Below the pieces are notes generated by a model. It was not told the origin of the DNA. It did no database searches and worked only from the letters and a program-made list of their open reading frames with translations. Shown here piece after piece: positions 1-42,938 of a stretch of 42,938 nucleotides of DNA. The stretch is from contig JAFXHU010000021.1 in NCBI GenBank assembly GCA_017533565.1, positions 1-42,938 on the forward strand, in the 5' to 3' direction. Within the stretch, counting starts at the first letter, position 1. The number at the start of each line of letters is the position of its first letter. A program made the translations under genes and the position numbers. This DNA is from Clostridia bacterium (GTDB taxonomy: Bacteria > Bacillota > Clostridia > Oscillospirales > CAG-272).

Positions 1-4
1 AATG

Positions 5-277
5 ATGGAAGCACTTGGAATGGTAGAGACCAGAGGTCTCGTAGCAGCAATCGAGGCTGCAGATGCAATGGTTAAGGCGGCAAACGTTGTACTTATCGGC
101 TCTGAGAAGATCGGTAGCGGACTCGTAAGCGTTATGGTTCGCGGTGACGTTGGTGCGGTAAAGGCTGCTGTTGAGGCAGGCTCTGCTGCTGCTCACGCTC
201 TTGGCGAGGTTATCGCTACTCACGTAATTCCCAGACCCCACGCCGACGTTGAGAAGCTTCTTCCCGTTATCAAGTAA
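5..277 (+). CDS. BMC-H hexameric shell protein, PduA-like (copy 1)
   Basis: This is a single-domain bacterial microcompartment shell protein of about 90 residues. Six copies of such proteins form a hexameric tile of the shell facet. The sequence opens with [11 protein letters not shown], has the usual KAANVVLIG strand and the canonical pore loop KIGSGLVSV, and ends with the typical [13 protein letters not shown] segment. The product is nearly identical to the third BMC-H of the operon, differing by Val versus Ser near the C-terminus. Two in-frame ATGs stand at 2 and 5. I chose 5 by alignment with copy 3; the upstream RBS is outside the window. The gene is part of an operon that begins before position 1. 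The family assignment is very sure; the exact start is not. Confidence 0.95.
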
Positions 278-300
278 TCCTATAAAAAGGAGCTTGGTAT

Positions 301-573
301 ATGAAGGCAATAGCGCTGCTTGAGGTTCAGGCGATGGTCGCCGCAATCACGGGCCTTGACGCTATGGTAAAGGCGGCTGACGTAAAGCTCATTCACGTTG
401 AAAAGCGCCTCGGCGGACGGCTCGTTACCGTTGTCGTCGAGGGAGAGGTTTCGGCTGTCCGCGCGGCACTCGATGCGGGCGCGGCGGCTGCCGCCGAGGT
501 CGGAAAGGTTAAGTGTTGCGAGGTTATCGCAAGACCCCACCCCGACGTAATGGCATTTTTGACCACGGGCTGA
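301..573 (+). CDS. BMC-H hexameric shell protein with divergent GGR pore (copy 2)
   Basis: This is a 90-residue single-domain BMC shell protein beginning MKAIALLEVQ and ending in ARPHPDVMAFL. It starts 23 nt after copy 1 and has an AAAAGGAG RBS. The fold-defining motifs are present: DAMVKAADVKLI, VVVEGEVSAVRAALDAG and VIARPHPDV. The loop that lines the central pore reads RLGGRLV rather than the usual KIGSGLV. An Arg therefore stands next to the Gly pair, and the pore chemistry should differ from copies 1 and 3. It probably assembles as its own hexamer or in mixed tiles, with a different small-molecule preference; that is inference. Family confidence is very high. Confidence 0.95.
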   Translation: MKAIALLEVQAMVAAITGLDAMVKAADVKLIHVEKRLGGRLVTVVVEGEVSAVRAALDAGAAAAAEVGKVKCCEVIARPHPDVMAFLTTG

Positions 574-760
574 TGCCCGCGTCGGAAAGAAAACAACCGA
601 AATGGGAAAGTCGGATAAATTCGATACTCCCCATTGACGCACAGCGGAAAAGTCGCGGTTAAAAGCCACGAAACTATCCGCACCGAATTTGGTTTTTGGG
701 CAAACGCCTGAAAATATATAAATTACGCTTAATAAAAAATTTTTATAGGAGGAAAACAAA
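574..760 (+). other. 187-nt spacer between shell genes 2 and 3
   Basis: This intercistronic stretch holds no convincing ORF. Its 3' end (about 712-750) is very A+T-rich and leads into the strong RBS ATAGGAGG of the third shell gene. I see a TATAAA-like hexamer near 715-722 but no good -35 at the right distance, so I do not call a promoter. No clear terminator hairpin is visible. Confidence 0.4.
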
Positions 761-1033
761 ATGGAAGCACTTGGAATGGTTGAAACCAGAGGTCTTGTAG
801 CTGCAATCGAGGCTGCAGATGCTATGGTAAAGGCTGCAAACGTTGTACTCATCGGCTCCGAGAAGATCGGTAGCGGACTCGTAAGCGTTATGGTTCGCGG
901 TGACGTCGGTGCGGTAAAGGCTGCTGTTGAGGCAGGCTCTGCTGCTGCTCACGCTCTTGGCGAGGTTATCGCTACTCACGTTATTCCCAGACCTCACGCT
1001 GACGTTGAGAAGCTTCTCCCCTCTATCAAGTAA
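761..1033 (+). CDS. BMC-H hexameric shell protein, PduA-like (copy 3)
   Basis: This 90-residue BMC-H shell tile matches copy 1 in every residue except one near the C-terminus (LLPSIK versus LLPVIK). Its pore loop is the canonical KIGSGLV. A strong AGGAGG sits 8 nt upstream of the ATG, and the codons are GCT/GTT-rich, both consistent with a highly expressed structural protein. At DNA level the central part of the gene is almost identical to copy 1, while both ends carry scattered synonymous changes. This suggests duplication followed by gene conversion. It is followed by two strong hairpins before pduL, which may separate an abundant shell-gene message from the rest of the operon. Confidence 0.95.
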
Positions 1034-1114
1034 TTTCCTTTACCGAAGGGTAAGAAATTTCTTAAAAGGTAATTGCGGCAAAAAATCGGCGCCGCATTAC
1101 CCGATACGGGAACG

Positions 1115-1144
1115 GTATCCAAACCCCAAACGGGGTTTGGGTAC
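1115..1144 (+). other. Intercistronic stem-loop upstream of pduL
   Basis: The arms 1115-1127 and 1132-1144 form a 13-bp stem (one T-G wobble) closed by the loop AAAC. No U-tract follows, so it is not a standard terminator. It overlaps by 4 nt the left arm of the larger inverted repeat 1141-1237, so the two structures compete. A role as an mRNA processing or stability element is inferred. Confidence 0.6.
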
Positions 1145-1237
1145 TGCATAAGCATATTGAGAGAAAACGCTTGTTTGCTTTGAATTTTGGTGGCGGCGGA
1201 CGCCACCGGGCGAAAATCTTATGTGCTTATGCAGTAC
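1141..1237 (+). repeat. Perfect 14-bp inverted repeat enclosing an inner hairpin
   Basis: GTACTGCATAAGCA at 1141-1154 is exactly the reverse complement of 1224-1237. The stem can extend inward by about three more pairs through a G-T wobble. The enclosed region contains a second hairpin, GGTGGCG paired with CGCCACC around 1189-1207. This makes a long structured element in the 247-nt gap between the shell genes and pduL. It could be an mRNA segmentation signal or a small intergenic repeat element; the sequence alone does not decide. Confidence 0.6.
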
Positions 1238-1280
1238 ATACGGGCGAATGCCCAAATCAATAAACCGAAAGGATACGGAT

Positions 1281-1976
1281 ATGGAAAACATTGAAAAGAC
1301 CGTTGCGGAAATAGTAAGACAGGTTATAGCAGGCATTGAAGCGGGAGAAAAGACCTCTTGCGATGGCTGTAAATCCTCTTGTGGCGCGTCCTGTGCCTCC
1401 ACCTCGGAGGTCCCCGTCGGCGTATCTAACAGACACATACACCTTTGCCGTGCAGACCTTGAAACGCTTTTCGGAAAGGGCTACGAGCTTACACCCTTTA
1501 AGGACCTTTCCCAGCCGGGGCAATACGCCTGCAAGGAAACGCTTACCATTGTAGGACCGTCGCTTCGCCCGATTGAAAACGTGCGCGTGCTTGGACCGGT
1601 AAGAGGCGCGTCGCAGGTTGAGATTTCCAAAACCGACAGCTACACCCTCAAGGTAAAGCCTCCGGTAAGAGAGTCGGGCAAAATCGCAGGCTCCTCCCCC
1701 ATCACGATTATCGGACCGAAGGGAGTTGTCACGCTTACCGAGGGCTGTATTATCGCAAACCGCCACATACATATGTCGCTTGAGGACGGTGCAAGATTTG
1801 GGGTGAAGGATAACGACTACGTCACCGTTGACGTAGAGGGAACAAGACGCACAAGATGGTACGACGTACAGGTTAGAGTACACAAGGATTTCCGCCTTGA
1901 AATGCACGTTGATACCGACGATGCAAATGCTGTCGGAATCGGCAACGGCTGTAAGGTAAAAATCGTAAAAGAGTAA
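1281..1976 (+). CDS. pduL: PduL-type phosphate propanoyltransferase
   Basis: PduL converts propionyl-CoA (or acetyl-CoA) plus phosphate to the acyl phosphate, which frees CoA inside the microcompartment and allows ATP formation by a kinase. The two metal-binding motifs are present: SNRHIH at residues 49-54 and ANRHIHMS in the second half. Residues 1-22 (MENIEKTVAEIVRQVIAGIE...) form an amphipathic helix typical of BMC encapsulation peptides. The linker that follows holds four closely spaced cysteines (C27, C30, C34, C38), which is unusual. The start at 1281 gives this peptide and has GAAAGGA upstream; the longer ORF from 1221 would begin inside an inverted repeat. The length of 231 residues fits PduL with an N-terminal extension. 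Confidence 0.93.
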   Translation: MENIEKTVAEIVRQVIAGIEAGEKTSCDGCKSSCGASCASTSEVPVGVSNRHIHLCRADLETLFGKGYELTPFKDLSQPGQYACKETLTIVGPSLRPIENVRVLGPVRGASQVEISKTDSYTLKVKPPVRESGKIAGSSPITIIGPKGVVTLTEGCIIANRHIHMSLEDGARFGVKDNDYVTVDVEGTRRTRWYDVQVRVHKDFRLEMHVDTDDANAVGIGNGCKVKIVKE

Positions 1977-2053
1977 CCCCGTGTTAAAAAAACGGCGCTT
2001 TTCGTACGGGCTGCGCCGCCAAATACCGCAAAATAATTTAAAGAGGTATAAAA

Positions 2054-2308
2054 ATGTTAAAGGGAATTATTATCGGACACATCGTGTCAACAAGAAAGCA
2101 GGAAAGCCTCGTAGGCAGCAAGTTTATGGAGGTTGAAATTATCGAAAACGGCGAAAGAACCGGCAAGTATATGGTTGCAATCGACTCCGTCGGTGCGGGC
2201 ATCGGCGAAACCGTGCTTATTACCACGGGCTCGTCCGCGCGCCTTGCGCTTCGCAACACCTCCGCGCCTGCCGATGCCGTTATCGTCGGTATCGTTGACG
2301 CAAACTGA
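2054..2308 (+). CDS. BMC-P pentameric vertex protein (EutN/CcmL family)
   Basis: This 84-residue protein belongs to the EutN/CcmL (PduN/GrpN) family. Its pentamers cap the vertices of the polyhedral shell. It opens with the expected MLKGIIIGHIVSTRKQESLVG and contains the family motif DSVGAGIGETVLI followed by TGSSAR. The RBS AAAGAGG lies upstream of the ATG. It is the only BMC-P in the window, consistent with one vertex protein per compartment, though more could be encoded upstream. It lies between pduL and the pduS-like gene in the same direction and is part of the same operon. Confidence 0.95.
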   Translation: MLKGIIIGHIVSTRKQESLVGSKFMEVEIIENGERTGKYMVAIDSVGAGIGETVLITTGSSARLALRNTSAPADAVIVGIVDAN

Positions 2309-2315
2309 TTTTTGA

Positions 2316-2330
2316 GCCGCAATTTGCGGC
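2316..2330 (+). other. Small intercistronic hairpin
   Basis: GCCGCA and TGCGGC pair around an ATT loop between the BMC-P gene and the pduS-like gene. There is no U-tract, so termination is unlikely; the element may tune expression between the two cistrons. Confidence 0.35.
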
Positions 2331-2372
2331 GTAGCATTTGATTTAACGCCCGCAAGCGGCGAAAGGAAAAAT

Positions 2373-3686
2373 ATGGACTTAAAGGAATTGATGAAGGAGA
2401 GTGGCATAGTCGGTGACGGTGGAGCAGGGTTTCCATCCTACGCCAAGCTTGCCGAGGGTGCCGACACCCTTGTGGTGAACGGCTGTGAGTGTGAGCCTCT
2501 CCTCTATACAGACTACACGATTTTGAAAAGAGAGCTTCCAATGGTGCTCCACGGCATTCGTGCTGTTATGGAATACTGTAAGCTCGGGCGTGCACTCCTT
2601 GCGGTAAAGGAGCACACGGCAAAAAGGCTCGGATTTACCGAGGGGCAAAGGCTTGCCGACGGCGTTTATGCGCGCGTGCTTGGCAACACCTATCCCGCGG
2701 GTGACGAAATCACCCTCATATACGAGGCGACGGGAAGACTCGTGCGCCCCGGCAATCTCCCGCTTACAAAGGGGGTTATAGTATATAACGTCGAAACGAT
2801 GTACAATCTCGCCCGCGCTATGAAATACGGGGAGAGTGTTACCACGAAATGGCTTACCGTCGGTGGCGATATTGACAGACCCGTGGTGCTTCGCGTGCCT
2901 ATCGGCACGCTTGTGCGCGACATATTCGAAAGGCTCGGAATAACGGTTGACGAGGCTCACTCGGTTATAGAGGGCGGACCCTCTATGGGTAAAATAATCA
3001 ACCACGAAACCGCCGAGATTTGTAAAACCACGAAGGCTATACTCGTTTTGCCAAACGACGTGCGTGCCGTTGAAAGCAAGCTCATAAACGAGCGTGCCGC
3101 TGTGAAAAGAGCCGAAACCGCCTGCTGTCAATGCACGCGCTGTACCGATATGTGTCCGAGATTTTTGCTCGGCTATCCGCTTGAGCCGCACAAAATGGTA
3201 CGCACCGCGATGAGCGTTGCCGACGCCACCCCCGACCTCGTGCTTACCGCAACGCTTTGCTGCGGATGCGGAATATGCGAAAACCTCGCCTGCAGTCAGG
3301 GCATCTCGCCGAGGGCGGTTATCAACAATTACAAGGCACTCCTCGGTAAAAATAAAATGAAATTTATCGGCAAGGACGAGGTCTTTGCAAGATACGAAAG
3401 AGAATACAGAAAAATTCCGTCGGAAAAATGGGCTGCAACGCTCGGTGTTGCGAAATACGACAGGGTGGCGGAATATATCGGCGAAATCAACGACTTTGAC
3501 CGTGTGGAGCTTCCGCTTGGAAGGTTTATCGGCGCACCCTCGATGCCCGTCGTAAGGGACGGAGAGGAGGTAAGAATCGGACAAATCGTTGCCGTTGCGC
3601 GCGACGGTCTTTCGGTTTCGCTTGCCGCCTCCATTAACGGAAGGGTCACCGTTTCCGACACCGAAATAATGATAGATAGGGTATAA
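2373..3686 (+). CDS. pduS: PduS/RnfC-like flavin and Fe-S electron-transfer protein
   Basis: This 437-residue protein matches PduS, a relative of RnfC and of the NuoF flavin/NADH-binding subunit. The N-terminal half holds the glycine-rich GDGGAGFPSYAK segment and VNGCECEPLLYTDY, expected to bind FMN/NADH. Two ferredoxin-like clusters follow: CCQCTRCTDMCP and LCCGCGICENLAC. A C-terminal SLBB-like or barrel region ends the protein. In B12-dependent Pdu compartments PduS reduces cobalamin. Here the signature enzyme is B12-independent, so NADH oxidation or electron export through the PduT-like shell protein encoded 3 nt downstream is more likely (inference). Start chosen by GCGAAAGGA upstream and the family N-terminus. 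Confidence 0.9.
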   Translation: MDLKELMKESGIVGDGGAGFPSYAKLAEGADTLVVNGCECEPLLYTDYTILKRELPMVLHGIRAVMEYCKLGRALLAVKEHTAKRLGFTEGQRLADGVYARVLGNTYPAGDEITLIYEATGRLVRPGNLPLTKGVIVYNVETMYNLARAMKYGESVTTKWLTVGGDIDRPVVLRVPIGTLVRDIFERLGITVDEAHSVIEGGPSMGKIINHETAEICKTTKAILVLPNDVRAVESKLINERAAVKRAETACCQCTRCTDMCPRFLLGYPLEPHKMVRTAMSVADATPDLVLTATLCCGCGICENLACSQGISPRAVINNYKALLGKNKMKFIGKDEVFARYEREYRKIPSEKWAATLGVAKYDRVAEYIGEINDFDRVELPLGRFIGAPSMPVVRDGEEVRIGQIVAVARDGLSVSLAASINGRVTVSDTEIMIDRV

Positions 3687-3689
3687 AAG

Positions 3690-4235
3690 ATGTATAAGGC
3701 AATAGGTGTAATTGAATTAAAATGCATACCGAAGGGTGTGGAGGCGGCGGATGCCGCGCTCAAAAGCGCGGGCGTCGAGATGGTTTCCTCGCATCCCTCC
3801 TGTCCCGGAAAATACGAAATAATTCTTTCCGGCTCGATTTCAAACGTAAGCGCGGCGGTAAATCACGTGGTTTCCCGCTTTGAGGGCTACGTTATCGACC
3901 ATTCGATTATGGGACGTATAGACGAGCAGGTTATCTCCGCGCTTTTCGGCACGCAATCGGTTGATGCGCGCGGCTCTCTCGGACTTATCGAAACCTTCTC
4001 CGCGGCAAGCGCGATAAAGGCGGCGGACGTGGCTGTAAAGACGGCTCGCGTGGAAATTCTCGACCTTCGCGTTTCGCGCGGTATGGGCGGAAAGGGCGTT
4101 GTCCTTCTCGTCGGAGAAATCGGTGACGTTACCGCGGCAACGGAGGCGGGTGCGGAGTATGCGCGCACGGTCGCAAGCCTTTCCGCAACCTCGGTTATCG
4201 CCGCCCCGCACGAGGAGCTTTGGCGTCAGCTTTGA
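3690..4235 (+). CDS. pduT: PduT-like tandem-domain shell protein (BMC-T) with Fe-S cysteine
   Basis: The protein has two fused BMC domains: residues 1-about 90 (MYKAIGVIELKCIPKG...) and about 95-181 (GSLGLIETFSAASAIKAAD...). Three copies make a pseudohexameric tile. The first domain contains the sequence SCPGKY with Cys at residue 38. This is the position at which Salmonella PduT carries the cysteine proposed to ligate a 4Fe-4S cluster at the pore. The conserved C-terminus APHEELWRQL also matches PduT. The gene begins 3 nt after the pduS-like stop codon, so the two are almost certainly co-translated partners. The shared task is likely electron transfer across the shell. Confidence 0.93.
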   Translation: MYKAIGVIELKCIPKGVEAADAALKSAGVEMVSSHPSCPGKYEIILSGSISNVSAAVNHVVSRFEGYVIDHSIMGRIDEQVISALFGTQSVDARGSLGLIETFSAASAIKAADVAVKTARVEILDLRVSRGMGGKGVVLLVGEIGDVTAATEAGAEYARTVASLSATSVIAAPHEELWRQL

Positions 4236-4309
4236 TAGCCCCTTCCCGTCGCTTGCTTGGCGGGAGCTTAAAGTGAAATCATTACATAAAAATTCCGAAA
4301 GGACTGCTT

Positions 4310-6841
4310 ATGGAACAGATAAAATTCGTAATTGAAAAGAGCGCGAGAATAGATAAGCTTATAAGCGCGCTTTACGAGAAAATGCCCGAGATTGAAACCT
4401 CGCGCGGAGTGCTTGTAACCGAAAGCTACAAGGCTACGGAGGACCTCCCGATTATCAGAAGAAGGAGCGCGGCGTTTTCCCACATTCTTAAAAATATTCC
4501 CATCGTAATCCGCGACGGAGAGCTTATCGTCGGAAGCGCGACGGTCACCCCCCGCGGCTGTCAGGTATTCCCCGAATACTCCTACGAATGGCTGGAGGCG
4601 GAGCTTGACACGGTTGCAACCCGTGCCGCCGACCCGTTCTATATTTCGGAGGAAAACAAGGCGGTGCTTCGTGAGATTTATCCCTGGTGGCACGGAAAGA
4701 CCTGCTCCGACCTTGCAAGGGCGAATATGTCGCCCGAGGCGTACGCCGCATTTACGAAGCACGCGATCTTCACCCCGGGAAACTATTTCTATAACGGCAT
4801 AGGTCACGTATGCGTAGATTATCCGAAGGTGCTTAAAATCGGCTACCGCGGAATTATCAACGAGGCGCAAAGGGCGATGGATAAGCTTGACGTATCCGAC
4901 GCCGATTACGTAAGCCGCACGAATTTCCTCTTTGCGGTTATCGAAAGCTGTGAGGCGGTTATCGAATACGCCCGCCGCTACTCCCGACTTGCCCGCGATA
5001 TGGCAAAGGCGGAAAAATGCAAATACCGCAGGGCGGAGCTTGAAAAAATCGCAAGAAACTGTGCGCGCGTGCCCGAATTCGGAGCGCAGAGCTTCCACGA
5101 GGCGTGCCAGTCCTTCTGGTTTATTCAGATGCTCCTTCAGGTTGAGTCGTCGGGTCACTCCATCTCGCCCGGACGCTTTGACCGGTATATGTATCCCTAC
5201 TACAAAAAGGATATAGATGCGGGCGTTATCACGCGCGAGGAGGCACAGGAGCTTCTCGACTGCGTATGGGTAAAGCTTAACGATATCAACAAGGTAAGAG
5301 ATGCGGCGTCCGCCGACGGCTTTGCGGGCTACGGAATGTTCCAAAACCTTATCGTCGGAGGACAGGACGAGCATGGACTTGACTCCACAAACGACCTTTC
5401 CTATATGTGTATTGAGGCGGCTATGCACGTGCCGCTGCCCCAGCCCTCCATTTCCATAAGAATTCACAACGGCACTCCCGATAGCCTTATGCTGAAGGCG
5501 GCGGCGCTTACAAGACTCGGCACGGGACTTCCCGCATATTACAACGACGAGGTTATCATTCCCTCGATTATGGCTCGCGGTCTTACGCTTGAGGACGCGC
5601 GCGACTACTGTATTATCGGCTGCGTAGAGCCGCAGGCTCCGCACAAGACCGACGGCTGGCACGATGCGGCGTTCTTCAATATGTGCCGCCCAATGGAGCT
5701 TGCCTTCAATTCGGGAATGGACAAGGGTGTGAAAATCGGCGTGGATACCAAGCCCGTGGAGGAAATGACCTCCTTCGACGAGTTCTACGATGCCTATAAG
5801 GCACAGCAGAGCTATATGATAAAGCTTCTTGTAAACGCGAATAACGCCATTGACCTTGCCCACGCGGTAAGATGCCCGCTTCCTTTCCAAAGCTGTATGG
5901 TTGATGACTGTATCGGACGCGGCAAATCGTTGCAGGAGGGCGGCGCGATTTACAACTTTACAGGACCGCAGGGCTTCGGCATTGCAAACAACACCGACGG
6001 TCTTATCGCGGTAAGACAGCTCGTTTTTGAGCAGAAGAAATACACCCTTGCCGAGATAAGAGAGGCACTCAAGGCAAACTTCGGCTACGGACTTTCGGGC
6101 ACGGCGGCTCTTAATCTTACCACCGAGATTGCCACCGAGCTTGCAAGAGAGGGGATTGAAATCAACGAGGCGGCTGTCCGCACCATTTATAACGAGGTGA
6201 CGACCTGCGGCTCGCTTTCCGCCGAAACGAAGGCGAAGTACAGAGAGCTTAAGCGAGCGATAGACGAGGACTGCCCCAAATACGGTAACGATATTTACGA
6301 GGTGGATATGTTTGCGCGCGACGTTGCAAACACCTACACAAGAGAGGTTGAAAAGTACAAAAACCCCCGCGGCGGTATCTTCCAGGCGGGACTTTACCCC
6401 GTATCCGCTAACGTTCCGCTTGGCGGCACGACGGGCGCAACCCCCGACGGAAGGCTCGCATACACACCTCTTGCCGACGGCATAGGACCCGCTTCGGGCA
6501 GGGACGTAAAGGGACCCACCGCAACCGCAAACTCGGTTGCAAGGCTGGAGCAGGGCGTTGCCTCCAACGGCACGCTTCTTAACCAAAAGTTCCACCCCTC
6601 GGCACTTGAGGGAATGGGCGGTCTTATGAAATTCTCCGCACTCATTCGCTCATACTTTGACCAAAAGGGTATGCATATGCAGTTCAACGTCGTAACGAGA
6701 GAAACGCTTCTCGACGCGCAAAAGCACCCCGAAAATTATAAAACCCTCGTAGTCAGGGTTGCGGGCTATTCCGCACTCTTTACCACTCTTTCAAAGTCCT
6801 TGCAGGACGATATTATCAATAGAACACAACAAGGATTTTGA
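4310..6841 (+). CDS. Glycyl radical diol dehydratase (propanediol/glycerol dehydratase type)
   Basis: This 843-residue glycyl radical enzyme is the signature enzyme of the microcompartment and probably dehydrates 1,2-propanediol to propionaldehyde without B12. The thiyl-radical motif GCVEP has Cys438 and Glu440, and the glycyl loop RVAGYSA has the radical Gly819 near the C-terminus. Residues known in Clostridium butyricum glycerol dehydratase are matched: His166 (NGIGHVCVDY), His283-Ser284 (GHSISPGRFD), and the KTDGWHDAAF segment placing Asp452 14 residues after the Cys. That segment separates it from choline lyase and pyruvate formate-lyase. Against the roughly 787-residue C. butyricum enzyme as I recall it, there is an extra segment of about 55 residues near 594-652. 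Glycerol is a possible alternative substrate. Confidence 0.93.
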   Translation: MEQIKFVIEKSARIDKLISALYEKMPEIETSRGVLVTESYKATEDLPIIRRRSAAFSHILKNIPIVIRDGELIVGSATVTPRGCQVFPEYSYEWLEAELDTVATRAADPFYISEENKAVLREIYPWWHGKTCSDLARANMSPEAYAAFTKHAIFTPGNYFYNGIGHVCVDYPKVLKIGYRGIINEAQRAMDKLDVSDADYVSRTNFLFAVIESCEAVIEYARRYSRLARDMAKAEKCKYRRAELEKIARNCARVPEFGAQSFHEACQSFWFIQMLLQVESSGHSISPGRFDRYMYPYYKKDIDAGVITREEAQELLDCVWVKLNDINKVRDAASADGFAGYGMFQNLIVGGQDEHGLDSTNDLSYMCIEAAMHVPLPQPSISIRIHNGTPDSLMLKAAALTRLGTGLPAYYNDEVIIPSIMARGLTLEDARDYCIIGCVEPQAPHKTDGWHDAAFFNMCRPMELAFNSGMDKGVKIGVDTKPVEEMTSFDEFYDAYKAQQSYMIKLLVNANNAIDLAHAVRCPLPFQSCMVDDCIGRGKSLQEGGAIYNFTGPQGFGIANNTDGLIAVRQLVFEQKKYTLAEIREALKANFGYGLSGTAALNLTTEIATELAREGIEINEAAVRTIYNEVTTCGSLSAETKAKYRELKRAIDEDCPKYGNDIYEVDMFARDVANTYTREVEKYKNPRGGIFQAGLYPVSANVPLGGTTGATPDGRLAYTPLADGIGPASGRDVKGPTATANSVARLEQGVASNGTLLNQKFHPSALEGMGGLMKFSALIRSYFDQKGMHMQFNVVTRETLLDAQKHPENYKTLVVRVAGYSALFTTLSKSLQDDIINRTQQGF

Positions 6842-6858
6842 TTTTTAGCGAATTTTTA

Positions 6859-6889
6859 ATTTGCCGCAGCAATTTATCCGACGGCAAAT
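6859..6889 (+). other. Hairpin between the GRE and activase genes
   Basis: ATTTGCCG (6859-6866) pairs with CGGCAAAT (6882-6889) across a 15-nt loop in the 93-nt gap. No U-tract follows. It may lower activase expression relative to the GRE or protect the upstream message 3' end (inference). Confidence 0.45.
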
Positions 6890-6934
6890 GAATTTAACCG
6901 CAATTTAACCTAACAAAGCGAAAGGAGGAACACC

Positions 6935-7720
6935 GTGAGCCATTACGATACGAGGGGCAGAATATTTAATATTCAACGCTTTTCCATACACGACGGACCC
7001 GGAATACGCACCATAGTGTTCCTCAAGGGCTGTTATTTGCGGTGTGCGTGGTGCTGTAACCCCGAGTCGCAGCGCTACGAAATCGAAACGATGACCGAGG
7101 GAGGAAAGACGAAAACCGTCGGGCGCGACGTAACCGTTGCCGAGATAATGCCCGAAATTCTCTCCGACCTCCCCTATTACAGAAGAAGCGGCGGCGGCCT
7201 TACCCTCTCGGGCGGTGAGGTGCTTGCACAGGCGGATTTTGCCCGCGACCTTCTTCGTGCCGCGAAGGAAAACGGACTTCACACGGCAATCGAAACCGCG
7301 GCGTCCTTGCCGTTTGGCGAGATTGAAAAGCTTTTACCCTATCTCGACCTTATTATGATGGATATAAAGCTTCTCGACCCCGAAAGGCATAGGGAATATA
7401 CGGGTGCGGACAACTCGCTCATTCTCGCAAATGCAAGACTGCTTGCCGAGTCGGGCGTAAGGCTTATAATTCGCACCCCCGTAGTGCCGGGTGTAAACGA
7501 CGGCGATGCCGACATCCGCGCGATAGCCTCCTTTGCACGAGGGCTTGGCGGGGTGAGCGAGTATCACCTTTTACCCTATCACAGGCTTGGAAGCGACAAG
7601 TACGACGGACTTGGAAGGCGGTATTCGCTTTCCGAGATAAATCCGCCCTCAAGAGAAAAAATGGAGCATCTTCTCTCGGTTGCGGAGGAGTCGGGACTGA
7701 AATGCCAAATCGGCGGCTAA
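6935..7720 (+). CDS. Glycyl radical enzyme activase (radical SAM)
   Basis: This protein installs the glycyl radical on the neighbouring GRE, using S-adenosylmethionine and a 4Fe-4S cluster. The radical-SAM motif GCYLRCAWC supplies Cys33, Cys37 and Cys40 (CxxxCxxC), and LTLSGGEVLAQ is the SAM-binding GGE motif. The sequence runs directly from CCNPES to the next conserved helix. It lacks the cysteine-rich ferredoxin-like insert found in many GRE activases such as those of glycerol dehydratase, which explains the short 261-residue length. The start is GTG, set by an ideal AAAGGAGG 7 nt upstream. It lies directly after the GRE, as in nearly all GRE loci. Confidence 0.95.
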   Translation: MSHYDTRGRIFNIQRFSIHDGPGIRTIVFLKGCYLRCAWCCNPESQRYEIETMTEGGKTKTVGRDVTVAEIMPEILSDLPYYRRSGGGLTLSGGEVLAQADFARDLLRAAKENGLHTAIETAASLPFGEIEKLLPYLDLIMMDIKLLDPERHREYTGADNSLILANARLLAESGVRLIIRTPVVPGVNDGDADIRAIASFARGLGGVSEYHLLPYHRLGSDKYDGLGRRYSLSEINPPSREKMEHLLSVAEESGLKCQIGG

Positions 7721-7730
7721 TATACACCCC

Positions 7731-7740
7731 GTGTTAAATT
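7731..7740 (+). repeat. Dispersed intergenic motif CCCCGTGTTAAATT
   Basis: The 10-mer GTGTTAAATT, preceded by CCCC, lies just after the activase stop codon. The same or near-same motif lies just after stop codons at 1981, 12430, 16241 and 26645, and in the rimI-tsaD gap at 32846. Function unknown. Confidence 0.5.
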
Positions 7741-7836
7741 AAAAAGCAAAAAACGGATTTTGCCCGCCGTTTCGGTTGGTAAAGAAATGTAAACAAAGGT
7801 TAGAAAACACAAGCATTTATATAAAAGGAGTTTATT

Positions 7837-8196
7837 ATGGAGCTTCATGAAAATATGAGAATAGTCCAAGAGCTTGTCCCCGGTAAGCAGGTGACGCTTT
7901 GTCACATTATTGCAAACCCCGACGACATTCTATATGTAAAGCTTGGACTTGACCCCCGTACCGATTATACGAGAAGCGCAATCGGCGTTTTGACGATTTC
8001 ACCCGCGGAGAGCGCGGTTATTGCCGCGGATATTGCTCTTAAATCCTCGGGCGCGGAGGTCGGCTTCGTTGACCGCTTTACGGGCACGCTTATTATTTCG
8101 GGAAGCGTATCCGCGGTAGAGTCCGCATTCACCGCGATAAGAGAGTACGTTATCAACAAGCTCGGCTACACCTGCTGCGAGCTTACGAAAACCTAA
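7837..8196 (+). CDS. pduU: PduU/EutS-like circularly permuted BMC-H shell protein
   Basis: This 119-residue protein matches the PduU/EutS family, a BMC-H shell protein with permuted secondary structure whose hexamer carries an N-terminal beta-barrel over the pore. The family hallmarks are clear: RIVQELVPGKQVTLCHIIANP near the N-terminus, IGVLTISPAESAVIAADIALKSSGAEVGF, then FTGTLIISGSVSAVESA, ending CELTKT. A strong AAAGGAG precedes the ATG. In Salmonella, PduU is the proposed docking partner of the GTPase PduV, and a PduV homologue is encoded next. The four genes from here to 9996 may form a localisation module. Confidence 0.95.
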   Translation: MELHENMRIVQELVPGKQVTLCHIIANPDDILYVKLGLDPRTDYTRSAIGVLTISPAESAVIAADIALKSSGAEVGFVDRFTGTLIISGSVSAVESAFTAIREYVINKLGYTCCELTKT

Positions 8197-8237
8197 TTTG
8201 ACCGAAGGACGGTAGCTTTACCGAGGCGGTAAAAGAA

Positions 8238-8684
8238 ATGAAAAAAATAATCCTTATCGGAAGGGTTGCTGCGGGAAAAACCACCCTGACACAGGCTCTG
8301 CGCGGAGAGGACATTCACTACTATAAAACGCAGTATATAAATTACCTCGATACCATCATCGACACCCCGGGAGAGTACACCGAGCTTCGCCAGACCTCGG
8401 GTGCGCTTGCGCTTTACGCCTACGAGGCGGATATTGTCGGCTTGGTTTTGAGCGCAAACGAGCCGTATTCCATTTTCTCCCCCTGCATTACCAGCCTCGT
8501 AAATCGCGAGGTTGTCGGAATTATAACGGGAATAGACAAGCCGGACGCCAACGTGGAGCGCGTGGAAAGGTGGCTTCGCCTTGCGGGGTGTAAGAAAATT
8601 TTTCCTCTTTCCGCATACACGGGCGAGGGGATAAGGGAGCTTCTCAACTACCTGCGCGAGGAAGGCGACCCCGAAATAGAATAG
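8238..8684 (+). CDS. pduV: PduV/EutP-like GTPase
   Basis: This small Ras-like GTPase of 148 residues belongs to the PduV/EutP family found in many BMC loci. The P-loop GRVAAGKTT (residues 8-16) and the switch-II motif DTPGEY are present. The NKxD-equivalent region reads TGIDKPDA, as in EutP/PduV. The C-terminus has the SAYTGEGI motif (G5-like). Salmonella PduV associates with the outer shell surface, apparently through PduU, and has been linked to compartment movement; here pduU precedes it by 41 nt. The gene is followed by a ParA-type ATPase, which strengthens the idea of a positioning role. The start ATG has a weak RBS (GAGGCGGTAA). Confidence 0.92.
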   Translation: MKKIILIGRVAAGKTTLTQALRGEDIHYYKTQYINYLDTIIDTPGEYTELRQTSGALALYAYEADIVGLVLSANEPYSIFSPCITSLVNREVVGIITGIDKPDANVERVERWLRLAGCKKIFPLSAYTGEGIRELLNYLREEGDPEIE

Positions 8685-8700
8685 CGCAAAAACTTGACAC

Positions 8701-8719
8701 GCCCCACGGCTTTTGGGGC
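8701..8719 (+). other. Hairpin ahead of the parA-like gene
   Basis: GCCCCA (8701-8706) pairs with TGGGGC (8714-8719) just before the RBS AAAGGAG. There is no U-tract. It could modulate ParA translation or mark a processing point. Confidence 0.4.
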
Positions 8720-8732
8720 GAAAGGAGCAAAA

Positions 8733-9524
8733 ATGAGCAGAACGAAGGTTATTACCTTTGCAAATAACAAGGGTGGAAGCGGAAAGACAACCACCACCTC
8801 GAATATAGGTGCGGCAATGGCAAGGCTCGGAAAGCGGGTGCTTCTCGTTGACGGGGATATGCAGATGAATTTGACGCTCTCCTTCTTTGACGAGGAAAGG
8901 TCGCTTGCACTTGCGGAGGGGGATAAAAACATCTACACCGCAATAAGGGAGGAGCGCGACCTCTCCGACTTCGTTATACCGACGGGAATTGAAAACCTTG
9001 ACATTATACCGTCGAGCTCGCTTATGAGTGGGATAGAGTTTGACCTCTTTACGAAATGGCAAAGGGAGCTTATCCTCAAAAAGTGCATTTCGCCGATTCT
9101 TGCGCGCGGCTATTACGATTACGTGCTTATCGATGCGCCCCCGACCCTCGGCGGCTGGGTTATGAATATTATGTGCGCGGCAGACTACGTTATCATTCCC
9201 GTTGAGGCAAGCCCGTGGGGACTTTTCGGACTTGCGAATATGTTTGACTTTATAAATAAGGTGCGCTCTATTGCTCCGAGGCTTGAGGTCCTCGGCATTG
9301 CGATAACGAAGGCGGACGAAAGAAAGAGCTATTTCAAGCAAACGCTTGAAACCCTTCGCGAGTTTGAGGCGGCGCGGCTTTTTGAAACCTACATTCGCGT
9401 TGACGCCACCGTTGAATGGGCACAGGATAACAGCCAGCCCGTCGTAACCTACAAAAAATACAGCCGCTCCGCGGTTGAATATACCAAGCTTGCAAAGGAG
9501 ATTATGAAGTATGCCGATAGGTAA
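8733..9524 (+). CDS. ParA/MinD-family ATPase, candidate microcompartment positioning factor (McdA-like)
   Basis: This 263-residue deviant-Walker ATPase of the ParA family has the N-terminal P-loop NNKGGSGKTTTTS with signature Lys13 and Lys18. The Walker A' segment LLVDGDMQMN has Asp40 and Asp42, and the Walker B-like segment is DYVLIDAPP near residues 127-135. Such ATPases bind DNA non-specifically as ATP dimers and move cargo over the nucleoid when a partner stimulates hydrolysis. No ParB or parS is nearby. Instead the gene follows pduU-pduV and overlaps by 14 nt a gene for a basic low-complexity protein. By analogy with McdA of carboxysomes, the cargo is likely this microcompartment (inference). 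Start 8733 is set by AAAGGAG; an in-frame TTG at 8694 lacks an RBS. Confidence 0.92.
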   Translation: MSRTKVITFANNKGGSGKTTTTSNIGAAMARLGKRVLLVDGDMQMNLTLSFFDEERSLALAEGDKNIYTAIREERDLSDFVIPTGIENLDIIPSSSLMSGIEFDLFTKWQRELILKKCISPILARGYYDYVLIDAPPTLGGWVMNIMCAADYVIIPVEASPWGLFGLANMFDFINKVRSIAPRLEVLGIAITKADERKSYFKQTLETLREFEAARLFETYIRVDATVEWAQDNSQPVVTYKKYSRSAVEYTKLAKEIMKYADR

Positions 9525-9996
9525 AAATTCGCTCAAGAGAGTAACCAACAACGGTTATTCCGCGGTAAAAACGAGCGCTCCCGATATGGAAAACAGCACG
9601 GTGGCAGAGCCTGCCGCAGCAAAGGCAACACCCGCGCCCGATAAAAAAGCGGCAGCGGCAAGTGCGGGAGCAAAAAAGACCTCCGCCACGGCAAAGGTGG
9701 CAGGCTCAAAGACTCCTGCGGCTGCAAAATCCGCCGCAAAGCCAACCGAAAAAACTCCTGCGGCTGCAAAACCCGCCACTAAAAAGACTCCCGCCGCAAA
9801 GACCTCGGCAAAGCCCGCGGCAAAATCCGCCGCAAAGTCCGCGCCGACGAAGAAAAAGCCGACGCCGAGCGTAAGCTCAACGACCATTCCCGCACCCGCG
9901 GAGGTAGTGATGGCGGTTGTAGCTCCCGCACCAAGCACCAAGGAGGAAAAGCCGTATTGCAACCTCGGTGACAGCCTCCCGATACATCTTTTATAA
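9511..9996 (+). CDS. Low-complexity Ala/Lys/Pro-rich protein, candidate ParA partner (McdB-like role)
   Basis: I do not recognise a named family for this 161-residue protein. Residues 1-31 (MPIGKNSLKRVTNNGYSAVK...) look ordered and basic, resembling the short N-terminal basic motifs by which ParA partners stimulate the ATPase. Residues about 32-145 are an Ala/Lys/Pro/Thr tract with repeats such as KTPAAAK, histone-H1-like and presumably disordered. The C-terminus KPYCNLGDSLPIHLL is a distinct hydrophobic tail that could bind shell or enzyme. The ATG overlaps the ATPase gene by 14 nt and has AAAGGAG within that gene, so the two are translationally coupled. It is the last gene of the operon. 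A DNA-condensing role is an alternative. The function is inferred from context only. Confidence 0.85.
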   Translation: MPIGKNSLKRVTNNGYSAVKTSAPDMENSTVAEPAAAKATPAPDKKAAAASAGAKKTSATAKVAGSKTPAAAKSAAKPTEKTPAAAKPATKKTPAAKTSAKPAAKSAAKSAPTKKKPTPSVSSTTIPAPAEVVMAVVAPAPSTKEEKPYCNLGDSLPIHLL

Positions 9997-10001
9997 AAAA
10001 C

Positions 10002-10054
10002 AAAGCCACCGTCCTTGGGTATGCTTCGGCAGTCACCCGTGCGGCGGCTTTTTT
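10002..10054 (+). terminator. Rho-independent terminator of the BMC operon
   Basis: AAAGCCACCG (10002-10011) pairs with CGGCGGCTTT with one mismatch. An inner stem GGGT/ACCC and a TGC-TTCG-GCA apical hairpin with a UUCG tetraloop make a long structured stem. A run of T follows at about 10048-10054. Confidence 0.85.
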
Positions 10055-10155
10055 GCTTTTGCGGTGCGCGCTCGTTTGTTTTGCCTGCGCGCGGCTTCGT
10101 TTTATGTAAATTTACGAAATTGTTTGTTAAAACTCCCGTTTCATTACAAAAGTAC

Positions 10156-10184
10156 TTGAATTTAAAAACAATAAATGCTAAAAT
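10156..10184 (+). promoter_or_regulatory. Sigma-A-type promoter of the GH78 gene
   Basis: TTGAAT at 10156-10161 and TAAAAT at 10179-10184 are 17 nt apart, with an extended -10 TGC. Transcription would start near 10191, which rules out the ATG at 10175 and supports the start at 10217. Confidence 0.75.
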
Positions 10185-10216
10185 TTGCTTGGCAATACGC
10201 CGAAAAGGGGGATAAA

Positions 10217-12412
10217 ATGGAAAAGAAATTTATATCTGCAACGAAAGAGTATTCCGAGCTTGAAAGACATATTCCCGCACCGTATTTAAGGCGGAGCTTT
10301 AGAATTGACGAAGCGGCGAGAGAGGCAAAAATCAGAATATGCGGACTCGGCTTTTACATTCTCTATATAAACGGAAAACGGGTTTCAAAGGGGCATATCG
10401 CACCCTATATTTCCAACCCCGACCACGTATGCTACTACGATACCTTTGACGTAACCGAGCTGCTTTCCGTCGGCGAAAACGTTATCGGCGTTATTCTCGG
10501 AAACGGCTTTCTTAACTGTGCGGGAGGCTTCATTTGGGATTTTGACGATGCGAATTTTCGCTCCGCGCCTATGCTTGCGCTGGAGCTTTCGGTAAGGACC
10601 GACTGCGGCGAAATTACGCTCAACGCTGACGGGGAGTTTCTCACCCATCCGTCGCCCATCACCTTTGACGATATTCGCGGCGGCGAAAATTACGATGCGC
10701 GCCTTGAAATCGAGGGCTGGAGCAGGGCGGGCTTTGATACCGAGGGCTGGACTCCCGCAATTGCCGCACCCACTCCACGAGGCAAAATGAGGGAATGCAC
10801 CGCAGAGCCGATAAGGGCATACCGTGAAATTTCTCCCGTAAGCATAACGAAAGAGGGCGACGCCTTCATATACGATTTTGGCATTAACACCGCGGGAATT
10901 ACCCGACTTCGTATAAAGGGAGAGCGCGGTCAGCTCGTTACACTTTGGCACGCGGAGATGCTTCGCGACGGCAAATTTTACAACGATAACATTCGTTTTA
11001 TCCGTCCCGATGCGGGGGCATACGATACCTATAACCAAACTCTGCGCTTTATCTGCTCGGGAGGTGAGGACGTTTACGAGCCGCATTTCCACTATTCGGG
11101 CTTCCGCTACGTAAAGGTGGAGGGGATTACCGAGGAGCAGGCAACCCCCGAGCTTCTTACCTATCTCGTTATGTCCTCCGCGCTTGAGAGCATCGGCGGC
11201 TTCAAATGCTCAGACGAAAGGCTTAATACGCTTTTCGCAATGGTTAAAAATGCCGACAGGTCGAATTTCTTCTATTTTCCCACCGACTGTCCGCACCGCG
11301 AGAAAAACGGCTGGACAGGTGACGCCTCGCTGTCCTCCGACCACACGACTCTGCTTTTTAGTACCGAAAAAAGCTACCGCGAATGGCTTTACAATATAAG
11401 ATGCGCGCAACGGCTTGACGGTGCGCTCCCCGGAATTGTGCAGACGGCGGGCTGGGGCTTTGAATGGGGCAACGGACCTACGTGGGACAGCGTGCTGTTT
11501 AACCTCCCCTATACGCTTTACAAATACCGCGGCTGTACGGACGTTATTCGCGAAAACGCACACGCGATGCTTCGCTACCTTGAATACGTAATCACGAAAA
11601 GGTCGCCCGACGGCACTGTTGCGATAGGTCTTGGCGACTGGGTGCCCGTCAACAAGGAGGCGCACGATTACGATGCACCGCTTGCCCTGACCGACAGCGT
11701 AATGGTTATGGATATGGCAAGGAAGGCTGCCGAAATGCTGGGTGCTGTCGGTATGAAGCACCAGGCGGCTTTTGCCAACGGAATTTATCTTGATATGCGC
11801 GAAACCGTGCGCCGCGAGATGGTTGACCTTGAGTCCCTCGTTGTGAAGGGAGAATGTCAGTCCTCGCAGGCGATTGCCCTCTATTACGGTGTTTTTGAAA
11901 AGGGAGAGGAACAGGGCGCGCTTGCCCATCTTCTTCGCTTCATTCACGCAAAGGACGATGCCTTCGACTGCGGATTTATCGGAATGCACTGTATTTTCGA
12001 CGTGCTTGCAAGGCTTGGCGAATACGACCTCGCATACGAAATGATTACCCGCGACAAATTCCCGTCCTACACGCTCCTTATCGAGCAGGGGCATACCGCA
12101 ATCCCCGAGCATTTCTTTGACGAGTCACACGCACCAAGCTCCTATAATCACCATTTCCTCGGCGATATTGCCCGCTGGTTTATGACGCGTCTTGCGGGTC
12201 TTAACGTCATTGACAGCAGGACGGTGGAGATTGCACCCTGTCCCGTTCACGGTATAGATTTTGCACAGGCGTATTACGACCTTCCAAAGGGTAGGGCAGC
12301 CGTCCGCTGGAGCCGCGACGAAAACGGAAAGGTGGAGGTCGATTACACCGTTCCAACGGGTGTAACCGTCCGCCATTGGAGCAGCTCAAGCGAAAAGGTG
12401 GCGTTTGATTGA
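10217..12412 (+). CDS. Alpha-L-rhamnosidase, glycoside hydrolase family 78
   Basis: This 731-residue enzyme should release terminal L-rhamnose from plant glycosides or polysaccharides. The GH78 catalytic signature DCPHREKNGWTGD is intact, with Asp357, Glu362 and Asp369 at the spacing (0, +5, +12) seen in characterised GH78 enzymes. The C-terminal catalytic-barrel motif around EQGHTAIPEHFFDES and SYNHHFLGD is also present. N-terminal beta-domains occupy roughly residues 20-320. No signal peptide is seen, so it probably acts inside the cell on imported oligosaccharides. Start 10217 has AAAAGGGGG upstream and lies just after a promoter. L-rhamnose breakdown yields 1,2-propanediol, the probable substrate of the adjoining microcompartment, so the neighbourhood makes metabolic sense. 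Confidence 0.92.
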   Translation: MEKKFISATKEYSELERHIPAPYLRRSFRIDEAAREAKIRICGLGFYILYINGKRVSKGHIAPYISNPDHVCYYDTFDVTELLSVGENVIGVILGNGFLNCAGGFIWDFDDANFRSAPMLALELSVRTDCGEITLNADGEFLTHPSPITFDDIRGGENYDARLEIEGWSRAGFDTEGWTPAIAAPTPRGKMRECTAEPIRAYREISPVSITKEGDAFIYDFGINTAGITRLRIKGERGQLVTLWHAEMLRDGKFYNDNIRFIRPDAGAYDTYNQTLRFICSGGEDVYEPHFHYSGFRYVKVEGITEEQATPELLTYLVMSSALESIGGFKCSDERLNTLFAMVKNADRSNFFYFPTDCPHREKNGWTGDASLSSDHTTLLFSTEKSYREWLYNIRCAQRLDGALPGIVQTAGWGFEWGNGPTWDSVLFNLPYTLYKYRGCTDVIRENAHAMLRYLEYVITKRSPDGTVAIGLGDWVPVNKEAHDYDAPLALTDSVMVMDMARKAAEMLGAVGMKHQAAFANGIYLDMRETVRREMVDLESLVVKGECQSSQAIALYYGVFEKGEEQGALAHLLRFIHAKDDAFDCGFIGMHCIFDVLARLGEYDLAYEMITRDKFPSYTLLIEQGHTAIPEHFFDESHAPSSYNHHFLGDIARWFMTRLAGLNVIDSRTVEIAPCPVHGIDFAQAYYDLPKGRAAVRWSRDENGKVEVDYTVPTGVTVRHWSSSSEKVAFD

Positions 12413-12429
12413 TAAAAAGCACCCGCCCC

Positions 12430-12441
12430 GTGTTGAATTTT
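12430..12441 (+). repeat. Dispersed intergenic motif, variant CCCCGTGTTGAATTTT
   Basis: A one-base variant of the CCCCGTGTTAAATT motif seen after several genes in this window, here 17 nt after the GH78 stop codon. Confidence 0.4.
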
Positions 12442-12493
12442 GTTGAGTTTTGATAATCGTAAAAGCAAAAATGCAAACAATTATTTGCAAAAC

Positions 12494-12524
12494 AAAAACG
12501 GCGCAGAAATGCGCCGTTTTTTAT
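12494..12524 (+). terminator. Terminator after the GH78 gene
   Basis: AAAACGGCGC and GCGCCGTTTT pair around AGAAAT and run into a T-tract (to about 12522). A good Rho-independent terminator on the plus strand; the A-tract upstream makes it plausible in both directions. Confidence 0.85.
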
Positions 12525-12536
12525 CCCTTAAGGGCG

Positions 12537-12607
12537 TGATGAGATACACGCGGGGCGTGGTGATATGTACCTGCGGTGATGAGATGCACCTGCGGTGATG
12601 ATATGCC
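12537..12607. repeat. Imperfect tandem repeat of about 19 bp (TGATGAGATGCACCTGCGG)
   Basis: Three full units and one partial unit start at 12537, 12558, 12577 and 12596, alternating TGATGAGAT and TG(G/A)TGATAT cores with (C)ACCTGCGG or ACACGCGGGG ends. The stretch is non-coding, between the GH78 terminator and the tRNA terminator. It resembles dispersed intergenic repeats I associate with gut Clostridia, but I cannot confirm copies elsewhere. Confidence 0.6.
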
Positions 12608-12622
12608 AAGCCTATTGCTTGG
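12604..12622. other. Short hairpin CCAAGCCTATTGCTTGG
   Basis: CCAAGC and GCTTGG pair around CTATT directly after the tandem repeat. It may be the terminal palindrome of the same repeat element. Confidence 0.35.
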
Positions 12623-12624
12623 AT

Positions 12625-12657
12625 AAAAAAATCGCAGAACATCGTTCTGCGATTTTT
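12625..12657 (-). terminator. Terminator of tRNA-Lys (bidirectional shape)
   Basis: A 12-bp perfect stem AAATCGCAGAAC / GTTCTGCGATTT with the loop ATC is flanked by A-tract and T-tract on opposite sides, so it can end transcription from either strand. It lies 3 nt beyond the tRNA 3' end. Confidence 0.85.
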
Positions 12658-12659
12658 TA

Positions 12660-12735
12660 TGGTGCACCTTCAGGGATTCGAACCCGGGACCCACTGATTA
12701 AGAGTCAGTTGCTCTACCAACTGAGCTAAAGGTGC
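12660..12735 (-). tRNA. tRNA-Lys, anticodon CTT
   Basis: Read on the minus strand, this 76-nt cloverleaf has acceptor stem GCACCTT/AAGGTGC and D-arm GCTCAGTTGGTAGAGC. The anticodon stem ACTGA/TCAGT has the loop CTCTTAA (anticodon CTT, reading AAG), and the T-arm contains GGTTCGAATCC. The 3' CCA is encoded. It stands alone, with its own promoter upstream (12762-12790) and terminator downstream. Confidence 0.97.
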
Positions 12736-12761
12736 GAGTGCTTTTCGTTTAAAGCCTGATT

Positions 12762-12790
12762 ATTATAACACAGGAAAAAACACTTTGCAA
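12762..12790 (-). promoter_or_regulatory. Promoter of tRNA-Lys
   Basis: On the minus strand TTGCAA (12790-12785) and TATAAT (12767-12762) are separated by 17 nt, with TGTGT before the -10. It ends 26 nt before the tRNA 5' end. Confidence 0.75.
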
Positions 12791-12878
12791 TACCTTTTTC
12801 GCAAGAAAAGATAAAATGCAATAAACTATTCTTTATAGCCAAACTACATTGCAAAAAGTAAGAAAAAGTGCGGTTTAA

Positions 12879-13607
12879 TTATTCCTTGCTTCGGTTTACA
12901 GTGAGGGATTTTGGCAATGCACCCTTCCTTTTAATATATAAATACGCCCAAGTAGATACCGCAAGCGAGGCAACGAGGTCAACTATAAGGTCGGTCATCG
13001 TGTCGGTGAGCGCGGCTCTGCCAACGAGGGGAGAGAGCCTTTGTCCCGCACCGAGGGGTGCTGAAAACTTTTGCATATTAAGTCCGAGAAGCCCGTCGAA
13101 GGAAAATTCGTAAATTTCCCAAAGCACTCCCACCAAAACCGAAAAGCCGAGCGAGAGCAGGGCGGTAAGGGCGGGTGAAATTTCCTCGCCCGTGAAAAGT
13201 CGTGGGAGCGAAAGACCGAGAAAGGAGAGAAGCACCGCGCTGTAAATATGCATTACGGTATCCCAAGCCGCAACTCGGTAGTAAAGCATCGCAAATTCGC
13301 CGAGAAAAATCGCACCCCAAAGAAAAAGCATATACGCTACGTAAAGACCGCTTGGCAAATCTATTCGCAGGGGGCGCGCCAAAAGTCGGGGCAGGCGCAG
13401 AAAAAACACCCCCGCCGTAAGCTGAAAAAGAATAAGGCGGTATTCAGCGGAGGCGCGAAACGCCTCGTCAAATATAACCCTGACGGGAATGACGGTCAGA
13501 GCGAAAACGAAGGATGAAAGAATAAAGCAATAAAAGGCAAAGGTTACGCCCTCCTCGCTTTTTCCCCTTGTATTTTTTTGGTCGAAAAATCTTGTTTTTC
13601 TTGGCAT
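12879..13607 (-). CDS. Integral membrane protein, YjdF/DUF2238-like
   Basis: This is a 242-residue polytopic membrane protein with about six hydrophobic segments after a basic N-terminus. The pattern AAWDTVMHIYSAVLLSFLG, the later WEIYEF, and DTMTDLIVDLVAS resembles the DUF2238 (YjdF) family, whose biochemical role is unknown. The DxxxH and DTMxDL acidic/histidine residues lie at membrane edges and could be functional. The RBS before the ATG is weak (GGGGGTGC). It lies downstream of a terminator that ends tcdA, so it may have its own promoter, but none is clear in the 40 nt upstream. The membrane nature is sure; the family name is moderate. Confidence 0.75.
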   Translation of the reverse strand: MPRKTRFFDQKNTRGKSEEGVTFAFYCFILSSFVFALTVIPVRVIFDEAFRASAEYRLILFQLTAGVFFLRLPRLLARPLRIDLPSGLYVAYMLFLWGAIFLGEFAMLYYRVAAWDTVMHIYSAVLLSFLGLSLPRLFTGEEISPALTALLSLGFSVLVGVLWEIYEFSFDGLLGLNMQKFSAPLGAGQRLSPLVGRAALTDTMTDLIVDLVASLAVSTWAYLYIKRKGALPKSLTVNRSKE

Positions 13608-13647
13608 AGCACCCCCGAAAAGCTTCCTCCGTATCCTTCAAAAGCAA

Positions 13648-13680
13648 CAAAAAAACACGGGGCAAGGCTACCCCGTGTAA
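13648..13680 (-). terminator. Terminator after tcdA
   Basis: ACACGGGG (13655-13662) pairs with CCCCGTGT (13671-13678). On the minus strand it runs into seven T, just after the end of tcdA. Confidence 0.85.
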
Positions 13681-13701
13681 AGTTTTAACTGAATTTCGGT
13701 G

Positions 13702-14391
13702 CTAAATGCCGACAATATCCCGTATAACCGCGCCGCCGATTATAAGACCCGCCACGCTTGGGACGAAGGAAACGCTTCCCGGCAGCCTCTCGCCCGTGGG
13801 ATTGATTGGCGGCTCGTCCGAAAACAAAACCTTAAGCTGCGTGATTTTTCGCTTTTTAAGCTCGGTGCGAATAACCCTTGCAAGAGGGCAGGTATGCGTT
13901 TTCGAAATATCGGTAACGGCAAAGCGCGTCGGGTCAAGCTTGTTGCCCGTGCCCATAGAGGAAATAATCCTAACGCCCGCGCGCACCGCGCCTTCTATGA
14001 GAAAAAGCTTTGACCTCACGCTGTCAATGGCGTCTATTACGTAATCAAAATCCGAAAGGCAAATGCCCCCCGTGCTTTCCTCCGAATAAAAGATATTGTA
14101 GCACTCGACCGTACAGTCGGGGTTTATCTCTCTTATTCTTTCCCGCGCAACCTCGGTTTTATACCTTCCAACCGTTTTTGACGTTGCAATTATTTGTCGG
14201 TTTATATTGGAGGGTGACACCGTATCCGCGTCGATGAGGACGATTTTCCCGACCCCCGCCCGCGCGATAGCCTCAACGGCAAATCCGCCGACTCCGCCAA
14301 CGCCGAAAACGGCAACGCAAGCCTTCTTTAATTTTTCGATACCCTCCGTGCCGAGGAGCATCTCGGTCCTCGTGTACATACTGTCCTGCAT
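13702..14391 (-). CDS. tcdA: TcdA/CsdL, tRNA threonylcarbamoyladenosine dehydratase
   Basis: This 229-residue E1-like (ThiF/MoeB superfamily) enzyme cyclises t6A37 of tRNAs to ct6A using ATP. The Rossmann nucleotide-binding motif VFGVGGVGGFAVEAIAR and the SPSNINRQ adenylation motif are present. So are the TcdA-typical ISSMGTGNKLDP and the C-terminal LPGSVSFVPSVAGLIIGG. It contains neither the CxxC zinc sites of MoeB nor a rhodanese domain. TsaD, which makes the t6A precursor, is also encoded in this window (31719-32798), though in a separate operon. The gene has its own consensus promoter at 14522-14550 and a terminator just downstream. RBS is weak. Confidence 0.92.
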   Translation of the reverse strand: MQDSMYTRTEMLLGTEGIEKLKKACVAVFGVGGVGGFAVEAIARAGVGKIVLIDADTVSPSNINRQIIATSKTVGRYKTEVARERIREINPDCTVECYNIFYSEESTGGICLSDFDYVIDAIDSVRSKLFLIEGAVRAGVRIISSMGTGNKLDPTRFAVTDISKTHTCPLARVIRTELKKRKITQLKVLFSDEPPINPTGERLPGSVSFVPSVAGLIIGGAVIRDIVGI

Positions 14392-14521
14392 TTCCTGTCC
14401 TCCGCGCCGCCACCTGCGCAGCCGTCGCCTTCGTTTTGTTTAAAAGCTGCCACCCGTGTCGCGTTTTCACGCATTTTCGGGCAAGACTCCGATAAAAAAT
14501 CCGTTTGCCCTTTATACCGTT

Positions 14522-14550
14522 ATTATACCCCAAAACCGTGCCCGTGTCAA
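14522..14550 (-). promoter_or_regulatory. Promoter of tcdA
   Basis: On the minus strand TTGACA (14550-14545) and TATAAT (14527-14522) are 17 nt apart, both perfect hexamers. Confidence 0.85.
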
Positions 14551-14588
14551 CATCTGCAAAAAAATACGCCGCCGAAGGAAAAAATCTA

Positions 14589-14617
14589 TTGAAATATAAC
14601 TCAAGTGGTAGTATAAT
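14589..14617 (+). promoter_or_regulatory. Promoter of comM/yifB
   Basis: TTGAAA (14589-14594) and TATAAT (14612-14617) are 17 nt apart, divergent from the tcdA promoter. Confidence 0.8.
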
Positions 14618-14689
14618 AAAGAAAAGCCTTTTCGGTGAAGCGTGACCTTCCTTTACCAATTTAAAGAAGGGCTTAAAGCGGGGTGCTTT

Positions 14690-16237
14690 ATGCTATCTAA
14701 AATTTTCTCCTCGGGAGTTGTGGGCATCGACGGGTTTTCGGTAACCGTCGAGTGCAGCGCGTGGGACAGGATGCCGCGCTTCGAGCTTGTCGGACTTCCC
14801 GACGCAGCAGTAAAGGAAGCGAAAAACCGAGTGCAATCCGCCTGTGAAAACAGCGGATTTATGTTTCCCGCGCTTGATATAATGATAAATCTCGCTCCCG
14901 CCGACGTCAAAAAGGAGGGTACGGTTTTCGACCTTGCCATTATTCTTGCGATTTTGCAAAGTGACGGAGTTATCTCGCGCGAATACGATTTCTCGGACAA
15001 ATGCATCGTCGGAGAGCTTTCGCTTTCGGGAGAGCTTCGCGCGGTAAGCGGAGTGCTTTCGATGACGGTTTCGGCACGCGACCTCGGAATGAAGGAGATA
15101 TACGTTCCGTACGATAACGCGCTCGAGGCGTCGGTTGTTTCGGGCATAACCGTTTACGGAGTCAAAACCCTGCGCGAGGCGGTTGAGCATTTTAAGGGAG
15201 CCTGCCCGATTGAGCCGACACCGCCGAGCTTTTCGGCAATCGACCTTACCCGTCACGAAAAAACGCTTGACTTTTATGACGTCTGCGGTCAGCTTCGTGC
15301 AAAGCGCGCCCTTGAGGTTGCCGCCGCGGGCGGTCACAACGTGCTTATGATAGGACCTCCCGGTACGGGAAAATCAATGCTTGCAAAGCGTCTGCCCTCC
15401 ATTTTACCGGATATGGACTTTGAGGAGGCACTTGAAACCACGAAAATACATTCGGTAAGCGGAAAGCTTCGCAAGGGACTCGTTACAGAAAGACCCTTTC
15501 GCTCGCCTCACCATACCGTGAGTATGCCTGGACTTGTCGGAGGAGGAGCATATCCGCGCCCGGGTGAAATTTCCTTGGCGCACAACGGCGTCCTTTTCCT
15601 TGACGAGCTTCCCGAGTTTTCAAAGCAGGTAACCGAGGGGCTGCGCCAGCCGCTTGAGGACGGAGTTGTTACCGTAACCCGTGCCGCGGCAAAAATCACC
15701 TATCCCGCAAAGTTTATGCTCGTTTGTGCGATGAACCCCTGCCGATGCGGATATTTCGGCGACCCAAACCGCCGCTGCTCCTGCAATCCCGCATCCATAT
15801 CAAAGTATCTTGAAAAGGTTTCGGGTCCGCTTCTTGACAGAATAGATATAGAAATAGAGCTTCCCTCCGTGTCCTATACCGACCTCGCGGGAAAGGGCGT
15901 GCATGGAGAGCCGTCCGCGGAAATAAGAAAGCGCGTAAACGCCGCAAGAGAGTTTACGAACAAGCGACTTGCCGCTGCGGGGGATAAAACGGGAGTGCTT
16001 AACGCAAATATGTCAACCGAGCTGCTTCGCCGACATTGCGTGCTTACCGACGAGGCTTCAAGCCTTATGAAGGAGGCGTTTGAAAAGCTCGGGCTTTCCG
16101 CAAGAGGACACGACAGGGTTTTGCGCGTTGCAAGAACGATTGCCGACCTTGACGGCTCGGAGGTCATAGACGACGGGCATATTGCGGAGGCTATAATGTA
16201 CCGCTCCCTTGACCGCAAATATTGGAAAAGAGGGTAG
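14690..16237 (+). CDS. comM: YifB/ComM family Mg-chelatase-like AAA+ ATPase
   Basis: This 515-residue AAA+ protein belongs to the YifB/ComM family. ComM is a hexameric helicase that promotes branch migration during natural transformation in some bacteria; in Clostridia the role is less defined. The N-terminal Lon-protease-like (ChlI) domain covers about residues 1-175 (GFSVTVECSAWDRMPRFELV). The Walker A motif is GPPGTGKS, Walker B is GVLFLDELPEF, and the C-terminal domain contains the cysteine-rich CAMNPCRCGYFGD. The start at 14690 follows AGCGGGG and gives the usual family N-terminus (MLSKIFSSGVVGIDGF); the longer ORF from 14642 adds 16 atypical residues. It is a single-gene unit between its own promoter and terminators. 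Confidence 0.93.
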   Translation: MLSKIFSSGVVGIDGFSVTVECSAWDRMPRFELVGLPDAAVKEAKNRVQSACENSGFMFPALDIMINLAPADVKKEGTVFDLAIILAILQSDGVISREYDFSDKCIVGELSLSGELRAVSGVLSMTVSARDLGMKEIYVPYDNALEASVVSGITVYGVKTLREAVEHFKGACPIEPTPPSFSAIDLTRHEKTLDFYDVCGQLRAKRALEVAAAGGHNVLMIGPPGTGKSMLAKRLPSILPDMDFEEALETTKIHSVSGKLRKGLVTERPFRSPHHTVSMPGLVGGGAYPRPGEISLAHNGVLFLDELPEFSKQVTEGLRQPLEDGVVTVTRAAAKITYPAKFMLVCAMNPCRCGYFGDPNRRCSCNPASISKYLEKVSGPLLDRIDIEIELPSVSYTDLAGKGVHGEPSAEIRKRVNAAREFTNKRLAAAGDKTGVLNANMSTELLRRHCVLTDEASSLMKEAFEKLGLSARGHDRVLRVARTIADLDGSEVIDDGHIAEAIMYRSLDRKYWKRG

Positions 16238-16240
16238 GGC

Positions 16241-16272
16241 GTGTTAAATTTTACCGACCCTTGCGCGGTAAA
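16241..16272 (+). terminator. Hairpin/terminator after comM, including the GTGTTAAATT motif
   Basis: ATTTTACCG and CGGTAAAAT pair around a short loop (16248-16272), overlapping the dispersed motif GTGTTAAATT (16241-16250). No long T-run follows, so termination strength is uncertain. Confidence 0.5.
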
Positions 16273-16313
16273 ATCATAGCTGTATTTGCAAACAATTATT
16301 TACATTTTTAACG

Positions 16314-16343
16314 AACGGCGGAGGTCCTTTTTCCGCCGTTTTG
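16314..16343 (+). terminator. Second terminator after comM
   Basis: AACGGCGGA (16314-16322) pairs exactly with TCCGCCGTT (16332-16340), followed by TTTTGC-type sequence. Confidence 0.7.
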
Positions 16344-16350
16344 CTATTGT

Positions 16351-16388
16351 CAGCCGCCCGCACAGGGCGGTTGCTTTTGTCGTTTTTT
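16351..16388 (+). terminator. Third hairpin with T-rich tail
   Basis: CAGCCGCCC (16351-16359) pairs with GGGCGGTTG (16365-16373), followed by CTTTTGTCGTTTTTTC. The region 16389-16630 beyond it is T-rich, holds no credible gene, and leads to the promoter of the next gene. Confidence 0.6.
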
Positions 16389-16631
16389 CTTTTCGGGATC
16401 GGCGTCAAAGCGGAACTTTTTGTTTTTTTGGCTTTGCACCCGCGACTCTTGGTTTTGCCGTGATTTTTTGTTTTTTGCCGTGCTTTCGTGGACCTTACGC
16501 CCGCGTTTTTTGGGATTTTACACTCGCGGAGCGAGGCGGCACGGGCTTTTTTCACTTTATCCGCGCGTGTCGGGCATATATCAAAATAGTAGAACTTTTC
16601 GGGCAAAATACACAAATATCTCGTGCGGGTG

Positions 16632-16660
16632 TTGAAATGTAAAATATATAGTGCTATAAT
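16632..16660 (+). promoter_or_regulatory. Strong promoter of the 973-residue secreted protein gene
   Basis: TTGAAA (16632-16637) and TATAAT (16655-16660) are 17 nt apart, with an extended -10 (GTGC). The RBS TAAGGAGAT follows before the ATG at 16696. Confidence 0.88.
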
Positions 16661-16695
16661 GTGAGCAGTGCAGAATCGAATTTAAGGAGATTACT

Positions 16696-19617
16696 ATGAA
16701 GAATTTCAAAAAGATTTCGGCTCTTTTGCTTCTCGTTGCGGCACTTTCCGTCGGTCTTGTTATCGGCGGCTTTGCCGAGGATTATACGGGTACGGTAGAG
16801 GAGCTTAATGCAATGGTGGCAAACGTTGACACCGCGTCCGACGGCTATACCGCGCTTGCCGAGATTGCGGACTACATTCCCACGGTTGACCCCTCGGCTG
16901 ACGGATACGCCGATGCCGTTGCTGCTGCAAATACAAGGGTGGAGGAAAAGCTTGCCTCCCTTCTTGGACAGATGGCAGCCGATACCGCGGAATTAAAGTC
17001 CCTGCAGAGCGAGCTTCAAAAGGCAAAGGCTATTTGCGACGCGATGGCTATCGTTGAAAACCCGCTCGTTAACGGCGTTATTCTTGAAAAGGCACAAACC
17101 GTTGCAGAGCGTTATCTCGACCTTGTTGCAAGCGAAACGGTTGCAAGCACCGCGAGAAACCAGATTGCCATCAACAACTTCAACGCATTTATAAAGCTTG
17201 GACTTTGCGATACCGATACCGACGCATATACGGCTATGATGCAGGATGCGGAGGCACGCTTTGCGCTCCAGGACGGGGCAAAGGAGGCAAACCGCCAGCT
17301 TATGCTCGCAGAGGGTACTCTCGAGGCATACAACCTTGCCACTATGTACAATACCGATTTCGGTACGGGCGCGCACCCCTTCCCCACGGTCGGTAACCCC
17401 GGAAAGAGCAAGGTTTCCGCATCCACGGGATACCTTACCATCAATTACGAGGGCAACTCCGCGGGTACTAATACCTACGTGCAGGGCAACTATAACTCCG
17501 GCTTTTCTTCAAAGGGAGTCGTAGTAGATTTTGACTTTACTACCTTTGGTAAGATGGTCGCGGCCGGAGGCTTCCACCTTGAGGGCGGAGGACACCAGGC
17601 TCTCGGCGACGGAGATGCCTCCAAGCTTAAGGACAAATGGGACAGTGACTCAATGAAGCTTTATGCCTCCTATTTCAAAATACTTACTGACGGTACCGTA
17701 AGAGTTTCGGATGGCAGCCCCGATGCGAGCATATCCTTCTTCAAGACCGAGGACGGAAAGGACGGCCCCGCGGGCGTTCTTCTTCAAAACAGTATCACAC
17801 AGGGCGAGTGGATGCACTACACCGTAATCTTCAACCCCGAGAACTTCACCTACTCGGTTTACTGCGAGTACGAGCATCTCGGTACTTACAGCGGAAAGGT
17901 ACACGGCTTCCATTACGATCTTTCTGCTATTCGTTTTTCGGCTTCAACAAACGTTGGAGAGTGGTCTATCGATAACCTCCAGGTTTACCAGGGCACCGCG
18001 CTTCGCAATCTTGGTATGTTTGAACGCATGAGCTTGGAGGAAAAGTTCGTTTACTACGCAAACTACTACACCAACGATGCTCTTGCGGATACTCTCGGAA
18101 GATATACCTCGAAGAAGCAGGCGGAGTCGATGTTGAGCAAGTACCTTAACGAGGACGGCAGCTTCAAGCCGTTTGAGCAGGGCGAGCTTTCCGACGAGGC
18201 TTATGCAGAGCTTTGCGCGGATATACAGGCGGCAATTGAAAGGATGTCCGGCTTTGACGCTACCACCTTTGTTGAAAATCTTAAAATCTCCAACCGCGAC
18301 CTCTTTATCGGCTACGTGAACGAGGCTCTTGCTATAAGCAGAGATCTCTCCTCTGCAAGCATAGAGAACCGCAAGAAGGCGGTTGCAAAGGTGGAGGACT
18401 TCATCGTTTCCTCTGACGGAATGATTGACGAAAACGCCGAATACAAGGAGGTATTCGCGAAGTTCGTGGAGTGCCAGCGCAACCGTTACGCCGATGAAAA
18501 CATTATTCTTTTCAACGGATATATGTCGGTTTATTCAAAGGTTAGCACGCTTAACGCTATGCGTAAGTATTATAACCTCGCATACGCAATATTCAACGAC
18601 CCGACCTATCCCTTAAGCTCCGACGATGCAGAGCTTCCGGGCTTTGAGGCTTATGCGGAGGCTTACGAGCTTTATGCCAACGCCGCTGCGGCTATCGTAG
18701 CCTTCGAGAAGAACGAAAACTCCAAGAAGATTATCGCCTGCTACGAGCTTGTGTCGGTGTACGACCCCGAAACCTGGGAGGAAAATTACGACGTGATGAA
18801 TCCCTACGTCGTTATGATCAGAGATACGATTGCGGAGGGATACTTCAACTACGATTACGAGGGCGTTGATAAGGTTATCGAGGCATTTACTCCGATGGAC
18901 GAACGCTTCTACGAGCTTCTCCAGCAGGTTCATATCGCGGAAATCTCCGCACGCCTTGACTTCGTATATAACAACGATGCGTATATCGAAAAGAGCGGAA
19001 CGCTCTCCTATATCACAAGATACCTTGAAAGCAACGATATAGACAGAACCAATCCCGAAATGGCAATACTCATCTCCAACTACGAAACCACGCTCGAGGA
19101 GCTTTCCTTCAGAGAGGCTGATTACGAAACCGTTCTTAACCAGAACGCCTCCTACTTCGTTTCTCTCGTAGAGAAGATGCGTATCAGCAACGACTTTAAC
19201 GAAAAGCGTGAGCTTTACGATAAGGCTATCGGCTTCTACTTCGCGCTCAACGCAAATTACGAGGGCGCACAGGAGGCAATCGCCGTATTCGACGCGCACA
19301 CCGATTACTTTGAAAAGGGTGAGATTTCCTCCACCCGCTTCCTTGATGCGGTTGTAATTCTTCGCACCGCAGATACCGAGGAGGAGAAGTATGAGGCTCT
19401 TGTAAATTGCTATATTTACAGCCTTGACGCCGTTGCTACCTACACGGGTGTAGAGGAGGCGCTTGAATACTTCAATGCGGAGTACGAGGCGTACAGCTCC
19501 ACCGCTAACGAGGCTATCAAGGTTATCGAGAGCATCGGAGTTACCGTCGGCTCGGTACGCGCAAACTGCGGAGCTTACTCGATTATTGCCGTAATTGTTA
19601 AAAAGCTTTTTGACTAA
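16696..19617 (+). CDS. Large secreted protein of unknown function with LamG-like domain (paralogue 1)
   Basis: I do not recognise a named family for this 973-residue protein. It has a clear signal peptide (MKNFKKISALLLLVAALSVG..., cleavage likely after GGFA). Residues about 27-215 are alpha-helical and Ala-rich. Residues about 230-440 look like a LamG/concanavalin-A beta-sandwich (VVVDFDFTTFGKM, HYTVIFNPENFTYSVY, WSIDNLQVYQGT). The rest, to about 935, is long helical Tyr/Glu/Ala-rich repeats. It ends with SVRANCGAYSIIAVIVKK, a motif shared with the next gene, and cysteine is otherwise scarce. A strong promoter and RBS suggest good expression. A surface, glycan-binding or scaffolding role is a guess. 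Confidence 0.85.
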   Translation: MKNFKKISALLLLVAALSVGLVIGGFAEDYTGTVEELNAMVANVDTASDGYTALAEIADYIPTVDPSADGYADAVAAANTRVEEKLASLLGQMAADTAELKSLQSELQKAKAICDAMAIVENPLVNGVILEKAQTVAERYLDLVASETVASTARNQIAINNFNAFIKLGLCDTDTDAYTAMMQDAEARFALQDGAKEANRQLMLAEGTLEAYNLATMYNTDFGTGAHPFPTVGNPGKSKVSASTGYLTINYEGNSAGTNTYVQGNYNSGFSSKGVVVDFDFTTFGKMVAAGGFHLEGGGHQALGDGDASKLKDKWDSDSMKLYASYFKILTDGTVRVSDGSPDASISFFKTEDGKDGPAGVLLQNSITQGEWMHYTVIFNPENFTYSVYCEYEHLGTYSGKVHGFHYDLSAIRFSASTNVGEWSIDNLQVYQGTALRNLGMFERMSLEEKFVYYANYYTNDALADTLGRYTSKKQAESMLSKYLNEDGSFKPFEQGELSDEAYAELCADIQAAIERMSGFDATTFVENLKISNRDLFIGYVNEALAISRDLSSASIENRKKAVAKVEDFIVSSDGMIDENAEYKEVFAKFVECQRNRYADENIILFNGYMSVYSKVSTLNAMRKYYNLAYAIFNDPTYPLSSDDAELPGFEAYAEAYELYANAAAAIVAFEKNENSKKIIACYELVSVYDPETWEENYDVMNPYVVMIRDTIAEGYFNYDYEGVDKVIEAFTPMDERFYELLQQVHIAEISARLDFVYNNDAYIEKSGTLSYITRYLESNDIDRTNPEMAILISNYETTLEELSFREADYETVLNQNASYFVSLVEKMRISNDFNEKRELYDKAIGFYFALNANYEGAQEAIAVFDAHTDYFEKGEISSTRFLDAVVILRTADTEEEKYEALVNCYIYSLDAVATYTGVEEALEYFNAEYEAYSSTANEAIKVIESIGVTVGSVRANCGAYSIIAVIVKKLFD

Positions 19618-19638
19618 TCTTTAAAAATTCTTCATTTT

Positions 19639-19668
19639 GCCCCTCGGGTTTCCGAGGGGCTTTTTTTA
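19639..19668 (+). terminator. Terminator between the two secreted-protein genes
   Basis: GCCCCTCGG (19639-19647) pairs with CCGAGGGGC (19652-19660), followed by seven T. The two paralogues are therefore separate transcription units. Confidence 0.92.
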
Positions 19669-19749
19669 CGCGATAACCAACGGCACGGTAAGGGGTGTGG
19701 ATTTTTAACATAAAAATAGCAGCTTTTATGCAATAACGCGCGAAAACTT

Positions 19750-19831
19750 TTGTCAAACAATACGAATTGATTTGTTATTTATGCCAAAATATTTATTTCT
19801 TATTGAAAAATTCTCGCGCGTGTGTTATTAT
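19750..19831 (+). promoter_or_regulatory. Probable promoter region of the second secreted-protein gene
   Basis: Two weak candidates exist: TTGTCA (19750-19755) with TGTTAT (19773-19778) at 17 nt, and TTGAAA (19804-19809) with TATTAT (19826-19831) at 16 nt. The region is A+T-rich with TTA repeats. Either could serve; the second is nearer the gene. Confidence 0.4.
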
Positions 19832-19883
19832 TATTATGTATAAAAATATCTTGAAATTTCTTTAATGGAAACGGAGAAAGCTT

Positions 19884-22499
19884 ATGAAGAATTTTAAAAG
19901 GCTGCTCGTCGTTCTCGCGCTTGTTTTTGCGCTTTCCCTCGGCGTGCTTACTACCGCATTTGCAAACGCAGATGCGCAGCTGCCCGAAGGCGGTGACGCG
20001 GAGAGCGGCAATACGGAGATAGCACCCGACGAAGGCTCGGGCGACGGCTCCGAGGGCGACGGTGAAAATAGCGATAGGGAGCAAATCCTTGCCGACCGCC
20101 TTGCGGCTATCGAGGCGAATACACCTCTTAAGCAGTACGACCTCCCCGTTATTCAGGGGCCCCTTACCTGGGAGAACGGAAGAATCGAAACTACCTCCTG
20201 GAAGCAAAGCGGAGCTGATTTAAAAGCATCGTGGGGACAGATGCTCGGTAACGTCGGAGTCAACGATTTTCTTATTGAATACGAGGAAAACGGCAACGCC
20301 TACTTTACCGTAAGATATCACGGAGAGGCGGAAAAGGAGTACGAGGAGGAAACGGGAAAGACGCTTCACTCCTATCCCTATATTGACGTTAACCCCCGTG
20401 TACAGGAGAACAACCTCGTAATTGATTTCGACATCACCTGCTTTGGCGATGCGTATCCGAAGATGGGCATCGAGCATTCGACGGTTGACAAGGACGGAGG
20501 CGGAAGGGCACAGCCGCGTATCCTTGAAATACAGCCCGACGGAAGCATTTCTCCCTCCTTTGGTTCGGGAAACTGTCAGTCGGGACACAAGATTACCGAA
20601 GAGGAGAACGAAAAGGTTAACTCCATAAAGCTCGGCTTTGGAGAGTGGACGCACATCACCCTCGTTTACGAGTCGGACACCTGCTTCGTTTCGCTCTACG
20701 TCGATTACGAGTTTATCTGCCGCTACGATACAAGACCCGTTGGCGTTTCTCAATACGAGCTTAAAATCTTCCGTTACGGAACCGCCAACTCCGACTACCA
20801 GGATGGCGAGGTTTCCATAGATAACTTCGTTGCATACGAAGGCTCGTATATCCGTACCCCCGACCTCTTTGAAAATATGACCGCCCCCGATAAATTCATT
20901 TTCTACAGCGGCTATGCAATCAACACGTCGGCACCGAACTCGGACCGCGTAACCGCATATAAGCTTGCGCAAAATCTCGTTGAAAAGTACTACAAGGACG
21001 GTGAATTTGTTCCCGCGGAGCTTGACGGCTTCTCCGAGGAGGAGCTTGCGGCTCTTAACGAAAGGCTTGAGATGGCGGTTAACAGCTACAACGCCTTTAT
21101 TGCCGACGGCTACGAGGAGCTTTATACTACGTATATAACCAACAACCTTTCCGAATACGGAAGGCTTGTACAGGAGTTTTACGATACGCAAATCCGCACA
21201 CTTGCCTCGCTTGAGGACAGAAGGGCGGCGCTTGCGGTAATCGATGCGTTTTTGAAGGATTGCGGCGACGATATTCTTAAATCGGAGGACTCGGATTTCC
21301 TTGACGTAAAGACGGCTTACGACGGCATCGTGGCGCAAATTACCAACGATTCGAATATATTGACCTTTATCGGCGCGGTTGAAAAATTCTACGCCGCAAC
21401 GAAATTCTCCGCAGAGGTAATTCAAAAGCATTACAATAATATCCAAACGGTTTATCAAACCATTACCGATAACTCGGTTTTGAATGCGGAGGGCTTTGAG
21501 GAGTACAAAAACGCATACGAGCTTTACGGTGCTGCTGCAGAGATTCTCTCGCAAAAGCTGCGCGAAAAGAATTCAAAGGTTATAGTTGAATGTATCGCCT
21601 TTATCGACGAATACACCACGCAGGAGCAGTGGGAAGCAAATTCCGATTACATAAACAAATACGTCCTTATCGTGCGCGAAATCGTAAAGGACAGAGATGA
21701 AAACGGCGAATTAAAGTACGACGAGTCCTACGAGGGCGTCGTCGAGGCGGTTGAATTCTTTGCGATTGTTGACGAGTACTTCTACGGCATTCTTCAAAGA
21801 CAGCACGCCGATTATATCAACGAGCTGCTTGAAAGATATCTTGCCGCAACGGGCTACGTTGAAAAGGTTGGTATTTGCGCGCACATCCGTGCATATATTG
21901 CCAACGCGGATATTTCGCTTGAGCATGAGCTTGTCGCTCCCGCGGTAACCCGCCTTGCGATTTACGAAAGCGAGCTTGAGCAGTATCGCGACGATTACAA
22001 CGACGTTCTTACCCAAAACACCACGATATTCAAGAACACCGTAAACCTTATGTCCACCGCGGGCGGATACGCCGAGCTTCTCGAGCTTTACAATAAGGCA
22101 CAGGAGCTTTATTTCGCAATGAACGTAGGTGACGAGTCTATTGCGCGTGAGCTTGCAATATTCGACGAAATGACCTTCACGCTTGAGGCAATGAGGGCGG
22201 CATCCAACGAATTTATCGTTTCCGTGGAGCTTCTTCGTGCGGCTGTCACCGAGGAGGAGAAATATCTCGCACTCGTCGAATGTGCCTTCTATGCAGGCAA
22301 CGCGGATACCGATTATGCGGGCGTTACGGAGGCTATGGAATATTACCTTTCCGAGTATAACGCTTACAACGGCGTTGCTACCGCAATAATCTCGGAAATA
22401 GAGTCTATGACGAATGCGGCGGTTGCATCGGTGCGCGCAAACTGCGGCGTTAACGAGATAATCGCGGTTATCGTAAAGAAGATTACCGAGGAGAATTGA
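19884..22499 (+). CDS. Large secreted protein of unknown function with LamG-like domain (paralogue 2)
   Basis: This 871-residue protein shares the layout of the preceding gene. The signal peptide (MKNFKRLLVVLALVFALSLG..., cleavage likely after TAFA) is followed by a beta-sandwich-like region at about 85-315 (LVIDFDITCFGDAYPKMG, WTHITLVYESDTCFVSLY, VSIDNFVAYEGS). Long helical repeats then run to the C-terminal motif SVRANCGVNEIIAVIVKK. In place of the helical N-terminal domain it has a short acidic Gly/Ser/Glu linker (about residues 30-65). Helical segments such as YELYGAAAEIL, FFAIVDEYFYGILQRQHA and ATEEEKY-type repeats align well with the paralogue. Tandem duplication followed by divergence is clear. 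Function unknown. Confidence 0.85.
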   Translation: MKNFKRLLVVLALVFALSLGVLTTAFANADAQLPEGGDAESGNTEIAPDEGSGDGSEGDGENSDREQILADRLAAIEANTPLKQYDLPVIQGPLTWENGRIETTSWKQSGADLKASWGQMLGNVGVNDFLIEYEENGNAYFTVRYHGEAEKEYEEETGKTLHSYPYIDVNPRVQENNLVIDFDITCFGDAYPKMGIEHSTVDKDGGGRAQPRILEIQPDGSISPSFGSGNCQSGHKITEEENEKVNSIKLGFGEWTHITLVYESDTCFVSLYVDYEFICRYDTRPVGVSQYELKIFRYGTANSDYQDGEVSIDNFVAYEGSYIRTPDLFENMTAPDKFIFYSGYAINTSAPNSDRVTAYKLAQNLVEKYYKDGEFVPAELDGFSEEELAALNERLEMAVNSYNAFIADGYEELYTTYITNNLSEYGRLVQEFYDTQIRTLASLEDRRAALAVIDAFLKDCGDDILKSEDSDFLDVKTAYDGIVAQITNDSNILTFIGAVEKFYAATKFSAEVIQKHYNNIQTVYQTITDNSVLNAEGFEEYKNAYELYGAAAEILSQKLREKNSKVIVECIAFIDEYTTQEQWEANSDYINKYVLIVREIVKDRDENGELKYDESYEGVVEAVEFFAIVDEYFYGILQRQHADYINELLERYLAATGYVEKVGICAHIRAYIANADISLEHELVAPAVTRLAIYESELEQYRDDYNDVLTQNTTIFKNTVNLMSTAGGYAELLELYNKAQELYFAMNVGDESIARELAIFDEMTFTLEAMRAASNEFIVSVELLRAAVTEEEKYLALVECAFYAGNADTDYAGVTEAMEYYLSEYNAYNGVATAIISEIESMTNAAVASVRANCGVNEIIAVIVKKITEEN

Positions 22500-22555
22500 T
22501 TTTACCCGCGGGTGCATCAAGCTCCGCCCAAATAACCGAACATATAATAATATGA

Positions 22556-22586
22556 AAAAACCGACCCGTTTTGGGTCGGTTTTTGT
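22556..22586. terminator. Bidirectional terminator
   Basis: ACCGACCC and GGGTCGGT pair around GTTTT, with six A before and five T after. It separates the convergent secreted-protein and oxidoreductase genes. A near copy is at 24887-24916. Confidence 0.9.
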
Positions 22587-22624
22587 TATCCGTAAGCGTA
22601 AAATTCAAAAAGGCTTTTTATAAA

Positions 22625-23893
22625 TCAATCCGAAAATACCTCGTCAACGCAGTATATGCTTTTGACGGGAGGCTCTCGGTGAAACCACGCGCCCTTTGTA
22701 AAATCGGGAAAGGCTACGGGTGCGCCGCCCCTTGCAATCGACTCCGTAGAAAGCGGACCTATCGCGAGCCAGGTTGCCGTGTCGTATGCGTCGATGGGAG
22801 TGTCGGTGCCTGCCTTCACCGCCTCGAAAAATGCGCGAAGCACGTGCCAATCTATTCCCTCTGCGTGCCCGCCATTATCTTCAATTCCTCCGTTTTTGTG
22901 AAGGGGATGGTCGTATTTTTCAAAAAATTCTTCCTTGTTATTCATAACGCCCTCCGCCATTCCTTCAAGGAAGAAGGTCGTGCTTCCGTTGCCCTCCTCA
23001 ATGCAGCCGCCGAGCGTGCCGCGTATCGAAAAGCTTCTTGAATAATACGGGCGCGGAAGCGTTGTGTCAAGAGTAAGCCGCACCGTTTCCCCGTTTGCAC
23101 AGGTAATTACCGAGGTAACGATATCCCCCTGCTTGAAGTCCTTTCCGTAAAGAGGATAATCCTCGGGAAGGTGGCGTGAAACAAAGCTGTTAAGCCCTCG
23201 GCTTTTCGATGCAAAGGAGGATATAGTCATCGCCCTGTTACCGCGGTTAATGCCAAGCGTCTTTGCAATCGGCCCGAATGCGTGGGTGGGGTAGTTTTCG
23301 CAATTGCGGTTTTGGTATTCGTACTGTCTGTAATGCGTTTCGTCCCATTCTTTTTTGACCGCGTTGCCGAAAAGCTCTACCTCGTTAAGATAATGGCTGT
23401 ACGAGCCGTCCGCGTGAATAAGCTCTCCGAAAAGACCTGCCCTCGCCATTTTGAGTGCGGCAAGCTCCGTTCTTCCGTAACAGCAGTTTTCAAGCATCAT
23501 AAGCGGCGCGCCAAATTCCTCGTAAGCGTCAACGAGCTTAAAGCACTCGTCGATATCGTGCACGCAACCGACCTCCACACCCGTATATTTACCCGCACGA
23601 AGCGAATCAAGCGAGATTTTTGCGTGTGAATACCAATCGGTCATAACGATAACGGCGTCAACCTCCTTGTCGTTTAATACGTCAAAATAATTTTGGGTAA
23701 ATTTCGGAAGCGGCTTGCCCGTGTCCTCGCAAAAGCCCTCCGCGCGCTCGAGCTTGCTTTGCACGAGGTCGCAAACCCATACGACGTCCACGTCGTCCAT
23801 TTTGTACGCAAGCTTCAGCATAAGAAAGCCACGCCTGCCGACTCCAATCCAGCCGAGTCGCACTCTTTCCCGTTTTTCTCTTTTAATAATCAT
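22625..23893 (-). CDS. Gfo/Idh/MocA oxidoreductase, GH109-like
   Basis: This 422-residue protein has an N-terminal Rossmann domain (RLGWIGVGRRGFLMLKLAY) that binds NAD(P). It also has the Gfo/Idh/MocA C-terminal domain. Several stretches resemble GH109 alpha-N-acetylgalactosaminidase-type enzymes, which use NAD for glycoside cleavage: MLENCCYGRTELAALKMA, GELIHADGSYSH, and NYPTHAFGPIAKTLGINRG with the His of the YPTH motif. I therefore favour an NAD-dependent glycosidase or sugar oxidoreductase; the substrate is not determined. It is cytoplasmic (no signal peptide). The AraC-type regulator gene is divergent, 99 nt away, and probably controls it. Confidence 0.85.
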   Translation of the reverse strand: MIIKREKRERVRLGWIGVGRRGFLMLKLAYKMDDVDVVWVCDLVQSKLERAEGFCEDTGKPLPKFTQNYFDVLNDKEVDAVIVMTDWYSHAKISLDSLRAGKYTGVEVGCVHDIDECFKLVDAYEEFGAPLMMLENCCYGRTELAALKMARAGLFGELIHADGSYSHYLNEVELFGNAVKKEWDETHYRQYEYQNRNCENYPTHAFGPIAKTLGINRGNRAMTISSFASKSRGLNSFVSRHLPEDYPLYGKDFKQGDIVTSVITCANGETVRLTLDTTLPRPYYSRSFSIRGTLGGCIEEGNGSTTFFLEGMAEGVMNNKEEFFEKYDHPLHKNGGIEDNGGHAEGIDWHVLRAFFEAVKAGTDTPIDAYDTATWLAIGPLSTESIARGGAPVAFPDFTKGAWFHREPPVKSIYCVDEVFSD

Positions 23894-23905
23894 AGAACAA
23901 CCCCC

Positions 23906-23934
23906 TTGACTAAAGGTATTTGGTATGCTAATAT
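23906..23934 (+). promoter_or_regulatory. Promoter of the AraC regulator gene and possible operator
   Basis: TTGACT (23906-23911) and TAATAT (23929-23934) are 17 nt apart. The intergenic region also holds TGGTAT near 23920 and its inverse ATACCA near 23960, plus GGTATT at 23915. These are candidate half-sites for the divergently encoded regulator; the operator is inference. Confidence 0.5.
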
Positions 23935-23992
23935 AATTTTAAACTATATAAATTCAAAATACCATACGTAAAAAAGGATTATTATTTAGAAA

Positions 23993-24886
23993 ATGAATAC
24001 GTTTTTCACCGACTCCATACGCCCTAAAAAGCGCTTTGAAATTCACGGAATATATACCTCAATCGACAAGGCATGCGACGCGGGCTTTGAATTTAGCGGC
24101 GAATCCCACCCGTTTTGGGAGCTTCTCTACGTAAAGGATGGCGTTGTGGAGGTCATAGAGGAGGAGAATACCTACGTGCTTTACGGCGGGACTATGATTT
24201 GTCACGCCCCGGGCGAGTTTCACAGAATAAAAAGCGTAAAGGGGGCGGGCGCGCGCATACACGTTCTTACAATCGACCACAGCGGAGTCCTTCCCGAAAA
24301 TATAAAAAACGGAGTATTTGCGCTTCCGCTTGAATTGAGGTCGGAGTACGAAAAATGCTTTGCAAAGCTTTATTATATGTGCTACGAAAAGGATAGGAAT
24401 AAAATCGGGAACAGCGACGCTTGCTCGTCAAACGCCGCCCCGCCATCTCGGGAGGCTGGTAATCCGAACAAAATCGGGCACGAGGGGCTTGCAAGGCTGA
24501 CGGTGTTTTTGCTCTCTCTTGCAAATATAAGCGCAAACGAGGAGATGCTTTCTACCTCGCGCGGCGCGGCTGAATACAGCCGTATCGTTTCGGTGATGCA
24601 GGACGGAGTGGATGACTGTCTTTCGCTCGAGCAAATTGCACAAATCCGCCACGTAAGCAAAAGCTACGTGACAAAGCTGTTTAAATCCTACGCGGGAGAG
24701 GGGCCGATGCAATATTACGCAAGAATAAGAATTGCGAGAATACAGTCGCTCTTGCTCGGAGGATACAGCCTTTCCGAAATAGCGGAGAAAATGGGCTTCT
24801 CCTCGCTCTCCTACCTCTCCGCCTTTTTTAAGGAGCGCTGTAAAATTTCCGCATCCGAATGGCTCGCCCGCGCAAAAGAAAAATAA
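23993..24886 (+). CDS. AraC-family transcriptional regulator
   Basis: This 297-residue regulator has an N-terminal cupin-like sugar-sensing domain (about residues 1-125, with HPFWELLYVKDG and CHAPGEFHRI). The C-terminal AraC DNA-binding domain has two helix-turn-helix units (about 195-295: LSLEQIAQIRHVSKSYVTKLFKS and LSEIAEKMGFSSLSYLSAFFKE). The intervening linker is unusually rich in Ser/Asn/Ala. The gene is divergent from the GH109-like oxidoreductase gene, the classic arrangement for a local activator responding to the substrate of that enzyme. It probably does not control the distant BMC operon. The start ATG has the sequence AAAAAGGATTATTATTTAGAAA upstream, giving a weak RBS. Confidence 0.92.
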   Translation: MNTFFTDSIRPKKRFEIHGIYTSIDKACDAGFEFSGESHPFWELLYVKDGVVEVIEEENTYVLYGGTMICHAPGEFHRIKSVKGAGARIHVLTIDHSGVLPENIKNGVFALPLELRSEYEKCFAKLYYMCYEKDRNKIGNSDACSSNAAPPSREAGNPNKIGHEGLARLTVFLLSLANISANEEMLSTSRGAAEYSRIVSVMQDGVDDCLSLEQIAQIRHVSKSYVTKLFKSYAGEGPMQYYARIRIARIQSLLLGGYSLSEIAEKMGFSSLSYLSAFFKERCKISASEWLARAKEK

Positions 24887-24916
24887 AAAACCGACCCGCT
24901 TCGGGTCGGTTTTTGT
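24887..24916. terminator. Bidirectional terminator between araC-type gene and guaA
   Basis: ACCGACCCG (24890-24898) pairs with CGGGTCGGT (24902-24910) around CTT, with an A-tract before and TTTTTG after. It serves two convergent genes and closely resembles the terminator at 22556-22586. Confidence 0.9.
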
Positions 24917-24943
24917 TATGAAATCCAAGCTGCGATGGGGAAA

Positions 24944-25945
24944 TTATTCCCACTCAATGGTGCCTGTGGGCTTGGGGGTGAGGTCGTAGAGCACGCGGTT
25001 GATGCCCTCAACCTCGGAGGTGATGCGCGCGGTGATTTTGTGAAGGACGGCGTAGGGAATTTCCTCGACCGTTGCGCTCATTGCATCGGTGGTGTTTACG
25101 GCGCGAATGATTGCGGGCCAGCCCTCGTATCTGGAGTCGTCCTTTACACCGACGCTCTTGATGTCGGGGATAACCACGAAATACTGCCATACCTTTTCGT
25201 TAAGTCCCGCGATGTCAAACTCCTCGCGAAGGATTGCATCCGCCTCGCGAAGTGCGTTAAGACGGTCGCGCGTAATTGCACCAAGGCATCTTACGCCAAG
25301 TCCGGGACCGGGGAACGGCTGACGGTAAACCATCGCGTGGGGAAGTCCGAGCGCCTCTCCGACAACTCTTACCTCGTCCTTGAAAAGGAGCTTTATTGGC
25401 TCGACAAGCTCAAACTTGAGGTCCTCGGGAAGCCCACCGACGTTGTGGTGGGATTTGACCGCCTTTTTACCCTCTGCCGCCTTTACACTCTCAAGAATGT
25501 CGGGGTAGATTGTACCCTGTGCGAGAAATTCAATGCCCTCGAGCTTTCTTGCTTCCTCTGCAAAAATTTCGATAAATTCCTTTCCGATTATCTTTCTCTT
25601 TGATTCGGGGTCGGAAACTCCCGCCAAAAGATTCAGATAACGGTCGGTTGCATCAATGTAAATGAGATTTGCGTCAAGCGTCCTTCCAAAGATGTCGATA
25701 ACCTGCTCCGACTCTCCCTTTCTGATAAGACCGTGGTTTACGTGCACGCAAACGAGCTGCTTGCCGATTGCCTTGATAAGAAGGGCGGCTACAACGGAGG
25801 AGTCAACTCCGCCCGAAAGCGCAAGCAAAACCTTCTTGCCTCCAACCTGCTGTCTTACCCTTTCGACCTGCTCGTCGATAAACGCCTTTGCAAGCTCGGG
25901 AGTGTTAATTCTTTTCATATCCTCGGGTCTTTTGTTTTCGCACAT
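24944..25945 (-). CDS. guaA: GMP synthase ATP-pyrophosphatase subunit, lacking the glutaminase domain
   Basis: This enzyme aminates XMP to GMP using ATP and ammonia. The PP-loop LALSGGVDSSVVAALL, the HVNHGLIRKGE region, RQPFPGPGLGVRCLG and the C-terminal dimerisation end LTPKPTGTIEWE are all present. The protein is 333 residues, whereas bacterial GuaA is normally about 510-525 with an N-terminal class-I glutaminase. That domain is absent, and no separate glutaminase gene is visible nearby. It would need a stand-alone partner as in archaea, or free ammonia. The start at 25945 follows GGAGG at 8 nt; the SD lies within the upstream in-frame ATG at 25960. A consensus promoter is at 25978-26006. 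Confidence 0.95.
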   Translation of the reverse strand: MCENKRPEDMKRINTPELAKAFIDEQVERVRQQVGGKKVLLALSGGVDSSVVAALLIKAIGKQLVCVHVNHGLIRKGESEQVIDIFGRTLDANLIYIDATDRYLNLLAGVSDPESKRKIIGKEFIEIFAEEARKLEGIEFLAQGTIYPDILESVKAAEGKKAVKSHHNVGGLPEDLKFELVEPIKLLFKDEVRVVGEALGLPHAMVYRQPFPGPGLGVRCLGAITRDRLNALREADAILREEFDIAGLNEKVWQYFVVIPDIKSVGVKDDSRYEGWPAIIRAVNTTDAMSATVEEIPYAVLHKITARITSEVEGINRVLYDLTPKPTGTIEWE

Positions 25946-25977
25946 AGTAAGAGCCTCCATAAAATATTTACAAATAA

Positions 25978-26006
25978 ATTATACACCAATTCAGGGCGTT
26001 TTACAA
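25978..26006 (-). promoter_or_regulatory. Promoter of guaA
   Basis: On the minus strand TTGTAA (26006-26001) and TATAAT (25983-25978) are 17 nt apart, with TG one base before the -10. No purine riboswitch is seen in the short leader. Confidence 0.75.
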
Positions 26007-26076
26007 GATATATTTTTCACAAAATTAGAGCGTAATGAATATTTTGAATATAGAAAAAATAAATAAGGAGTTGCTT

Positions 26077-26634
26077 ATGCTCGTGATAAAGCAGTACAAC
26101 CGTCAGCGGGCGGTTGAATATGCCAAAAGGTATGCCTTTTCACAAAATCCCGTGTTTGGAAATTTTCGGGGAATAGGCGGAAACTGTACCAATTTCGTGT
26201 CGCAATCGATTTACGCGGGAAGCTGTGTGATGAATTACACGAAAACCTACGGCTGGTATTACGTTTCGCTCGATGACAGAGCGCCCGCCTGGACGGGTGT
26301 GGATTACTTTTACAATTTTATGACCACGAATACGGGTGTCGGGCCGTTTGGGCGTGCGGTTTCGCTCGATATGGCGGAGGTCGGTGACGTTATACAGCTT
26401 GCAAAAAACGACGGCGGGTATTACCACACCCTGCTTATAGTCGGATTTGAGGGGGAGGACCCACTCGTTGCCGCGCAAACCGACGACGCCTACGCAAGAC
26501 CGCTTTCAACCTATACCTACGACTATTCCCGAAATATAAAAATCGACGGCGTAAGGCTGGAGGTAGAGGACGTTACCGACTGCTTTGACAGTGTGTATAA
26601 CGGAATTGCGATAATACCCACAGGGGCGCGATAG
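26077..26634 (+). CDS. Amidase_6-domain protein without signal peptide
   Basis: This 185-residue protein is essentially a single putative amidase domain (amidase_6, NlpC/P60-like fold). The start MLVIKQYNRQRAVEYAKRYAF is typical of the family. GGNCTNFVSQSIYAG carries the presumed catalytic Cys, and the DGGYYHTLLIVG segment carries the His. Most homologues I know are secreted sporulation or cell-wall proteins with signal peptides. Here AAGGAG directly precedes ATG 26077 and gives a protein starting at the domain, so it may be cytosolic or released by lysis. Substrate unknown. It is divergent from guaA and stands alone. Confidence 0.85.
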   Translation: MLVIKQYNRQRAVEYAKRYAFSQNPVFGNFRGIGGNCTNFVSQSIYAGSCVMNYTKTYGWYYVSLDDRAPAWTGVDYFYNFMTTNTGVGPFGRAVSLDMAEVGDVIQLAKNDGGYYHTLLIVGFEGEDPLVAAQTDDAYARPLSTYTYDYSRNIKIDGVRLEVEDVTDCFDSVYNGIAIIPTGAR

Positions 26635-26644
26635 GACGCCACCC

Positions 26645-26654
26645 GTGTTAAATT
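26645..26654 (+). repeat. Dispersed intergenic motif CCCGTGTTAAATT
   Basis: The 10-mer GTGTTAAATT lies 11 nt after the amidase_6 gene stop codon, matching the copies at 7731 and 16241. The rest of the gap to the next promoter (26655-26776) shows no gene. Confidence 0.5.
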
Positions 26655-26776
26655 AAATTCCGACTTGCCGCCGCTTTGCGCTAAATTTAAGTAAACAATA
26701 GTTGTCATTTTCTCTACGCCTGCGCGTCGCGCGGGCGTTTTCCTTTTTTCAAATTATAATATATAACCTTAAGGGG

Positions 26777-26805
26777 TTGATTTGTCGCGCCCGCTGTGCT
26801 ATAAT
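26777..26805 (+). promoter_or_regulatory. Promoter of the secreted endonuclease gene
   Basis: TTGATT (26777-26782) and TATAAT (26800-26805) are 17 nt apart with an extended -10 (TGTGC). Confidence 0.82.
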
Positions 26806-26846
26806 TAAAATGTCAAAAAGTGCGAAAAAACGCAAAGGAGAGAAAA

Positions 26847-28394
26847 ATGAAAAACCTGAAGCTGCGCGCCGTTGCGCTTTTAATGCTGATTTCGCTTTTG
26901 GTTTCGCTCGCCGTTGTTCCAAGCTCGGCGGCGGGTCAGCCCTCTAAATATTCATCTACCTCAAACTCGGGCGAAAGGGACGTTGTTTGTACAACGCTGG
27001 CCGGTACAACCGCGGCGGGGTATTATACGGGAAGCTATGCATACGATACGCTCTCTCAAATGTCAAAGGATACGGTTTTTCAATCGCTTCGTACTCTTAT
27101 GACAAGCACGCATAAAAAGGTAACCTCGTACGACAATTGCCGCGATTATGCCACTAAAACCGACTGTGAGAACGAGAACGGTAAAATCATAATGCTCTAT
27201 TCCTCCTACGAAGCAACCTATTCGGAGTACAACGGCGGTAACGGCTGGAACAGGGAGCACGTTTGGCCAAAATCTCTTGGCGGCGATAACACGTCGGGAG
27301 GCGGTGCTGACCTTCACCATATTCGACCCGACGAAAACAAAACAAATTCTAACCGTGGAAATAAAAAATTCGGCAACGTTTCGGGCGGTTCAACCAGCAC
27401 GGGAAACCTCTCCGGTGCTGTTGGCGGAACCTATTCCGGAAGCTTCTTTGAGCCTAACGACAATGCGAAGGGTGACGTTGCAAGAATAGTTCTTTATATG
27501 TGGGTAAGATGGGGCTCTTCTTGGGGCTGCGACAGCGTTACGGAGGTTTTTCAAAGCGTTGACGTGCTTCTCGAGTGGTGCGCGCTTGACCCGGTTGATA
27601 CCTGGGAAATGGGACGTAACGAGGTCGTTTACGCAATCCAGGGTAACCGTAACGTTTTTATCGACTACCCCGAATACGCGTGGCTTGTTTTCGGTGAGTC
27701 TGTTCCTGCCGATATGCAAACCCCGTCGGGCAAGGCTGCAAGCGGTAGCGTTGGCGGCGGTGACGTTGGCGGCGGTGACGTCGGTGGCGGAGATACCGTA
27801 TGCCAGCACAAGAACACCGTGATAAAGAATGCACAGGCTGCGACCTGCGGCAAAAACGGCTACACGGGTGACACCTACTGTAACGATTGCAAAACAACCG
27901 TACAAAAGGGCACGGCAATTTCCGCAACGGGAAATCACGTCTTTGGCGAATGGCAGCCCGACACCAACGGCTACGAAAAGCGAAGCTGTACGGTTTGCGG
28001 CTATTCACAAAGCCGTTACCCGGGAGCGGTCGAGGACTGTAAGCACACGAAGGGCTTTTATACGGCAAACTACGTTGCGCCCACCTGTACTGAGGACGGA
28101 TATTCGGGTGACGATTACTGTAGCGAATGTCACGAAATTATGGTGTCGGGCGTGATTCTTCAAGCCGAGGGGCACGTCTTTGGCGAAGCCGAGGTAATAG
28201 TAAGCGCAACCGCGGAAAAGTCGGGACTTGAGCGCAGGGTATGCACCCTCTGCGGCGAGGAGTCGGTAAGCACGGTTCCCATAGCCTCAAACGGCAGCAC
28301 GGAAAATACGGTAGTGACGGTTGTCTGCGGGGGCGGCGGTGTAATTACGGTCGGTGCAATTCTTTTCTTCCTTCTAAGGAAAAGACTTTTTTAA
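26847..28394 (+). CDS. Secreted endonuclease I (EndA/NucM family) with Cys-rich repeats and C-terminal anchor
   Basis: This 515-residue protein carries a signal peptide (MKNLKLRAVALLMLISLLVS..., cleavage likely after SSA). The nuclease domain of about 220 residues contains the His-Me finger motif NREHVWPKSLGG and GADLHHIRPDENKTNSNRGN of endonuclease I. A Gly/Val/Asp linker of repeated GGGDV units then leads to three Cys-rich modules (CxxC pairs such as YCNDC, CTVCG, YCSEC, CTLCG) common in surface proteins of gut Clostridia. The end, VVCGGGGVITVGAILFFLLRKRLF, is a Cys-Gly plus transmembrane helix plus basic tail, a likely membrane anchor. It probably degrades extracellular DNA for nutrients. 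The start follows AAAGGAG. Confidence 0.92.
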   Translation: MKNLKLRAVALLMLISLLVSLAVVPSSAAGQPSKYSSTSNSGERDVVCTTLAGTTAAGYYTGSYAYDTLSQMSKDTVFQSLRTLMTSTHKKVTSYDNCRDYATKTDCENENGKIIMLYSSYEATYSEYNGGNGWNREHVWPKSLGGDNTSGGGADLHHIRPDENKTNSNRGNKKFGNVSGGSTSTGNLSGAVGGTYSGSFFEPNDNAKGDVARIVLYMWVRWGSSWGCDSVTEVFQSVDVLLEWCALDPVDTWEMGRNEVVYAIQGNRNVFIDYPEYAWLVFGESVPADMQTPSGKAASGSVGGGDVGGGDVGGGDTVCQHKNTVIKNAQAATCGKNGYTGDTYCNDCKTTVQKGTAISATGNHVFGEWQPDTNGYEKRSCTVCGYSQSRYPGAVEDCKHTKGFYTANYVAPTCTEDGYSGDDYCSECHEIMVSGVILQAEGHVFGEAEVIVSATAEKSGLERRVCTLCGEESVSTVPIASNGSTENTVVTVVCGGGGVITVGAILFFLLRKRLF

Positions 28395-28445
28395 CAGCCC
28401 GCATATAGTAAAAATTTAAACGATTGTTGTCAAAACGGAGTAAAA

Positions 28446-28553
28446 ATGGAAAACGAGAATAAAACCGTTACCCTTCCTTCGGACGGGGAGCTTTTGAAAA
28501 TAGCGGAGGACGTGATTGAAAAATACAAAGGTCCTCTCGGGGAGCTTGCATAA
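28446..28553 (+). CDS. Small 35-residue ORF, candidate antitoxin for the Doc-like toxin
   Basis: The ORF runs from ATG 28446 to TAA 28551-28553, with CGGAG upstream, and its stop overlaps the toxin start as TAATG. The peptide is acidic (MENENKTVTLPSDGELLKIA..., pI low) and ends in KYKGPLGELA, with a predicted helix in the middle. The position and coupling are those of an antitoxin, but at 35 residues it lacks room for the N-terminal DNA-binding domain of Phd. It may be only the toxin-neutralising helix, or simply a leader that couples translation. It does not match a family I recognise. Confidence 0.6.
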   Translation: MENENKTVTLPSDGELLKIAEDVIEKYKGPLGELA

Positions 28554-28924
28554 TGATAAGTGTTAATACCGCGATAGCTATTCACGAAAAAATCGCCGAA
28601 AAAACGGGCGGCGATGTGGGAGTAAGAGATATGGGGCTTCTTGAAGGCGCACTTGCATCTCCCTTTATGACCTTCGGCGGCTGCGAGCTTTATCCCACGC
28701 CGGTTGAAAAGGCGGTGCATCTCGGCTTTTCGGTAATCTCAAGCCACCCCTTCGTTGACGGAAACAAGCGCGTAGGCGTGGTTTTGATGCTCACCCTGCT
28801 TGCCGCATACGGCTTTGGTATGCCGCTTTCGGACGGGGACGTGTATCACATAGGAATGTCGGTTGCCGCGGGCGAAATGCGCGAGCAGGAGCTGCTTTCC
28901 TACCTCTTATCACGAATTAAATAG
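28553..28924 (+). CDS. doc: Doc/Fic-family toxin (death-on-curing type)
   Basis: This 123-residue protein belongs to the Fic/Doc fold. The active-site motif HPFVDGNKR lies at residues 65-73 with His65, Asp69, Asn71, Lys72 and Arg73. Lys in place of the second Gly of Fic is the Doc hallmark, and Doc phosphorylates EF-Tu to stop translation. The N-terminal helices (VNTAIAIHEKIAEKTGGDVGVRDMGLLEGAL) and the conserved PFMTFGG also match Doc proteins. It is coupled by a TAATG overlap to a 35-codon ORF and is followed by a terminator. A toxin-antitoxin role is likely but the antitoxin is atypical; it could also be a domesticated regulator. Confidence 0.92.
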   Translation: MISVNTAIAIHEKIAEKTGGDVGVRDMGLLEGALASPFMTFGGCELYPTPVEKAVHLGFSVISSHPFVDGNKRVGVVLMLTLLAAYGFGMPLSDGDVYHIGMSVAAGEMREQELLSYLLSRIK

Positions 28925-28941
28925 ACAAACGGCCATATAAA

Positions 28942-28988
28942 GAAAGAGAGAACAAATCGGTTTTTGCCGAAGCGTCCTCTCTTTTTTC
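28942..28988. terminator. Bidirectional terminator between doc and dnaI
   Basis: AAAGAGAG near 28943 pairs with CTCTCTTT near 28977-28985, with an inner hairpin TCGG/CCGA (28957-28970). T-run at the plus-strand end and A-rich start suit both convergent units. Confidence 0.75.
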
Positions 28989-29010
28989 GTTAAATTTTAA
29001 AATTGGTAAA

Positions 29011-29958
29011 TTACATACCGACTCTGTGGTCCTTTCCCGTGAAGAAAAGAACCTTGTAATCCGAGCCGATAATGCGGGATATAATTCTTCCGTCGTATTT
29101 CGCCCTCAAATCCGCCGCGGAAAGGTTGGTGGAAATAATGGTGGAAAGACCCTTGTTGCACCTCGTGTTAATGATATTGTAGAGGGTTGCAATAGAGAAT
29201 TGATTTACAAACTCCGTGCCGAGGTCGTCGATTATGAGAAGATCGCATTCAAGGTATTTGTCACCCTCTATCTCCCTTTGACCGTAGCCCGAATGAAATC
29301 TGTCGTTTTCAAATGCGGTGATTACGTTTTGAATGCTGTCGTAATGGACGTCGTAGCCCTGGTGAATGACCTCTCTTGCGATTGCGGTTGAAATGTGCGT
29401 TTTTCCCGTGCCCGTCGAGCCGATCAAAAGAAGATTATCTCTGTGCGCGGCAAAATTCTTCGCAAACGCCTTTGCCGTATCGAGGTTCTTTATCATTCTT
29501 TGATACCCCTGCTCGTCGTCGCGATACCATTCAAGGTCGAAGTTTTCAAACGACTGCTTTTCTATGAGACTGCCGATGCCCGAGGAGCGAATATTCTTCG
29601 TGATAAGCAATTCCTTAAGGCATTTGCACATTTTCGTTCCGACAAAGCCCGTGTCGGAGCAGTCCTTGCAAACGTAATGCACGTCGGTGTAATCGGCGGG
29701 GTAGCCAAGACCGACGAGGATTTTTCTGCGCTTTGCCATAAGCTCCTCGTTTCTTGCACGAAGGGGAGCAATATCTCCGCCCGAGCAGGCAAGCTTAAAA
29801 AGCGCAAGCCCCGTGCCCGTCAGCTCGTCGTCGATTTCCTTTATTTCGCTATACAAAAAGCGAAGCTCGTCGTTTCTTGCCTCGGCGGTAGCCTCCGCAT
29901 TTGCGCGTCTTGCCTCAATTTCCTCTCTTGCGAGTCTGTAATTTTCTATTGAATACAT
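29011..29958 (-). CDS. dnaI: DnaI/DnaC-like helicase loader ATPase
   Basis: This 315-residue AAA+ protein loads the replicative helicase. The N-terminal half is a coiled helical region (about 1-85) followed by a zinc-binding motif, CKDCSDTGFVGTKMCKC. The AAA+ domain has Walker A GSTGTGKTH, Walker B LLIIDDLGTE and sensor motif ISTNLS. This layout matches DnaC/DnaI proteins of Firmicutes. Start 29958 (MYSIENYRLA) has GGAG at 7 nt; the ATG at 29970 lacks an SD, and the GGAG lies just inside it. It is 41 nt downstream of dnaD, its usual primosome partner, and ends the operon. Confidence 0.93.
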   Translation of the reverse strand: MYSIENYRLAREEIEARRANAEATAEARNDELRFLYSEIKEIDDELTGTGLALFKLACSGGDIAPLRARNEELMAKRRKILVGLGYPADYTDVHYVCKDCSDTGFVGTKMCKCLKELLITKNIRSSGIGSLIEKQSFENFDLEWYRDDEQGYQRMIKNLDTAKAFAKNFAAHRDNLLLIGSTGTGKTHISTAIAREVIHQGYDVHYDSIQNVITAFENDRFHSGYGQREIEGDKYLECDLLIIDDLGTEFVNQFSIATLYNIINTRCNKGLSTIISTNLSAADLRAKYDGRIISRIIGSDYKVLFFTGKDHRVGM

Positions 29959-29999
29959 ACAATTCTCCATTCTGCCGCCCGTATTTGGCGAGCAAGCCT

Positions 30000-31010
30000 T
30001 TAGTTATCCTCCGAGTCGGTGCTGCCATAGCTGCGCTTGAGCGCCGCCATCAGTGCATCCTCCGTATCGAAATCGTTGTATTTTGCGTTTGATTCGCGCT
30101 TTGCCGAGGACCTCGTGCCCGCGGCGGAAAGACCGTCAAGCCTTTCCTTATCTCTTTGCTCTTTTTCGCTTTTGCGCTTTTGCGCGCGGTAATCCTCGCC
30201 CTTTGTAAGACATTCGGATACGGTTTTACAGCCCGCCTCGTGCCATTCGGTGAGTATTCGGTCCATTCGCGAAAAGGGAACGTTTGCCGACACGGTTTTC
30301 GTTGCCGCGCCGTATGCCGCCGAAATTATTTCCATATCGTAGCCAAGCTCGCACATCCATTTTTTTACGTAGGCAATCTCGGTATCCGAAAGCGGTCGGT
30401 AAATTTCAAATTTATTGCGGAATTCCCATTCCTCGTTGCTCGTCTTTTCAATTTTGCTTATGTAAAGCTCAAGCTCCTCGACGGTATCGATGCCCTTTTT
30501 GGCGAGTCTTTCAACCTCGGTTAAAAGCTTTCGCGGGGTAACGTTTACCCTTCTTTCGCACAGATGCGCGATGAGAATAAGCAAATATTCCTGCGATACC
30601 CCCCTGTCGGTAAGGAGGTATTCCAAATCCTTTATCTCCTCGGGAGATAGGGTCGGCTTTTTCATAAGCCTTGCACATTCGTCGAGAAACTGTGCCAGCT
30701 CTCCGTCGCGCACGTTTCTTGCCACCTCAACGGAGGGCTTGTCGTATCTTTCGTCGGAGCGCCGTCTTTGCTTAAACTCGTCGATTACCGTTTCGCCCTC
30801 GCACTCGGTAATAACGCCGCACTCCTGCCAAAGCACGAGGCTTGCTCGGCATCTCGCCGCCGAGGCTCCCGACACACGTGCGAGGTCCTCTACGCTTGCA
30901 ATTTTTCCGCCGAGGCTTATAAGGGCGAGCAGTATGCGAAGCTCCTCTCGGCTTGCTTCCTGAAAGCCCTCAAGCTCGGTAAGTCCGTCTAAATTTATAT
31001 CAAAGGTCAT
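30000..31010 (-). CDS. dnaD: DnaD-domain replication initiation protein
   Basis: This 336-residue protein works with DnaI in primosome assembly. It has an N-terminal winged-helix region (about 20-90, KIASVEDLARVSGASAARCRASLVLW). Two DnaD/DnaB_2 C-terminal repeats follow, about 120-200 and 205-275; the second includes YDMEIISAAYGAATKTVSANVPFSRMDRILTEWHEAG-type sequence. The C-terminal 55 residues are charged and probably disordered (KRKSEKEQRDKERL). The ATG overlaps the rex stop codon by 4 nt (ATGA), so the two are translationally coupled. Confidence 0.9.
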   Translation of the reverse strand: MTFDINLDGLTELEGFQEASREELRILLALISLGGKIASVEDLARVSGASAARCRASLVLWQECGVITECEGETVIDEFKQRRRSDERYDKPSVEVARNVRDGELAQFLDECARLMKKPTLSPEEIKDLEYLLTDRGVSQEYLLILIAHLCERRVNVTPRKLLTEVERLAKKGIDTVEELELYISKIEKTSNEEWEFRNKFEIYRPLSDTEIAYVKKWMCELGYDMEIISAAYGAATKTVSANVPFSRMDRILTEWHEAGCKTVSECLTKGEDYRAQKRKSEKEQRDKERLDGLSAAGTRSSAKRESNAKYNDFDTEDALMAALKRSYGSTDSEDN

Positions 31011-31702
31011 TCTTCATCCCCGTCGCTTGGCATTTCGCCCTGTGATTTTATTTCATAGCAAAGGGTCATAAGCGAATCGCCAAGATGTATATTTTCTATT
31101 GCAACGTTGCCGCCGCCGAGCGTAAGCTCCGTGCTTGCATAATTCCAAATACCGCGCACTCCCGCAAGCACGAGGGTGGTCGCAACCGAGTTTGCCGCCT
31201 CCTTCGGGACGGTAAGGACTCCGATATCTACCGAGTTTTCGGTGCAAAAATCGTGAAGGTCGTCAATGCTGTAAACGGGAAGCCCGTAGATTTTAGTACC
31301 GATTATGCTCTTGTCAACGTCGAAAAGCGCAAGCTTTTTAACCCCGCGTCTTTCAAACATACGGCTTGCAGCGAGAGCCTTTCCGAGGTTACCCGCCCCG
31401 ACGATAACGGCGCGATACGCCTCGTTTACTCCGAGAAGCTCGCTGATTTTACCGTAAAGGTATTCGATGTTGTAGCCGTAGCCCTGCTGTCCGAAGCCGC
31501 CGAAGCAGTTAAGGTCCTGCCTGATTTGGGAGGCGGTAACTCCCATTATCTTCGAAAGCTCCGCGCTCGATATTCTTCCGCGCCCCTCGCGCAAAAGCTC
31601 GCCGAGAAATCTGTGATAGCGCGGAAGCCTTTTTATTACCGCCGCGGGCACTGCCGTTCTTGTCGTCTCCGCTGCTCTTTGGGTGCTTTGATTTTTATCC
31701 AT
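31007..31702 (-). CDS. rex: Redox-sensing transcriptional repressor Rex
   Basis: Rex senses the NADH/NAD ratio and represses fermentation and respiration genes in Gram-positive bacteria. The 231-residue protein has a winged-helix DNA-binding domain (about 20-90, with ISSAELSKIMGVTASQIRQDLNCFG). The Rossmann domain contains VIVGAGNLGKALA and the dimer-swapped C-terminal helix. The GQQGYGYNIEYLY segment is typical. It lies 16 nt after tsaD and overlaps dnaD. Rex could regulate the BMC alcohol/aldehyde pathway elsewhere in the genome, but I see no clear Rex operator within the window. Confidence 0.95.
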   Translation of the reverse strand: MDKNQSTQRAAETTRTAVPAAVIKRLPRYHRFLGELLREGRGRISSAELSKIMGVTASQIRQDLNCFGGFGQQGYGYNIEYLYGKISELLGVNEAYRAVIVGAGNLGKALAASRMFERRGVKKLALFDVDKSIIGTKIYGLPVYSIDDLHDFCTENSVDIGVLTVPKEAANSVATTLVLAGVRGIWNYASTELTLGGGNVAIENIHLGDSLMTLCYEIKSQGEMPSDGDEE

Positions 31703-31718
31703 TTGTCAAGCCTCCTTG

Positions 31719-32798
31719 TTAATCTATGCTGTCTGCCGCGCTCGCGTTGAGCGAGGTATCTGCTCTTTTTCCCGCCATAAAATCGTAGTAGCCCTGTGCC
31801 GCAATCATTGCCGCATTATCTCCGCAAAGTGACACGGGTGGCATATAAAGCCGCACTCCCTTTGCCGCGGCAAGCTCCGAAAGCCGTCTGCGGAGGTGGG
31901 AATTTGCCGCAACTCCGCCCGAAAGCACGAGGTCCTCGCCGGGGAAGCGGTCAAGAGCCATAGAGAGCTTTTTGGAAACACCCTCCACCGCCTCGTAGGT
32001 ATAGCGCGCGGCGAAAAGCGCGCGGGGAAGCTCTATACCCCTTTGCTCGTATTTATGTATGAGATTTATTGCCGCGGTTTTAAGCCCCGAGAAGGAAAAA
32101 TCGAGGCTGTCGTCCTTTACCGCGGGGGAGGGAAGCAGCATTTCGGGGTTGCGGTACGCCTCGCTCCTCTTGTATTTTTTGTGAAAGCCGACGGGGTCGC
32201 CCGTTGCCTCGGTAAAGCCCTCGGTAGAAAGCTCGTCAAAGCCTCGTCCCGCGGGGTAGGGAATGCCGATAATGCGTCCGATTTTGTCAAACGCCTCGCC
32301 GATAGCGTCGTCCCTCGTTTCTCCGAGAGTCACGGTGGTGCAGTAATCGGGCACTCGGTAAATCGCCGTATGTCCGCCCGAAACGGTAAGAGCGATGAAC
32401 GGAGGTCTCGGCACCTCCTCTCCCGAAAGATACGCCGCCGCGATATGTCCCTTTATGTGGTCAACGGCTACAAGAGGCTTGTTATTCGCAAAGGCAAGAG
32501 CCTTCGCGAAATTCACTCCGACAAGAAGCGCACCGATAAGCCCGGGGTTGGAGGTTACGGCAATCGCATCGATTTCCGCCATAGTCACGCCCGCCGCCTC
32601 CATAGCCTCGTAGGTTATGGAGCTTATTGCCTCGATGTGCGCGCGGCTTGCGATTTCGGGCACGACTCCGCCGTAAAGACGGTGGGTGTCAACCTGCGAC
32701 GCTATGATATTTGATTTTATGATAAAGCGCTCGCCCTCGCGCGCAACGACTGCGGCGGAGGTTTCGTCACACGAGCTTTCAAATGCTAAAATATTCAT
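31719..32798 (-). CDS. tsaD: TsaD, tRNA N6-adenosine threonylcarbamoyltransferase
   Basis: TsaD transfers the threonylcarbamoyl group from TC-AMP to A37 of ANN-decoding tRNAs, acting with TsaB and TsaE (not seen here). The 359-residue protein starts MNILAFESSCDETSAAVV, with the family metal-binding HIKGHIAAAY and the nucleotide-binding TVSGGHTAIY. It ends with the SGGVAANSHLRRRL region and SLCGDNAAMIA. Start 32798 follows GAGGA at 7 nt; the longer frame to 32867 adds non-conserved residues. TcdA, which modifies t6A further, is encoded about 17 kb away in this window. Confidence 0.96.
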   Translation of the reverse strand: MNILAFESSCDETSAAVVAREGERFIIKSNIIASQVDTHRLYGGVVPEIASRAHIEAISSITYEAMEAAGVTMAEIDAIAVTSNPGLIGALLVGVNFAKALAFANNKPLVAVDHIKGHIAAAYLSGEEVPRPPFIALTVSGGHTAIYRVPDYCTTVTLGETRDDAIGEAFDKIGRIIGIPYPAGRGFDELSTEGFTEATGDPVGFHKKYKRSEAYRNPEMLLPSPAVKDDSLDFSFSGLKTAAINLIHKYEQRGIELPRALFAARYTYEAVEGVSKKLSMALDRFPGEDLVLSGGVAANSHLRRRLSELAAAKGVRLYMPPVSLCGDNAAMIAAQGYYDFMAGKRADTSLNASAADSID

Positions 32799-32825
32799 TG
32801 CTTGTCCTCGTTTTTGGGGTTTGGT

Positions 32826-32891
32826 TGGGCGGAATGCTCCGCCCCGTGTTAATTTTTCGCTTGGCAATACCCCATAAATCCCTTGCCAAGC
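32826..32891. other. Two hairpins in the rimI-tsaD gap, with the GTGTTAA motif
   Basis: GGGCGGA/TCCGCCC pair around ATGC, and CTTGGCAA (near 32861) pairs with TTGCCAAG (near 32884). Between them lies CCCCGTGTTAATTTTT (from 32842), a variant of the dispersed motif. This 120-nt gap is larger than the others in the operon and may be an internal regulatory or processing site. Confidence 0.45.
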
Positions 32892-32918
32892 GCCCGTAAT
32901 CGATTTTGCGCCCTTATG

Positions 32919-33371
32919 TCAGCCCTCAAGGTCGGCGCGGCTTGCCCGTATCATTATTACCGCGTCCTCCGTCGGGTCCTTGTAGTAATTTTTCCTTACC
33001 GATACCTCTTTAAAGCCGTAGGAGAGATACAGCCTTCGCGCGGCAACGTTGCTTGCGCGCACCTCCAAAAACGCGGTTTCAAGACCCACGCCGCGGGAGG
33101 TTTTCATAGCGTAGTCCAAAAGGCGGTAGCCGTAGCCGCGCCTTCTGTATTCGGGGTCAACCGCGACTCTGTAAATCTCCCCCTCGGGAGCGATTATGCG
33201 ACCCGCGACGAAGGCAACGAGCCTTTCACCCTCGACTGCGCTAAAGCACATTGCCCCCTCGGTGCAAATGAGGTCGGCAAAGTCCCTTTCGCTCCACGGG
33301 TCGGGAAAGCACCTCGCCTCAAGAGCCGCCATTTTCGGAGCGTCAAACGGAGTAGAGCGTCTGAAATCCAT
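32919..33371 (-). CDS. rimI: RimI-type ribosomal-protein N-acetyltransferase
   Basis: This 150-residue GNAT-fold enzyme presumably acetylates the N-terminus of ribosomal protein S18, as RimI does. The acetyl-CoA-binding motif RVAVDPEYRRRGYGYRLLDYAM is typical, as is the N-terminal segment PKMAALEARCFPDPWSERDF and the C-terminal VRASNVAARRLYLSYGFKEVSVRKNYY. It lies upstream of tsaD, the common pairing in Bacillota (often tsaB-rimI-tsaD, but tsaB is absent here). Twelve nt separate it from rbfA. The exact substrate is not proved by sequence. Confidence 0.9.
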   Translation of the reverse strand: MDFRRSTPFDAPKMAALEARCFPDPWSERDFADLICTEGAMCFSAVEGERLVAFVAGRIIAPEGEIYRVAVDPEYRRRGYGYRLLDYAMKTSRGVGLETAFLEVRASNVAARRLYLSYGFKEVSVRKNYYKDPTEDAVIMIRASRADLEG

Positions 33372-33383
33372 ACACGCCCCCGC

Positions 33384-33752
33384 TTATTCCCCGTCCGAAG
33401 TCGATTCGGAGCTGTCCGCCGTCTTGATTTCCTCAAGGATTTTCGCAATTCGCGCGCCATGCTCGATTGAGCCGTCCTTTACGAAATTAAGCTCGGGAGT
33501 TATACGCAGATTAAGCGTTACCGCAAGGTGGTGACGGAGCATACCCGTGCATTTTTTAAGACCCTCCGCCGCCTCCTTCCAGTCGCCCATACAGGAAAAA
33601 TAGACCGTCGCGTATTTAAGGTCGGGAGCAACCTCCGCCCTCGTTATGCTGACGAAGTTATTTACAACCTTCGGCTCTCTTACGTTGCCGAGCGCGATTG
33701 CAAGCTCCTTTGCTACCGCATCGTTTATTCTTCCGCGTCTGTATTTTGCCAT
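33384..33752 (-). CDS. rbfA: Ribosome-binding factor A
   Basis: RbfA is a KH-fold assembly factor of the 30S subunit. The 122-residue protein starts MAKYRRGRINDAVAKELAIAL. It has the core ITRAEVAPDLKYATVYFSCMG and HLAVTLNLRITPELNFVKDGSIEHGARI, which are characteristic. Start 33752 follows GAGGA; the much longer ORF extending to 34025 runs through an intergenic tandem repeat and part of murI and is not coding upstream of this point. It lies in the minus-strand operon between murI and rimI. Confidence 0.95.
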   Translation of the reverse strand: MAKYRRGRINDAVAKELAIALGNVREPKVVNNFVSITRAEVAPDLKYATVYFSCMGDWKEAAEGLKKCTGMLRHHLAVTLNLRITPELNFVKDGSIEHGARIAKILEEIKTADSSESTSDGE

Positions 33753-33814
33753 TTTTACGTCCTCGCTTTTTATTTGCTTGCCCCGTCTTGGGGCTTCTTT
33801 ATTTTTCGTTGTTT

Positions 33815-33874
33815 TTTCGCTTAAATACGCGGGGCGTTGCCGCCTTTCGCTCAAATACGCAGGGCGTTGCCGCC
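33815..33874. repeat. 30-bp tandem duplication at the 3' end of murI
   Basis: Units 33815-33844 and 33845-33874 share 28 of 30 bases. The second unit contains the last codons and stop codon of murI, so the first is a duplicated gene tail just downstream. Read on the minus strand, the duplicate would again encode GGNAPRI and a stop codon. Confidence 0.85.
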
Positions 33875-34543
33875 TTTCGTTTTGAAAACGTAGTCTATTC
33901 CGCCCTCTCCGCTTGCCGTGGGTATAAGCTCCGCACCGATTTGCGCCGAGTCCACGACGTGCCTTATTCCAAGCTCCGCACCGAGCCTTTCCGCAAGCCC
34001 CTTGATTGATGAAAAGTGCGTACACCCGAGAATAAGCGTGTCACAGCCCCGCGCCCCCTGTAAAAGCTCGCGGAGCATTTTTTCGGTTGACGGGGAAAGT
34101 GCCCCGTCGCTTTCGCCTCCGTCTATAATCCCGACGAGCGGCTGTGCCTCTATCTCGACAACCTCCCGTTCCGAAATTGCCCGTGCAAAGGCGTGGGAGG
34201 CAACCGTCCTACCCGTTGCGATAACTGCGATTTTGGATTTTGAAAGCTCCTCGGCTCGCCTTGCCGTTCTTGAAAGAATGGGATAAACTCCCCGTTTGTC
34301 CTCCACGGAGTCGAATACCGTGCAGGCGGTGCAGCAGGCTATTATTATCCTCTGCGCCCCCATTCGTCTTAACCAAGCCAAATTTTCGTTTACTATGCCC
34401 GAAAGCTCGAAATCTCTCTTTGTGCCGTAAGGAGCGCGCCCCCTGTCGCAAAGGAAGATTACGTCGTCCGCGCGGTTTCTCGCTCTTGCAAAGCGAAGAA
34501 GGTTCTTGCCGCCCTCTCCGCTGTCGAAGATGCCGAGGGTCAT
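33851..34543 (-). CDS. murI: Glutamate racemase
   Basis: This 230-residue protein belongs to the aspartate/glutamate racemase family and makes D-glutamate for peptidoglycan. The N-terminal LGIFDSGEGG and the second active-site motif LGCTHFSSI are conserved, with His and Cys present. The first catalytic region reads ACCTACT rather than ACNTAS, so the Asn after the catalytic Cys is replaced by another Cys and the usual Ser by Cys. The protein is also short (typical 260-270). The gene overlaps ddl by 4 nt and lies in a cell-wall pair with it. Activity may be altered, though the operon context argues it is the functional enzyme. Confidence 0.85.
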   Translation of the reverse strand: MTLGIFDSGEGGKNLLRFARARNRADDVIFLCDRGRAPYGTKRDFELSGIVNENLAWLRRMGAQRIIIACCTACTVFDSVEDKRGVYPILSRTARRAEELSKSKIAVIATGRTVASHAFARAISEREVVEIEAQPLVGIIDGGESDGALSPSTEKMLRELLQGARGCDTLILGCTHFSSIKGLAERLGAELGIRHVVDSAQIGAELIPTASGEGGIDYVFKTKGGNALRI

Positions 34544-35580
34544 CTATTTGCCGCGTCCTCGACGAGCAGGTTGAAAAGCTCACCCTCGTCTATTCCCGCC
34601 GCCCTCATAAGCGCGGGATAAAGGCTGTCTTTCGTAAAGCCGGGGAGAGTGTTAATCTCGTTGAAAAGCAGCCGCCCGTCCGAGAGGAAAAAGTCGATAC
34701 GCGCCGTGCCGCAAAGCGAAGCCGCCTCGCAAAGCCTTACCGCGTATTCGCGTATTTTTTCGGCAACGCCGCCGCTTATATCCGCGGGGCATACCGTTTG
34801 CGTGCTGCCGCCGTATTTTTTGTCAAAGTCGTAAAACCCGTTGCAAAGCACCTCGCCAACGGGCGAAAGAATATGCCGTCCGCGAAGAAATAAAGCCCCG
34901 ATTTCAAGCTCCCGCTTGCCGTCAATAAACTCCTCGATAAGCACCTCGCCGTAAAGCGCGGCGCGGCGAAATACGGAGGTAAGCTCCGCCTCGTCCCTTG
35001 CGGCTCCCGCTCCAACCGAGCTGCCAAGCCTTCTTGGCTTTACGAAAACGGGAAAGCCGATTTGCCTTGCCGCCCGAGCCGCGTCCTCAAGGCTTGCCGC
35101 CCTTGGAAGCGATACGCCGCGTGCGGTCGGTATGCCGATTTGCTCCGCAAGCGCGCGTGTAAAGCCCTTGTCGATGCAGACCGCACCCGTGATTACGTCA
35201 GCCCCCGTAAAGGGAATGCCCGCCGAATCAAGCGCGCCCTGAATCCGCCCGTCCTCGCCGTAATCTCCGTGCAAAAGCGGTATGGCGCAGTCAACGGGAA
35301 GTATTTTTTCACCGTCGAAAAGTCCGCAAAGCTCCCCCGCTCGGCAGGGAAAGACCTCCCTTTTATGCGAGGCGCGGTATGTATCATGCCCGCTCGGTGA
35401 AGGGACTCCGTCCGAAAGCCACCAAGCACCCGCCTTGTCGATAAAAACGCATAAAAGCTCGTATTTTCGTCTGTCTATAACGCTCCAAACGTATTCGGCG
35501 CTTGCGATGGATACCGAATGCTCGCACCCCCGACCGCCGTAAAGCAGAGCGATTTTTCTTTTGCCGTTTGTCAAATTCAT
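34540..35580 (-). CDS. ddl: D-alanine--D-alanine ligase
   Basis: This 346-residue ATP-grasp ligase joins two D-Ala for peptidoglycan. The N-terminal IALLYGGRGCEHSVSIASAE, PLLHGDYGEDGRIQGALD, and the nucleotide-binding FVKPRRLGSSVGAGAARD are diagnostic. So are the C-terminal metal site LLFNEINTLPGFT and the RIDFF segment. The sequence FYDFDKKYGGST occupies the omega-loop region, with Tyr as in the normal ligase rather than the Van D-lactate type. The ORF can begin at GTG 35583 or ATG 35580; I prefer the ATG, which has GAGG just upstream, closer than ideal. Its end overlaps murI by 4 nt. Confidence 0.95.
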   Translation of the reverse strand: MNLTNGKRKIALLYGGRGCEHSVSIASAEYVWSVIDRRKYELLCVFIDKAGAWWLSDGVPSPSGHDTYRASHKREVFPCRAGELCGLFDGEKILPVDCAIPLLHGDYGEDGRIQGALDSAGIPFTGADVITGAVCIDKGFTRALAEQIGIPTARGVSLPRAASLEDAARAARQIGFPVFVKPRRLGSSVGAGAARDEAELTSVFRRAALYGEVLIEEFIDGKRELEIGALFLRGRHILSPVGEVLCNGFYDFDKKYGGSTQTVCPADISGGVAEKIREYAVRLCEAASLCGTARIDFFLSDGRLLFNEINTLPGFTKDSLYPALMRAAGIDEGELFNLLVEDAANR

Positions 35581-35714
35581 CACCTCGCCACATTCTATGA
35601 CGGGCGGAGTGTTGTGGTGAATTGCAGCTCGGTTGGGAGTGCCAACGACGGCCGCGAGGCGGTTTAGGGTCGCCTCGGCTTCCTATATTGAGCAGTTAAA
35701 CGGGCGTGCCCGCT

Positions 35715-36536
35715 TTATTTGCCCTTCGTTATAACGGCAACCCTGTCGTTGCCCGAATAGTCACGTAAAATTTCGATTTTTGCGTTATTCTCGCCTGCAA
35801 GCCGCCGCAAAAGCTCCGCTTGGTCAAAGCCGATTTCAAACGCCAAAAATCCGTTTTCCTTTATCATTGAAAGACCGAGAGGGACGAGCCTTTCGTAAAA
35901 AGCTGCTCCCCCGTTTTCTGCGACGAGCGCGATTTTCGGCTCGCAAAAAAGCTCCGGCTCAAGCTCGGCGTAAGCCTCGCCCGCGATATACGGCGGGTTG
36001 GAAAGCACCGCAAAATATTCGCCGTGGGGACTTTTAAAATTTTCGCCGAGAAGGTCGGCTTTTATAAACGAAATTCTATCGCAAACGCCGTTTATCTCGG
36101 CGTTTGCCCTCGCAAGTCGGAGCGCTCCGTCCGAAATATCCACCGCAACGGCGGTAGTATCTTGCGTGCCGCAAAGCGTGGAAATTGCAATACAGCCGCT
36201 TCCCGTGCAAAGGTCGATAAAGCGTTCCCCCCGCGGTATGCCTTTCATTGCATATTCCACGAGAATTTCGGTGTCGGAGCGCGGGATAAGGCAGTCGGGA
36301 GATACCCGATAAACCTCGTTACAAAACGCAACCTCGCCGATTATGTACTGAAGCGGCTCGCGCTTCATTCGGCGTAAAATCGCCGCCTCGGCCTCCTTTG
36401 ATGCGACGGCATCGGGTCGGGTCAAAAGCGTAGCCCTGTCCACCCCGTCGAAATGCGAAAAAATTTCTCTTGCATCGTGCGCCGCGGAGTCTATGCCCGC
36501 CGCCCTTAAAAGGGCTATCGCCTCGTTAAGCGTCAT
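35715..36536 (-). CDS. prmC: Release factor glutamine methyltransferase PrmC/HemK
   Basis: PrmC methylates the GGQ glutamine of release factors. The 273-residue SAM-dependent enzyme has an N-terminal helical substrate domain (MTLNEAIALLRAAGIDSAAHDAREIF). The SAM loop FIDLCTGSGCIAI and the catalytic NPPY (LSNPPYIAGEAY) follow, then EIGFDQAELLRRL near the end. Start 36536 overlaps the upstream yqhQ gene by 11 nt, implying translational coupling; the ORF's longer upstream extension lies in another frame of yqhQ. A 134-nt spacer with hairpins separates it from ddl. Confidence 0.93.
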   Translation of the reverse strand: MTLNEAIALLRAAGIDSAAHDAREIFSHFDGVDRATLLTRPDAVASKEAEAAILRRMKREPLQYIIGEVAFCNEVYRVSPDCLIPRSDTEILVEYAMKGIPRGERFIDLCTGSGCIAISTLCGTQDTTAVAVDISDGALRLARANAEINGVCDRISFIKADLLGENFKSPHGEYFAVLSNPPYIAGEAYAELEPELFCEPKIALVAENGGAAFYERLVPLGLSMIKENGFLAFEIGFDQAELLRRLAGENNAKIEILRDYSGNDRVAVITKGK

Positions 36537-37854
36537 TTTCGTCGGTGTCGTCGGAGCTGTCAGCTGCGGTGCATTCCCCGCTTGTGTCTGCCGCTTCGTT
36601 TGCGGCGGGGTGGTCACCGTCGGTGTCGTCGGCTTCGTCTGCCTCGCTTACCGTGATTTTCGGCTCTGTCGCAACGTCAACAATCGGTGTGTCAATTCCG
36701 ATTTCGGGAAGGTCGAATGCGCCCTCGCTTGCGGCGCTGCTCGCTGTATCTCTATTTTCGCTTTCGCCATCGGCTGTGCCGTCGTCCTCGCAACCTTCGC
36801 TTGTGTTTTCGGGCTTCGGCTCCCATTCGCGATTGTTGAAAAACTCCATATACTCGGGATACTCGTCGCGGAGCGCGCACTTTATCGAGGTGATAGCAAC
36901 CTCGAGCATATCGAGCGTCGGCTCCTTCGTGGTAAGCCTTTGCACCCAAAGACCGGGCGCGGAAATAACGCGGGTAAATAGGTTGTCGTGCTTTCCCGCA
37001 AGCATAAGGACCTCGTATCCGATGCCCATCGTAATCGGTAAAAGCAAAATCTTTATGCCGGATACGGCAAGCGAATATATTATATCGGAGGGGAAAAGTG
37101 CCTTTGACGGGAGAATAAATCTCACGAAAATGCCGATAAAAACTCCGATAAGAATCATAAGAAACATAAAGCTCGTGCCGCATCTCGGGTGAAAGCGGGT
37201 GTGCTTTTTTGCGTTTTCGGGGGTAAGCTCCTCGCCCGCCTCAAAGCAGGCAATCGACTTATGCTCCGCACCGTGATACATAAAGGTGCGCTTTATATCA
37301 GGCATAAGAATAACGAGAGAAAGATAGGCAAGGAATATGCCGATTTTCACAAGACCCTCTAAGACTGCGACGGTTACGACCCCAAACGGGAGAGCGTTAA
37401 GCACCGTTGTGAAAAACCACTCGATACCGTCGGCAATGACGGAGGGAAGCACGAAGAAAAGTCCTAGAGCCAGCGCAAGACCAAGCACCACGCCAAGCAC
37501 CATTACAACGTCAACCGTGCCAACCGCGCTTTTTCCCTCCGCTCTTCTTTTTTCCTTTTTCGCCTTTTCCTTCTCGTCCTCAAGCTCCAGCGCCTCCGCA
37601 GAGATTTCAAGCGTCTTTACCGAAAGCTTCATCATCTCGATAAAATTAACGAAGCCGCGTATTACGGGGAGGTTAAGCAGCTTTTTTTCCTTTCTTACCG
37701 AAACGAATTTATCGTCGGTAACGACGAGCGAGCCGTCCTCCTTGCGACAGGTGGTGACCGTCCTCTCGCCCGCCTTCATCATCACGCCCTCAAGCACGGC
37801 CTGTCCGCCGACCTTGTTAAGGCGGGAGCAATCTATGTTACATTCCTTTTTCAT
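36526..37854 (-). CDS. yqhQ: DUF1385/YqhQ-family membrane protein with acidic C-terminal tail
   Basis: This 442-residue protein belongs to DUF1385 (YqhQ of Bacillus), a membrane family of unknown biochemical role that is often next to prmC and prfA. The family motifs GGQAVLEGVMMKAGERTV near the N-terminus and MYHGAEHKSIACFEAGE in the middle are present. So is FHPRCGTSFMFLMI, with about six membrane segments. The last about 110 residues form an unusual acidic, Asp/Glu/Ser/Ala-rich tail that is probably disordered. Start 37854 follows AAGGAAGG; the ORF upstream of it is not conserved. It heads the long minus-strand operon. Confidence 0.92.
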   Translation of the reverse strand: MKKECNIDCSRLNKVGGQAVLEGVMMKAGERTVTTCRKEDGSLVVTDDKFVSVRKEKKLLNLPVIRGFVNFIEMMKLSVKTLEISAEALELEDEKEKAKKEKRRAEGKSAVGTVDVVMVLGVVLGLALALGLFFVLPSVIADGIEWFFTTVLNALPFGVVTVAVLEGLVKIGIFLAYLSLVILMPDIKRTFMYHGAEHKSIACFEAGEELTPENAKKHTRFHPRCGTSFMFLMILIGVFIGIFVRFILPSKALFPSDIIYSLAVSGIKILLLPITMGIGYEVLMLAGKHDNLFTRVISAPGLWVQRLTTKEPTLDMLEVAITSIKCALRDEYPEYMEFFNNREWEPKPENTSEGCEDDGTADGESENRDTASSAASEGAFDLPEIGIDTPIVDVATEPKITVSEADEADDTDGDHPAANEAADTSGECTAADSSDDTDENDA

Positions 37855-37941
37855 TTTATGTAGCCTTCCTTTCCGACCCACGGGATAAAATGCTCGCCCG
37901 CGTGCAGACACCTGCGCGTAGCGTATGGGTCGCGATATTAT

Positions 37942-37970
37942 ATTATAGCACACGTAAACGGAAAAATAAA
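37942..37970 (-). promoter_or_regulatory. Promoter of the yqhQ-to-dnaI operon
   Basis: On the minus strand TATAAT (37947-37942) has a full extended -10 (TGTGC) and a weak -35 (TTTATT, 37970-37965) at 17 nt. Confidence 0.65.
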
Positions 37971-38017
37971 TAGATTTTATAAAATTTTAAAAATAATGCC
38001 ATAAATCTCCTTCGCAC

Positions 38018-38047
38018 TTGACACGCGGCACGCCCGTGTTGTATAAT
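38018..38047 (+). promoter_or_regulatory. Promoter of manA
   Basis: TTGACA (38018-38023) and TATAAT (38042-38047) are both perfect hexamers, 18 nt apart. Confidence 0.88.
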
Positions 38048-38095
38048 CGGTATGTAAAAAAAGCCGTATCGTCGGTATATAAAACGGAGGAGATT

Positions 38096-39019
38096 ATGAA
38101 AAAAATATATAGGCTTATCCCCGCGTTAAAGGACAATCTTTGGGGAGGAAATAAGCTTCGCACCTACGGAAAGGAGTCCGAAGCCGACAGAATTGCCGAA
38201 AGCTGGGAGCTTTCCTTTACAAAGGGGGGCGAGGCGAAAACCGAGGACGGAAGAACTATGTCGGAGGCTTTCCCGCGTGAGTGCTGGGGCAAAAATGCCG
38301 AAAAATTTCAATTTTTCCCGACCCTTACGAAATTTATAGATGCAAGAGAAAAGCTCTCTGTACAGGTGCATCCCTCCGACGGCTACGCCCTTGAAAACGA
38401 GGGACAGTACGGCAAAACCGAAATGTGGTACGTTGTAGAGGCGGACGAGGGCGCGGGGCTTTATATGGGTCTTAACGAGGCGGTCGCCCCCGAAAAATTC
38501 CGCGCGGCTGTGGAGGACGGCACGGTTGAAAAGCTCCTATCCTTTAAGGAGGTAAGGACGGGTGACGTATTCTTTATCCCGTCGGGCACGATACACGCAA
38601 TCGGCGCGGGAGTCGTTATCTTTGAAATTCAACAAAACAGCACGCTGACCTACCGCCTTTACGATTATATGCGCCGCGACAAGGACGGCAACCTTCGCGA
38701 GCTTCATATTGAAAAGGCAATGCTCGTTTCCGACCTTGACGTATATAAACCCGCACCCCGTGTCGCAAATTCGCCCGAAATTATCGGAAAATGCGAATAT
38801 TTTGAAACGGCAAAATACAAACTAAACTTTACAAATTTGACGCTTGACGTCACTCCCGACTCCTTCCTTTCCGTCACATGTGTCGGCGGCGCGGGTGAAA
38901 TCGAGGGCGAAAAAATCCAAAAGGGTGACACCTTCTTTATCCCCGCGGGCGCGGGTAAAATAACCGTCTCGGGCGGCGAAGGTCTTGAAATTATCACGGT
39001 AAAAATACCAAAAATGTAA
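38096..39019 (+). CDS. manA: Mannose-6-phosphate isomerase, class I
   Basis: This 307-residue zinc enzyme interconverts mannose 6-phosphate and fructose 6-phosphate. It is of the short Firmicutes type. The start MKKIYRLIPALKDNLWGG and the active-site motif QVHPSDGYA are typical. GKTEMWYVVEADEGA follows, then the IPSGTIHAIGAG metal-ligand segment. Start 38096 has GGAGGAGA upstream and lies just below a strong promoter; the upstream part of the ORF falls in the promoter. It is an independent gene divergent from yqhQ. Confidence 0.95.
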   Translation: MKKIYRLIPALKDNLWGGNKLRTYGKESEADRIAESWELSFTKGGEAKTEDGRTMSEAFPRECWGKNAEKFQFFPTLTKFIDAREKLSVQVHPSDGYALENEGQYGKTEMWYVVEADEGAGLYMGLNEAVAPEKFRAAVEDGTVEKLLSFKEVRTGDVFFIPSGTIHAIGAGVVIFEIQQNSTLTYRLYDYMRRDKDGNLRELHIEKAMLVSDLDVYKPAPRVANSPEIIGKCEYFETAKYKLNFTNLTLDVTPDSFLSVTCVGGAGEIEGEKIQKGDTFFIPAGAGKITVSGGEGLEIITVKIPKM

Positions 39020-39088
39020 ATGAATGAATAAATTTCCTTCTATGGGATAAACTCTCCGTAAGGGTAAATACCCCGAAAGGAGAAAAAC

Positions 39089-39547
39089 ATGACACTCACG
39101 CAAAAGGAAGCAAGCATTCTGAAGGACCTGAAGGCACAGGAGGAGCTTTGCATCGAAAAATACGGAAAGTATGCCGATGCGGCGTGCGACCCCTCGCTCA
39201 AATCGCTCTTTAACGAAATCAAAACCGCGGAAACCTCGCACCTCGACACCATCAACCGCATTATGAACGGGGAGGAGGTCGCAATGCCCCAAGCACCCAA
39301 AAGCGCGGCGGAGGCAAAATACAACGGCGCGCCCTCGTCCTGCTCTGTGGCTGACAAAAACAACGACGCCTACCTTTGCAAGGACGCGCTCTCAATGGAA
39401 AAGCACGTTTCGGGCGTTTACAACACCGGCGTTTTCGAGTTCAATTCGCCCACCCTTCGCGACACGCTCGCCCATATTCAAAAGGAGGAGCAGGACCACG
39501 GCGAAAAGCTCTATTCCTACCTCTCTGCTTGCGGTATGTACTGCTAA
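39089..39547 (+). CDS. CotF/ferritin-like coat-type protein
   Basis: This 152-residue, mostly helical protein resembles the spore coat CotF family of ferritin-like four-helix proteins. It has two helical halves, EASILKDLKAQEELCIEKYGKYA and the C-terminal TLRDTLAHIQKEEQDHGEKLYSYLSA with the EExDH-type motif. The region KSAAEAKYNGAPSSCSVAD and LCKDALSMEKHVSGVYN matches this family as I know it. The C-terminus is GMYC, with a terminal cysteine. A strong GAAAGGAG precedes the ATG. It is a single-gene unit. It suggests spore-forming ancestry; actual coat function is not shown by sequence. Confidence 0.8.
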   Translation: MTLTQKEASILKDLKAQEELCIEKYGKYADAACDPSLKSLFNEIKTAETSHLDTINRIMNGEEVAMPQAPKSAAEAKYNGAPSSCSVADKNNDAYLCKDALSMEKHVSGVYNTGVFEFNSPTLRDTLAHIQKEEQDHGEKLYSYLSACGMYC

Positions 39548-39572
39548 TCAAGGGCTTTGGCGGGGTAAAAAC

Positions 39573-39604
39573 AAAAAACGGCAGCTTACCACTGCCGTTT
39601 TTTC
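39573..39604. terminator. Bidirectional terminator
   Basis: AAACGGCAG and CTGCCGTTT pair around CTTACCA (39576-39600), with A-tract before and T-tract after. It separates the CotF-like gene from the convergent membrane-protein gene. Confidence 0.9.
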
Positions 39605-39615
39605 TATGCCGTTTT

Positions 39616-40221
39616 TTATTTATCGCTTTTATCCTCAAATTCGGGGTCGAAAACCGTGCCAAAGGTCATTCGCGGCGCGGAGGAATCGCCCTCCCTTTTC
39701 TTCCGCTTGAGAAGGATTTCAACACCCGTCAAAATAAGCGCAGCCCCCGCCAAAACGTACTCGCTCGGCCACTTCGGATAAATAATAAGCCAAAGTCCGA
39801 TAAGAATTTCAAATATCGAAACCAAAAGGCGCACCCACCAAACCGCCTCCGCCGTACTTGGTAAAAGCACGCATTTTATAAGCGCGGGGATTGCCCGCAC
39901 CAAAAGATAAATTCCGTACCCGATGCAAAGCATCCAGGCAAGAGAGGAGCGCGACGTGATGAGGAATATTCCAAATCCGATAAGGCAAAGCGTGCGCCCA
40001 ACCGAAAGATAATAGCCTATTCCGCGGTACTCCGTATCGAGCAGTGAAACGGTAAGAATACCGACGAATATGGAAAATATTCCCGCAATTACGAGAAGTA
40101 TATCAAGTGCCGGCTTCCACAAATACGGAAGCACCGTAAACGCCACACCGAAAACGAGGCATGCAATGCCGTAGTACAGGGGCGTGTTAAATTCTTTAAG
40201 CCTTTCAAGAAGCTTTTTCAT
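39616..40221 (-). CDS. DUF308/HdeD-like membrane protein 1
   Basis: This 201-residue protein has about six hydrophobic segments in three hairpins, an arrangement seen in DUF308 (HdeD-like) proteins. Examples are YYGIACLVFGVAFTVLP, LLVIAGIFSIFVGILTV and LAGAALILTGVEILL. The C-terminal 30 residues are charged and probably cytoplasmic (KRKKREGDSSAPR...). It is paralogous in layout to the gene directly upstream (40259-40876), from which it is separated by 37 nt, so both are likely one operon. The cellular role in these bacteria is unknown. Confidence 0.75.
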   Translation of the reverse strand: MKKLLERLKEFNTPLYYGIACLVFGVAFTVLPYLWKPALDILLVIAGIFSIFVGILTVSLLDTEYRGIGYYLSVGRTLCLIGFGIFLITSRSSLAWMLCIGYGIYLLVRAIPALIKCVLLPSTAEAVWWVRLLVSIFEILIGLWLIIYPKWPSEYVLAGAALILTGVEILLKRKKREGDSSAPRMTFGTVFDPEFEDKSDK

Positions 40222-40258
40222 TATTGCACCTCACATAAAATGTAAACAAATATTTACC

Positions 40259-40876
40259 TTATTCATCCGCCTCGTCTGCTTTTACGTCCTTTTCCTCCGC
40301 ATCCTTCGCATCGGGTGCATTTTTCCTTTTATCCCCCTTTTCAACGATTATTGCGGAGGAGAAAAACGCCGACAAAAGATTGAGTATTCCGTCCGAAATT
40401 ATTACGGTACCCGAAAGGGTGGCAAGCCTCGCGGGGTCGGAGGGTGTAAGCTTGCAAAGCAAAAACGCGGATATTATTATCGCAACCGAAAGGGCGGTCA
40501 CAATCCACCACCCGTAGTAGGAAAGACGGCGGGAAAGCACCGAAAGCTGGAGCTTAAACGCTCCGTCGATTATAAGCAAAAGGAAAAGTATATTCGCGAT
40601 AACCTCTATCGCACCGCCTCTTGCAATCATTGTGATAATTCCGCAAACGATTGCGCTTAATCCAACCGAAAGACGAAGCGCAAACCTTATCCCGCGCCCC
40701 TTGTCAAGGAGGGTGTATATACTAAAGCCTATGCCCACCGCGGCGAGAATACAACCCATAATTATTGCAAGCGTTTCGTACGCATCCTGCGCGCTTATAA
40801 AGGAAACGCCGATTGTAATCAAAAGCCCGCCGATAAGTAAATAGCCCCAACCGAATTTTTTTATTTTTTCTAACAT
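40259..40876 (-). CDS. DUF308/HdeD-like membrane protein 2
   Basis: This 205-residue membrane protein has about six transmembrane segments, starting LLIGGLLITIGVSFISA and ending SGTVIISDGILNLLSAFFSS. It has a highly charged C-terminal tail rich in Lys/Asp/Glu (KGDKRKNAPDAKDAEEKD...). It shares hydropathy and the DG(I/A)xxLL-type helix motif with the next gene. It is expressed from a promoter at 40916-40945, and the RBS is AGGAGAT. Function unknown. Confidence 0.78.
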   Translation of the reverse strand: MLEKIKKFGWGYLLIGGLLITIGVSFISAQDAYETLAIIMGCILAAVGIGFSIYTLLDKGRGIRFALRLSVGLSAIVCGIITMIARGGAIEVIANILFLLLIIDGAFKLQLSVLSRRLSYYGWWIVTALSVAIIISAFLLCKLTPSDPARLATLSGTVIISDGILNLLSAFFSSAIIVEKGDKRKNAPDAKDAEEKDVKADEADE

Positions 40877-40915
40877 TTTTATTATCTCCTGCGAAAAAAG
40901 GATTTATCTAACGTT

Positions 40916-40945
40916 ATTTTAACACAGAGCCGCAAGCTTTGTCAA
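40916..40945 (-). promoter_or_regulatory. Promoter of the two DUF308-like genes
   Basis: On the minus strand TTGACA (40945-40940) and TAAAAT (40921-40916) are 18 nt apart. The same spacer precedes the divergent plus-strand gene at 40992, whose own promoter is not clear. Confidence 0.75.
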
Positions 40946-40991
40946 TATATCGGATTTTTACACGAATTTTTATCATACGAGGGATTATATT

Positions 40992-41549
40992 ATGGAGCTT
41001 CCCGTTAATTACAAAGATGAATATTACAAAATTCTCCTTGACTGCCTTTATTACGTGCAAAGCGGAAATAGCATAAGGGCAACCGCCGCCATCGGCTTGT
41101 ACGAGGATTATGAAAGAAGGATAATATCCGCCCTTGGCACGGAGGGGGAGAGGGTAATTCTTGAAATAAAGGGGCTTGCCGACGGGCGAGCGCGCGAGCT
41201 TGGTATAGGATTTTTCACGGGTCAGCTTGACGACCTTCGCGACCGCCGCCGCGTAAGGACGCTGTATCCCGTTCCGTATGAATTTAATCCGCCGCGAGTA
41301 ACCTGTGACGTTGACCTTTGGCTATCTCTTACCGATGCCGAGGGGGAGGTGCTCGATTATAATATATACGCAACCGTTATTTTTGAGGGGAATATGTACC
41401 TTGAAATAATTTACCCCGACGAAATAAAAACCCGCCGCCGCCTCGCTTATTACAGGGTCGAGCAGCAAAGCAGCAAAATTTTGCTCACTCTCGTGGAGGA
41501 CGAGGCGCTTCACAAAAAGCTCTCCGACATAACCGACCGTCTTATATAA
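40992..41549 (+). CDS. Conserved-looking hypothetical protein (185 residues)
   Basis: I do not recognise a family with certainty. The protein is soluble, with no signal peptide or membrane span. It begins MELPVNYKDEYYKILLDCLYYVQSGNSIRATAAIGLYEDY, a helical part, then turns into a beta-rich half with charged strands (VTCDVDLWLSLTDAEG, VIFEGNMYLEIIYP). The reading frame is well supported by codon use and an upstream ACGAGGG element near the ATG. It is a single gene followed by a perfect palindrome. Similar short proteins occur in Lachnospiraceae-type genomes as unnamed DUFs, as I recall, but I cannot name one securely. Confidence 0.75.
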   Translation: MELPVNYKDEYYKILLDCLYYVQSGNSIRATAAIGLYEDYERRIISALGTEGERVILEIKGLADGRARELGIGFFTGQLDDLRDRRRVRTLYPVPYEFNPPRVTCDVDLWLSLTDAEGEVLDYNIYATVIFEGNMYLEIIYPDEIKTRRRLAYYRVEQQSSKILLTLVEDEALHKKLSDITDRLI

Positions 41550-41556
41550 AAGAGGA

Positions 41557-41578
41557 CCAACACGCCGCGGCGTGTTGG
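41557..41578. terminator. Perfect 22-nt palindrome, probable terminator
   Basis: CCAACACGCCG and its reverse complement CGGCGTGTTGG abut, giving a stem with a CGCG loop. The tail is CCGTTTAATTATT, only weakly T-rich. It separates two convergent genes. Confidence 0.65.
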
Positions 41579-41586
41579 CCGTTTAA

Positions 41587-42021
41587 TTATTCCTCGCCCT
41601 CGTCCTCGTCGGCGTCCTCCTCCTTTGCCTGTGTATCGAGGTCGTCGTTGAAAAGGCTTACGTTGTTTGCGTTGAGATAATAGGAGTCGCCCTCCTTTGA
41701 AATAAATCGGTACTCGTCGTCGTCAACGTCGTAAATCTCTCCGCGAAGGTCAAGCCTTCTTCCCGCGCGGCAGATTACCTCCAAAAACTCATCGACGTCA
41801 AACTCGTCAACCTCAATCCCTATATCGTCGTTGGAGAAGGTGATGTAGCTGCTTTCGTCCTCCGTCACCGATTTATAATCGTCGTCGTAATCGATATATC
41901 CGTCGTCAATTTCAAAAAAATCGTCAAGCCCTCCGCCGTTTATGAAGGATATAAATTTTTCAAGCTCGGACTTCTTTCCCGAAGCGGTAATTTCAAAATA
42001 GATTTCGTCGTAAAGTGTCAT
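41587..42021 (-). CDS. Acidic hypothetical protein (144 residues)
   Basis: I do not recognise this family. It is very acidic, with Asp/Glu runs (DDGYIDYDDDYKS, NDDIGIEVDEFDVDEF) and an Asp/Glu-only C-terminal tail (KEEDADEDEGEE). The N-terminal 85 residues look like a small alpha/beta domain beginning MTLYDEIYFEITASGKKSELEKFI. Aromatic residues alternate with acidic ones. It has an AAGGAG RBS and its own consensus promoter at 42050-42078. It could be a nucleic-acid mimic, a metal or protein binder, or an orphan; nothing in its neighbours decides this. Confidence 0.78.
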   Translation of the reverse strand: MTLYDEIYFEITASGKKSELEKFISFINGGGLDDFFEIDDGYIDYDDDYKSVTEDESSYITFSNDDIGIEVDEFDVDEFLEVICRAGRRLDLRGEIYDVDDDEYRFISKEGDSYYLNANNVSLFNDDLDTQAKEEDADEDEGEE

Positions 42022-42049
42022 AAATACTCCTTAAATTCCGTGTGTCATA

Positions 42050-42078
42050 AGTATAGCACAGGCAAAAAGCCTTGTCAA
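42050..42078 (-). promoter_or_regulatory. Promoter of the acidic hypothetical gene
   Basis: On the minus strand TTGACA (42078-42073) and TATACT (42055-42050) are 17 nt apart with an extended -10 (TGTGC). Confidence 0.85.
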
Positions 42079-42142
42079 TATATATTTTGGAGCGTTTTCG
42101 CTTCCTTATAATTATATATACGCGCTGTAAAACAGGTTACGG

Positions 42143-42171
42143 TTGACAAATTTTGCGTTTTGTGCTATAAT
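42143..42171 (+). promoter_or_regulatory. Promoter of the small membrane protein gene
   Basis: TTGACA (42143-42148) and TATAAT (42166-42171) are perfect hexamers 17 nt apart, with the extended -10 TGTGC. Confidence 0.9.
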
Positions 42172-42201
42172 GCGGTTACAAACCTTGAAGGGAGGCTTAA
42201 T

Positions 42202-42621
42202 ATGGATAACAAGGATGTTCTTGAAATGGAAGAGTCTGTAAATACGAAGCAAAAGGTGACCGCGGGTCGCGTCGTACACATTACCGCCGCAATTATACTC
42301 CTCGTTGCTGCCACTGTGGCGATTGCCTTTACCATTTATTTCGGAGTGGAATTTTTCGTAACGCGCGCGGAGCATAACGCCCTTGAGGGAACGGGAGAAA
42401 GTCAGCTTGGCACCGGAATTGCACAGGCGTTTTTGATTGTCTTTACCCTTATCGGTGTGGTCGTTTCTGCGGCACTGTCGATTATCAGCCTCGTGCTTTC
42501 GATAACCGTGTTTAAATACAGAGAGGGAAGAGAAAAGACCTTCGGCTTGGTAAGCATAATCTTGAACGGAGCTTACATACTCACCGCCCTCGTGCTTTTC
42601 TTCGTTATTATTTTGATTTAA
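42202..42621 (+). CDS. Small membrane protein with three to four helices (139 residues)
   Basis: This protein has a charged N-terminus (MDNKDVLEMEESVNTKQKVTAG) and three or four membrane helices: VVHITAAIILLVAATVAIAF, IAQAFLIVFTLIGVVVSAALSIISLVLSI-type, and ILNGAYILTALVLFFVIILI. The helix order and small loops resemble DUF4190-like or similar tetraspan small proteins, but I cannot name a family. Start 42202 is set by GGGAGG 8 nt upstream and by the very strong promoter. It is a single-gene unit with a terminator at 42633. Function unknown. Confidence 0.78.
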   Translation: MDNKDVLEMEESVNTKQKVTAGRVVHITAAIILLVAATVAIAFTIYFGVEFFVTRAEHNALEGTGESQLGTGIAQAFLIVFTLIGVVVSAALSIISLVLSITVFKYREGREKTFGLVSIILNGAYILTALVLFFVIILI

Positions 42622-42632
42622 AGGCTCTTATT

Positions 42633-42668
42633 CGCCGCCTCGCTTGACGGGGCGGCGCTTTTTTTGCG
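42633..42668 (+). terminator. Terminator after the small membrane protein gene
   Basis: CGCCGCC (42633-42639) pairs with GGCGGCG (42651-42657), followed by CTTTTTTTG. Confidence 0.88.
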
Positions 42669-42699
42669 CTTTTTGTTGCTTTTTGAAAGTTGTATATCC

Positions 42700-42764
42700 T
42701 GTACAAAAATTTTTTAATTTTTTTTACAAAAAGACTTGACATTTCGTTTTTTTTGGGTTATAAT
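42700..42764 (+). promoter_or_regulatory. Very strong promoter with UP-like A/T tract, probably of an rRNA operon
   Basis: TTGACA (42736-42741) and TATAAT (42759-42764) are perfect hexamers 17 nt apart. The 35 nt upstream are nearly pure A/T runs, like a UP element. What follows looks like an rRNA leader. Confidence 0.85.
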
Positions 42765-42771
42765 ATCAAAG

Positions 42772-42938
42772 CGCGCAAAACGAGGGTGACCTCGGGCGTG
42801 CAGCTTGCTCCTTGAAAATTGAACAACAAAGAAAATTTTTGTACACTTAAATTGGTAAGAACTGATTTAGTGCGAAAGATTCTCGTTAAACACTTTGAAA
42901 AAAAGAAACTCAAAAAGTAAGAAGAAGCTTAGATTAAA
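42772..42938 (+). ncRNA. Probable 5' leader of an rRNA (16S) transcript, truncated by the window end
   Basis: After the promoter comes a hairpin CGAGG-GTGA-CCTCG (42781-42794). A boxA-like TGCTCCTTGAAAA (42806-42818) leads into CTTGAAAATTGAACAAC, a sequence typical of clostridial pre-rRNA. The rest is A-rich non-coding leader with no ORF. The mature 16S start is not reached within the window, so the identity of the downstream RNA is inferred. Confidence 0.65.

Follow-up and report, generated by a model that had tools for sequence, protein, structure and literature searches.

A ParA-type ATPase and a two-motif adaptor as a probable positioning system for a glycyl-radical diol-dehydratase microcompartment

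We analysed a stretch of 42,938 nucleotides from a Clostridia bacterium (contig JAFXHU010000021.1; hereafter the window) and found that the ParA ATPase and the small adaptor encoded by the final two genes of its microcompartment (BMC) operon (window 2-9996) probably form an McdAB-like positioning system for a GRM5-type microcompartment, in which fucose or rhamnose would be processed via 1,2-propanediol. This reading is built on the gene anatomy of the pair, on conserved motifs at the two ends of the adaptor, and on a genome-level tie of the ATPase to BMC genes and to the type of diol dehydratase, which holds also where pair and operon are unlinked. Since this ParA occurred only in BMC-positive genomes among those checked, the pair probably spaces compartments. 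ParA-type positioning has been demonstrated for carboxysomes and, in the literature consulted, only proposed for catabolic microcompartments; the ParA clade described here is a compact candidate in gut Firmicutes, and its two short adaptor motifs predict contacts with ParA and with the shell.

Results

The pair ends a GRM5-like operon

The operon of the window runs through three BMC-H genes, PduL, EutN, PduS/RnfC, PduT, a glycyl-radical enzyme (GRE), its activase, EutS, EutP, ParA and the partner (Table 1). Because the window begins inside the operon, genes further upstream lie off the contig. By gene content it is a GRM5-like glycyl-radical diol-dehydratase microcompartment: the diol-dehydratase GRE, PduS and PduT are all present, and the structure that best matches the GRE, 5i2a, is a diol dehydratase from Roseburia inulinivorans. 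The class II aldolase, the aldehyde dehydrogenase and the zinc alcohol dehydrogenase that belong to the GRM5 make-up in the consulted passages of PMC6325248 and PMC4207490 were found in a related locus (L018); in the window they would lie off the contig.

The first-pass annotation had placed the pair at the end of the BMC operon, ahead of its terminator, and the gene order bears this out. The hairpin and T-run that follow the adaptor gene (10002-10051) are the likely operon terminator; the hairpin has a folding energy of -23.9 kcal/mol (z -2.16, with 5 of 200 shuffles equally stable) and is absent from the output of a stricter terminator scan of the window.

Other features of the locus are recorded here for completeness. 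An alpha-L-rhamnosidase gene (10175-12412) lies directly 3' of the operon, in keeping with a rhamnose-fed compartment. The near-identical BMC-H genes at 2-277 and 761-1033 flank a diverged third copy, and their near-identity suggests recent duplication or gene conversion. Between eutP and parA, which lie 48 nt apart, there is an inverted repeat rich in G and C (CGCCCC...GGGGCG, 8700-8720) that has no T-run. On the minus strand, a 452-aa open frame (8193-9551) runs antisense to parA and is most likely a by-product of codon usage.

Table 1. Features of the BMC operon and of the ParA-adaptor pair in the window.
Feature	Position	Strand	Evidence or remark
BMC-H shell protein	2..277	+	PF00936 2.6e-29; at contig edge
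BMC-H shell protein	301..573	+	PF00936 2.2e-19
BMC-H shell protein	761..1033	+	PF00936 2.5e-29; near-identical to the 2..277 copy (translation)
PduL phosphate propanoyltransferase	1281..1976	+	PF06130 1.8e-77
EutN/CcmL-type BMC-P protein	2054..2308	+	PF03319 1.4e-28
PduS/RnfC-like electron-transfer protein	2373..3686	+	PF01512 2.8e-32, RnfC_N; TIGR01945
PduT-like BMC-T shell protein	3690..4235	+	PF00936 in two stretches; TIGR02526 3e-28 (below TIGR02526 cut-off)
Glycyl-radical diol dehydratase (GRE)	4310..6841	+	best PDB match 5i2a, residues 8-841, E=0
Glycyl-radical activase (radical SAM)	6935..7720	+	PF04055 6.9e-19
EutS-like BMC-H shell protein	7837..8196	+	PF00936 2e-12; NF012012 2.2e-30 (below NF012012 cut-off)
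EutP/PduV GTPase-like protein	8238..8684	+	PF10662 6.6e-52
McdA-like ParA ATPase, 263 aa	8733..9524	+	Pfam AAA_31 8e-54; starts with ATG at 8733, last base of the stop codon at 9524
Deviant Walker A KGGSGKT with signature lysine K13	8769..8789	+	sequence; K13, K18 invariant
McdB-like adaptor, 161 aa	9511..9996	+	starts with ATG at 9511, last base of the stop codon at 9996
Conserved N-terminal motif MPIGKNSLKR, proposed ParA-contact peptide	9511..9540	+	column counts over partners
Conserved C-terminal motif LPIHLL, proposed shell-contact peptide	9976..9993	+	column counts; His at usual aromatic position
Hairpin then T-run, likely operon terminator	10002..10051	+	folding versus shuffles

A discrete clade of ParA ATPases

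The deviant Walker A motif, which the first-pass annotation had called intact, reads NNKGGSGKTT in the window ParA, and K13 and K18 are invariant across 30 aligned ParA sequences, the window one included. Judged by search scores, the window ParA belongs to a discrete clade. Its members occurred in 7 of the 295 genomes of the order (all E <= 5.8e-98) and in 22 of the 200 genomes sampled from the family to which G299, the source of Robinsoniella locus L114, belongs (all E <= 5e-117), in both cases with a gap below that reached down to 1e-50, and in 3 of 391 genomes of the class (all E <= 2.6e-106, with a limit of 1e-45). Isolates with this ParA clade include Blautia schinkii, B. caecimuris and Robinsoniella peoriensis.

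When the PDB was searched with a ParA profile, ParA/Soj chains took the top three places at 114-136 bits, above McdA (6noo) at 66 bits; by these scores the closer relatives of the window ATPase are Soj/ParA proteins, and the McdA of the solved structure is more distant. Soj has two DNA-contact arginines, one of them in a DxRxN stretch, and in the alignment only that one has a counterpart in the window ParA, R197.

The closest plasmid ParA is 38.7% identical and the closest phage match 37.7%, and on these figures a plasmid or phage origin of the ATPase was rejected. A close match to a plasmid ParA with a parS nearby, which had been named beforehand as contrary evidence, did not occur: a search of the window for parS, allowing up to 3 mismatches to its consensus, gave 0 hits with 0.13 expected. 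The related claim that the pair has neither a ParB partner nor a parS likewise held, as the window adaptor had no Pfam or NCBIfam match at E <= 0.01. The window genome encodes a second ParA-like gene, which adjoins a full ParB with an HTH.

Two short motifs on a variable basic linker

The adaptor gene overlaps parA by 14 nt (9511-9524) and encodes, as had been noted from the sequence, a basic low-complexity protein (24% Ala, 16% Lys, net charge +17). Going by composition, the adaptor is small, low in complexity and probably disordered. An adaptor was present after 102 of 108 related ParA genes, with the exact 14-nt overlap in 82, and this pairing exceeds chance; three genomes each contribute two of the 108 loci (L017/L066, L018/L059, L164/L123), and with 5 identical pairs among the 102 adaptors there are 97 distinct sequences. 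Relative to parA, the adaptor starts at -13 in 82 cases, at -25 in 10 and at -9 in 7.

Adaptors were recognised by at least one of two end motifs, M-x-[IV]-G-K-x-[SA]-[ILM]-x-R at the N-terminus and LP-x-[YFWH]-L-L at the C-terminus, and 101 of the 102 have both by the patterns used; the sole adaptor without the strict N-terminal motif (L180) reads SVGAGSIKR. Among the 97 distinct adaptors, residue 5 is Lys or Arg in 94 and residue 10 is Arg or Lys in 96. At the other end Pro stands at -5 in all 97 and Leu at -2 in 96, and position -3 is Phe, Tyr or Trp in 84 and His in 13, including the window adaptor. Mean pairwise identity, taken over 800 random pairs, was 67% for the first 10 residues and 56% for the last 8, against 17% for residues 31-50 of the linker, which is basic and unconserved. 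Adaptor length ranges from 63 to 202 aa and net charge from 0 to +28 (median +9), and Ala, Lys, Pro and Thr make up 47% of the median adaptor (n=102). The strict C-terminal motif gave 11 matches among the 2612 ORFs of L161-L200; 11 known partners fit it, so by our own count no further ORF has the motif. As aligned, the adaptor is two short conserved motifs on a variable basic linker, the McdA/McdB layout.

The ATPase co-occurs with microcompartments and a diol dehydratase

Whether the pair tracks BMC genes had been proposed as a check on its function, and the outcome is strongly in favour: all 40 ParA-positive genome handles tested hold BMC shell genes. These 40 comprise 7 from the order, 22 from the G299 family, 2 further ones from the class and 11 genomes whose locus among the best 80 had no shell gene in the sequence available (G299 and G303 being also among the 22), and some of them are possibly one species twice. 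The BMC domain PF00936 was found in 37 of the 295 genomes of the order and in 57 of the 200 of the G299 family, with all 7 and all 22 ParA-positive genomes, respectively, among them (Fisher p 2.9e-7 and 3e-14, in tests that do not control for phylogeny). One genome, G347, counts as BMC-positive by a single PF00936 match (9.2e-16). The 25 genomes listed for the family of the window divide into 8 that are BMC-positive, of which 7 had the ParA, and 17 that are BMC-negative, of which 0 had it. All three ParA-positive genomes of the class sample are BMC-positive, the third (G000) being also one of the order's 7.

The association extends to the type of GRE. A homologue of the window GRE (E <= 1e-250) was present in 38 of the 200 genomes of the G299 family, and ParA occurred in 21 of these 38, in 1 of 19 genomes that were BMC-positive and GRE-negative, and in 0 of 143 that were BMC-negative. 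Among the BMC-positive genomes of this family ParA goes with the window-type GRE (p 1.6e-4), and 21 of the 22 ParA-positive genomes have a diol dehydratase homologue. ParA was absent from 17 of the 38 GRE-positive genomes, from G285 (a GRE-positive member of the window's family) and from all 20 BMC loci L027-L046 in other families of the order, which represent 19 of the 29 BMC-positive genomes outside the window's family. With this many GRE-positive or BMC-positive genomes lacking it, ParA is dispensable.

Unlinked pairs

The named loci are the 80 best of a set of relatives that numbers at least 439, weaker ones being outside the sample. Shell genes lie near ParA in 69 of the 80, and the genomes of the other 11 all have BMC genes. 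Two of these 11 loci (L073 and L084) end close to ParA. The remaining nine (L103, L108, L109, L110, L114, L118, L121, L122, L123) have no shell gene near ParA, and six of the nine cover the full 10 kb on either side. Seven are from Blautia, Murimonas, Robinsoniella or Lachnospiraceae and two from Eubacteriales; the record of L108 is flagged as possible contamination.

Of the 22 ParA-positive G299-family genomes, 10 have ParA and BMC genes on a single contig and no more than ~30 kb apart, 11 have no shell gene in ~9 kb or more on each side, and G347 was assigned to neither group. In those 11 the BMC matches listed sit either on a different contig or at a distance above 70 kb, and in G448 ParA and BMC genes share a 1.5-Mb contig at a distance of more than 400 kb. 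Homologous pairs mostly away from BMC loci had been anticipated as evidence against a compartment role. This did not occur: none of the 40 is BMC-negative, although in the 11 genomes just described ParA is not close to the BMC genes.

In a ParA tree of 68 rows made by a quick method, the G299-family ParAs and the unlinked loci form one clade (SH-aLRT 100) among BMC-linked sequences; its root position is unsure because four outgroup rows are very long. The nesting suggests that unlinking of the pair from the BMC operon was secondary. As far as the literature was checked, it is new that unlinked pairs still track the compartment.

Neighbours are shared by L108 and L114 (many) and by L103 and L110 (a few). 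Another cargo for the nine unlinked loci, such as the AdhE and Fe-ADH near L114, is not favoured, because any given neighbour is shared by at most three of the nine and every genome has BMC genes.

ParAs without an adaptor and adaptors with a ParB_N domain

In the G299 family, six of the 22 genomes with ParA (G467, G452, G343, G417, G408, G382) have no adjacent adaptor. The six ParAs (L165, L167, L168, L169, L172, L177) form one subclade (SH-aLRT 91), and a search with an adaptor profile built from 10 partners (E limit 1) found no adaptor elsewhere in these genomes. With the same profile, adaptors were recovered from all 5 control genomes, three of which (G448, G303, G478) had sequences in the profile and two (G320, G462) had none. 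The ParAs of this subclade have either a different adaptor or one beyond recognition. Some of them adjoin an asparaginase-like gene, an AraC-type regulator and a sugar kinase, as read by eye.

Two of the 102 adaptors collected, L162 (G414) and L174 (G461), carry ParB_N (PF02195) between the usual end motifs and are without the ParB HTH. Their ParB_N scores (1.1e-13 and 5.8e-10) are above the Pfam cut-off, and they are 33% identical to each other. To the extent of the literature checked, a ParB_N domain in this position is new. No further chimera was found in 387 genomes at E <= 1e-12, and the region of the L162 chimera had no DNA match on plasmids. Against the ParB of the window genome the two scored 33 and 24 bits, and against the ParB-like protein of Acetoanaerobium 24 and 22 bits; neither matched the Peptoclostridium ParB.

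The nearest plasmid ParAs (38-39%) come from Peptoclostridium and Acetoanaerobium, and each has an 11-nt overlap with a ParB or ParB-like gene; in the other five of 7 plasmid or phage-scaffold ParA relatives inspected, a ParB-like neighbour was not recognised. The chromosomal ParB of the window genome starts ...GLGRGL, and many adaptors read VGKGSI. The chimeras, the overlap with plasmid ParB and this likeness together hint at a parAB origin, although for descent of the adaptor from ParB they are suggestive only. Counting against such an origin are the better scores of the chimeras with the ParB of the genome than with the Acetoanaerobium protein, the missing match to the Peptoclostridium ParB and the five relatives in which no ParB-like neighbour was recognised. 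We tentatively entertain, as possible rather than probable, that a parAB cassette was captured by the organelle: the adaptor would be a stripped ParB that kept the ParA-activating N-terminus, shed the parts that bind DNA and acquired a tail that binds the shell, the chimeras would be relics, and the origin would be separate from that of carboxysome McdAB. If the ParB link is true, a DNA-partition adaptor can turn into an organelle adaptor.

Discussion

Proposed function and alternatives

In the mechanism we propose, an ATP-bound ParA dimer would coat the nucleoid and the adaptor would sit on the compartment shell via its C-terminal LP-x-aromatic-L-L peptide. The N-terminal IGK...R peptide would contact ParA, stimulating ATP hydrolysis and releasing ParA locally. 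Each compartment would then follow the gradient of leftover ParA, and compartments would end up spaced and divided between daughters. Nucleoid binding, shell binding, ATPase stimulation and spacing are steps that we infer. That the carboxysome principle serves a GRE compartment was the central idea of the first-pass annotation; the genome-level tie to BMC genes strengthens it, while positioning and inheritance stay at the level of the model. Against a strict two-gene system stand the adaptor-less subclade (6 of 22) and the many GRM5-like genomes without the pair, and against the positioning reading itself stand the dispensability of ParA, the His that replaces Phe, Tyr or Trp at the aromatic position of the window adaptor, and the Soj DNA-contact arginine that has no counterpart in the window ParA.

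The adaptor could instead work as a tether and not a ratchet, with a basic Ala/Lys/Pro linker that binds DNA and hangs the compartment on the nucleoid while ParA only tunes release. The charge range and the share of Ala, Lys, Pro and Thr fit such a role, and by eye the linker is histone-H1-like. However, adaptor length and linker sequence vary while the end motifs are kept, and we consider a tether unlikely. A ParABS-like system that segregates or silences DNA and is unrelated to the organelle would agree with Soj/ParA as the nearest solved structures, with the ParB-like genes that overlap the two nearest plasmid relatives and with the two adaptors that have ParB_N. Yet the window is without parS, its genome has the separate ParA-like gene with a full ParB, five other plasmid or phage-scaffold relatives are without a recognisable ParB-like neighbour, and all 40 clade-bearing handles are BMC-positive even when the pair is far from the BMC genes; this reading is very unlikely. 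The pair might also be an accessory that travels with GRM5 operons and has no positioning role, as its absence from many GRM5-like genomes would allow, but hitch-hiking sits badly both with the retention of the overlap and end motifs and with a ParA that is confined to BMC-positive genomes even though 11 of 22 have no shell gene ~9 kb on each side. We regard it as most improbable. Positioning of the compartments thus remains the reading that we favour.

Comparison with known systems

Like the carboxysome McdA/McdB of Synechococcus elongatus and Halothiobacillus neapolitanus, the pair combines a ParA ATPase with a small low-complexity adaptor and is tied to a BMC. The window holds a deviant-Walker ParA in a BMC operon and an adjacent low-complexity partner with a basic N-terminus. 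In the consulted sections of PMC12204374 and PMC10241942, the McdB layout includes a basic peptide at the N-terminus that serves the ATPase; in H. neapolitanus McdB, McdA is bound by the first 20 residues, among which one lysine is key (PMC12204374). Carboxysome association of McdB needs a C-terminal aromatic, and acidic neighbours accompany this aromatic in the shell-directed end of the layout, according to passages of PMC11321042. The adaptor resembles carboxysome McdB in its basic N-terminus with a key lysine, in conserved acidic residues at the C-terminus and, for 84 of the 97 distinct sequences but not for that of the window, in a C-terminal aromatic. It differs in ending on LP-x-[YFWH]-L-L (LPIHLL in the window) and not on a Trp motif, and the likeness appears to be one of layout, without established sequence homology. 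The proposed cargo is a catabolic GRM, unlike a carboxysome, and the window operon is GRE-type without carboxysome genes. The ATPase matches Soj better than it matches the McdA of known structure, and two partners have ParB_N, a combination that does not support descent from carboxysome McdAB.

With ParABS/Soj-Spo0J and plasmid parAB the pair shares the ParA family and a ParB N-terminus that resembles that of the adaptor. In contrast to these systems, the adaptor has no HTH, the window has no parS, and ParB_N is present in 2 of 102 adaptors only.

For other compartments, the literature is as follows in the parts consulted. Axen et al. (PMC4207490) count ParA among the ancillary genes, with no mention of it in their GRM5 passage, and placing of Salmonella Pdu compartments is unaffected by McdAB or ParA/MinD (PMC12866334). 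McdA, partition and positioning are absent from the main text of the BMC catalogue PMC8217296. That no system of this kind has been characterised for GRE compartments had been stated at the outset; it stands insofar as a full-text literature search, within the text accessible to it, found no paper that tests what a ParA pair of a GRM locus does, whereas the idea itself is already published for GRM loci. Putative McdAB pairs of other BMCs are given in PMC8262871, PDU and GRM McdB-like proteins whose last five residues include Tyr or Phe, with acidic residues close by, are described by Basalla et al. (PMC11321042), and a review (PMC13052382) reports mcdAB-like genes near EUT and PDU operons. The consulted parts of these papers make no mention of pairs that are unlinked from the operon, of adaptors that carry ParB_N or of a ParA subclade without an adaptor. 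The window pair shares with the putative PDU/EUT/GRM pairs (MacCready and Vecchiarelli 2021; Basalla et al. 2024) a BMC-associated McdB-like protein, and it is most likely of their kind, matched by description rather than by sequence. McdAB-like pairs near PDU, EUT and GRM loci are thus a published proposal (PMC8262871, PMC11321042, PMC13052382, as far as consulted), for which the comparative support given here is new.
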